From Methanosarcina sp. DH2 (lineage in GTDB: Archaea > Halobacteriota > Methanosarcinia > Methanosarcinales > Methanosarcinaceae), in NCBI RefSeq assembly GCF_020804225.1, contig NZ_WJBI01000011.1, forward strand, positions 1,631-42,448: 40,818 bases of DNA. The letters are read 5' to 3'. Under the pieces are notes generated by a model. The model saw only the letters and a list, made by a program, of their open reading frames with translations. It did not search any database and was not told the DNA's origin. Below are positions 1 to 40,818 of this stretch, one piece after another. The position numbers and the translations under genes are program-made. Every line of letters starts with the position of its first letter. Position 1 is the first letter of the stretch.

Positions 1-291
1 CATGTCAATTCCGCAAGCACCTCTCTTGTTTCCGGAAAGGTCACATGGTCCGTAGGTACAGTAGCAGCACTGGTCACACATAGGGGTCAAAACAGGCTCA
101 TAGCGGTCAAGAAGAAGCAAGTTCCAGCTTCTGTAGGATGCCAGACCTGCAAGAGCAGTGGGGCCCATCGGACCTAACTCTTTTGCTTTTTCTTCAGCAG
201 CCTCCTTTGCTGCCCCTACAATGTTGTTAATAGTGATCTGAACGGATTCCAGATCTTCTATAGAAAAACTCCCGGTAGTTAGTTTGCTCAT
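1..291 (-). CDS. cdhA: CO dehydrogenase/acetyl-CoA synthase alpha subunit, N-terminal part (runs off window)
   Basis: This is the first 97 codons of the alpha subunit of the CODH/ACS complex, the nickel-iron enzyme that makes or cleaves acetyl-CoA in Methanosarcina. The visible protein begins [18 protein letters not shown] and reaches the cysteine cluster [20 protein letters not shown] near residues 73-92, which in this family binds Fe-S clusters. The start at 291 follows a strong ribosome-binding site, AGGAGGT on the minus strand (302-308), seven to ten bases upstream. The rest of the gene and any cdhBCDE operon lie left of the window. Family assignment is by recognition of the conserved N-terminus; which cdh paralogue it is cannot be told here. 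Confidence 0.95.
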
Positions 292-690
292 GTGAGCTTT
301 ACCTCCTAAATTTGTTTAAAGTCGACTTCGCCAAGACGATTGCAATTCTGATAAGCGGCATATTCTTAATGATTATACTTTATATATCTTGCCGTCTGAT
401 TTAAAGTTACAACCGTTTAAATGACGCTTTATGGTAAAACGTTCTTAGCTCTCTATTTGAACATTAAACGCTATACCAACGTTTTTTCAAATAAAAACGT
501 TTTTATAGGGAATATTTTCTTGTAAAAGTCGTTTTTAGGGCCTGAGTTCTCTTCCAAATCCCTTTTTACGCCCTATGTCTCAAAAAAACCGTTTTTGCCA
601 ACGATTGAGACCTTAATATTGAGCAGAGGTCGCTACCGATGGATAATAAACACTAATTAAAAGTCTAAATGTACCAAATCTATATAACAT
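292..690 (-). promoter_or_regulatory. cdhA promoter and long 5' leader
   Basis: On the minus strand a TATA-like box TTATATAG occupies 687-680, preceded by an A-rich BRE-like stretch. A start site about 24 nt downstream would fall near 660 and give a leader of about 370 nt. A leader of 371 nt that controls early transcript termination has been reported for Methanosarcina cdh operons, so the agreement is encouraging. The leader contains several AACGTT/AAACG-type motifs between 420 and 600 and one perfect 16-bp palindrome at 491-506. A second AT-rich TATA-like stretch near 381-388 could be an alternative promoter. The start site is inferred. Confidence 0.6.
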
Positions 691-1688
691 TTTCTAATTT
701 GTAACACCCTATTTCGCGATGGGTAAAATGGAATGTAGATACTCAGTCTTCATAAAAAAAATCTCAGAGATCTTCTATGTAAGAAAAATCTTCAACGTCT
801 GAAGATGCTGGTTTTTTGACTTAGTATTCTTGAGCCTTAATTATTTTTTCTACGGATTTTAATATTTGTTATTAATTATTTCTTTTTTTCATACTAATAA
901 CAAATAATTTTAAAGCTTCTTCTTATCTGGGTGTCAAACTTCGCACAAATAAAACTCAAACTATTCCATATCAGCTTTTAATATATTATTCGTAATAATT
1001 ATTTAATTTATTATACTTCTCGTTCTTATAAAAATATCAAAACTTATTTATATCGGTACGTTCTCCAAATCACTTTATACAGTAAACGCTGTAAACCGTT
1101 TTTATGATTTTTTTCTGGAAATGACTACTTATAATAATTACATTTGAATATTAAATGATATATTCTTTGATTTAAATAAAATCTGCTCCAATATATAAGA
1201 AGTGCTGGGCTTATTTCCGGATACGTGATACTATTAATATCATGGAATTATATATCATTAAATGAGTTAGAGATTCAAGACTGCTTATTTCCAAAATTAG
1301 GGGTTAAAACCAATCAATTTGATTAACTCAGGGTTGCAGTTAATCTTTTTGTTTACAGGTTTTTCAAGACATGGGATTTAGAGTGAAGATTCCAGGCTTG
1401 AAGGCTTCAATGATATAAATCTGGGTTTCTGACACTGGATCAGAGTATGGAATTATTTAAGGTGGCCTTTTCAGTTTATGAAGCCTGCTATTGATCAGCT
1501 TACTTACTGGTATTTGTTCCTTACCTTATGTTTGGATAATATTCTTGTGTTTGGACGCCATTCTTGTGCTTGAATGATACTCTGATTTATTTTGAGGCAT
1601 CGCAAATTGCCTTTTATAATTCGCCTTATTAGTCAGGTGCTTTTATTCAACAATTTTATACCGGATTAAGATAGAGAGTAATTAGAAC
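691..1688. other. Gene-free AT-rich region between cdhA promoter and rhomboid gene
   Basis: About 1 kb with no convincing reading frame on either strand. It is AT-rich with many short A and T runs. A TATA-like TTTTATAAT near 1613-1621 could serve the rhomboid gene at 1689. No tRNA or repeat array was recognised. A small non-coding RNA cannot be excluded. Confidence 0.5.
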
Positions 1689-2357
1689 ATGTTTAACCGT
1701 GATACACCGTATGAGTCTCGAGGTGGAACAACTGATAGAATCAAAAGCTCTGTTTCCACAAGCCCGTCGATGGCAATCATCTTCCTATGCATAATTTCTT
1801 TCTTTCTGGAAATGGTTCCGGGCATAGGGTCTCTCTATGTAAGCGCTTTTCAGTTTGACCCGGGTTCTCTTCTGACGAGGCCCTGGACACTTGTCACATA
1901 CATTTTTCTGCACACCGGCTTATGGCATCTTTTTTTTAATATGCTTGTCCTGTACTTCTTCGGGACTGCGCTTGAGCGAAGGGTTGGGAATAAACAGCTC
2001 CTTGGGATCTTCTTTACTGCAGGAGTTCTATCTGCAATAGGATACACTTTCTTAAGCCGGCCTATTTTCAATATTTACCCCGGCCCTATGGTTGGTGCGA
2101 GCGGAGCTATCTACGGAGTCTTTGCAGCGCTTACCGTACTTGAGCCGAACCTCAGGGTATATGTTTATTTTATCCCGATGCGTTTAAAGCATGCTTTAGT
2201 GCTCTTTGCTATGTTTGATTTTCTAATGGTCAATTCTTCAGATATGATAGCCCATACTGCTCACCTGAGCGGACTCTTTGTAGGCCTCTACATGGGTTTT
2301 CGTATGAAGAAAATCCATGAAAAATATCTGAAGTCGAGGTATGCCGGCAGGTGGTGA
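1689..2357 (+). CDS. Rhomboid-family intramembrane serine protease
   Basis: This 222-residue membrane protein matches the rhomboid fold: intramembrane proteases that cut substrate transmembrane helices with a Ser-His dyad. The catalytic serine lies in GASGAIYG (Ser about 139) and the histidine in AHLSGLFVG (His about 192). An H-x4-H-x3-N pattern (HTGLWHLFFN, residues 75-84) corresponds to the conserved HxxxxHxxxN of helix 2. Six hydrophobic segments are visible between residues 27 and 205. All signature residues are present, so it should be active. The stop overlaps the start of the next gene, suggesting translational coupling. The physiological substrate is unknown. Confidence 0.9.
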   Translation: MFNRDTPYESRGGTTDRIKSSVSTSPSMAIIFLCIISFFLEMVPGIGSLYVSAFQFDPGSLLTRPWTLVTYIFLHTGLWHLFFNMLVLYFFGTALERRVGNKQLLGIFFTAGVLSAIGYTFLSRPIFNIYPGPMVGASGAIYGVFAALTVLEPNLRVYVYFIPMRLKHALVLFAMFDFLMVNSSDMIAHTAHLSGLFVGLYMGFRMKKIHEKYLKSRYAGRW

Positions 2358-2782
2358 GTCTGGAAGAGGAAGTCTTTTCTCAGGACAGGTATTATTATCC
2401 GAGACCCGGTCCAGGGGAAAAAATTCCAATTCAAATCTTAAATTTCAGGCGGGTCTTTGCAGCCTGGTCCCCAAAGCTGAAAAGTACTCTTTATTTTGAA
2501 AAAGCCCCCGAGGATCCTGAGGAAGAAGGTCTTAAAAGGGTAAGAGAAGTTGTCCTCCTTCAGGTCTATGACTGGTTCGCGGGCAAGGAAGGGTTAATAC
2601 AGCTTACGGGTCCGGAGTTCGAGCAGTTTATGGAGGTCTACGAAGCTTTCCTACATAAATTAGGGGAAATTCAGTACAGCAGGCAGAAGAAGGGAAGGAA
2701 AATTGAAAATATCTTTGAACTTCGTGAGTCTCCTTACATTATTCGGGAAGTTAAAAAAGGCCCTTTCTCCGATAAATTATAA
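2351..2782 (+). CDS. Conserved hypothetical protein coupled to rhomboid
   Basis: A 143-residue soluble, charged protein read from GTG at 2351 (a second GTG at 2354 is equally possible). It overlaps the rhomboid stop by a few bases, so the two are probably translated together. I recognise no domain. The N-terminus is Tyr/Pro-rich (RYYYPRPGPGE), the middle is predicted helical (VREVVLLQVYDWFAGKEG, then FEQFMEVYEAFLHKLGEI), and there are no membrane segments or cysteines. The tight overlap suggests a role linked to the protease, perhaps as a cytoplasmic partner, but that is inference from position only. Confidence 0.7.
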   Translation: MVSLEEEVFSQDRYYYPRPGPGEKIPIQILNFRRVFAAWSPKLKSTLYFEKAPEDPEEEGLKRVREVVLLQVYDWFAGKEGLIQLTGPEFEQFMEVYEAFLHKLGEIQYSRQKKGRKIENIFELRESPYIIREVKKGPFSDKL

Positions 2783-3214
2783 TTCTATAAAATATATATC
2801 GTGTTCTATAGTTAAAAATATTTAATTTTGAGGGGTTTAATTATTACTCAGGACTTCCGGGAAGGTGAGGTTTTTCGGTCCAAACACTCATATAGGGCAA
2901 AATTAAAACCTTTAATTGTCAAAGTATGCAAATGTTTTACTACAGAAAAGCAAATATTTAGATATAATCAGATTATTACCCGGACTGCCAGGTATCGGGC
3001 TTTAAACCTGAAAAACCGCAGTTGTAGATTCATGGTTATGGGAACTAAAGCTGCGACTTTTTGAAGGTTAAAGCAAAAACTTGTATCGGCAGGCATGAGA
3101 TAGCTGCTGGAAACTATATTGCCCTCACAGGCCAATTCTCCCTGAATCTTTGAGGGCATAAAAGTAAAAAAAGCAGGTTGAGTAAAACTGTAAGGATCAC
3201 AGAGGACATTGATA
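2783..3214. other. Intergenic region upstream of NYN gene, with hairpin
   Basis: Gene-free stretch of about 430 bp. A perfect 8-bp inverted repeat, TGCCCTCA at 3120-3127 and TGAGGGCA at 3151-3158, could fold into a 23-nt-loop hairpin in the leader of the downstream gene. A TATA-like AGATATAAT sits near 2959-2967. A 78-codon open frame at 2828-3064 has no ribosome-binding site and unremarkable composition and was not called. Confidence 0.4.
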
Positions 3215-3796
3215 ATGAAGCCTGTAAAAAGCGGACTTGATTCCATTTCTAGATACCTCCGTACTAAGAAAGAAGTTGGAAGGAGGAAAATAGGACTTCT
3301 GGTAGATGGGCCGAATATCCTCAGAAAAGAGTTTGATGTAAATCTTGAGGAAATAAGGGACGTTTTGAAGGACTACGGGAATATCAAGATCGGACGCGTT
3401 TTCCTGAACCAGTACGCCTCTGACAAGCTCGTCGAGGCTATTGAAAACCATGGACTTGAGCCCATCATCTGTTCCAGTGATGTGGATGTGCGCCTCGCAG
3501 TAGAGGGCATGGAACTGGTCTACAACCCTAATATAGATACCCTTGCAATCGTGACCCGAGATGCGGATTTCAAACCGCTCCTGAACAAAGCAAATGAACA
3601 CGGGAAAGAGACAATTATCTTCGGGGTTGAGCCCGGATTTTCCACAGCGCTCAAGAATTCTGCGGATTATGTCATTCTAATGGACAAAAACCGCATGAGC
3701 GGTTACGATGATGAAGTCGAAGGAGGAAAACTTGACGCCTCGGAGCTCGAAGATTATCAGGAAGATGAGTATGAAGAGCCTGTGGAAAAGACCTGA
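3215..3796 (+). CDS. NYN/LabA-like PIN-fold nuclease-related protein (TIGR00288 type)
   Basis: A 193-residue protein with a NYN domain, a PIN-like fold that in many members cleaves RNA in a metal-dependent way. The expected acidic pocket is visible: LLVDGPNIL (Asp31, Asn34), SSDVDVRL (Asp89/Asp91), NIDTLAIVTRDADF (Asp109, Asp116, Asp118). A short basic stretch precedes the domain (residues 14-25) and an acidic tail follows (about 165-193), both common adornments. I chose ATG 3215 because AGAGGA lies 8 bases upstream; a TTG at 3209 would add two residues. The gene converges on the methanogenesis marker 12 gene with a 33-bp gap. RNase activity is plausible but unproven. Confidence 0.8.
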   Translation: MKPVKSGLDSISRYLRTKKEVGRRKIGLLVDGPNILRKEFDVNLEEIRDVLKDYGNIKIGRVFLNQYASDKLVEAIENHGLEPIICSSDVDVRLAVEGMELVYNPNIDTLAIVTRDADFKPLLNKANEHGKETIIFGVEPGFSTALKNSADYVILMDKNRMSGYDDEVEGGKLDASELEDYQEDEYEEPVEKT

Positions 3797-3829
3797 TTCT
3801 TCTCTAAGGATGGCTCCTCTTCCCACTCT

Positions 3830-4807
3830 TTAAGGATAATCGACATCTACCCCAAGGATCTGTTTTTCTCCGGCAAAAACGTCCCTTGCTATCTCGGCAC
3901 AGCCAATTGCAGCGTGCCACTTCCCGAGGCTATTACAGTCCTGACCAAGATGTTTGCAGATCCTTTTCTGCACGTATTCTACTTCCCCTACCGAACCTGC
4001 AAGAAAGACCGCTCCGGTAACCTCATAGTCTTTGAGGAGAAGCTGCATTGAAGCAATTTCCATAGCTGCAAAAAGAGCTATGGTATCAAGGGCAAGCAGG
4101 GCAGTTTTTTCGCCTTTTTCGGCTGCATTGAGAAGTTCTTCCCTGTCCTTATAAGGGGTCATCTTCAAAGCACCTGCTTCTATAAAAGCCTGATTCGCTG
4201 TCTGGAGACCATCATCAACATTCCTTATTGCCTGCAGGTCAAGAGGTCCGTGGTGAACTCCCGGAGCAAAAATGCAGGCGTCAATTGCACCGATTACTTT
4301 TCCCGAAGCAATTGCGAGGGTCACAGTGTTGGAGCTGATATCGGAAACTACAAAGTTTTCATAGCCCAGACACCGGATATGGTATGCAATCCCCAGCTTT
4401 TCCGGGCTTGTTAGATGGGAAAATACCTTCATTCTCGGATCTACTTTACTTCCCGTGTGAAGACCAGGAAGTGCTATCGCCGGAATTCCGGAGTTTCTTA
4501 CCGCATCAAACACCCGTGTGCCTCCTCCAGTCTTTTTTCCTGCTCCTTCCGTACTCCGAAGCCCTCTTCCCTCAAGTTTTTTTAAGTCTTTGATTTCAGA
4601 AAAACCGTCTCCCATAGAGTATGTCAGAGCAATAAGGTCGATGTTTCCAGTCTCAATTCCAAACTTTTTTTCTATGGATATCAGGATTTCTTTTTCTGAC
4701 ATTGCGGCCGCTTCAGCCCTTCCGAGTTCAAATGTCAGGACTTTTTCACCCTCAATAAGTGCAAAGCGCATTGCTGTTGTTCCGTGGTCAACCCCTATGA
4801 ATGCCAA
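3830..4807 (-). CDS. Methanogenesis marker protein 12
   Basis: A 325-residue member of the ASKHA (acetate kinase/sugar kinase/Hsp70) superfamily, found nearly only in methanogens and annotated as methanogenesis marker 12. The N-terminal phosphate loop MAFIGVDHGTTAMRFALIEG is typical of the fold, as is a second glycine motif near residue 269 (GAVFLAGSVGEV) and a hydrophobic DISSNTVTLAIASGKVIGAID strand-turn around 155-175. Its substrate is not known. The start is TTG at 4807, with AAGGAG 10 bases upstream; no ATG/GTG gives a comparable N-terminus. It lies 23 bp downstream of the DUF2103-like gene, so the two probably form an operon. Confidence 0.85.
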   Translation of the reverse strand: MAFIGVDHGTTAMRFALIEGEKVLTFELGRAEAAAMSEKEILISIEKKFGIETGNIDLIALTYSMGDGFSEIKDLKKLEGRGLRSTEGAGKKTGGGTRVFDAVRNSGIPAIALPGLHTGSKVDPRMKVFSHLTSPEKLGIAYHIRCLGYENFVVSDISSNTVTLAIASGKVIGAIDACIFAPGVHHGPLDLQAIRNVDDGLQTANQAFIEAGALKMTPYKDREELLNAAEKGEKTALLALDTIALFAAMEIASMQLLLKDYEVTGAVFLAGSVGEVEYVQKRICKHLGQDCNSLGKWHAAIGCAEIARDVFAGEKQILGVDVDYP

Positions 4808-4830
4808 GTAGTAATCTCTCCTTCAACGCC

Positions 4831-5184
4831 TCAGAGGGCATTTTTTAATATCTCATTCAATTCGTTCATAATTCTGTCCCCTTCATCAGCTGTACCAACC
4901 GTTGTCACCAGCCTGACTTCCTGGAAACTTCTACCTTCAGAGAGCAATAGCCTGAGGTTCCCTCTGGCGTCAGCGCGCAGGACTTTTCCAGCCAGTTTTC
5001 CCCCTGCAACACCTTTTACGGAAATTATGGACGGAATTACTTTTTTTATTTCTGGGTGCTGGCTTACAAGCTTTACGAGTTTTTTTCCAGCTCTTCCCCC
5101 AATAATCGTGGTATGAGTTCCGCCAAGTTTATTCTTTGAAAGGTTTTGAGCGTTTTCCTGTAAGCTATCTTTATTCTCTGTCAT
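4831..5184 (-). CDS. DUF2103-like putative metal-binding protein
   Basis: A 117-residue protein with a lysine-rich N-terminus, then KLGGTHTTIIGGRAGKKLVK and a central IPSIISVKGVAGGKLAGKV, matching in pattern a small archaeal/bacterial family catalogued as DUF2103 and sometimes called metal-binding. No function is established. I use ATG 5184; a TTG at 5193 would add three residues, and neither has a convincing ribosome-binding site. A TATA-like ATTATAAATATAAA on the minus strand near 5304-5291 would give a leader of roughly 85 nt. It is the first gene of a probable operon with methanogenesis marker 12, which hints at a methanogen-specific role. Confidence 0.7.
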   Translation of the reverse strand: MTENKDSLQENAQNLSKNKLGGTHTTIIGGRAGKKLVKLVSQHPEIKKVIPSIISVKGVAGGKLAGKVLRADARGNLRLLLSEGRSFQEVRLVTTVGTADEGDRIMNELNEILKNAL

Positions 5185-5547
5185 TTTAGTCAAATCGGCT
5201 GATTTTACCTTTTTGTCGGCTCAATCTCTGTTAATGTTATATGGACTGCCTTTTCCTTATTCTCAGAAAAGTCTTTCTCTGTTTGTTCTTTTTATATTTA
5301 TAATGTATATCTATTTACGCAGTAAAGGTTCAGAGAATCCCTGATAAGTAAATTTCTTAATAAATATTTCCGGCTACAGGTATCTCCCGGCTGCGAAACT
5401 TTTTATAAAAAAATTGCCACTCAGCCAGGATTATGTAAAAAGAGTACTCCAGATGCTCAGGCAGATAAACAAATGTGCCAGGCTCTGGATATTTTCTGGT
5501 TTTTTCTTTAAAGCTGCTTTCCCGTAAAATCCGGTACTCAATCAAAA
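5185..5547. other. Intergenic region between ACT-protein gene and DUF2103 operon
   Basis: About 360 bp. It contains the presumed promoter of the downstream operon (TATA-like near 5291-5304, minus strand). A 62-codon frame at 5357-5545 on the minus strand begins with TTG, has no ribosome-binding site and resembles no family; I did not call it. Confidence 0.4.
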
Positions 5548-5997
5548 TCAGATCTTTTCAAGTTCTTTCATGCCGATTAGCTTTATACCGTTCTCTTCCA
5601 GTGTTTTTACCGCTTTCTCGATCTCATTTACCCGAACAATGAGAAGAGCTTTCTGTTCCCGGGTGACAAAAGCATAGGCGTAATCAAGGTTGATACTGGA
5701 TTCTCCGAAAACTTCCGCAATCCGGGACATGCTGCCAGGGACATCTTCCATTTCGATTCCAAGAACGCTGGTCTCTGAAACCGTGAACCCGGCATCATGG
5801 AGCACACGGTGAGCATAATCCGACCTGTCCACAACCATACGAATGATCCCGAAATCTCCTGACTCGGCAATGGTAAATGCTCTTATGTTTATGCCTGCAC
5901 TCTTCAATTTATTTGCCACGCTTGCAAGTCTGCCAGGTTTGTTTTCCGCAAAAAGGGAAATTTGTTTTATCACTTTGTCTTCCATTCCAGCACCCAT
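5548..5997 (-). CDS. Tandem ACT-domain protein
   Basis: A 149-residue protein made of two ACT domains, the small ligand-binding fold used for amino-acid sensing. Domain 1 is about residues 10-75 (KQISLFAENKPGRLASVANK, with the hallmark G-R-L turn), domain 2 about 78-145 (SVLGIEMEDVPGSMSRIAEV). No catalytic domain is attached. In methanogens and other anaerobes such a protein commonly sits beside a phenylacetate-CoA ligase homologue, as here, suggesting it senses an aromatic or branched amino acid or modulates the ligase; this is inference. ATG 5985 is an alternative start with GGTG five bases upstream. A TATA-like TTATATTATATT near 6147-6136 (minus) may give it its own promoter. Confidence 0.85.
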   Translation of the reverse strand: MGAGMEDKVIKQISLFAENKPGRLASVANKLKSAGINIRAFTIAESGDFGIIRMVVDRSDYAHRVLHDAGFTVSETSVLGIEMEDVPGSMSRIAEVFGESSINLDYAYAFVTREQKALLIVRVNEIEKAVKTLEENGIKLIGMKELEKI

Positions 5998-6350
5998 GTC
6001 CTTTTATCCCGTATTCCTTTTTAGATTTTATTCTTTTTTCTATCAAATTAATCAAGATATTTCAACTTTTTCTCTTTTCTACTTTTTCAGTTCCCTGTTT
6101 TAACTTCTCTTCTTTTCTCAATATTTTCCTCAGAATATAATATAAGTTTTTGTCTATTTTTAAGTTTACATTTGGGTTGTTTTACTAATACAAAGAACCG
6201 TTCTGGATTTAAAGGAAAAGCTTAAAAAGGAACTGGAAAAAGGAACGCCCTGAAAGAAGTAATATTTCACCTCTTTTTTCGGATATTCCTTTCTTTTTCT
6301 AAAGTTGAAACTTTTTGCCTTTTTACTTCATATTTCAAGCTGCAAAATCT
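5998..6350. other. Intergenic region between paaK-like and ACT genes
   Basis: About 350 bp, strongly pyrimidine-rich on the plus strand (6010-6120). A TATA-like element near 6136-6147 on the minus strand is the only candidate signal. No gene seen. Confidence 0.4.
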
Positions 6351-7655
6351 TCAGACCTTCCGCTTGTCTATAACCTTCTTTGATTTTCCTTCCGAGCGCG
6401 GCAGAGAGCCATGTTCCACAAGTTCTACCTCAACTGCAAGGTTCAGCACGCTTTTTAAAGCGCTTGCAATTTTCTTTTTGAGTGCCATCATGTCCGACAT
6501 CTTGTCACTGAAGGCAGACTCGTGCATTTCGATCTGGACTTTCATTGAATCGAGTGGGCCTATCCTGTCCACGATAATCATAAAGTGATTCCCTACTTCA
6601 GGAATATTCATCAAAACTGATTCGACCTGACCAGGGAAGACATTTATGCCGCGCACTATAATCATATCGTCCGAGCGCCCGCTGATGCGTGTGATCCTCG
6701 GGTGAGTCCTGCCGCATTTGCAGGGTTCAGAAAGTTTTCTGGTAAGGTCCTTGATCTTGTAGCGGATGAGGGGGTTTGCTTCTTTTGCCAGGGTGGTGAT
6801 TACGAGTTCTCCTGTCTCTCCATCGGGCACAGGTTCTCCTGTTTCGGGATTAAGAATCTCTACCAGGAACAGGTCTCCCCAGATATGGATGCCGCACTGT
6901 TCCTCACATTCTGTAAAGAGGGGACCGCTAAGCTCCGAAGTCCCGTAGATGTCATAGGCTTTAATCCCTGACTCATTTTCTATCCGTTTCTTGAGTTCCT
7001 CAGACCAGGGTTCAGCCCCGAAAAATCCCCTCTTTAATTGTGTATCGTCCCTGATATTGATGCCCTCTTTCCTTGCGATTTCAATCATGTATAAAAAGTA
7101 AGAGGGTGTGCAGGCTATAGCTGTCGTACCAAGGTCTTTCATGAGTTCAAGCTGGCGTTCGGTGTTCCCTGAACTTGTAGGGAGTACGGTTGCTCCTACT
7201 TTTTCACTTCCATAATGGGCACCGAGTCCGCCTGTAAAAAGTCCGTACCCGTAGCTTACCTGGAGGATATCATCTTTTCCTACCCCGACGGATGTGAAAG
7301 CCCGAGCCAGGGACTCTGCCCAGTCGTCAATGTCTTTGTGGGTGTACCCGACTACTGTCGGTTTGCCGGTGGTGCCCGAGGAAGCGTGGAAGCGGGCGAG
7401 CTTTGAATTAGGGACGCAAAACATTCCGGTAGGGTATGTATCTCTGAGATCCTGCTTAAAAGTAAAAGGTAATTTTCTAACGTCCTCAAGTGTCCGGATG
7501 TCTTCCGGGCGAACGCCATGTTCGTCAAACCTTTTTCTGTAAAAAGGAGAGTTCTCATACACATAATGTACGAGGTTTTTCAGTTTTTCTTCCTGCAACT
7601 TTCTCAATTCGTCTACAGGCATTGTCTCTATTTCAGGATCCCAGTATTCTGGCAT
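6351..7655 (-). CDS. paaK: Phenylacetate-CoA ligase family adenylate-forming enzyme
   Basis: A protein of 434 residues of the phenylacetate-CoA ligase branch of ANL enzymes, which activate an aryl or 2-oxo-acid-derived carboxylate with ATP and transfer it to CoA. Motifs in order: ASSGTTGKPTVVGY (P-loop-like, about residues 90-103), YDIYGTSELSGP (adenylate binding, about 235), and GRSDDMIIVRGINVFPGQVE (hinge, about 330). Cysteines in CEEQC and CKCGRTH fit the zinc-like site seen in this family. I prefer ATG 7655 with GAGCGTGA five bases upstream; GTG 7664 would add three residues. With the downstream ACT protein it resembles the anaerobe arrangement linked to aryl-acid metabolism. Substrate is not determined. 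Confidence 0.88.
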   Translation of the reverse strand: MPEYWDPEIETMPVDELRKLQEEKLKNLVHYVYENSPFYRKRFDEHGVRPEDIRTLEDVRKLPFTFKQDLRDTYPTGMFCVPNSKLARFHASSGTTGKPTVVGYTHKDIDDWAESLARAFTSVGVGKDDILQVSYGYGLFTGGLGAHYGSEKVGATVLPTSSGNTERQLELMKDLGTTAIACTPSYFLYMIEIARKEGINIRDDTQLKRGFFGAEPWSEELKKRIENESGIKAYDIYGTSELSGPLFTECEEQCGIHIWGDLFLVEILNPETGEPVPDGETGELVITTLAKEANPLIRYKIKDLTRKLSEPCKCGRTHPRITRISGRSDDMIIVRGINVFPGQVESVLMNIPEVGNHFMIIVDRIGPLDSMKVQIEMHESAFSDKMSDMMALKKKIASALKSVLNLAVEVELVEHGSLPRSEGKSKKVIDKRKV

Positions 7656-8161
7656 TTTTTTCACGCTCTGTGTTCTTTATTTTGAGACCTTTTAGTTTCA
7701 GGCCGCGTCTCTTTCGACCCTCTTTTATGTATGTCTTTCATCTCATGTCCCTTTAAGGTCATGCTTTAACGACGGCAGCTCTCATTTACCGTCTATTCGT
7801 TTCTGAAAATTGAGGTGCTCCCGGGCGGATATGAATTTCCGGTAGATATGATAATGTGAAGGTAAGTTGGATTCTCATATAAATAATACTTGTTGTTATC
7901 GAGTAAAAAAGATGTTTTTCAAATTAAATTGAGAAAAGTAATAGTATGAATATATCGAAATTAGATTAAATTGAGAAAAATAAATTGAGAAAAATAAATT
8001 GAGAAAAATAAATTGAGAAAAATAATAAGATTAATACATCGAAACTCAATTAAATTGAGAAAAGTGATAGGATATCTCGAAAAAAATGATTACTTTCAGT
8101 CAAGGAAAAAAATTATAGTTATTCTAACCATTAAACAGGTATTTTAACCGCTTTTTACTAT
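7656..8161. other. Intergenic region with promoter-like element and repeat array
   Basis: About 500 bp between the DHH gene and the paaK-like gene. A minus-strand TATA-like TTTATATG near 7884-7877 probably drives the paaK-like gene with a leader near 195 nt. The AT-rich repeat array at 7926-8080 is listed separately. No gene found. Confidence 0.5.
7926..8080. repeat. Higher-order tandem repeat: 14-bp unit nested in 42-bp unit
   Basis: Four perfect consecutive copies of AAATTGAGAAAAAT occupy 7968-8023. They are flanked by longer related units: a 42-bp unit at 7926-7967, another 42-bp unit at 8010-8051 whose head is the fourth 14-mer, and a partial unit at 8052-8080, all beginning AAATTGAGAAAA and running into an ATATCGAAA-like or ACATCGAAA-like segment. 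The three extra 14-mers together are also 42 bp, so the 42-bp phase is preserved across the array. Confidence 0.9.
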
Positions 8162-9166
8162 TTATTCGTCCTCTTTAATTTCAATTTCATCCTCGGAAAT
8201 CTCTTTTGAGGTCGCTCCAAGGGAATTTTCAAGGATTTTCTTTGTCATTTCCCTGCATTTATGCAGTACTTCTTCCATATTGGCAATTATATCTATTCCT
8301 GCAGCTCCTGAATGCCCGCCTCCGGTGCCGTTATATTCGTTACTGATATCTTCCATCAGCTGGCCAAGGTTAACTCCGGCATTTACAGCATCGCGCTTCG
8401 CCCTTGCACTTACCCTGACGCTTTCTCCTTTGGTAGTGCCAACAAAAGCCACATCAGCTCCGATGTTAATAAGCATGGAAGATGCAGAGCCTCCGAAAGA
8501 ACTCACATGAGAAGAAGCTATAAGCATATCTCCTATCCTCTCGAGTTCAACCCTGCTTGCTGCTTTCAGGATAGCTATGCGCATCGAGATATCCTGTGGG
8601 GTGGCAGCCATCAGGTCAAGTACTTCCCCGTACTCAACTCCGCTAGCCTCAATAATTTTTGCCACTGTTCGGAAAGTATCAACAGATGCGTGCTTGAAGT
8701 GCCCGGTATCTGTTACGATGCCTGTGAGCATACCGATTCCTACCCTGCGGTTAATCGGCGCCCCCATTACTTTTAAAATATCATAGACTATCTCTACGGT
8801 TGAAGTCGTGTTCCTGTGCAGGTAAAATTCTGCGTTCTCGGTAAGGGCAGTGGTAGTATGGTGATCAATTACACAGTAACTGGTCAACTCAATATCGTTT
8901 AACTGCGCTTTTGTCGAAGTATCAACTACGACAACAAAACCGTAATTTGCAGGGTCTGGCTTATCCACTACCTCAATTCCGAGCCTGTCGATCAGGACGG
9001 ACGCCACCCGGTTGCAGCCGTCCACGAGTCCGACTGTCCCCCCTATCGCCTCGGAAAGAGCAAAAGCACTGCTAACAGCATCCGGATCTGCATTCCTGTG
9101 ACACAAATATAAAATGTTTCGATAGTCAAGGAGCCGGTTAAAAAACTCCGCTTCATCAACTTGCAT
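8162..9166 (-). CDS. DHH/DHHA1 family phosphoesterase
   Basis: A 334-residue two-domain DHH phosphoesterase. The N-terminal domain has the manganese ligands HRNADPDA (His23, Asp27, Asp29), a VVVDTST motif near residue 90 and the family-naming DHHT near 105. The C-terminal DHHA1 domain carries GTGGGHSGAAG around 290. Relatives (RecJ, NrnA, GdpP) hydrolyse short oligonucleotides, pAp or cyclic dinucleotides; the substrate here is unknown, with nanoRNase/pAp activity the simplest guess. The tail after about 315 is highly acidic. ATG 9166 follows GAGTGA. It lies 124 bp downstream of prefoldin beta, but a TATA-like element at 9268-9277 suggests its own promoter. Confidence 0.9.
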   Translation of the reverse strand: MQVDEAEFFNRLLDYRNILYLCHRNADPDAVSSAFALSEAIGGTVGLVDGCNRVASVLIDRLGIEVVDKPDPANYGFVVVVDTSTKAQLNDIELTSYCVIDHHTTTALTENAEFYLHRNTTSTVEIVYDILKVMGAPINRRVGIGMLTGIVTDTGHFKHASVDTFRTVAKIIEASGVEYGEVLDLMAATPQDISMRIAILKAASRVELERIGDMLIASSHVSSFGGSASSMLINIGADVAFVGTTKGESVRVSARAKRDAVNAGVNLGQLMEDISNEYNGTGGGHSGAAGIDIIANMEEVLHKCREMTKKILENSLGATSKEISEDEIEIKEDE

Positions 9167-9290
9167 TGTTCACTCTGGATACCGTTTTTTATAGGTATCG
9201 AAATTCCCGGAGTTCCGGGATTTCGGCACAATCTCCGTTACAGCTATACTTCTGTCCTGTATTCTACTTATATAAAAGAAAAATAAAAGG

Positions 9291-9644
9291 TTATTGTGCT
9301 CTGGGTCCCAGTGCCTGCTGGATCTGCTCCTGAAGCTGTTTGAAGCGGGTAGTGAGCCTTTCTTCCTGCCTGGAAATAGACTGAAGCCTGAGTGAGAGAG
9401 TTTCTTCCCTGTCTTTAAGTTTTGAAACGGACTCCTCTTTGCTTGTTTTTATCACCAGTTCTCCGACATTACGGTAAATAACCGCATCGTCAGCCAGTCT
9501 TTCTAATTCTTCAAGAGCCATTTTGGACTCCTTCTGCATAGCTTCAATTTGAGATTTTTGCATGGTCAGAGCTTGAACCTGCTGCTGTACTTGCTGAAGC
9601 TGTGCTATCTGGTTCTGGATTTGAGGAGGTAATTCTGCAGTCAT
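9291..9644 (-). CDS. pfdB: Prefoldin subunit beta
   Basis: A 117-residue all-helical protein with the prefoldin beta layout: an N-terminal glutamine-rich coiled coil (QIQNQIAQLQQVQQQVQAL), a short central beta-hairpin region around VIYRNVGELVIKTSKEE, and a C-terminal coiled coil. Prefoldin is a hexameric jellyfish-shaped chaperone (two alpha, four beta) that hands unfolded proteins to the thermosome. Length is normal. ATG 9644 has AGGTGA seven bases upstream. The downstream DHH gene is a frequent neighbour in archaea. A TATA-like TTTTATATAAG (minus strand, about 9806-9796) lies upstream. Confidence 0.95.
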   Translation of the reverse strand: MTAELPPQIQNQIAQLQQVQQQVQALTMQKSQIEAMQKESKMALEELERLADDAVIYRNVGELVIKTSKEESVSKLKDREETLSLRLQSISRQEERLTTRFKQLQEQIQQALGPRAQ

Positions 9645-10092
9645 GTAATTTTCACCTGAGTCCTCAATAAACCTGAAGGGATTTTAATGTTTCTGTTCTA
9701 CAGCTTCCGAAAATAACCTTTACCATCAACCACTAACCTCTACCAGCAGGAAGAAGCTTAACAGTCTCTGCCAAAAACTTAAACAACAAGTTCAACTTAT
9801 ATAAAAACACTCTAACAATTTAATTAATATGCAAAAGATGGTCTGGCAAAAGTTATGAGTAGAACACGATTGCGGCCAGGAAACATGTATTAAATACATA
9901 GGAACTAAAAAGCCTCAGAAAGTTTTTCAACAAAAGATAATCATAAATGGTCATTTATAATATGTCATATTAAACATATTATTTAGCAAATTAACTGAGT
10001 GCACTCCAAACTGAACAGGTATTAGTCCGAATTAACCTGTGCACACTCAGACTGACAGTCCAGATTAAACCACTATTCAGGAGATTTTCTTA
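9645..10092. other. Divergent intergenic region between pfdB and M42 peptidase
   Basis: About 450 bp. It holds the presumed pfdB promoter (TATA-like near 9796-9806, minus), a TATA-like CATTTATAATAT near 9951-9962 on the plus strand for the peptidase gene, and a nested inverted repeat at 9995-10050, listed separately. Confidence 0.5.
9995..10050 (+). promoter_or_regulatory. Nested inverted repeat in the M42 peptidase leader
   Basis: An outer stem CTGAGTG (9995-10001) / CACTCAG (10044-10050) encloses an inner stem ACAGGT (10015-10020) / ACCTGT (10035-10040). Both arms are perfectly complementary and properly nested. With the TATA-like element near 9951-9962 the structure would lie at the very start of the transcript. 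It could be an RNA structure or a protein-binding site; function is unknown. Confidence 0.5.
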
Positions 10093-11178
10093 ATGGAAAA
10101 AACTATGGAAAAAGGCGGAAACCTTGAAGAAATAACATCTCTTCTTGAAAAGTTCACAAACGCTCACGGAATTTCCGGCTTTGAAGATGAGGTTCGGAAA
10201 CTGCTTGAAAAAGAACTTGAACCCTATGTCGACAGTCTGCGGGCAGATACCATGGGGAACCTCATCGCTGTTAAAGAAGGGAAAGGACCTTTTGTAATGC
10301 TGGCTGCCCATATGGATGAAATAGGGCTCATGGTCAGGTATATTGATGAAAATGGATTCCTGCGATTTGTCGGGATCGGAGGATGGTTTGATCAGACTCT
10401 TCTGAACCAGAGAGTCATGGTTCACGGTAAAAAGGGCACCATTCCCGGAGTTATAGGCTCAAAACCTCCTCACGTAATGAAAGATGAGGACAGGAAAAAA
10501 CCTGTAAAACTCGAGGATATGTTTATCGATATAGGGGCAAAAGACAGAGAGGATGCCGGAAATCTGGGAATCGAGATAGGCACGACAGCCTCAATTGATC
10601 AGGAATTTGTTGCCCTGGCAAACGGAAAGGTTACTTCCAAGGCTTTTGATGACCGCGCAGGAATTGTAATTCTTCTTGAGGTCATGAAACAGCTCCATGA
10701 ACGCAAAATTGAAGCCAATGTCTATGCCGTGGGTACGGTTCAGGAAGAGGTAGGGCTCAAAGGAGCAAGAACGTGTGCTTTCGGGCTCTGTCCGGATATT
10801 GCTCTTGCCCTTGACACCACTATCCCTGGAGACCATCCGGGCATCAGCAAGACCGATTCAGCCATGGAGCTGGGAAAAGGGCCCGTAATAACTGTGGCAG
10901 ATGCTTCTGGAAGGGGTCTTATAGCTCATCCACAGATCCTCAAATGGCTGAGGGAAACAGCTGATGAAAACGAGATCCCCTATCAGCTGGGCGTGGGTTC
11001 CGGCGGCACCACCGATGCTACCTCAATACACCTCACAAAGGAAGGTATCCCTACAGGCACGGTCAGCATAGCCACACGCTATATCCACTCTCCAGTGGAG
11101 GTACTGGATACGGCAGATATAGAAGCTTGCGTTTCCCTCATTGTAAAGGCAATAGAAAATGTTAAAAAATATTTCTAA
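10093..11178 (+). CDS. M42 family metallo-aminopeptidase
   Basis: A 361-residue cytosolic co-catalytic zinc peptidase of family M42 (the deblocking/glutamyl aminopeptidase and TET-peptidase family, sometimes misnamed endoglucanase). Metal and catalytic motifs are all present: AAHMDEIGLM (His73, Asp75), KAFDDRAGI (bridging Asp near 188), VQEEVGLKGA (catalytic and metal Glu near 218-219), ALDTTIPGD (Asp near 241) and TRYIHSPVEV (His near 332). TET-type dodecamers trim peptides made by the proteasome. ATG 10093 follows AGGAGA with eight-base spacing. The gene stands alone, with a structured leader. Confidence 0.92.
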   Translation: MEKTMEKGGNLEEITSLLEKFTNAHGISGFEDEVRKLLEKELEPYVDSLRADTMGNLIAVKEGKGPFVMLAAHMDEIGLMVRYIDENGFLRFVGIGGWFDQTLLNQRVMVHGKKGTIPGVIGSKPPHVMKDEDRKKPVKLEDMFIDIGAKDREDAGNLGIEIGTTASIDQEFVALANGKVTSKAFDDRAGIVILLEVMKQLHERKIEANVYAVGTVQEEVGLKGARTCAFGLCPDIALALDTTIPGDHPGISKTDSAMELGKGPVITVADASGRGLIAHPQILKWLRETADENEIPYQLGVGSGGTTDATSIHLTKEGIPTGTVSIATRYIHSPVEVLDTADIEACVSLIVKAIENVKKYF

Positions 11179-11700
11179 ATTATAATCCTTAATTTTTAGT
11201 CTAAACCCTTATTTTAACTTTTTAAGGCTGGTTAGCAAGAGCATAGCAGGATCATTTTTCTGCAGTGCAACCTGTACGGAAGTTTCTTTAAGGGTTATAA
11301 GCACGTGATTTGTTCTAAACTTCCCATTATCGGTTATTCTTGCAGGTTTATGGGAAACATCTTAAATCCTTTTTTTCATTTTCCTTTTTTCTTTTTTCAT
11401 TCTGCATGTTTTCTGGTCGGCTGTGAGGTTTCCGATCAACTTATATTCTTTATTTTTCTTACGAAGTACGATATATTGTTAACTGGAAACTAAAAATAGT
11501 ATGGTCTACCTATTGAAGAGAAGTTTCAGAGAGCCCTGGAGTAAATTAGGGAATGTTCCCGAATAGAACGGGGGTTTTTGAGATTAATATATTACATTAA
11601 AAATGGGTTTGTAAAACAGGATATAATTATATAATATATTGCAAATATTATCCTCCTGTTCTGCAGGACCAATCTATTAAAATAAAACCAAAACTGAGGG
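11179..11700. other. Intergenic region between M42 peptidase and cimA
   Basis: About 520 bp. A pyrimidine-rich stretch (11370-11400) may end the peptidase transcript. A TATA-like ATTATATAATATATT near 11625-11639 would place the cimA start site around 11660, giving a leader of about 40 nt. An open frame at 11305-11493 is low-complexity Phe-rich sequence from T-runs and was not called. Confidence 0.4.
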
Positions 11701-13191
11701 ATTGTATTATTCGAAAATATCCGCTTCCTGGATACTACTTTGAGAGACGGTGAACAAACACCTGGCGTAGCCCTGACCAGAGAGAAGAAACTCTTAATTG
11801 CCCGGGCCCTTGATGAGATGAAAGTCTCCGTAATCGAGGCAGGCTCTGCAATTACTTCCGAAGGTGAAAGGGAATCCATCAAGGCTGTAGCTAACGCAGG
11901 GCTCAATGCCGAAATCTGCAGCTACTGCAGAATTGTAAAAATGGACGTTGATCATGCTCTTGAATGCGACGTAGATTCAATTCACCTTGTAGCTCCGGTT
12001 TCGGACCTGCACATCCGGACGAAAATCAAAAAAGATCGCGATGCAGTAAGGCAGATCGCAGCCGAAGTCATCGAGTATGCTAAAGACCACGGCCTGATTG
12101 TGGAGCTGAGTGGAGAAGATGCCTCGCGGGCAGACCTTGGATTTTTAAAAGCCATTTATGCTGACGGGATAGACGCTGGAGCTGACAGGTTATGCTTCTG
12201 CGATACCGTGGGGCTTCTGGTGCCTGAAAAGACCACCGAGATTTTCCGTGACCTGTCTTCCTCCCTGAAAGCCCCTATCAGCATTCACTGCCATAATGAC
12301 TTTGGTTTAGCAACTGCAAATACGGTTGCTGCGCTTGCGGCAGGAGCAAAGCAGGCACATGTGACAATTAATGGTTTAGGGGAAAGAGCCGGAAATGCTT
12401 CTCTTGAAGAAGTCGTAATGAACCTTGAATGGCTGTATAAATACGACACCGGCATCAAGCATGAGCATATATACCGGATTTCGAGGCTTGTAAGCCGGCT
12501 GACCGGAATTCCTGTTTCCCCAAACAAAGCCCTTGTAGGGGGAAATGCGTTCACTCACGAAGCAGGGATTCATGTGCACGGGCTTCTGGCTGACAAGGCA
12601 ACCTATGAGCCGATGAGCCCTGAATATATCGGACGGCAGCGCCAGATCGTACTTGGAAAACATGCAGGAAGGAGCTCTATTACCCTTGCTTTAAAGGAAA
12701 TGGGGCTTGAAGCTGATGAGGCTCAGACGGAAGACATTTTCAACAGAGTTAAGCAGATGGGCGACCAGGGAAAACATATTACCGATGCTGACCTGCAGAC
12801 CATTGCAGAAACCGTGCTTGATATATACAAAGAGCCTCTGGTAAAATTAGAAGAGTTCACCATAGTATCCGGAAACCGTGTGACTCCAACTGCTTCTATA
12901 AAGCTCAATGTAAAAGACAAACCTATCGTACAGGCCGGGATCGGAAACGGGCCTGTTGATGCTGTAATTAATGCCATCAGGACAGCTGTAAGTTCCTGTG
13001 CGGAAGATATCGTCCTTGAAGAGTACCATGTAGACTCAATTACCGGCGGAACTGATGCGCTTGTAGAAGTAAGGGTAAAACTTTCCAAGAACGGGAAGGT
13101 AATTACCGCAAGCGGAGCAAGAACGGACATTATAATGGCATCTGTAGAAGCTGTAATGAACGGGATGAACCGCCTTATCCGGGTAGAATAA
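11701..13191 (+). CDS. cimA: (R)-citramalate synthase / isopropylmalate synthase family protein
   Basis: A LeuA-family acyltransferase that condenses acetyl-CoA with a 2-oxo acid. Conserved parts: FLDTTLRDGEQTPG (catalytic Arg and metal-binding Asp), SIHCHNDFGLATANTVAA (metal His pair), NGLGERAGNASLEEVV, and a C-terminal LeuA regulatory domain (about residues 370-490). Placement before ilvBN-ilvC favours citramalate synthase (pyruvate to citramalate, leading to isoleucine), but 2-isopropylmalate synthase cannot be excluded. The start is odd: the conserved N-terminus is open only from 11698, after TGA 11695-11697, and contains no ATG, GTG or TTG until TTG 11740, which would delete the first beta strand. 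I place the start at ATT 11701 (496 residues). Confidence 0.85.
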   Translation: MVLFENIRFLDTTLRDGEQTPGVALTREKKLLIARALDEMKVSVIEAGSAITSEGERESIKAVANAGLNAEICSYCRIVKMDVDHALECDVDSIHLVAPVSDLHIRTKIKKDRDAVRQIAAEVIEYAKDHGLIVELSGEDASRADLGFLKAIYADGIDAGADRLCFCDTVGLLVPEKTTEIFRDLSSSLKAPISIHCHNDFGLATANTVAALAAGAKQAHVTINGLGERAGNASLEEVVMNLEWLYKYDTGIKHEHIYRISRLVSRLTGIPVSPNKALVGGNAFTHEAGIHVHGLLADKATYEPMSPEYIGRQRQIVLGKHAGRSSITLALKEMGLEADEAQTEDIFNRVKQMGDQGKHITDADLQTIAETVLDIYKEPLVKLEEFTIVSGNRVTPTASIKLNVKDKPIVQAGIGNGPVDAVINAIRTAVSSCAEDIVLEEYHVDSITGGTDALVEVRVKLSKNGKVITASGARTDIIMASVEAVMNGMNRLIRVE

Positions 13192-13224
13192 GTCCCAAAG
13201 GATGCGGAATTCAAAAGTTTCTCA

Positions 13225-13250
13225 GGAGGACTATCTGTCCTCTCTTTTTT
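13225..13250 (+). terminator. Intrinsic-type terminator after cimA
   Basis: A perfect 6-bp stem GAGGAC (13226-13231) / GTCCTC (13237-13242) with a 5-nt loop is followed at once by TCTTTTTTT. It lies 34 bp past the cimA stop and separates cimA from ilvB transcription, or could act as an attenuator if readthrough occurs. Confidence 0.65.
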
Positions 13251-13316
13251 TCGGTTTGAAGAAATTTTTGAAATAGGGGATCTCTGGCACTCTGAAAACC
13301 CGGAGAAACCCTCATC

Positions 13317-13484
13317 CATATATAACATGATTGATTATGATGTATTTGCGAAATTCGCGAAGAAAAAAATGTGAGTGTGAGAGATAAAAAAGTATTTCTT
13401 AAACACACCTTTAACTGGAAAAGTACTCACCTGGAATGTGAGTATCCAGTTAGACATCTCAAGAGATAAATAAGGAGATAAATA
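13317..13484 (+). promoter_or_regulatory. ilvB promoter and structured leader
   Basis: A TATA-like CATATATAAC at about 13317-13326 predicts a start near 13345 and a leader of about 140 nt. In the leader a long hairpin is formed by AACTGGA (13413-13419) with TCCAGTT (13445-13451) and, inside it, TACTCAC (13424-13430) with GTGAGTA (13438-13444): 14 pairs, a 4-nt one-sided bulge and a 7-nt loop. It ends 33 nt before the ilvB start and about 20 nt before the ribosome-binding site AAGGAG, so it could govern translation or termination. Confidence 0.55.
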
Positions 13485-15179
13485 ATGACAACCGGGTCAA
13501 CAGAAAAAGTTAACGGTGCAAAGGCTCTAATAAAGTGCCTTGAAAATGAAGGAGTTGACACTCTCTTCGGATACCCCGGAGGGCAGATCATTCCTTTCTA
13601 CAACGAACTCTATGATTCAGATCTGCGCCACATACTTGTACGCCACGAACAGGCAGCAGCTCATGCTGCGGACGGGTACGCCCGTGCTACTGGAAAGACC
13701 GGGGTCTGTGTTTCTACTTCAGGTCCCGGAGCAACCAACCTGGTAACAGGTATTGCTACCGCATATATGGATTCAGTGCCGATTGTAGCCTTAACCGGCC
13801 AGGTACCAAGATCCCTTATCGGAAACGATGCTTTCCAGGAAGCAGATATTACTGGCATTACTCAGCCAATTACCAAGCATAACTATCTCGTACAGGATCC
13901 AGCAGAAATCCCGAGGATTGTAAAAGAAGCCTTCCATATAGCATCCACCGGAAGGCCTGGCCCGGTATTAATTGACCTTCCAAAGGATGTACAGAATATA
14001 GAGATCGACTTACACTATCCTGACAAGGTGGAGCTTAGGGGCTATAAGCCAACTTATAAAGGTAATACCCAGCAGATTAAACGAGCCGCCGAAGAAATTG
14101 CAAACTCCTGCAGGCCCATAATCTATGCAGGAGGTGGAGTGATAAGTTCGAATGCGAGTGCAGAACTCGTTGAGCTGGCTGAGACTATCCTGGCTCCGGT
14201 TACCACCACTCTTATGGGCATAAGCTCTATCCCGACTGAACATCCTCTCTACGTCGGAATGCTGGGAATGCATGGGTGCAAATATGCAAACTATGCAATT
14301 CAGGAATCCGATCTTATCATTGCTGTGGGAGCAAGGTTTGATGACCGCGTAACAGGTAAACTTGAATCTTTTGCCCCCAACGCCAGGATTATCCATATTG
14401 ATGTTGACCCTGCCGAGATCTCCAAGAATGTAAAGGTACATGTACCGATTGTCGGGGACGCAAAGCAGGTGCTCAAGTCCCTGATTAAATACATCCAGCG
14501 CTGCAACTCCGCGGAATGGATTGAAAAGATAAACCAGTGGAAAAAGGAATATCCTCTTGGCTACAGGCAGGTGTCCGAGGATGTCGTAATGCCCCAGTTT
14601 GTTGTCGAGCAGATATCCGAAGCATGCAAAGATGCAATCATAGTTACAGAAGTTGGACAGCACCAGATGTGGGCTGCCCAGTTCTTCAAATACAGTACGC
14701 CTCGAACCTTCCTGACTTCAGGTGGGCTTGGCACAATGGGATATGGGTTCCCAGCAGCCATAGGAGCCAAGGTCGGCAGGCCGGATAAGACCGTTATAAA
14801 TATCGCAGGTGATGGCTCTTTCCAGATGAACTCTCAGGAACTCGCAACTGTGGTTCAGAATGATATCCCTGTTATTTCCGTGATCCTGAATAACGGTTAT
14901 CTGGGCATGGTCAGGCAGTGGCAGGAACTCTTCTACGACCGCAGGTATTCCTGCACCTTTATCAAGGGCAGTGTTGACTTCGTAAAACTTGCTGAAGCCT
15001 ACGGGGCTCTCGGGCTGCGTGCAGAGAAGCCGTCCGAAGTCAGGCCTGCAATTGAAGAGGCTATCAGGTCCGGAAGGCCGGCTGTTGTCGAAGTGATTGT
15101 CGAGTGTGAAGCCAATGTTTATCCGATGGTCCCGGCAGGAGCTGCAATTAATGAGATCATTGACCTGGAGGAACACTGA
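13485..15179 (+). CDS. ilvB: Acetolactate synthase large (catalytic) subunit
   Basis: A 564-residue thiamine-diphosphate enzyme that joins two pyruvates, or pyruvate and 2-oxobutanoate, to make acetolactate or acetohydroxybutyrate, the first common step of valine/leucine and isoleucine synthesis. The catalytic glutamate is in [20 protein letters not shown] (Glu55). The ThDP/magnesium motif GDGSFQMN ending in ILNNGYLG is in the C-terminal third. FAD-domain features such as [11 protein letters not shown] are present, and length is normal. ATG 13485 follows AAGGAG with good spacing. The stop overlaps the ilvN start (TGATG), which fits strict coupling to the regulatory subunit. Confidence 0.97.
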
Positions 15180-15664
15180 TGAAACATACACTTGCAGTTC
15201 TTGTGGAAAATAAGTCAGGTGTGCTCTCCAGGGTGGCTTCGCTTTTCTCAAGGCGCGGATATAATATCGACAGCCTGGCTGTGGGAGTTACTGAAGATCC
15301 TGATATCTCGAGAATCACCATTGTGGTTCATGGAGACGACCATGTGCTCGAACAGGTAACAAAGCAGCTCAACAAGCTCATAGATGTCATCAAGGTCTCG
15401 GATATCGGAGGCGATGAAGCGGTTGAGCGGGAACTTGCCCTTATCAAGGTCTCAGCTGATGCGAACACAAGGGGAGAGATTATCCAGATTGCAAATATCT
15501 TCAGGGCCAGAATAGTGGATGTTGCCTCAAAATCCATGACCGTTGAGGTGACAGGTGACGAGAGCAAGATCCAGGCAATCGAAAAACTTCTCCGCCAGTT
15601 CGGGATCAAGGAGCTTGTCAGGACAGGCAAAATTGCAATGGTCCGCGGGTCAAAGAAGGTTTAA
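15179..15664 (+). CDS. ilvN: Acetolactate synthase small (regulatory) subunit
   Basis: A 161-residue regulatory subunit that activates the catalytic subunit and usually confers feedback inhibition by valine. The N-terminal ACT domain is clear ([20 protein letters not shown], then [13 protein letters not shown]), followed by the C-terminal ALS_ss domain ([20 protein letters not shown] through about residue 155). Length is typical. Its ATG overlaps the ilvB stop by one base, so it is translated from the ilvB message. Confidence 0.96.
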
Positions 15665-16054
15665 ATATTAAGGGCAGGTAAAGAGAGGTAGCTGCGCAAT
15701 TATTTTTCACAGATTGGGGCAGCCGGAAGCCTTTTCAAATCCTAAAGGTCTTCTTAAAAACACTCCGGGTTTCCGGCCTCTCTTTCACTTCAAAAGCTCG
15801 CCAGGATCCAGAGACAGCAATTTTTCAAAAATCAATTTAATTCTCGGGAAGTATCTGTGTTTGTAAGTCCGGATACTCCCCCGAATAATACAGGGAATTT
15901 TAATTAAAAAATTAAAGAATTTACAGGTAATCAATCTGTAAAATTAGTCAGTAAAATCAATCAATAAAATCAATCAATAAAATCAATCAATAAAATCAAT
16001 CAATAAAATCAATCAATAAAATCAATCAGTAAAATCAATCAGGAGAATCAAATA
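15665..16054 (+). promoter_or_regulatory. ilvN-ilvC intergenic region with hairpins and minisatellite
   Basis: About 390 bp. An inverted repeat GCCGGAA (15722-15728) / TTCCGGC (15771-15777) follows ilvN. A second hairpin pairs CGGG plus AGTATC (15845-15855) with GATACT plus CCCCCG (15872-15883) with a small internal mismatch. The rest, up to the ilvC ribosome-binding site, is the 13-bp repeat array listed separately. No clear TATA box was identified, so ilvC may be read through from ilvBN or from a weak local promoter. Confidence 0.45.
15936..16052 (+). repeat. 13-bp minisatellite ending in the ilvC ribosome-binding site
   Basis: Seven tandem 13-bp copies run from 15949 to 16039: CAGTAAAATCAAT, five times CAATAAAATCAAT, then CAGTAAAATCAAT. 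A degenerate copy CTGTAAAATTAGT precedes them (15936-15948) and a degenerate copy CAGGAGAATCAAA (16040-16052) follows. That last copy contains the Shine-Dalgarno sequence AGGAG for the ilvC ATG at 16055, so the ribosome-binding site is itself a variant unit of the array. Confidence 0.95.
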
Positions 16055-17062
16055 ATGGCAACGATAATTTATGACAACGAAACCACTTTTAATGCACTTA
16101 AGGATAAGACCATTGCAATAATGGGATATGGAAGCCAGGGACATGCACATGCCAGAAACCTTCACGAATCCGGGCTTAATGTCGTTGTTGGGCTCAGGAA
16201 AGGCAGTTCCAGCTGGACCAAAGCCGAATCTGATGGCCTGAAGGTCATGACTGTCGAAGAAGCTGCAAAAGCTGCAGACGTTATCATGATCCTCCTGCCT
16301 GACGAAAAACAGTCATCTGTTTACTATTCCCAGATCGAGCCCAACTTGAAAGCCGGCAACGCCCTTGTTTTTGCTCACGGCTTCAATATCCACTACAACC
16401 AGATAGTGCCCCCAAAAGATGTGGACGTTTTCATGGTTGCTCCCAAAGGTCCCGGACACATTGTCAGGAGAACATACACAGAAGGTATAGGAGTGCCTGG
16501 TCTGATTGCAGTTTATCAGGACGCAACCGGAAAAGCAAGGGACCTTGCTCTTTCTTACGCCAAGGGTATCGGCGCAACCAGAGCAGGAGTTTACGAAACC
16601 ACCTTCCGTGAAGAAACTGAAACCGACCTTTTCGGAGAACAGGTTGACCTCTGCGGAGGGATTTCCGCGCTTATCAAGACGGCTTTTGAGGTGCTTGTGG
16701 AAGCAGGGTACCAGCCTGAAATGGCTTACTTCGAAACCTGTCATGAAGTCAAACTCATTGTTGACCTTATCTACGAAGGCGGGCTTGAGAGGATGTGGCA
16801 CTCTGTCTCCAACACTGCCGAATACGGTGGCATGACCGTTGGCCCGAGAATCATCAATGAGGAATCCCGCGAAGCCATGTACGTGGCCCTTGAAAGGATC
16901 CAGAACGGCGAGTTCGCAAAAGAGTTCGTCCTCGAAGGCATGGTCAATCATCCTGTACTTAAAGCCATGGAGCGCCAGGAAAAGGAACACCCACTTGAGA
17001 TTGTCGGCAAGGAAATCCGGGCAAATATCCCCTGGCTCAATAAGAAGATTGATGACGACTGA
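16055..17062 (+). CDS. ilvC: Ketol-acid reductoisomerase, class I
   Basis: A 335-residue enzyme that isomerises and reduces acetolactate (or acetohydroxybutyrate) with NAD(P)H to the dihydroxy acid. The Rossmann motif is [13 protein letters not shown] (residues 24-36), the conserved [13 protein letters not shown] is near 128-140, and the magnesium site [13 protein letters not shown] (Asp about 190, Glu about 194) and [13 protein letters not shown] (Glu about 226 and 230) are intact. Length fits the short class I form. The arginine-serine pair LRKGSSSW after strand 2 is compatible with NADPH use. It follows ilvN by 390 bp, with the unusual repeat array as its leader. Confidence 0.97.
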
Positions 17063-17401
17063 GTCTTAAGTTATTTTTTTCAGTTTCAGGCCAGGCCGGT
17101 CAGATGGCCTGGAGACTTATTTTTTCTGGTTTCTTCTAGTTTCTTCTAGTCTTTTTCGGTCTCTTCTAGTCTTTTTCGGTTTCTTCTAATTTTTTGGCCT
17201 TTTCTGAAATTTTTCTGGATTTCTGGATTTCTCCAGGCTTTTTTCTATACTTGCTTTTCAGATTAGTGTTTTTTCTGTCTTTTTCGGGGTTGCACAGATT
17301 TAATTGCTTCCTGCTTGCCGGTAACACTTAATAACTTGATTTCAATCTTCTATCAGAAAGTTCATAAACCTGAAATTGAAAATCCAATCCGGAGAGAAAA
17401 T
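17063..17401. other. Intergenic region after ilvC: terminator and pyrimidine tract
   Basis: After the ilvC terminator (listed separately) the plus strand is a pyrimidine-rich tract (17120-17290). It includes a repeated block TCTTCTAGTCTTTTTCGGT around 17142-17180 with further partial copies. No gene was seen. The nitroreductase promoter is not evident. Confidence 0.5.
17087..17125 (+). terminator. Terminator after ilvC
   Basis: A perfect 7-bp stem CAGGCCA (17087-17093) / TGGCCTG (17105-17111) with an 11-nt loop is followed by a run of T residues at 17118-17125. It lies about 25 bp past the ilvC stop and probably ends the ilv transcript. Confidence 0.6.
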
Positions 17402-17944
17402 ATGCCAGTAACAGGAGAAAGTAAAGTCATTGACACAATCCTCAACAGACGAAGTGTCCGGGAGTTTACGGACAGACCCATCGGCAAGGACGAAATCAAC
17501 ATAATCCTTAATGCAGGCCGCTGGGCTCCCTCCGGGTTGAACAACCAGCCCTGGCGCTTTGCAGTTGTCAGGGACCCGAAAATTATCCACGAGCTCTCTG
17601 AATGCACGCATTATTCCAGTATTGTCTCAGGAGCCCCTCTGCTTATCGCAGCTTTCCTGGATACGGAACACTCGTACAACAGGACAAAAGATGTCCAGGC
17701 AATAGGGGCTTCTATCCAGAATATGCTCCTTGCCTGCTGTGGGCTTGGCCTGGGCACAGTCTGGCTCGGAGAGATCTTAAACCAGCATGAAAAGGTTAAT
17801 TCAATCCTTAATTGCCCATCTAAACTCGAACTCATGGCTGTGATTGCCATTGGAGAACCTGCTCCGGGAAAACGTACTTCCACACGTAAAGCCCTTTCGG
17901 AACTGGCATTTGAAGAAGAGTACGGGCAGAAATGGGAAGAATGA
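17402..17944 (+). CDS. Nitroreductase-family FMN oxidoreductase
   Basis: A 180-residue protein of the nitroreductase superfamily, homodimeric FMN enzymes that use NAD(P)H on nitroaromatics, quinones or flavins. Characteristic features are the N-terminal RRSVREFTDRPIG (FMN phosphate contacts), GRWAPSGLNNQPWRFAVV (about residues 37-54), a central AIGASIQNMLLACCGLGLGT helix and the C-terminal AVIAIGEPAP strand. ATG 17402 is chosen because GGAGAG lies 5 bases upstream. Upstream starts at 17315 would add a segment unlike the family. Substrate is unknown. It is flanked by noncoding repeats, and no operon is apparent. Confidence 0.88.
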   Translation: MPVTGESKVIDTILNRRSVREFTDRPIGKDEINIILNAGRWAPSGLNNQPWRFAVVRDPKIIHELSECTHYSSIVSGAPLLIAAFLDTEHSYNRTKDVQAIGASIQNMLLACCGLGLGTVWLGEILNQHEKVNSILNCPSKLELMAVIAIGEPAPGKRTSTRKALSELAFEEEYGQKWEE

Positions 17945-17962
17945 GGGCATGAATTAGATGCG

Positions 17963-18026
17963 AAAAATATCCTGAATTCAAAACAAAAATATCCTGACTT
18001 CAGAACGAAATATCCTGAACTCAACG
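17963..18026. repeat. Three imperfect 20-22-bp tandem repeats after nitroreductase
   Basis: Units at 17963-17984, 17985-18006 and 18007-18026 share the core AATATCCTGA followed by an ATTCA/CTTCA/ACTCA segment and AAAC/GAAC/ACG. They lie just past the nitroreductase stop. No function is evident. Confidence 0.75.
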
Positions 18027-18146
18027 TAAAACTTAGGAATTTATAAGTTGGCCTGACGAATGTTTGTTCGAATCGTTTTCTTTGAGGACATTTATAATTT
18101 CGTTGAGGATTAAATTTATAAGCTATTTAGCTCTATAAAGAGCCAG

Positions 18147-18177
18147 TTAACTGATGACAGCTTTATGAGTCAGTTAA
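18147..18177. promoter_or_regulatory. Inverted repeat upstream of tRNA-Arg
   Basis: TTAACTGA (18147-18154) is perfectly complementary to TCAGTTAA (18170-18177) with 15 bases between. A TATA-like AATTTATAAG at about 18113-18122 precedes it. It lies between the likely promoter and the mature tRNA 5' end at 18202, so it may be part of the 5' precursor. Confidence 0.4.
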
Positions 18178-18201
18178 TCGATCATAAGTTTTTCAAAATG
18201 A

Positions 18202-18273
18202 AGGTCTGTAGTGTAGCGGATATCACTGGAGCCTCCGGAGCTTCGAACCTGGGTTCGATTCCCAGCAGACCTG
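18202..18273 (+). tRNA. tRNA-Arg (anticodon CCG)
   Basis: A full cloverleaf folds by hand. The acceptor AGGTCTG (18202-18208) pairs with CAGACCT (18266-18272), and G18273 is the discriminator. T8 A9 precede the D-arm GTGT/TCAC with A14, G18-G19 and A21. The anticodon stem GGAGC/GCTTC (one G-T pair) frames the loop CTCCGGA with anticodon CCG. A 4-nt variable loop follows, then the T-arm CTGGG-TTCGATT-CCCAG. CCA is not encoded, as is common in archaea. Anticodon CCG reads the arginine codon CGG. No intron. A T-run follows at about 18281. Confidence 0.93.
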
Positions 18274-18518
18274 TTGCTAATTTTTCTGTTGAGCTTTTGC
18301 AAGTTTATGTGATATTTATTGAAAAACTTAGGGGCTTAATTCCTGCTTCATTTTTTGTATTCTTATTAATGATTTCGATTTCTTTTGTTAATATTGTAGA
18401 GCCGCTTCGGGTTAATTTCATGAAATCTTTCTGAAAATGCTGTCCTCGACGGGCAAAAAATATAAAAAGAGAAAAGAGATAAATATATCTAATAAAAGAA
18501 GTCTGGAAGGTCTACAGC

Positions 18519-18698
18519 ATGGCTCATAGGTTAAATCGTCGCTTTCTACGTGCAGGGAGAAGAAAAATTTCCTTAGTTCAGTTAATTCTCATAGCAATAA
18601 TAATATATTTTCTGCTTCGGATTCTTTTGCCTCTTGTGTGGACTCTTTTTTTAATCATTGTGTTGATTGTAATTTTGAGAATAGTCTTTGACCTTTGA
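18519..18698 (+). CDS. Small membrane protein, 59 residues
   Basis: A 59-residue frame with start ATG 18519 and GGAAGG eight bases upstream, ending TGA at 18696-18698. The protein begins with a strongly basic stretch (MAHRLNRRFLRAGRRK) and continues with almost uninterrupted hydrophobic sequence (residues 18-55), likely one long or two closely spaced membrane helices broken by R-I-L-L-P. The basic N-terminus predicts a cytoplasmic N-end. A TATA-like AAATATAAAAAG lies near 18459-18470. I recognise no family. The clear ribosome-binding site and membrane design make it a credible gene. Confidence 0.6.
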   Translation: MAHRLNRRFLRAGRRKISLVQLILIAIIIYFLLRILLPLVWTLFLIIVLIVILRIVFDL

Positions 18699-18983
18699 CT
18701 TTGTCCTCTCTTTTTAATTTATTTCATTTATTAATTTATTTTATCTACTCTTCTTTTTATTATTTTACTAGATTATATGTGTTCGACAAACCATATATTT
18801 AGTAAACTTTATCATCATTAAATCTGAATTAATTATTATTAGCAAAAATAGGTTTTTCAAATGGAAGGTTCTGAATTTACTTGAATTAATCACTTATTGT
18901 AGAAAGCATGAATATACAACTTTAATTTTCTTTAGTATTTTAGTTGGGGGTTGAGAAATACGGGGATAAGGAAGAAAATAGTC

Positions 18984-19910
18984 ATGGGCAAGAGTGGTCT
19001 TGTTCTTCTAGGGCTTGTATTGGTAATGTTTTTTTCTGGATGTGTGGAGAACGAAGTTTCTGCTGCAGAGGTAGAGAATAAGCTTTCTGCTGCGGAAGAA
19101 ATTGATACTTCTTTTTTACTTATCAATAGTGCTGAAAGCAGAATTGTATCTATAAGGCAAGATATAGAGTCTGGTACCTATACTACGGCAAAAACGAGTC
19201 TAAAAGCTTCAAAAATAGACTTCGAAGAGGCTTTAAAGATCCTTAACGATACTTCTTCGGATTACGAAGAGGAAAATCAGGAAATTGAGAGATACAAAAC
19301 TTTAGCTGAAAGTGGTCTGGACAGGGTTTCCTCCCTGGAGAGTCTGCTTATTGCAATGGAACATTTTGATAAGTCTTTTGCGTACATGTATTCAGAAGAA
19401 TTTAACTTGAGTAAAAAAGAACTTGACAAAACGAATGAAGCTTTGAATGATTCTGCGGTTTCATTAAGTTCGGCAAAAGAAAAGGTCTTTACGATCGATC
19501 CCAATTCGGTGCCTGTAGAGCAGAAAAGCTCTATTATTCTGTTAAGAGACGACATGGAAACCAGCGAAACTATGCACGTGGAAATCAAAAAGATGATTAG
19601 TGGAATGTATCCATATATGGACGGGTACGAATGTCTTTTAAAAGGAATAGAATATGGTGACGCTGAGAAATGGGATAAAGCCGCCGATGAATTTGAAAAA
19701 GCTTCCAATAAATTTTCTGAATCTCAAAAGGTTTTGGAGAAATTGAAAGATTCGGAGTATTCAGAGGTTTCTGTGGGAGCTATTGAAATGTGTGGGCTTC
19801 TGATGCAGATGCAAAAAGACTTGCCGCATTTTGAAGCAGGTTGCAGGTATATGGAGAAAGGCCGCTATTCTCAGGCGCAAAAAGAATTTAATAAGCTTTC
19901 TGGCTTTTGA
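18984..19910 (+). CDS. Putative lipoprotein with helical (TPR-like) repeats
   Basis: A 308-residue exported protein. The N-terminus GKSGLVLLGLVLVMFFSGC is a lipoprotein signal with the lipobox FSGC, so Cys20 would be the lipid-modified residue. The mature part is almost entirely charged alpha helix with repeated Ala/Leu/Glu/Lys heptad-like patterns, and the C-terminal half (about 210-305) resembles TPR hairpins (EYGDAEKWDKAADEFEKASN and CRYMEKGRYSQAQKEFNKLS). ATG 18984 has AAGGAAG about nine bases upstream; TTG 18951 would add eleven residues. A short near-duplicate, EVSAAEVE/KLSAAEE, follows the lipobox. Function is unknown; probably surface-anchored. Confidence 0.75.
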   Translation: MGKSGLVLLGLVLVMFFSGCVENEVSAAEVENKLSAAEEIDTSFLLINSAESRIVSIRQDIESGTYTTAKTSLKASKIDFEEALKILNDTSSDYEEENQEIERYKTLAESGLDRVSSLESLLIAMEHFDKSFAYMYSEEFNLSKKELDKTNEALNDSAVSLSSAKEKVFTIDPNSVPVEQKSSIILLRDDMETSETMHVEIKKMISGMYPYMDGYECLLKGIEYGDAEKWDKAADEFEKASNKFSESQKVLEKLKDSEYSEVSVGAIEMCGLLMQMQKDLPHFEAGCRYMEKGRYSQAQKEFNKLSGF

Positions 19911-20042
19911 GTAAGCTGTTCATAAAAATATTACGAAAAGGTTGCAAAAAACATCACAAAAAGTCGGGATAAAAGAAACGAAATAAAAGTAATTTTTAGT
20001 TTTTCTTTTATCCCCATACTCTATTTATTTCCACTATTTTCT

Positions 20043-21452
20043 TCACTTTTCTTTCAAATACTCATCAATTGCCTTTGCCGCCTTTTTGCCTGCACCCATT
20101 GCACTGATTACGGTTGCTGCGCCTGTTACCACATCTCCACCAGCAAAAACTCCGCACTTGGAGGTTGCCCCGGTCTCTTCGTCGGCAACTACAGTGCCCC
20201 GTTTGTTCTGCTCAAGACCTTCTGAGCCCTTGAAAATTATCGGGTTCGGAGAAGTCCCGATCGCAATAACCACAACGTCCGCAGGTATAAGGAATTCCGA
20301 ACCTTCTACAGGGACAGGGCTTCTCCTGCCGGATTTATCGGGCTCGCCAAGCTCCATTTTTATGCATTCGACGCCTGTAACATTGAATTTCTCGTCTCCG
20401 AGGATGCGGACAGGGTTTGTAAGGAGCCTGAAGGTAATGCCTTCTTCTTTAGCATGCTCGATTTCTTCGCGGCGGGCAGGCATCTCGTCTTCTCCGCGGC
20501 GGTAGACTATACTTACATCTTTTGCGCCCAGGCGGAGGGCGGAGCGGGCTGCGTCCATTGCCACATTTCCGCCTCCCACAACCACAACATGCTTGCCGCG
20601 CCTGACCATGGTGTCATATTCGGGGTCATAGGCTTTCATGAGGTTTACGCGGGTCAGGAATTCGTTTGCGGAATAGACGCCATTTAAGTTTTCGCCTTCT
20701 ATTCCCATGAAGTTCGGGAGCCCTGCGCCCGTGCCCAGGAAAACGGCATCGAAGTCGTCGCAGAGTTCGTCCAGGGTTTTGATCCTGCCTATGATATAAT
20801 TGGGCTTGACCTCTACACCGAGCTTTTCAATGTACTCTACTTCCTGCCGCACAATCCCTTTTGGCAGCCTGAACTCCGGGATGCCGTAACTCAGAACTCC
20901 TCCGGCTTTGTGCAGGGACTCAAAGATCGTTACTTTGTGACCAAGCTTTGCAAGGTCTGCTGCGGCAGTAAGCCCCGCAGGACCGGAGCCCACTACTGCT
21001 ACCTTTTTGCCGGTAGGAGGCATAGCTTCAGGAGCCTTCACACCCTTTTCGCGCTCATAGTCCGCGCAGAAACGCTCAAGCCTTCCTATTGCAACAGGCT
21101 GGCCTTTCTTCCCGAGTACGCAGCTGGCTTCGCACTGGGCTTCCTGGGGGCAGACGCGGCCGCAGATTGCAGGGAGGGCGTTTGTGGCTTTGATCCTCTC
21201 GATTGCCCCCTCAAAATTTTCCTCACAGACCAGCTGGATAAAGCCCGGAATATCCACATTCACGGGGCAGCCCTCAACACACTTCGGGTCTTTACAGGCG
21301 AGGCATCTGGAAGCTTCTACTAGGGCATCTTCTTTCGTGTATCCGAGAGTTACTTCATTAAAGTTATTTCTGCGCTCTTCGGCAGGCTGCTCTGGCATCG
21401 GGGTTCTTTCTTTCTTTACTTTTCCTGTTTTTTCTCCGTGTAGTTCTTGCAT
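20043..21452 (-). CDS. NfnB/GltD-type FAD-NADPH oxidoreductase large subunit
   Basis: A 469-residue flavoprotein of the glutamate synthase small-subunit fold. The N-terminal ferredoxin-like part has cysteines CLACKDPKCVEGCP and CGRVCPQEAQCEASC for Fe-S clusters. The FAD dinucleotide motif VVGSGPAGLTAAADLAKLG is near residue 152 and the NADPH motif VVVGGGNVAMDAARSA near 290. It lies 18 bp behind the NfnA-like gene. As a pair they match the electron-bifurcating NADH-dependent ferredoxin:NADP+ oxidoreductase and the related sulfide dehydrogenase. Alone it could be called gltD/gltA, but no large glutamate synthase domain is adjacent. ATG 21452 follows GGAGGGG. Confidence 0.88.
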   Translation of the reverse strand: MQELHGEKTGKVKKERTPMPEQPAEERRNNFNEVTLGYTKEDALVEASRCLACKDPKCVEGCPVNVDIPGFIQLVCEENFEGAIERIKATNALPAICGRVCPQEAQCEASCVLGKKGQPVAIGRLERFCADYEREKGVKAPEAMPPTGKKVAVVGSGPAGLTAAADLAKLGHKVTIFESLHKAGGVLSYGIPEFRLPKGIVRQEVEYIEKLGVEVKPNYIIGRIKTLDELCDDFDAVFLGTGAGLPNFMGIEGENLNGVYSANEFLTRVNLMKAYDPEYDTMVRRGKHVVVVGGGNVAMDAARSALRLGAKDVSIVYRRGEDEMPARREEIEHAKEEGITFRLLTNPVRILGDEKFNVTGVECIKMELGEPDKSGRRSPVPVEGSEFLIPADVVVIAIGTSPNPIIFKGSEGLEQNKRGTVVADEETGATSKCGVFAGGDVVTGAATVISAMGAGKKAAKAIDEYLKEK

Positions 21453-21470
21453 TTTTTCATCCCCTCCTTC

Positions 21471-22316
21471 TCAGTGCAGTCCGCACCTGCATTCCTCTTC
21501 ATACTTTTCCACAGCTTTTCCTTCTTCGCCGCGGTACATTGCGAGCCTGTTCATGAGCTGGACAAAATCAACCTCACGGGCATCAAACTCAGGCCCGTCA
21601 ACGCATGTGAACTTTGTTTTTCCATTGACTGTAACTCTGCAGCCTCCGCACATCCCTGTTCCGTCCACCATTATGGAATTGAGGCTGACCAGGATTTCAA
21701 CATCATAGGGGAACGCAACCCCTGCCCCTACTTTCATCATGATTGGGGGTCCGATAATTACAACTCTTGCAACCTTTTCACCGCTGTCCAGAATCCTTTT
21801 CATGATATCGGTTACAAACCCATGGTGCCCTTTTGACCCGTCATCGGTTGCTATGTACAGTTCGGAACTGGCTTTCTCCATTTCATTTTCAAGAATCAGG
21901 AGGTCTTTATTTCGGGCTCCTATAATTGAAATTACCTTGTTGCCTGCATTCACATAAGCCTTCGCCTGGGGGTAGATAGGGGCAACTCCTACTCCTCCTC
22001 CTACAAGAATTATAGTACCGAGTTTTCTGACATCAGCAGGAGTACCAAGGGGTCCGACAAAATCTTCAAGGGAATCGCCTGCAGAAAGCTTTGCAAGCTG
22101 TTTTGTGGTCTTGCCCATTTCCTGATAAATTACAGTAACCGTGCCTGCCTCTCTCTCAAAATCCGCAATTGTAAGAGGAACTCTTTCCCCCCTTTCATCA
22201 ATCCTGAGGATTATGAACTGTCCGGCTTTTGCAGCCTTTGCCACATCAGGGGCATCTATTATCATTCTGTGTACCGATGGAGCAATTTCTTCCTTTTCCA
22301 GTATTCTATATGCCAT
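21471..22316 (-). CDS. NfnA/SudB-type ferredoxin-NADP reductase small subunit
   Basis: A 281-residue flavin reductase with an N-terminal FAD beta-barrel (AGQFIILRIDERGERVPLTI, residues about 32-51), an NAD-binding domain beginning IILVGGGVGVAPIYPQAKAY and a C-terminal [2Fe-2S] cysteine loop GTGMCGGCRVTVNGKTKFTC. This is the pattern of the small subunit of NfnAB or sulfide dehydrogenase. With NfnB it would move electrons between NADH, NADPH and ferredoxin. The C-terminus ends CRCGLH, adding two extra cysteines. A TATA-like ATATATAT near 22458-22450 (minus) is the likely operon promoter. Confidence 0.88.
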   Translation of the reverse strand: MAYRILEKEEIAPSVHRMIIDAPDVAKAAKAGQFIILRIDERGERVPLTIADFEREAGTVTVIYQEMGKTTKQLAKLSAGDSLEDFVGPLGTPADVRKLGTIILVGGGVGVAPIYPQAKAYVNAGNKVISIIGARNKDLLILENEMEKASSELYIATDDGSKGHHGFVTDIMKRILDSGEKVARVVIIGPPIMMKVGAGVAFPYDVEILVSLNSIMVDGTGMCGGCRVTVNGKTKFTCVDGPEFDAREVDFVQLMNRLAMYRGEEGKAVEKYEEECRCGLH

Positions 22317-22884
22317 GAGATCACATTTTCCTGAGTAAAAGCATATCTTCTGAACAAATGATAGGGTAAATTTAAATGTAACTTAGCTTTATGCGGGTTC
22401 CTGTCCTTCTGCGTTTTCGCATGGACGTTCCCCTTATACTGATTAATGGGATATATATTCTCCCAAATAATTTTAGTTATTCTACCTGGTCTTCATTACC
22501 TTTTTAGTTTAATCATAAATGCCTGTTTTTTTGACAAATTTATCGAATAGGAACGAAACTTCTTCAGATCCTTTTAACCTATCTACAAAAATTTAATAAA
22601 TCTAGAGGGTGTAATAAATTTAAGGGTAAATTCCCAAACTCGGCTGATCCGTGGGTTGGATTGGTGTAAAGGAGGGGTGAAACAAAGGTACTTCAAACGA
22701 TAGCTATAGCTGAAGCTACAGGTCTTAAAATCCTGAAGAAAGGAATAATTCATTCTGATGATTTACTGGCAGAATAGGTTAATTTCCTTTTTGAGGGCAA
22801 AATACAAAGACAATATGGATTTACGAAATGAAACTTCTGAAACGAATCTGTTCATAATATACAAACTATAAAAGGAGTTGGATT
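22317..22884. other. Intergenic region upstream of nfn-type operon and small-protein genes
   Basis: About 570 bp between divergent units. It has the minus-strand TATA-like element near 22450-22458. From about 22660 to 22778 the plus strand has an open stretch reading QTIAIAEATGLKILKKGI then HSDDLLAE and stop, preceded by AAAGGAGGGGTG but in a different frame. This could be a decayed small gene; it has no usable start and was not called. Confidence 0.4.
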
Positions 22885-23025
22885 ATGCCGGAAGAACGAA
22901 GAGAAGGGGAACAGGGAGAAAAGCTGGAAAAGAAAGAAGGAGAAGAGGTCGCAGACGTTGACCCTATCCATCCGTCCGAAGCAAGGGGTGGCAAGAAAAG
23001 ATCACTTCTTGACACCTGTAAATAA
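22885..23025 (+). CDS. Small acidic protein with C-terminal HPSE-GGKK-LLDTCK motif
   Basis: A 46-residue frame too short for usual gene calling. Start ATG 22885 has AAAGGAG seven bases upstream. The N-terminal half is a Glu/Lys/Arg-rich, probably disordered segment; the C-terminal half is VDPIHPSEARGGKKRSLLDT then CK, with Cys45 next to last. The same 22-residue C-terminus ends the next gene (23087-23305). Across those 22 codons 7 are identical, 11 differ only synonymously and 4 change the residue, which argues strongly that both are translated and conserved. I recognise no family. A role as a metal- or thiol-binding peptide, or as a modified peptide, is speculation. Confidence 0.75.
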   Translation: MPEERREGEQGEKLEKKEGEEVADVDPIHPSEARGGKKRSLLDTCK

Positions 23026-23086
23026 CTTAATTCCTTTCTATTTTTTTGTGCTGAAATAAGTAATAGAATATATAGGGGTTTATTCT

Positions 23087-23305
23087 ATGACCGAGGAAAT
23101 TGGTGTTGAGCCTGTAAATCCGGTGGAGAAAGAGCACGGAGGCAAAAAAAAGCCTCTGGTAAGTTGTGAAAAATACGATGAAGAAGAGAGAAAAACACTT
23201 CTTAAGGAAGAACGGGGAGATGACGAAGAAGCTAAAGTTGAGCCTATACATCCCTCTGAACAGAGAGGAGGTAAAAAGAAAGGCCTTCTTGACACGTGCA
23301 AGTAA
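23087..23305 (+). CDS. Small acidic protein with two copies of the GGKK-Cys motif
   Basis: A 72-residue protein, paralogue of the one just upstream. Residues 51-72 read VEPIHPSEQRGGKKKGLLDT then CK, and residues 7-28 hold a degenerate copy, VEPVNPVEKEHGGKKKPLVS then CE, so the motif occurs three times in the two genes. Conserved positions are Val-acid-Pro, Pro, Glu, Gly-Gly-Lys-Lys, Leu and Cys. The linker (29-50) is highly charged. ATG 23087 has AGGGG eight bases upstream; the gap to the first gene is 61 bp. No transmembrane segment or signal peptide. No recognised function. Confidence 0.75.
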   Translation: MTEEIGVEPVNPVEKEHGGKKKPLVSCEKYDEEERKTLLKEERGDDEEAKVEPIHPSEQRGGKKKGLLDTCK

Positions 23306-23838
23306 ACAGGCTTTTATTCTTACCTTATTACTACGAGAGCGTGGAGAGTCACGAATACCTCGTTTTTCATATCGGGGATGAAGTGAACCCCGCCTCTTTT
23401 TAGTTTCGGTTTAAACATTTAAATCATCTTTTCTTTGCAAAATGACAGGGAGTCGGATAGGAAACCGAAAGCAGAGTTTCAATCATTTATTTTAAGGAAA
23501 CCTTGTTTAAGGGATGCTTAACTATTCCCTTGAAACCGAGCTGGCAGCCCGAACACAGCCTGAAGCACAGCCTGAAGCACAGCCCGAAGCATGCTCCATC
23601 ATTTAGGGTGGGGTGGCCGCACGTAATTTGATTTTTTTAATTTTTTATCCTTTATTCTTTATTCTTTAATTTCTCTTTTATCCTTTGATTTTACCTATGA
23701 TCTCATTTCATTCTATTTTTTAGCTCTTTACTTCTGGTTGATTTAAAATATCCTTCTTTATCGATTTATCCCGATAATCCCGTTAAGTGCATGTTTTTAT
23801 GTCTGCCCAAATCCCTTCCGGCAGCTTTCCATTAAATA
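23306..23838. other. Intergenic region between small-protein genes and arsR
   Basis: About 530 bp. It contains the 12-bp repeat at 23545-23591 (listed separately) and a T-rich stretch at 23625-23700. No clear gene. A 30-codon frame through the repeat is described with it. Confidence 0.45.
23545..23591. repeat. 12-bp direct repeats within a possible 30-codon mini-ORF
   Basis: CAGCCTGAAGCA occurs at 23556-23567 and 23568-23579, with variant CAGCCCGAAGCA at 23580-23591 and a degenerate 11-bp copy at 23545-23555. In one plus frame it reads QPEA three times inside an open frame 23514-23606 (ATG to TAG, 30 residues, ending ACSII). AAGGG directly abuts that ATG, which is too close for a normal ribosome-binding site, so translation is doubtful. 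The period of 12, a multiple of 3, is nonetheless what a coding repeat would show. Confidence 0.6.
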
Positions 23839-23868
23839 TATATGGATATATGCGCATATATTCATATA
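23839..23868. promoter_or_regulatory. 30-bp near-perfect palindrome, probable ArsR operator
   Basis: The sequence from 23839 to 23868 is a palindrome centred between 23853 and 23854 with a single mismatched pair (23845/23862). Its core ATATATGCGCATATAT (23846-23861) is perfect. The AT-rich dyad resembles the 12-2-12 operators of ArsR/SmtB regulators. It overlaps the TATA-like AAATATATA (23834-23842) and the predicted transcription start, so a bound repressor would block initiation. It ends 3 bp before ATG 23872, which argues that translation does not start at the upstream ATG 23842 lying inside the dyad. Confidence 0.75.
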
Positions 23869-23871
23869 CTT

Positions 23872-24192
23872 ATGATTGATAGTAAAGTAAAGTTCTTTAA
23901 AGCTCTCGGAGATGAGACACGGCTTACTATCCTTTCTTACCTGCTGGAACACAGTTATTGCGCCTGTGACTTTTCTTCCCTTACAAAAAAGGACCAGACT
24001 ACAGTTTCAAAGCACTTGAAGGTTCTTGTTGAAGCTGGAATTTTAAAGTACGAAAAACAGGGAAGAAACATCATCTACAGCATCAAAAACGAGGAGACCA
24101 ATTGCTTGCTTTTATCTCTTGGAATCCGGGATATAAAACCCTGTTGTGATAAGCAACATTTTTCCAGAGTGTGTTCTACAGATAAGACCTAA
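23872..24192 (+). CDS. arsR: ArsR-family arsenite-responsive repressor
   Basis: A 106-residue winged helix-turn-helix regulator. The N-terminal FFKALGDETRLTILSYLLEH is typical of the family. The metalloid site CACDF (Cys30, Cys32) at the start of the recognition region corresponds to the CVCDL site of classical arsenite-binding ArsR; the recognition helix is DQTTVSKHLKVLVEAGIL and the wing is YEKQGRNIIYSI. Extra cysteines Cys91, Cys92 and Cys101 may contribute to metalloid binding. I start at ATG 23872 because the upstream ATG 23842 lies inside the operator-like palindrome. It probably represses itself and arsM, 126 bp downstream. Confidence 0.88.
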   Translation: MIDSKVKFFKALGDETRLTILSYLLEHSYCACDFSSLTKKDQTTVSKHLKVLVEAGILKYEKQGRNIIYSIKNEETNCLLLSLGIRDIKPCCDKQHFSRVCSTDKT

Positions 24193-24318
24193 ATCTGAAT
24201 TAACAACATCCTAAAGAAGGAACTAACGATCAGCTGAGGGTAAAGCTAGCTAAGGATAACAGAAAATAAATTTAAGGTAAAAAAGGAAGATACGAACAAT
24301 AAGGAATGGGATAAAAGA

Positions 24319-25068
24319 ATGGATGACACTGAGAAAAAAGAAATTATCAAAAAGAAGTATCAGGAAATTGCAACTTTAGGGGGCTCCTGCTGTTCTGGCG
24401 GCGGGTGCTGCGGTGATTCGGGTCCAGTAGACCTTTCCAGGTCTCTTGGCTATTCGGAAGCTGATGTTCAGGCTGTCCCGGATGCAAACCTTGGCCTTGG
24501 CTGTGGCAACCCTACTGCTTTTGCGGAACTGAAACCTGGAGACATTGTCCTGGATCTGGGTTCAGGTGCGGGATTTGATTGTTTTCTTGCTGCACAGAGG
24601 GTCGGAATCTCAGGCAAAGTCATCGGAGTTGATATGACTCCTGAAATGATTGAAAAAGCACAGGCCAACGCCCGAGAGTATGGCTATTCTAATGTTGAGT
24701 TCCGCCATGGAGATATTGAAGATCTTCCTATTGATGACAGTTCTGTGGATGTTATTATTAGCAACTGCGTGATTAACCTGGCGCCGGATAAAGAAAAAGT
24801 TTTCAGGGAAGCATTTCGAGTTCTGAAGCCCGAAGGCAGGATGTATGTTTCGGATATGGTCCTTCTGGCTGATTTACCCGAAGACCTTAAAAACGATACT
24901 GGTCTGCTTGCAGGCTGTGTCGCTGGTGCTGTGTTAAAAGAGGAGTATCTAAGGCTTTTAAAAAAGGCAGGGTTTTCGGTTGAAATCCTGGCTGAAGATG
25001 CGGATATAAGTAAAAGGCAATACGGAGGTCTGCCAGTCGAAAGCCTGAAATTAAAAGCCTGGGTATAA
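24319..25068 (+). CDS. arsM: Arsenite S-adenosylmethionine methyltransferase
   Basis: A 249-residue SAM methyltransferase that methylates arsenite to mono-, di- and trimethylated arsenicals. The SAM motif I is [20 protein letters not shown] (about residues 78-97), followed by [13 protein letters not shown] and GDIEDLPI. The three arsenic-binding cysteines of ArsM enzymes are matched by Cys62 (GLGCGNP), Cys150 (SNCVINL) and Cys200 (AGCVAGA); the 50-residue spacing of the last two is as in characterised ArsMs. An extra Cys-rich N-terminal cluster [12 protein letters not shown] (21-32) precedes them. Its partner arsR lies just upstream. The start has only a weak ribosome-binding site (AAGGA 13 bases upstream). 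Confidence 0.92.
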
Positions 25069-25399
25069 AAAAAAGATACGAATGACATATGGGGAGAAGG
25101 TATGAGTGAACGTATAGGAAGAAAGTATGAGTGAAAGTATAGGAAGAAAGTATGAGTGAAAGTATAGGAAGAGGATGTTAAAGTGAGATTTTTCAACTTC
25201 TTGCTTCCTTTTCAAACTGCAGTCACTTATTTCTTTTAATAAAGCAGATTTGATGAAAAGAGTTTTGTCAGCAAGATTCCTCAGAAACTCTGCTTCAATA
25301 ACTATATCCATCAATCTATTTATATTACTATTCAATTATTATTTTTAATGGTCTGAATATTTCGGGTTTGATCTTCCGAATTCAGGGACCCTCCTGAAG
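25069..25399. other. Intergenic region between arsM and beta-helix protein
   Basis: About 330 bp, holding the 25-bp repeats at 25100-25174 (listed separately), then an AT-rich stretch with TATA-like TTTATATTACT near 25318-25328 that could drive the beta-helix protein gene. No further gene seen. Confidence 0.45.
25100..25174. repeat. Three tandem 25-bp repeats after arsM
   Basis: Units 25100-25124, 25125-25149 and 25150-25174 have the form GTATGAGTGAAAGTATAGGA then AGAAA, with one substitution in the first unit and a changed end in the last. Each carries its own ATG (25102, 25127, 25152) and a purine-rich GGAAGA-type stretch in front of the next. As 25 is not a multiple of 3, the mini-frames overlap out of phase (about MSESIGRKYE and stop). 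Confidence 0.9.
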
Positions 25400-26497
25400 A
25401 TGGGGTACAGGGTAGCAGGAGTCGGTCTCTTTGAGGTGATACTGCTGAATACTATAAGAGCCGTAAAAATCTGTTTTACAATAGGTTTTATACTTCTGTT
25501 GCTCAGCTCAGGCTCTGCAGCTGCCAGAAGGATTACTGTGGGGAGTGATGAAAATAAGGATTTTTCTTCTATTCAGGAGGCTGTGAACGCAGCAAAGGCT
25601 GGAGATACGGTTTATGTGTATAACGGGCTTTACATGGAGAATATATATCTTGATAAAGAAATCTCAGTTCGCTCTATCTCCGGAATACCTGAAAAAAATA
25701 TTGTTACGGCAAAAGACCCCGGTGATCATGTATTTCATGTAACTGCAAATAACGTAACTATAAGCGGCTTTTCCATAAATGGCGCTAACGATGCTCAGAA
25801 AGCTGGCATTTATCTGGAGAATGCACAGGGAATTATGGTAAGCAACAATAATCTTTCCAGTAATCGCCTGGGAATTTATCTCGACTCTTCTACTACTAAT
25901 ATGTTGAATCTGAATGATGTCTCCGAAAATGAGGTGGGGATCTTCCTCAATACCTCAGAGGACAACTGGATTATAAATAATAAAGTAAAAATGAACAGTT
26001 TGAATGGAATTTTCCTTGAAGCTTCTGATGGAAATCAATTAAAAGGAAATCTTTTGCATTTCAACACAGAATACGGCCTTATGCTCTCAAATAGCAGTAA
26101 AAACCTCATTTACGATAACTATTTTCAGAACTCTGAAAATGTTGGCTATAAAGGAACCAACCTGGAAAATGCCTGGAATATGAGTATGAAGAGAGGAATC
26201 AATATTGTAGGAGGCTCATATCTCGGTGGAAATTACTGGACCGGCCCTGAAAGTACTGCCCTGTGTGTTATCGAAGACCTGGACGATAATGGTTTCTGTG
26301 ATTCGTCCTACGATCTGGGAGAGGGTAATATTGACTACATGCCTCTTATCCGGCGTCCTCAAGCTTTTCAGAATAGAGAGCGTCCAATTACGGTTACCCT
26401 TTTTGGGTTTGCTTTACTAGTATTTGGCCTTACAGCGTTTATCGTAAAGAGGGTAATGGGTTGGGGAGGAAATGATTATGGAAAAAACGAAAAGTAA
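25400..26497 (+). CDS. NosD-like beta-helix surface protein with C-terminal membrane anchor
   Basis: A 365-residue secreted or surface protein. A signal-like hydrophobic segment (CFTIGFILLLLSSGSAAA, about residues 25-42) is followed by a domain opening ITVGSDENKDFSSIQEAVNA AKAGDTV, the usual start of archaeal NosD/PbH1 right-handed beta helices. About eight helical rungs follow with N-N-L/N-G-I-Y/F-L repeats (residues 110-260). The last part has YDLGEGNIDYMPL, common in Methanosarcina surface proteins, and a C-terminal hydrophobic helix (VTLFGFALLVFGLTAFIVK) with basic tail. It is probably tethered outside the cell. ATG 25400 lacks a good ribosome-binding site; GTG 25436 is possible. Ligand unknown. 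Confidence 0.8.
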   Translation: MGYRVAGVGLFEVILLNTIRAVKICFTIGFILLLLSSGSAAARRITVGSDENKDFSSIQEAVNAAKAGDTVYVYNGLYMENIYLDKEISVRSISGIPEKNIVTAKDPGDHVFHVTANNVTISGFSINGANDAQKAGIYLENAQGIMVSNNNLSSNRLGIYLDSSTTNMLNLNDVSENEVGIFLNTSEDNWIINNKVKMNSLNGIFLEASDGNQLKGNLLHFNTEYGLMLSNSSKNLIYDNYFQNSENVGYKGTNLENAWNMSMKRGINIVGGSYLGGNYWTGPESTALCVIEDLDDNGFCDSSYDLGEGNIDYMPLIRRPQAFQNRERPITVTLFGFALLVFGLTAFIVKRVMGWGGNDYGKNEK

Positions 26498-27048
26498 AAT
26501 AAACAGATATAGAGTAATAAAGTGGAGCGAATAAAGCAAAGTAAAACTAAATTTGGTGATCCATAGCTAGTCGGTTGATATTACTACAGTGCAACCTTAA
26601 TGGTATCTTTTAACCTTTCTTTATAGACGTCGTGCGCAGCATGGACTATCGGCTTTGATCATATTAAGGATCAATCTTCAACTGCACAGGATAAAATATA
26701 GTGTCAAAATATCAACTACTTGACCCTAGACGATCAAAAACTGAAAGCAAACAAAATATGGCACTTTTAAACAGGCATCAAATATACTTAGCAAACCCGG
26801 AAAATTTTAAATTCACTTTTTATTTAATAAACTTCCCGGAAAAAGCTTATTTAAAGGCTTCTTTATATATTGCTTGAAAAATTATATTTTCAGATATGTG
26901 TATCTGGTTTAAAGTGTATTTAGTTAGTATATTTGTTTCAATAAATTACTTCAAAAATTTCGTTACTTCAAAACAATCTATGTATTAATATAGAGTGGGT
27001 TATACTAGATTAGATATATTTTATCAAACACCTAAAGGAGATGACAGA
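26498..27048. other. Intergenic region before the glycan island, with manC promoter
   Basis: About 550 bp, AT-rich. A TATA-like TTTATATAT at 26862-26870 predicts transcription from about 26895 and a leader of about 155 nt before manC. A small inverted repeat TTGATC (26655-26660) / GATCAA (26669-26674) is present. No gene seen. Confidence 0.45.
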
Positions 27049-28416
27049 ATTAAGTCGATAATTCTTGCAGGTGGCTCAGGGACGAGACTCTGGCCTCTCA
27101 GCCGGGAAATGTATCCCAAACAATTTTTAAAATTCGGGGACACATCACTTTTTCAAGAGACTGTGCTTCGATGTCTTGAGGTTTCAGATATTTCTGAGAT
27201 TTTTGTTGTAACGAATGAAGCTCAGAAATTTTTCGTAATTGGGCAGATCAAAGAGATAGGATATCCAATTCCTCTTGAGAATGTTCTGATCGAGCCTGAA
27301 GGCAAGAACACGCTTCCTGCAATTTTCTTTGGAATGAAAGAGATTGAAAAAAAATTCGGGGATTCAATTGTAGGGGTATTCTCCTCAGACCATGTGCTTG
27401 ACAGAACTGCAATGGCAACGATCTCTTCAGCTGAAAAACTGGCTTCGGATTATCTGGTGACTTTCGGGGTTGTTCCCACATTTCCTCATACGGGATACGG
27501 ATACATTAAATCCTCAGAGTCCTGCGAGCCTGGTTACAGGGTTTCGGAATTCAGAGAAAAACCTGATTTTGAAACCGCGCAAATATACATTGAAGAGGGC
27601 TGTCTCTGGAATAGCGGAATGTTTCTCTTTGAGACGCGGCTCTTCTTTGAAGAAGTCAAAAAACATGCGCCTACGGTTTTTGCCTGTTTTGAGAAAGGGG
27701 ACAATATTAATGAGATTTATGCATGTGTTGATAAGGTTTCCATTGACTATGGCATAATGGAAAAGTCCGATAGGGTCGCTGTTGTAAAGCTGGACCAGAA
27801 GTGGAGTGATCTTGGAAACTTTGCGGCAATTTATGATGAGCTGGAAAAGGATTCAGTAGGAAATGTGATCCATGAATGTGACCCGGTGCTTCTTAACTCT
27901 GATGGAAATCTGGTATATTCTAAATGCGGTAAAATCGTTTCCCTGATCGATGTTAAAGATATGGTTGTTGTTGATACGAGTGATGCCCTGTTAATATGTC
28001 CCAAGTCCAGCAGCCAGAAAGTAAAGGAAATAGTCTCCGAGCTGAAGGTCAGGAAAGATGAAAGGGCATTTGTAGGGCAAACAGTCTATCGGCCCTGGGG
28101 CTCATATACACTACTTGATGCCTCTCCCGGTCATAAGATAAAGAATATAACTGTACTCTCGGATCACAAGTTAAGCCTGCAACTGCACTACCACAGGAGT
28201 GAACACTGGGTGGTCGTAAAAGGTATGGCATGCGTACAGGTGGATGGGGAGCAATTTTTCCTGAGACCCGGGGAAAGCACATATATCAGAGCCGGACAAA
28301 AGCACAGGCTGTCGAATCCCGGAAAAGTCCCTCTTGAAATTATTGAGGTGCAATTAGGAGAGCTTGTGGATGAAGGAGATATTGTCAGGTTTGATGATGT
28401 ATATGGGAGAAGCTGA
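27049..28416 (+). CDS. manC: Mannose-1-phosphate guanylyltransferase / mannose-6-phosphate isomerase (type II)
   Basis: A bifunctional enzyme of about 455 residues that isomerises fructose-6-P to mannose-6-P and makes GDP-mannose from mannose-1-P. The nucleotidyltransferase domain opens IILAGGSGTRLWPLSREMYP KQFL (GTP-binding GxGxRLWP and PKQFL). The C-terminal cupin PMI domain has YRPWGSYTLL, LQLHYHRSEHWVVVKG (metal histidines) and RAGQKHRLSNPG. The start is unclear: GTG 26995 is the only standard codon but has no ribosome-binding site and adds 18 unrelated residues; ATT 27049 lies 8 bases after AAAGGAG and yields the usual M-K-x-I-I-L-A-G-G. First gene of the island, 9 bp before rmlC. Confidence 0.9.
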   Translation: MKSIILAGGSGTRLWPLSREMYPKQFLKFGDTSLFQETVLRCLEVSDISEIFVVTNEAQKFFVIGQIKEIGYPIPLENVLIEPEGKNTLPAIFFGMKEIEKKFGDSIVGVFSSDHVLDRTAMATISSAEKLASDYLVTFGVVPTFPHTGYGYIKSSESCEPGYRVSEFREKPDFETAQIYIEEGCLWNSGMFLFETRLFFEEVKKHAPTVFACFEKGDNINEIYACVDKVSIDYGIMEKSDRVAVVKLDQKWSDLGNFAAIYDELEKDSVGNVIHECDPVLLNSDGNLVYSKCGKIVSLIDVKDMVVVDTSDALLICPKSSSQKVKEIVSELKVRKDERAFVGQTVYRPWGSYTLLDASPGHKIKNITVLSDHKLSLQLHYHRSEHWVVVKGMACVQVDGEQFFLRPGESTYIRAGQKHRLSNPGKVPLEIIEVQLGELVDEGDIVRFDDVYGRS

Positions 28417-28425
28417 GGAAAAGGT

Positions 28426-28977
28426 ATGAAGATAATAAGTACTGAAATAAATGACCTCTTCATACTCGAACCTGAAGTTTTTGGGGATGATAGGGGCTAC
28501 TTTTTTGAGAGTTACAATAAAATGAAACTTGATTCTCTTATTGGAAGTGTATACACCTTTGTTCAGGACAATGAGTCAAAGTCCTCTTATGGGGTGATTC
28601 GCGGGCTGCACTATCAACTGGCGCCTTTCAGTCAGGCGAAACTCGTAAGGGTCTTGCAGGGGAAGGTATACGATGTTGCCGTAGACCTAAGGAAAAGCTC
28701 TCCCTCCTTCGGGAACTGGGTTGGAGTTGAACTTTCAGATGAAAACAAGAGGCAATTTCTTATTCCAAAGGGTTTTGCCCATGGATTTTCCGTACTGAGT
28801 GAAACCGCAGTCTTTGCATACAAGTGTGATGAATACTACCATCCAGAAGCTGAGGCAGGAATCGTTTTCAATGATTCTTCGTTGAATATTAATTGGAAAG
28901 TAAAGGATGAGGATCTAAAAGTTTCTTCTAAAGACGGACTACTTTCCAAATTTGAAAAAGCCAGGATGAATTTTTAA
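28426..28977 (+). CDS. rmlC: dTDP-4-dehydrorhamnose 3,5-epimerase
   Basis: A 183-residue cupin-fold epimerase, third step of dTDP-L-rhamnose synthesis. The family signature VIRGLHYQLAPFSQAKLVRV (about residues 56-75, catalytic His) and KVYDVAVDLRKSSPSFGNWV are intact, with IPKGFAHGFSVLSETAVFAY and the C-terminal GIVFNDSSLNINW as expected. Length is normal. ATG 28426 follows GAGGAAAAGG. It begins 9 bp after manC, and rmlB follows after 68 bp, so the sugar-nucleotide genes look co-transcribed. Confidence 0.95.
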   Translation: MKIISTEINDLFILEPEVFGDDRGYFFESYNKMKLDSLIGSVYTFVQDNESKSSYGVIRGLHYQLAPFSQAKLVRVLQGKVYDVAVDLRKSSPSFGNWVGVELSDENKRQFLIPKGFAHGFSVLSETAVFAYKCDEYYHPEAEAGIVFNDSSLNINWKVKDEDLKVSSKDGLLSKFEKARMNF

Positions 28978-29045
28978 TACACAAATTTTATCTTTTAAAA
29001 CAGTTTGTATAATATTGTTACGTATGATTTGCAGAGGTGACCTGA

Positions 29046-30002
29046 ACGAAACTGCTGGTAACAGGAGGCTGCGGATTTATAGGCAGCAATTTCATCCGTT
29101 ATATGCTGAAAAAGTATCCTAATTATCGGATTATAAATCTTGACAAACTAACATATGCCGGGAATCCAGCTAATCTTAAAGATATTGAGAATAATCCGAA
29201 TTATTCTTTTGTCAAAGGAGATATCTGCGACTCTGTAATTGTGAATGAGGTAATGAAAAACGTAGATCGTGCAGTTCATTTCGCAGCCGAAAGCCACGTT
29301 GACCGTTCAATTGAAGATGGCTCGGTTTTCGTCAGGACAAATGTGCTCGGTACAAACACTCTTCTCCAGAGTGCACTTGCAAACGACGTCAGAAAATTTA
29401 TCCATGTTTCAACTGATGAGGTATACGGTAGTATAAAAAAAGGTTCTTTTACCGAAACAGACAACCTGAACCCTTCAAGCCCTTATTCTTCAAGCAAAGC
29501 CGGCTCAGATCTTCTTGCAATGTCCTACTACACAACTTACGGGCTGCCAGTATGCATTACCAGATGTACAAACAATTTCGGGCCTTATCAGTATCCTGAA
29601 AAATTGATTCCTTTTTTCATCAGCCGATTAATGGAAGGGAAAAAAGTTCCAGTGTACGGTACAGGTCTGAATATCCGGGACTGGATATATGTTGAAGACC
29701 ACTGTTCTGCAATAGATTTTGTCCTGCACAATGGAAGTAATGGAGAAATCTATAACATCGATGGCGGAAACGAACTAACTAATCTCGAAATAACTCATCG
29801 CCTTCTAAAAATGCTTGGCAAAGATGAATCTTCAATTGAATATGTGGAGGATCGAAAAGGACACGACTTCCGGTATTCCCTTGACGGCAGCAAACTTGAG
29901 AAGATGGGTTGGAAACCGAAATACGACTTTGATACTGCTCTTGGGCAAACAGTCCAATGGTATGTTGAAAATCGATGGTGGTGGGAGCCATTAAGACACT
30001 GA
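29046..30002 (+). CDS. rmlB: dTDP-glucose 4,6-dehydratase (start codon apparently ACG)
   Basis: A 318-residue short-chain dehydrogenase that converts dTDP-glucose to dTDP-4-keto-6-deoxyglucose. Motifs: LLVTGGCGFIGSNFIRYMLK (NAD-binding, residues 3-22), HFAAESHVDRSI, the STDEVYG active-site strand and the catalytic YSSSKAGSD. The N-terminus is essential yet has no ATG, GTG or TTG: an in-frame TGA at 29043-29045 is followed directly by ACG AAA CTG CTG GTA ACA GGA. GAGGTGA (29034-29040) sits 5 bases before the ACG, the ideal spacing, so ACG 29046 is the probable initiator. The first ATG (29103) would remove the NAD-binding loop. Its end overlaps rmlD. Confidence 0.9.
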   Translation, partial: TKLLVTGGCGFIGSNFIRYMLKKYPNYRIINLDKLTYAGNPANLKDIENNPNYSFVKGDICDSVIVNEVMKNVDRAVHFAAESHVDRSIEDGSVFVRTNVLGTNTLLQSALANDVRKFIHVSTDEVYGSIKKGSFTETDNLNPSSPYSSSKAGSDLLAMSYYTTYGLPVCITRCTNNFGPYQYPEKLIPFFISRLMEGKKVPVYGTGLNIRDWIYVEDHCSAIDFVLHNGSNGEIYNIDGGNELTNLEITHRLLKMLGKDESSIEYVEDRKGHDFRYSLDGSKLEKMGWKPKYDFDTALGQTVQWYVENRWWWEPLRH

Positions 30003-30784
30003 TCATTGGCTCAAGCGGGATGCTCGGCTTCGATCTTTGCAAAGTGTTTCCTGATGCTGTCAAACTGACTCACAGGGAGCTTGATATAACAAACAAAGAA
30101 CAGGTTTTAGAGTCTATTCAAAGAATAAAACCGGACCTTGTTATAAATGCTGCTGCTTATACTGATGTTGACGGCTGTGAGGATAATCAGGAACTGGCGT
30201 TTCAGGTCAACGGATATGGGCCCGGGCATATTGCCGAAGCTTGCAGTAGTATAGGGGCGACACTTGTACATTTCAGTACTGATTATGTATTCGACGGGTC
30301 CAGACATGAGTACATAGAATCTGACACTCCAAATCCCATCAACGTATATGGTCAATCAAAACTTCTTGGGGAACAGGAAATTACCGAAAACACAGGTGAC
30401 TACAGGATTATCAGGATTTCCTGGCTTTTTGGCACTCACGGAAAAAATTTCGTAGAGACGATGCTGAAACTGTCTCCTCAGATGGATAAAGTTAAGGTAG
30501 TAAATGACCAGTTCGGAAAACCCACCTATACAATAGACCTTGCAAATAAAATCATGGATGTTCTTGAACTTGAAGCAGGGATATATCATTTAACGAACGA
30601 AGGTGTATGTTCCTGGTATGAGTTTGCATCTGCAATTATAGATAACGTTGTTCCGTGCACAAGTGAAGAGTTTCCAAGAAAAGCAAAACGTCCAAAGTAT
30701 TCTGTTCTTACAAACACTAAAACCGAACCCATGAGGCACTGGAAAGCGGCACTCAAAGCTTATATGAAGGAGAAAAATACATGA
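29975..30784 (+). CDS. rmlD: dTDP-4-dehydrorhamnose reductase
   Basis: A reductase of up to 269 residues performing the last step to dTDP-L-rhamnose. Motifs: LIIGSSGMLGFDL (NADPH binding), NAAAYTDVDGCEDNQELAFQ, HFSTDYVFDG and the catalytic NVYGQSKLLGEQ. ATG 29975 overlaps rmlB by 28 bp but has no ribosome-binding site and prepends MVVGAI; ATT 29990, preceded by GGTGGGAG, would give M-K-T-L-I-I-G, the usual beginning. I list the ATG as the safer boundary. The gene ends with a 4-bp ATGA overlap into rmlA, showing coupling. Confidence 0.92.
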   Translation: MVVGAIKTLIIGSSGMLGFDLCKVFPDAVKLTHRELDITNKEQVLESIQRIKPDLVINAAAYTDVDGCEDNQELAFQVNGYGPGHIAEACSSIGATLVHFSTDYVFDGSRHEYIESDTPNPINVYGQSKLLGEQEITENTGDYRIIRISWLFGTHGKNFVETMLKLSPQMDKVKVVNDQFGKPTYTIDLANKIMDVLELEAGIYHLTNEGVCSWYEFASAIIDNVVPCTSEEFPRKAKRPKYSVLTNTKTEPMRHWKAALKAYMKEKNT

Positions 30785-31503
30785 AAGGCGTGATACTTGC
30801 AGGCGGTACGGGCAGCAGGCTCTATCCCCTTACTAAGGTTACAAATAAACATCTTTTGCCAGTCTATGATAAGCCAATGATATTTTATCCCATCCAGACC
30901 CTTATTAACGCAGGGATCAAGGAGATAATGATCGTATCTGGTAGGGGCCATGCAGGGCACTTTCTTGAGCTTCTGGGTTCGGGAGCAGATCTTGGGGTTA
31001 AGTTCACATATGAAATTCAGGAAGAAGCCGGAGGGATCGCACAGGCTTTAGGTCTTGCTGAGAGTTTTGCCGATGAAGAGGACGTGGCTGTAATTCTTGG
31101 AGATAATATTTTCCAGGATAACATTAAAATTGATGTCTCAAACTTTACAGGCGGTGCCAAGATCTTCCTGAAGGAAGTCCCGGACGCCCACAGGTTTGGA
31201 GTTGCGGAGCTGAAAGGCGATAAAGTAGCAGGAATCCAGGAGAAACCTCGGGAGCCTAAAAGCAGTTTTGCAGTTACAGGCCTTTATATCTATAGCAATA
31301 ATGTGTTCAAAGTGGTTAAAGCCTTAAAGCCTTCTGCACGAGGAGAACTTGAGATCACTGATGTGAATAATTATTTTGTTAACAATGGAACTATGGAGTA
31401 CCGTATTCTGGACGGCTTCTGGAGTGATGCCGGAACTTTTGAAAGTCTGTTAAGAGCAGGGGTATTGATCCAGAAATATAATAAAAACAAAAATCTGGAG
31501 TAA
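30781..31503 (+). CDS. rmlA: Glucose-1-phosphate thymidylyltransferase (short form)
   Basis: A 240-residue nucleotidyltransferase that makes dTDP-glucose, the entry step of rhamnose synthesis. It opens MKGVILAGGTGSRLYPLTKV with KHLLPVYDKPMIFYPIQTLI next, includes the LGDNIF metal/nucleotide motif and GFWSDAGTFESLL at the end. Bacterial RmlA is about 290 residues; this shorter form lacks the C-terminal helical extension that carries the allosteric site, so feedback control by dTDP-rhamnose may differ (inference). ATG 30781 overlaps the rmlD stop. Confidence 0.93.
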   Translation: MKGVILAGGTGSRLYPLTKVTNKHLLPVYDKPMIFYPIQTLINAGIKEIMIVSGRGHAGHFLELLGSGADLGVKFTYEIQEEAGGIAQALGLAESFADEEDVAVILGDNIFQDNIKIDVSNFTGGAKIFLKEVPDAHRFGVAELKGDKVAGIQEKPREPKSSFAVTGLYIYSNNVFKVVKALKPSARGELEITDVNNYFVNNGTMEYRILDGFWSDAGTFESLLRAGVLIQKYNKNKNLE

Positions 31504-31509
31504 AACTCA

Positions 31510-32937
31510 TTGACTACAGTTAGAAAGATAGCCAGGAACAGTTTATTCTTACTTTCCGGTCAAATAGTAAATCTAGTTTTTGGCTTCTTTTATTTTGTTT
31601 ATATGGCCCGATATCTTGGGGCTGAAGATTTAGGAGTATTAAGTCTCGCGCTGTCTCTGAGCATAATTATCGGGCTTTTAGGAGATATTGGATTAAGTTC
31701 ATTAATGGCAAGAGAAGTCTCACGTAATCAGTCCCTGGCTCCTAAGTATCTTGGAAATATTTTTTTCATAAAAGTCATATTAGCAATAGTTACTTTTGGA
31801 GTTGTTGCAACTGTAACAAATATTCTTGGTTATTCAGAACAGACAATAAAGGTAATTTATTTAATTACACTATCTAATATTGCGACAAGCTTCACTCAAA
31901 CGTTTAATTCTATTTTTCAAGCATTTGAAAGATTTGAGTACCAATCCATTGGTATGATTCTAAATAGTACACTAATGTTGATAGGGATTTTTTTTGCAGT
32001 AAAACATAATTTTGATTTAATTTATTTTGCATTCATTTATCTTATTGTAAACGTGATTATCCTTGTATACAGCTTCATTTTTTGTCTCTGGAAATTTACA
32101 ATTCCAAGTTTAAAGATTGATTGGATCTTCTGGAAGCAGACAATCTTAGAATCAATACCTTTCTGGTTAAATAGTGTTTTTGTTGTAATTTATTTTAAAG
32201 TAGATATGGTAATGCTTTCGACAATGGACGGAGATACTGTAGTTGGGTGGTACGCAGCATCTTACAGGTTAATAGATGCTCTTGGCTTCATTCCTGCAGT
32301 CCTTATGAGTACCATGTATCCTGTATTCTCTAAATTTCATATTAGCTCAAAAGAATCCCTTGAATTTGCTTTTAAAAAATCATTTAAATTTTTAACGATA
32401 CTTGCGATTCCCATTGGTATAGGAACTACTCTTCTGGCAGAAAATATTATTCTATCTATATATGGCTCAGAGTATACACCTTCGGTTATTGCTTTGCAGA
32501 TTCTAATATGGGCGAGTGTATTGAGCTTTATTAATTATACTCCTGCAACCTACTTAACTTCCACAAACAAACAAAGGATGCTTATGATTCTTACCTTCAT
32601 GGGAGCAATTTTGAATGTTGTTTTAAATTTTATTTTAATTCCATTGCTTAGCTATAATGGAGCTGCCATTGCGACTGTTTGCACAGAGCTTGTTGTAGGA
32701 TTACTAATGATAAACAGGATACACAGGGTACAGGATTTATCTTTTTTATTCTCGGATGTTATTTTTAAGTCGTTAATTGCAGGGATTTTCATGGGCATAT
32801 TTATACTATTTTTCCGGGATTATTCATTTATACTGTTAATTTTGTCTGCAGCAATTCTATACTTCATTGTCCTGTACATTATAAATGGTTTTGAAAAAGA
32901 GGATATTAATTTATTTAATCAAGCATTGGGAAGGTAA
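31510..32937 (+). CDS. Oligosaccharide flippase (Wzx/MATE-like)
   Basis: A 475-residue polytopic membrane protein with about 12-14 hydrophobic helices across its length. The first helix pair (NSLFLLSGQIVNLVFGFFYF then YLGAEDLGVLSLALSLS) matches the polysaccharide biosynthesis/export family. It would flip a lipid-linked glycan to the outer face of the membrane, where AglB transfers it. Start is TTG 31510 with GGAG 9 bases upstream, inside the rmlA stop region. The gene is noticeably more AT-rich than those of the upstream half of the window. Confidence 0.88.
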   Translation: MTTVRKIARNSLFLLSGQIVNLVFGFFYFVYMARYLGAEDLGVLSLALSLSIIIGLLGDIGLSSLMAREVSRNQSLAPKYLGNIFFIKVILAIVTFGVVATVTNILGYSEQTIKVIYLITLSNIATSFTQTFNSIFQAFERFEYQSIGMILNSTLMLIGIFFAVKHNFDLIYFAFIYLIVNVIILVYSFIFCLWKFTIPSLKIDWIFWKQTILESIPFWLNSVFVVIYFKVDMVMLSTMDGDTVVGWYAASYRLIDALGFIPAVLMSTMYPVFSKFHISSKESLEFAFKKSFKFLTILAIPIGIGTTLLAENIILSIYGSEYTPSVIALQILIWASVLSFINYTPATYLTSTNKQRMLMILTFMGAILNVVLNFILIPLLSYNGAAIATVCTELVVGLLMINRIHRVQDLSFLFSDVIFKSLIAGIFMGIFILFFRDYSFILLILSAAILYFIVLYIINGFEKEDINLFNQALGR

Positions 32938-32939
32938 AT

Positions 32940-33902
32940 ATGAACTACCCTAGAGTTAGCATTATCATCCTTAACTGGAATGGCAAGGAAAATACCATAA
33001 ATTGCCTTGAAGCACTTAAGCTAACAACTTACTCTAACTATGAAACTATAGTAGTTGACAATGGATCTACAGATGGGTCTACAAAATATTTCAAAGATAA
33101 TTATCCCGGGATCAAACTTATTGAAAATAGGACAAATTTAGGATTCGCTGAAGGAAATAATGTAGCCATAAGAGAAGTTTTAATAAAAGAGAAAAGTAAG
33201 TACATTTCTTTGCTGAATAACGATACAATAGTAAAACCCGATTGGCTGGAAAAACTCGTAGAGGCTTTAGAGTCCGATGAAAAAATAGGCTCTTGCCAGC
33301 CAAAGATATTGTCGTTAATCAATCCCGATATGATTGATGCAGTCGGGATTTCTATTGACAGGTACGGAGGAGCAGCACAGGAAGGTCATAACGAAAAAGA
33401 TCTCGGTCAGTATGATCAGATTACAGAAGTATTTGGGGTGTGTGCAGGTGCCGCTCTGTATAGGGCAAAAATGCTAGGTCAGATAGGTCTCTTTGATGAA
33501 GATTTTTTTGCTTATTATGAAGATGTTGACCTTGCTATACGTGCAAGGTTATTCGGATGGAAAAGTGCCTGTATCCCTCAAGCTGTGATATATCACATAC
33601 ATTCCGCAACCCTTGGAAATGACTCTCCCTTTAAGAGGTATCTTCTTGAACGAAACTCCTACTATTATGTTATTAAGAATTTACCTATGAAGACCATTAT
33701 GCTATTTTTTATTTCAAAAGTTCGTTCCACCTTTTTCTCATTAATAAGTTTAACCAGAAATAAAAAATTCAGTTTAATTAAATCTCTGATTAAAGGGAAT
33801 CTGGATGCTCTGAGAAATTTTCCTATCGTAATCTCTAAAAGGGCAGAAATTCAAGCTAAAAGATCAATTTCAGAAGAAGATTTTAAAATGTGGTTGAAAT
33901 AA
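32940..33902 (+). CDS. Family 2 glycosyltransferase, rhamnosyltransferase-like
   Basis: A 320-residue GT2 enzyme with a GT-A fold. VSIIILNWNGKENTINCLEA and VVDNGSTDGSTKYF bind the nucleotide sugar, SLLNNDTIVKPDWL carries the DxD-equivalent NDD-like metal site, and FFAYYEDVDLAIRARLFGW contains the catalytic ED motif. The pattern is close to rhamnosyltransferase-type GT2 proteins, which suits the dTDP-rhamnose genes upstream, though donor and acceptor are not known. ATG 32940 follows GGGAAGG, two bp after the flippase stop. The C-terminal segment (230-280) is amphipathic and may touch the membrane. Confidence 0.9.
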   Translation: MNYPRVSIIILNWNGKENTINCLEALKLTTYSNYETIVVDNGSTDGSTKYFKDNYPGIKLIENRTNLGFAEGNNVAIREVLIKEKSKYISLLNNDTIVKPDWLEKLVEALESDEKIGSCQPKILSLINPDMIDAVGISIDRYGGAAQEGHNEKDLGQYDQITEVFGVCAGAALYRAKMLGQIGLFDEDFFAYYEDVDLAIRARLFGWKSACIPQAVIYHIHSATLGNDSPFKRYLLERNSYYYVIKNLPMKTIMLFFISKVRSTFFSLISLTRNKKFSLIKSLIKGNLDALRNFPIVISKRAEIQAKRSISEEDFKMWLK

Positions 33903-34690
33903 TGATCTCGGTTGTTTGTGTTTATAACGATGAAAAAATATTTAACGATTTTCTGCTCAAAAGTCTGAAGAATCAAACTGCAGAATTTGAGCTTATCGGG
34001 ATCGATAATACTTCAAATGAATTCAAATCCGCAGCTGCAGCTCTTAACTTTGGTGGAAATAAGGCCAGGAATAAATACATAATGTTTGCCCATCAAGATG
34101 TGAGTTTTCTTCCAAATTCCTGGCTTGAAGATACAGAGAAATTTCTTGATTCCACTGGTAGTTTTGGGATTGCCGGGATAGTTGGCATGAGTGAAATCGG
34201 GAGTTCTAATCAGAAACGAGGACGAAATATTATAAAACACGGAGAACCTCCAGAAGCATGGTCATGGGGAAACAGAATACAAAAGCCAGAGCCTGTACAA
34301 ACACTTGACGAGTGCCTGGTAATAGTACCAAGATCTACTTTTGATGTTCTCCAATTTGACGAAAAGACCTGTGATGGGTGGCACTTGTATGCAGTAGACT
34401 ATTGTCTCAGTGCTAAAGAAAGAGGATTTGGAGTTTATGTGCTTCCAATGGAGATTTACCATTTATCCAAAGGAGCAGTCAATAAAAAAAAGTTTAAGCT
34501 AATAAACGGTCCGCTCCCAGATGATTACTATGAGATCCTTGAGAAAGTAATTAAAAAACACGCTGATACTTATAAAATAATTTATACTACATGTGGAGAG
34601 TGGAACACTTTATATCCGGTAACTCTTCAAAAATGCAGCTTTTTGACAAAAACGCTTACATACCTACATAAAGTGTTGAAATATAAATGA
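33902..34690 (+). CDS. GT-A glycosyltransferase (PF13712-like)
   Basis: A 262-residue protein with a compact GT-A domain of the glycosyltransferase-like family. MISVVCVYNDEKIFNDFLLK, then NKARNKYIMFAHQDVSFLPN with the HQDV metal motif, then GWHLYAVDYCLSAKERGFGV with conserved HLYA-D and the late IYHLSKG. Start ATG 33902 shares one base with the previous stop (TAATG), so translation is coupled; GTG 33890 would add four residues. Substrates unknown, probably a step in the same glycan. Confidence 0.82.
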   Translation: MISVVCVYNDEKIFNDFLLKSLKNQTAEFELIGIDNTSNEFKSAAAALNFGGNKARNKYIMFAHQDVSFLPNSWLEDTEKFLDSTGSFGIAGIVGMSEIGSSNQKRGRNIIKHGEPPEAWSWGNRIQKPEPVQTLDECLVIVPRSTFDVLQFDEKTCDGWHLYAVDYCLSAKERGFGVYVLPMEIYHLSKGAVNKKKFKLINGPLPDDYYEILEKVIKKHADTYKIIYTTCGEWNTLYPVTLQKCSFLTKTLTYLHKVLKYK

Positions 34691-34991
34691 AAGGCTAAGG
34701 ACATATGGGTTTTAACCCAGATATATTCCTCGACTCTAAAAATAATAAATTGAATAATTTAGATTATTTAGATTATTAAATAATATTAGGTAGTTCTAAA
34801 TGCATTTTATTTATTGCTCTAAATAAACTGGGTCTTGAAAATAGGTCGTTGATCAAATATGAAAAGATGAGTATATTCGACATTTTAGGGAATAAATAGA
34901 AGGGTTTTGAGACATATGTTTTTAGCAACTATCTCTAAGACTAACTTTTATATCCCATTAAATTTTATTGCAGTTATTCGGGGACAGAATA
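34691..34991. other. AT-rich gap with an internal promoter
   Basis: About 300 bp without genes. A TATA-like TTTTATATC at about 34947-34955 predicts a start near 34975 and a leader of only about 15-20 nt to ATG 34992, so the next gene may begin a separate transcript. A small dyad TGGGTTTTAACCCA (34708-34721) could help end the preceding transcript. Confidence 0.45.
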
Positions 34992-36110
34992 ATGAATATT
35001 GCTTTCCTTACTACCAGGTTAACAAAATACGACGCTATAAGTAATTATAGTGTGGATATGCTAAAAAAGCTTTCAGATAGCCATCATGTTGATCTTTATA
35101 CTTTTGTAACTCAGACCGAAATACCCGCTAAAGTCAGTCAATACAATTATACTAGCATAAAAGACCACAACATTAAATCTGTCCTTTTTGCTGTGACAAA
35201 AATATATCCACTGGCTCAAAAATTGAAAAAATATAATTTATTAATTTTATATAGTCCAGACATACCTGCTTTATTCAGTGCTCATCTTGCTAAATCCTTT
35301 AATCCGAATTTGAAATTAATATGGGATTTTCAGGGTATAACTCCAATACGTTATATGTACTTTAAAGATAAGTTGTTGACCTCTGTAAGACGTTTTGTAA
35401 GCCTCAGATCAATGAAATCAAGCAATCTGATTTTAGTCCGAAGTGAATCTGTAAAAAAGGAAATCGAGCCATATGTTAACGCAAGGAAAAACCGAAAGAT
35501 ATTGGTAACACCATTGGGAATACATCTTGATCGTTTTAATTATATAGATGCTGAGGAAATTAGAAGAAAACATAATCTGTACGGCCGTTTTGTTTTATTG
35601 TACGTGGGCCGCCTGGTGCCGTCAAAACAGGTTGATTTCCTGATTAAAGCTATACCCAACCTTAGCGAAGATTTTTTATTAGTTATTGTGGGGAGCGGGA
35701 TCGAAAAAGAAAACTTGGAAAATCTAGCAGTTTCTTTAAATGTCAAGGATCGGGTCATTTTTGCCGGAAGAGTCTCAGATGATGACTTGCCGAAATATTA
35801 CGCTTCTTCAAATGCATTTGTTACAGCAAGTTTACACGAAGGTTTTTGTGTACCAATTATAGAGTCTTTTGCGAGTGGTAAACTAGCCGTTGTCCCTAAC
35901 AGGGCTTCAATGCCAGAGGTAGTTGCGGATGGTGGGCTGATTTATGATGGATCCATGGAAGATTTCTTGTCTAAATTGGGGAGTTTAAAAGATCAGGCAG
36001 TCCTTGACAATATAAGTATAAAGGTAAATCAAATAATTAAAAAATATGATGTCTCAAAAGTGTCCGAAGAATATCTGGAAACTATAGAAAAAGCCATGGA
36101 TGGATTCTGA
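34992..36110 (+). CDS. Family 4 glycosyltransferase
   Basis: A 372-residue GT-B fold enzyme of family GT4. N-terminal MNIAFLTTRLTKYDAISNYS, central VTPLGIHLDRF and LLYVGRLVPSKQVDFLIKAI, and the C-terminal donor-binding HEGFCVPIIESFASGKLAVV (E-x7-E pattern) are clear. It probably adds a sugar from a nucleotide donor, perhaps GDP-mannose, with retention. ATG 34992 is preferred over 34968 because the predicted promoter start near 34975 would lie downstream of the earlier codon. The stop overlaps the next start (TGATG). Confidence 0.9.
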   Translation: MNIAFLTTRLTKYDAISNYSVDMLKKLSDSHHVDLYTFVTQTEIPAKVSQYNYTSIKDHNIKSVLFAVTKIYPLAQKLKKYNLLILYSPDIPALFSAHLAKSFNPNLKLIWDFQGITPIRYMYFKDKLLTSVRRFVSLRSMKSSNLILVRSESVKKEIEPYVNARKNRKILVTPLGIHLDRFNYIDAEEIRRKHNLYGRFVLLYVGRLVPSKQVDFLIKAIPNLSEDFLLVIVGSGIEKENLENLAVSLNVKDRVIFAGRVSDDDLPKYYASSNAFVTASLHEGFCVPIIESFASGKLAVVPNRASMPEVVADGGLIYDGSMEDFLSKLGSLKDQAVLDNISIKVNQIIKKYDVSKVSEEYLETIEKAMDGF

Positions 36111-37030
36111 TGATCAATTTTCCCCAAGTTTCTTTTATTGTTTTAACTTTAAATAATCACAAAACTATACGGAGTTGCATTGAATCAATTATTTCACAAA
36201 AGTACTCTTCTTTTGAGGTTCTTGTTATTGATGGCGGGTCAAATGACGGAACACAAGAAATTGTTAATGAGTATAAAAATTTAAATGTGCATCTACATGA
36301 ATTTGCAGGGTGTGGCATTGGAAAGTCAAGACAAATAGGGATCGACATCTCGACCGGGGAAATATGTGCATTTGTAGATTCCGATTGTGAACTTCCGGAC
36401 TGTTCATGGACTGTAAAAATGGTCGAACCTTTCCTCAAATCTACCAGAGTGGGTGGAACATGGGCGCTTGGTGCCTATAAGAAGGAATATCCAAGTATAG
36501 CTCGTTATTCAATACTGCAGCATCCTTATCGCCGAAATGGAATTCCTGAACTTGTTGATGCTAATAACTACGTTGAAATTGGCACAGGACATACACTTCT
36601 GAAACGAAGTGCGATACTGGAGGTTGGAGGTTTTCCTGATTTTAAGTCTAAAGAGGATGTTGACTTAACCTGCAGGATTGCAAAAGCTGGATATACATTT
36701 GTTTATGTTAAAAACTGTGAAGTGTATCATCTGCATGCAACTACTTTTCGTGGTTTTGTGAAAAAATATGAGAGGGATATAAAAGCAGGTCTCAAAGAGA
36801 AAAGAGATAGTGGTGGAGAAAATAGCTGCAATAGTGGAGGGAGTAGTGGTGCAATTCCGTTTTTTATGTCAAATATGCTTATATATCCGACTGTATTAGC
36901 TCTCTACAGTATCATAAAAGATAGAGATCTTGCATGGCTGTGGCACCCTGTAGTATGTTCTGCAAAACTTATTATTGTAGCCAGATCCTTTTTGAAGATT
37001 AAACTTATGAAAAGTGGAAAAAAAGCCTGA
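36110..37030 (+). CDS. Family 2 glycosyltransferase with Ser/Gly/Asn-rich insert
   Basis: A 306-residue GT2 enzyme. VSFIVLTLNNHKTIRSCIES, LVIDGGSNDGTQEIVNEY and FVDSDCELPDCSW (DxD-type site), then GGFPDFKSKEDVDLTCRIAK and FVYVKNCEVYHLH. Between the catalytic part and a C-terminal hydrophobic helix (about residues 247-262) lies a low-complexity patch DSGGENSCNSGGSSGA (about 230-245). The gene starts at ATG 36110 within the stop of the preceding GT4. Donor and acceptor unknown. Confidence 0.88.
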   Translation: MINFPQVSFIVLTLNNHKTIRSCIESIISQKYSSFEVLVIDGGSNDGTQEIVNEYKNLNVHLHEFAGCGIGKSRQIGIDISTGEICAFVDSDCELPDCSWTVKMVEPFLKSTRVGGTWALGAYKKEYPSIARYSILQHPYRRNGIPELVDANNYVEIGTGHTLLKRSAILEVGGFPDFKSKEDVDLTCRIAKAGYTFVYVKNCEVYHLHATTFRGFVKKYERDIKAGLKEKRDSGGENSCNSGGSSGAIPFFMSNMLIYPTVLALYSIIKDRDLAWLWHPVVCSAKLIIVARSFLKIKLMKSGKKA

Positions 37031-37046
37031 AGTGTAGTAGGTAATT

Positions 37047-37931
37047 ATGTTATCCGTTATCCTTTTAAATTATAATCAACCGGATATGACGATTGATTGC
37101 ATAGAATACCTCCTTAAAAACAAAAATTACTGCAAAGATTTTGAGATAATTGTTATTGATAATGGTTCCAAAGATAACTCTGTTGTAAAACTCGCAGAGA
37201 TTTCAAGCAAACACAATCTCCTTTTTATAGACAATAAGGAAAACCTAGGGTTCGCGGAGGGAAATAATGTAGGAATCCGAGAAGCTCGGGGAGAATGGGT
37301 ATTATTACTGAATAATGATACTGTGTTTAAAGAAGAATTTATCTCAAAGATGGCTAAAGCTGCAATAGATAATCCTGACGCTGCAGCAATAGGGCCGAAG
37401 ATTTATTATTATGACTCTCCTTCTAAAATTTGGTATAATGGTGGAAAAATCACAAAATATTATAACTTTGTAGACGATCAGTCGGTTGATAACGAAGATT
37501 ATAAACAAGTTGAGTGGATAACTGGTTGCGCTCTAATGGTTAATAAAAAGGCATTCGAAAAAATAGGTCTTCTGGACAAAGATTTTTTTATGTATAATGA
37601 AGACGTTGATTGGTGTATAAGAGCCAGAAGAGCCGGGTTGAACCTGGTTTATACTCCTTATGCTGAAATCTGGCATATTGGTTCTAAAACAGCAAACGAG
37701 AGTTTTAAAAAATCCTTCCAAATCTACTATGGATATCGAAATAAATTATTTATTGTAAATAAAAACACTAAAGGTTTTGAATATATATATCTTATATTTG
37801 TTATCCTTTCTGGAATTTGTTTTAGGATCATAGACTCAATTGCAAAAGGGAATTTTGACTCTGCTAAAGGGTATTGGTTTGCAATGATTGATGGGTTAAT
37901 GTACAAACCTAAAAATCGATTTCTACGATAA
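37047..37931 (+). CDS. Family 2 glycosyltransferase, rhamnosyltransferase-like
   Basis: A 294-residue GT2 enzyme, a paralogue of the one at 32940: MLSVILLNYNQPDMTIDCIE, IVIDNGSKDNSVVKL, NLGFAEGNNVGIREARG, LLLNNDTVF, then FFMYNEDVDWCIRARRAGLN with the catalytic ED pair. The phrase LGFAEGNNV(G/A)IRE is shared by both, suggesting duplication within the island. The C-terminal 60 residues include a hydrophobic helix (YIYLIFVILSGICFRII). ATG 37047 lies 17 bp after the previous gene. Last gene of the plus-strand run before a hairpin. Confidence 0.9.
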   Translation: MLSVILLNYNQPDMTIDCIEYLLKNKNYCKDFEIIVIDNGSKDNSVVKLAEISSKHNLLFIDNKENLGFAEGNNVGIREARGEWVLLLNNDTVFKEEFISKMAKAAIDNPDAAAIGPKIYYYDSPSKIWYNGGKITKYYNFVDDQSVDNEDYKQVEWITGCALMVNKKAFEKIGLLDKDFFMYNEDVDWCIRARRAGLNLVYTPYAEIWHIGSKTANESFKKSFQIYYGYRNKLFIVNKNTKGFEYIYLIFVILSGICFRIIDSIAKGNFDSAKGYWFAMIDGLMYKPKNRFLR

Positions 37932-37943
37932 GTATAGAATATG

Positions 37944-37963
37944 GTTGTGTTAATTGTCACAAC
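37944..37963 (+). terminator. Hairpin after the glycosyltransferase run
   Basis: GTTGTG (37944-37949) pairs with CACAAC (37958-37963) over an 8-nt loop, 13 bp past the stop of the last plus-strand gene. No strong T-run follows, so termination is only suggested. Confidence 0.35.
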
Positions 37964-38000
37964 TATTGATATATTCCAAGCTTTTAATCGAGCTCCCAAT

Positions 38001-38021
38001 TAAGTAAATCAGGTTTACTTA
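38001..38021. terminator. Hairpin between convergent genes
   Basis: TAAGTAAA (38001-38008) and TTTACTTA (38014-38021) form a perfect 8-bp stem with a 5-nt loop. The right arm includes the stop codon of the minus-strand glycosyltransferase. Being symmetric, it could stop transcripts from both sides. Confidence 0.5.
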
Positions 38022-39092
38022 TGCATTATATATCTTTTTTATTTCTTCTGTTACGTAATTCCAATCGAAAACTGTAAGATTCTCTGTAATAAATTCGTTA
38101 TTTGATTTTACATCTTTTAGCTGATTTATTAACTTAATTATCCTTTCTTTTCTGATCGGCTTATCTACCCCGAAGCATCGAGTTCCATCCACAAATTCAT
38201 CCAGCGCGCTGCCCAATACTACCACGCATGGCGTCCCGGAAGCCAGTGCTTCTGCGACCGTAATCCCATATGATTCATGAGACGAAAGCATCAAAAATAT
38301 GTCCGCATCTGCATAACATTCAAGAAGCTCTTTTCTTGAAAGATTTTTTAGCCATTCTATTCTTTCCTTCACTCCAAGTTTTTCTGCTATATTGTGAAGT
38401 TCCTTTTCGTAAGGTCCTCTCCCTACAATTTTTAATCTAAAATCTTGGAGTCCGGGTAAGCTCTGAATTATATACTGTACTCCCTTATATTCTTCCAAAC
38501 GCCCTACATAGAGAAGCATCTTTTCTTTGCTTTCATTTTTGTGATGTTTCAGATTTTTAAATTCTGAGAGATTAAGCCCATTCGGAATTTTTATAGTTTT
38601 TTCCTCAACATTAAAATCAGACTCTACCAGCCTTTTTTCGTATTCGGATATACATATAACGGTATCTGCACGAGAAAATATCATTTTTCCAAAAAATTTA
38701 TAGGGCTTATGGAGCAGATTTCTGAATGGAGTATGTCCCCCACGATGGTAATACGGAGAGAACACAAACTTTTTTTTGCGTTCGCTTAGAGCTGCAAAAA
38801 GAGCCGGAAGCGCATGATAGCTATGCGCATGAATTACATCATAGTTATGATTCTTCAGATAGATGTATATTTGTGGAGCAAAGTAATACGCACTTCCAGG
38901 GGCAAACGATTTGAATCTTGTAACCCTCACCCCATTTATTATGTCCTCTTTTTTCAGTTTACCGCTAGGGTCTGTAGTTATTACTTCTACATCATGTCCT
39001 TCTGAAACCAGTCTTTCGCTGATTTCTTTGACATCGGTTTCAACTCCTCCAATGTCTGGGGAATATCTAGGGCAAATCTGTGCGATCTTCAC
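38019..39092 (-). CDS. Family 4 glycosyltransferase, PIG-A/mannosyltransferase-like
   Basis: A 357-residue GT4 enzyme. MKIAQICPRYSPDIGGVETD is the classic start with G-G-V/I-E binding the acceptor; IPNGLNLSEF, MLLYVGRLEEYKGVQYIIQS and SSHESYGITVAEALASGTPC (E-x7-E donor site) follow. The set resembles archaeal GDP-mannose-type transferases, fitting manC in the island. Start is GTG 39092, with GAGAGGT about six bases upstream. It is the only minus-strand gene of the island and is divergent from the next GT4. Confidence 0.9.
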   Translation of the reverse strand: MKIAQICPRYSPDIGGVETDVKEISERLVSEGHDVEVITTDPSGKLKKEDIINGVRVTRFKSFAPGSAYYFAPQIYIYLKNHNYDVIHAHSYHALPALFAALSERKKKFVFSPYYHRGGHTPFRNLLHKPYKFFGKMIFSRADTVICISEYEKRLVESDFNVEEKTIKIPNGLNLSEFKNLKHHKNESKEKMLLYVGRLEEYKGVQYIIQSLPGLQDFRLKIVGRGPYEKELHNIAEKLGVKERIEWLKNLSRKELLECYADADIFLMLSSHESYGITVAEALASGTPCVVVLGSALDEFVDGTRCFGVDKPIRKERIIKLINQLKDVKSNNEFITENLTVFDWNYVTEEIKKIYNA

Positions 39093-39158
39093 TCACAAAC
39101 CTCTCTTTAAAATCTAATGCATTAGCTTAATATAAAGATAATGTGATAGTTAAGGTAG
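39093..39158. promoter_or_regulatory. Divergent promoter region with 12-bp palindrome
   Basis: 66 bp between two divergent glycosyltransferase genes. It holds the perfect palindrome CTAATGCATTAG at 39114-39125 and a TATA-like TTAATATAAAG at about 39127-39137 for the plus strand. The dyad could be an operator acting on both genes. Confidence 0.4.
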
Positions 39159-40313
39159 ATGGCATCAAGTAGAAGCATTTGCATAGTCGGACCTTCCAAG
39201 CGTTTTTTAAGTGGCATCAGTTATTATACCATCCGTCTGGCAAATGCAATGTCTGCAGAAAAAAATGTTTCTGTGATTTGCTTTAGGCAGTTATTGCCCA
39301 CTTTCCTTTTCCCTGGAAAATCTCATGTCGGAAAAGACATTTCAAACCTGAACTTTTCATCCGGAATCCCGGTTTTCGATGGAATGGATTACAATAACCC
39401 GCTGACATGGGTCAGGGCGTACAGTTTTATTAAATTACATAAACCGGATGTTATAGTTTTGCAGTGGTGGACTTCTTCGGTTGCGCACATGCAGCTCCTA
39501 CTAAAGATGTTTGCGGGTCTGTTAAATAAACCTAAAATCATAATAGAGTTTCATGAAGTTGTGGATCCATTTGAGGAATCCATACTTCCGATTCGTTTAT
39601 ATTCAAAAATAACGGGAAAACTGCTTCGCAAAAACCTTGATGCATATATTACCCATTCTGAATCCGATAAACAGCTTGTTTCAGAAAGATATGCAATTGC
39701 TCCTGAAAAAATCCATGTAATCCCACATGGGCTTTATGACCAGTATGGGGAACTGCTCGACATAAAAGAGGCAAGAAAGAACCTCTCGATAAATGATGAG
39801 TTTGTCATCCTTTCATTTGGTTTAATCCGAAAGTACAAAGGTACTCCATATTTGATCAGGGCTTTTGAACAGTTCCCTTCAGAAATCCTTGAGAAAAGCA
39901 GATTGCTGATTGTCGGAGAAATCTGGGAAGACCGGAAGGAACTGCTCGACCAGATTAAGGCTTCTCCAGCACATAACAAAATTACGCTTATAGACGAGTA
40001 CGTTCCTGACGAGAAGGTAAATATTTATTTCAGCGCTGCAGATGTGGTGGTTCTGCCCTACCTGAGGGCTTCGCAGAGTGGAATTGCCCATATTGCCATG
40101 TCCTTTGGAAAACCTGTTGTAGTCTCCGCGGTGGGTGGTTTAAAAGAATCGATGGCTGGATATGAAGGTACTTTTTTTGTTCCTCCAGGTGATATCGAAT
40201 CTATCCGAAAAGTTATACTGAGCCTTCCTGGGACGAGCAAATATTACGAAGCTCCAGATCAAAAATGGGATAAAATTATAAACCGTTACATCGAATTAAT
40301 ACAATCCATTTAA
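39159..40313 (+). CDS. Family 4 glycosyltransferase
   Basis: A 384-residue GT-B fold protein. SICIVGPSKRFLSGISYYTI opens the N-terminal domain with G-I-S-Y-Y instead of the more usual G-G-x-E; VIPHGLYDQYG and VILSFGLIRKYKGTPYLIRA mark the domain linkage. The donor loop reads LPYLRASQSGIAHIAMSFGK, where the first Glu of the E-x7-E motif is replaced by a Gln-Ser context, a variation seen in some GT4 subgroups. ATG 39159 has AAGGT just upstream, rather close. It ends 50 bp before aglB, linking it to N-glycosylation. Confidence 0.85.
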   Translation: MASSRSICIVGPSKRFLSGISYYTIRLANAMSAEKNVSVICFRQLLPTFLFPGKSHVGKDISNLNFSSGIPVFDGMDYNNPLTWVRAYSFIKLHKPDVIVLQWWTSSVAHMQLLLKMFAGLLNKPKIIIEFHEVVDPFEESILPIRLYSKITGKLLRKNLDAYITHSESDKQLVSERYAIAPEKIHVIPHGLYDQYGELLDIKEARKNLSINDEFVILSFGLIRKYKGTPYLIRAFEQFPSEILEKSRLLIVGEIWEDRKELLDQIKASPAHNKITLIDEYVPDEKVNIYFSAADVVVLPYLRASQSGIAHIAMSFGKPVVVSAVGGLKESMAGYEGTFFVPPGDIESIRKVILSLPGTSKYYEAPDQKWDKIINRYIELIQSI

Positions 40314-40363
40314 CTTCTTCTGTAGCTCTAGATTAGTTGTATGTATTTCCCGAAGGGATTACT

Positions 40364-40818
40364 ATGAGTTCTCAGGGTCGTCCTGTATTAACGTTTCAGT
40401 CTAAAATCAAATCCAGCTTGCCTTATACTCTGGCAGTTGCGATAATTGGTTTTGTAGCCCTATGGATCAGAATGCGTCCTTATGATTCTGTGTTTTTAGC
40501 CAATGGGTTTGTAAAGTTCACGAGCAATGACGCCTGGTACCATATGCGGACCTTAAATGTTCTTCTTGAAAACTACCCGAACAGGATGTTTTTCAACCCT
40601 ATGACCAACTATCCTAACGGGAGCTACATCCATTTCGGTCCTCTTTATGATCAGATGATGGCCATAGCATCTCTATTTTTGGGACTGGGTAATCCTGGCC
40701 AGGATCTGATTAATACTGTAGGAGCCTATTTCCCTGCAGTGCTTGGGGCCCTGACTGTCATTCCTGTTTACTATATCGGAAAATATCTCGGAGGGCATAA
40801 AACAGGGGTACTGGCTGC
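40364..40818 (+). CDS. aglB: Archaeal oligosaccharyltransferase AglB, N-terminal part (runs off window)
   Basis: The first 151 residues of an STT3/AglB protein, the membrane enzyme that moves a lipid-linked glycan to Asn in N-x-S/T. After a first membrane helix (about residues 21-38) comes the first external loop with FTSNDAWYHMRTLNVLLENY, containing the metal-binding DxD-type Asp of the family, then NPMTNYPNGSYIHFGPLYDQ and further membrane helices. ATG 40364 follows AAGGG by 8 bases. Its position right after the glycosyltransferases indicates that the island builds an N-glycan for S-layer or other surface proteins. Confidence 0.9.
   Translation, partial: MSSQGRPVLTFQSKIKSSLPYTLAVAIIGFVALWIRMRPYDSVFLANGFVKFTSNDAWYHMRTLNVLLENYPNRMFFNPMTNYPNGSYIHFGPLYDQMMAIASLFLGLGNPGQDLINTVGAYFPAVLGALTVIPVYYIGKYLGGHKTGVLA

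Follow-up and report, generated by a model that had tools for sequence, protein, structure and literature searches.

An undescribed microprotein family with a portable sequence motif in Methanosarcinia

Two adjacent small genes of Methanosarcina sp. DH2 belong to a real and so far undescribed family of microproteins whose motif is portable, i.e., the locus is more than a tandem pair of small genes. They lie within a stretch of 40,818 nt (contig NZ_WJBI01000011.1), referred to as the window, and a genome search confines the family to this locus within the window's own genome. Both frames are present as the initial annotation had it, with ATG starts and lengths of 46 and 72 aa. They are built from two conserved modules, A and B, as follows (window coordinates).

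22873..22877, + strand: Shine-Dalgarno sequence AGGAG of ORF1, 7 nt before the ATG
22885..23025, + strand: ORF1, a 46-aa microprotein with ATG start; conserved acidic leader, then a C-terminal module A
22951..23022, + strand: module A of ORF1, ADVDPIHPSEARGGKKRSLLDTCK; placed by profile A3 (E=1.6e-14 in its own genome) and column frequencies
23075..23078, + strand: Shine-Dalgarno-like GGGG of ORF2, 8 nt before the ATG, weaker than the ORF1 site
23087..23305, + strand: ORF2, 72 aa with ATG start; module B, variable linker and module A
23105..23194, + strand: module B of ORF2 (residues 7-36), VEPVNPVEKEHGGKKKPLVSCEKYDEEERK; profile A2, E=1.3e-21 in its own genome
23195..23233, + strand: variable linker of ORF2 (residues 37-49), pN 0.20-0.38
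23234..23302, + strand: module A of ORF2 (residues 50-72), KVEPIHPSEQRGGKKKGLLDTCK, pN 0-0.04

The two proteins end alike, and the codon comparison made earlier is exact: among the last 22 codons of ORF1 and ORF2, 7 are identical, 11 differ synonymously and 4 change the amino acid. The ribosome-binding sites claimed for both genes are found as well, and the GGGG upstream of ORF2 recurs in some of its orthologues. Within the window's own genome, a 25-position family profile matches two places, with E values of 1.4e-15 and 1.6e-14. Judged by these values and by the orthologues across two families, the motif is far beyond chance. Both proteins are acidic overall (pI 5.1-5.3), with charged residues making up 47-50%; there is one Cys in ORF1 and there are two in ORF2, while Trp is absent from the window copies.

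Relatives were found in 79 of the 112 genomes of the window's family (Methanosarcinaceae). At the order level, a profile search of 186 genomes identified them in 12 genera in all and gave nothing convincing beyond the window's own family. Elsewhere in the order, other families gave matches with E values of 0.007-0.06, which were attributed to chance: L255 has no recognisable motif and L257 only a short RGGKRRRLLNTC stretch. Outside the order, 44/52 genomes of the class carry family members; going by L049 and L050, these are presumably Methanotrichaceae. In a phylum sample of 392 genomes, the family occurs in two families only, i.e., the window's own and Methanotrichaceae, and a search of viral contigs with the family profile found none. 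Weak motif matches in frames of 690-780 aa (E 0.1-0.3) were likewise taken as chance. Altogether, 106 distinct family proteins were gathered. A Shine-Dalgarno sequence precedes 118 of the 119 distinct family genes, and 105 of the 119 start with ATG.

In a comparison of ORF1 and 19 full-length orthologues, synonymous sites proved saturated or nearly so and replacements are few, such that dN/dS is about 0.02-0.06 where computable, or below. The peptide is thus under selection, as had been proposed from the codon comparison. Missing or frameshifted orthologues had been named as one observation that would speak against the genes; orthologues are in fact plentiful and keep ORF1 intact. Conservation extends to the acidic leader. 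That is, the description of a disordered acidic leader agrees with the predicted disorder, but within Methanosarcina the leader of ORF1 is conserved at the protein level and no free filler. As far as can be told from sequence, ORF1 and ORF2 are real genes of an undescribed microprotein family.

The earlier statement that no known family matches also stands. Pfam, NCBIfam and PHROG give no match above any cut-off (E values up to 10), and sequence and profile comparison with PDB chains yields no credible match for module A or B. Rfam returned nothing for 22300-23900, and hence no known RNA is located there. In the literature, we found no paper with the motif letters and none linking the domains to which the motif is fused. 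Within main-text passages of the published M. mazei sORF study, no orthologue was identified. The orthologue in L185 reads MPEHKKKPIVSCEKYDEEERK...LLDTCK and its genome may be M. mazei; part of the family may thus already sit, undescribed, in the published M. mazei sORF list.

Module A has the general form A-[KHD]-[VI]-x-P-[IV]-[HKR]-x-x-[DE]-x-R-x(3-4)-[KR]-x-L-L-D-T-C-x, and 82 distinct sequences yield the core A-[KHD]-[VI]-x-P-[IV]-[HKR]-P-[GS]-[DE]-x-R-[GV]-x-K-K-[KR]-x-L-L-D-T-C-x. Both ORF1 and ORF2 show V/I-x-P-[IV], the invariant R, the C-terminal LLDTC and a disordered charged leader. Among the distinct cores, R is conserved in 100%, P in 96%, LL in 96-99% and C in 98%. His is found in 65%, with Lys or Arg taking its place in the others, the two Gly in about 70% and the first Lys in 68%. 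The His and GGKK that the initial annotation described as fixed are therefore so near Methanosarcina only and not family-wide. Its fixed penultimate Cys holds for nearly all cores, except for a few members: in L134, L136 and L137 (three genomes, one genus), the C-terminal Cys is replaced by Gly (LLDTGE) within an otherwise intact motif.

These frequencies bear on the reading as a Cys-based redox or metal (cobalt, iron-sulfur, nickel) peptide, in which the penultimate Cys would ligate a cofactor or be oxidised. Besides the near-constant Cys, it could draw on the N-terminal MTHH, a possible metal site common to many stand-alone members of both families, and on module B, which carries its own Cys beside the same KKxL[LV] context. 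However, the Cys is Gly in the members just named and also in module B of L006 and L008, about a third of the cores have Lys or Arg instead of His, and the regulator N-termini described below lack the Cys at the end of the motif. Since some members have Gly at the Cys position, a thiol is not the whole story. The metal- or thiol-binding role suggested earlier is weakened accordingly, and we regard it as unlikely.

A precedent for it in the same organisms is MtrI (MM_2401), an oxygen-responsive small protein of the Methanosarcina mazei Mtr complex whose Cys40 caps the corrinoid cobalt of MtrA (PMC12774963). Like the family studied here, MtrI is encoded by a small stand-alone gene; it is limited to Methanosarcinales and patchy there (PMC12774963). 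Its target is a large complex, with a single Cys making the key contact (PMC12774963), a mode that in broad terms resembles the one proposed below. Compared by description rather than by alignment, MtrI differs in its 68 aa, four helices, N-terminal four-Cys zinc ribbon and aromatic contacts, whereas the window proteins have only one or two Cys and show no four-helix body in the AlphaFold2 prediction. MtrR (the sORF16 protein), sP36 and other M. mazei sORF regulators bind a metabolic complex or a transporter, and MtrR and sP36 resemble the window proteins in being short and stemming from unannotated ORFs (PMC13370731, PMC10714827). Again by description only, MtrR is uncharged and oligomeric, in contrast to the high charge content of the window proteins. 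MtrR, like MtrI, is broadly comparable to the mode proposed below in that a small protein targets a larger partner. We do not claim membership in the MtrI or MtrR families.

The initial annotation had taken the N-terminal part of ORF2 for a third, degenerate copy of the motif. It is instead a separate module, KKPLVSC[DE]KYDEEERK, which is conserved and distinct from module A. In several Methanosarcina genomes, module B forms a stand-alone gene of 42-45 aa just downstream of the ORF1 orthologue; such stand-alone genes are present in L012, L013, L128, L176, L177, L179 and L180. Other genomes show it decayed by a stop or truncation. ORF2 of the window is a fusion of module B to a second module A, with orthologues in L004-L008 and L010. 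The pN of its module B is 0.09-0.13, i.e., between those of its module A and its linker listed above. By this contrast, ORF2 reads as two beads on a flexible string. Members in L271 and L272 (contigs of G086) have long leaders that consist of repeats, e.g., KVEEVKAEESKVEE, and seem to have grown by repeat expansion.

The motif is also found on other proteins. A blind search with a 25-column motif profile returned a 210-aa frame in G058 (E=8.4e-7), with its orthologues scoring weaker. The frame encodes a GbsR/CudC-like winged-helix regulator (NF047500) whose N-terminus contains KKVARVTPVHPGDERVCKKGHRCSLLSPG. Regulators with this motif N-terminus are present in 11 genomes of one related genus, and one genome of a further genus has a poorer version of the extension; homologous regulators elsewhere are without it. 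Profile-profile comparison of motif and regulator extension matches 20 columns at E=2.9e-9. In the regulators, the motif ends differently, i.e., LLDTC becomes C-S/P-LL-x-P and the terminal Cys is not kept. Regulators of this type have a DNA-binding domain, unlike the microproteins. The gene in G058 (L190:3360-3983, C1, minus strand) adjoins a carboxymuconolactone-decarboxylase (CMD, AhpD-like) gene, and in L120, L121 and L130, CMD-like genes are likewise found no more than about 3 kb away from microprotein genes.

A further carrier is a PRC-barrel protein (PF05239) of 171 aa in G092, a Methanosarcina genome (L269:383-898), which has the motif as C-terminal tail ...AKVESIHPSEKEKGGKKRSLLDTCK. 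This arrangement is known intact from G092 only, on one contig. Decayed copies are found in G092 and G091 (L303, L304), so that an assembly slip is an unlikely explanation of the fusion. PRC-barrel repeats also run in an 850-residue open frame of the window's own genome (G000:C28:254554-257492), and other Methanosarcina have similar frames, 650-850 residues long. DUF1269 genes adjoin small family members in L040 and L129.

Fusion to a DNA-binding regulator would fit a family that binds nucleic acids, with the basic stretch that follows the invariant Arg (RGGKKK, RVRPKR, RGRGRR) contacting DNA or RNA and the acidic leader tuning the contact. In the GbsR-like regulator, the motif would then be an N-terminal DNA-contacting arm. 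The basic stretch indeed keeps its composition while its letters vary. On the other hand, V-x-P-[IV] and LLDTC are conserved more strictly than the basic stretch, the pI of ORF1 and ORF2 is acidic, and the motif is also carried by a PRC-barrel protein, a type not known to bind nucleic acids in this way. We thus consider nucleic-acid binding quite unlikely.

The gene neighbourhood names no partner because neighbours change between lineages. In the window as well as in g4 and g5, NADPH-dependent glutamate synthase-like and sulfide dehydrogenase-like flavoproteins adjoin the locus. Several other genera have a hexulose-phosphate-synthase-like gene and an A24 peptidase beside the family gene, g10 has a ferritin-like protein and YjbQ, and Methanotrichaceae have heme-synthesis genes. 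No modifying enzyme, transporter, protease or carrier is conserved as a neighbour. Directly downstream of ORF1 and ORF2, an ArsR-type regulator gene followed by an arsenite methyltransferase gene (PRK11873) occupies 23842-25068 of the window, and the same two genes follow the pair in g5 genomes. Between ORF2 and the regulator gene, the 12-nt unit CACAGCCTGAAG is repeated three times in tandem (23554-23589).

The A24 peptidase as neighbour led us to consider the microproteins as prepilin-type substrates. Archaeal type III signal peptides have a KKG-like cleavage site with a hydrophobic helix behind it. Family members carry G, S, H or P behind KK, and as a hydrophobic segment is absent, the idea was rejected. 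We also checked the A24 site in family genomes without a match. This site contains no motif-bearing frame, which means that the gene has not merely diverged but is absent, and given that it is missing from the relatives' site in several Methanosarcinaceae genomes, the family gene is accessory.

The lack of a conserved neighbour also affects two further readings. If the motif were a degradation or localisation tag, a protease or targeting system would read it and the microproteins would be decoys or adaptors. Its occurrence as a terminal tail, both on unrelated proteins and on otherwise featureless peptides, fits such a role. But no protease or carrier gene is conserved beside the motif, which is moreover N-terminal in the regulator and C-terminal in the others, and we hold a tag to be improbable. 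The initial annotation had also suggested a substrate or carrier peptide. A modified substrate, carrier or precursor peptide would match the order of an acidic leader and a conserved core with one Cys. Here, the missing modifying enzyme or transporter weighs against the idea, as do a leader that varies strongly among genera with the core kept and the presence of the core inside larger proteins. We give this reading hardly any credence.

The motif thus appears stand-alone, in tandem, in the B+A fusion, at the N-terminus of the GbsR-like regulator and as C-terminal tail of the PRC-barrel protein. A short conserved segment that occurs singly, in duplicate and at either terminus of unrelated domains looks like a docking motif. 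Given this appearance, we take the microproteins as putative modulators or competitors that use module A to bind one partner in common; that is, we infer that the motif is a docking site and the microprotein regulatory. The chances seem to us about even that the family consists of disordered microproteins which dock via a portable linear motif and regulate, or compete for, a putative partner.

Under the docking proposal, module A would bind as a peptide to a conserved surface on its partner, be it a single protein or a complex, and the free microprotein would modulate or compete for that partner. In ORF2, modules A and B on the flexible linker could provide a second or bivalent contact. The free microprotein is predicted to be intrinsically disordered: AlphaFold2 gives the free peptide a mean pLDDT of 63 and a pTM of 0.17 with no confident fold, and the last 20 residues reach a pLDDT of about 80 without forming one. 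Conditionally disordered regulators of the CP12 type are small and charged, fold or dock on a partner and have Cys in the contact. The likeness to them (PMC9406205) is one in kind only, and no sequence relation is claimed.

Against docking, the basic cluster (e.g., RGGKKK or RVRPKR) could equally bind nucleic acid, and the regulator and PRC-barrel fusions might retain the motif for different reasons. The altered motif end in the regulators, the single intact PRC-barrel fusion and the lineage-dependent neighbours also count against it. A more specific version, which we offer as a rather doubtful possibility, is a lineage-specific docking code. Here, one conserved receptor of methanogenic Methanosarcinia would be competed for by the microproteins, the GbsR-like regulator and the PRC-barrel protein, with the code being lost in methanotrophic relatives.

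To our knowledge, only a handful of archaeal microproteins have a known function, which in each case concerns core energy or nitrogen metabolism. The family described here is older and wider than most archaeal microproteins and spans two methanogen families, including acetate-using ones. It is strongly selected and yet missing from every family library tested. Since a transcription regulator and a PRC-barrel protein also carry the motif, three independent baits are available for a direct search for the partner in genetically tractable Methanosarcina.
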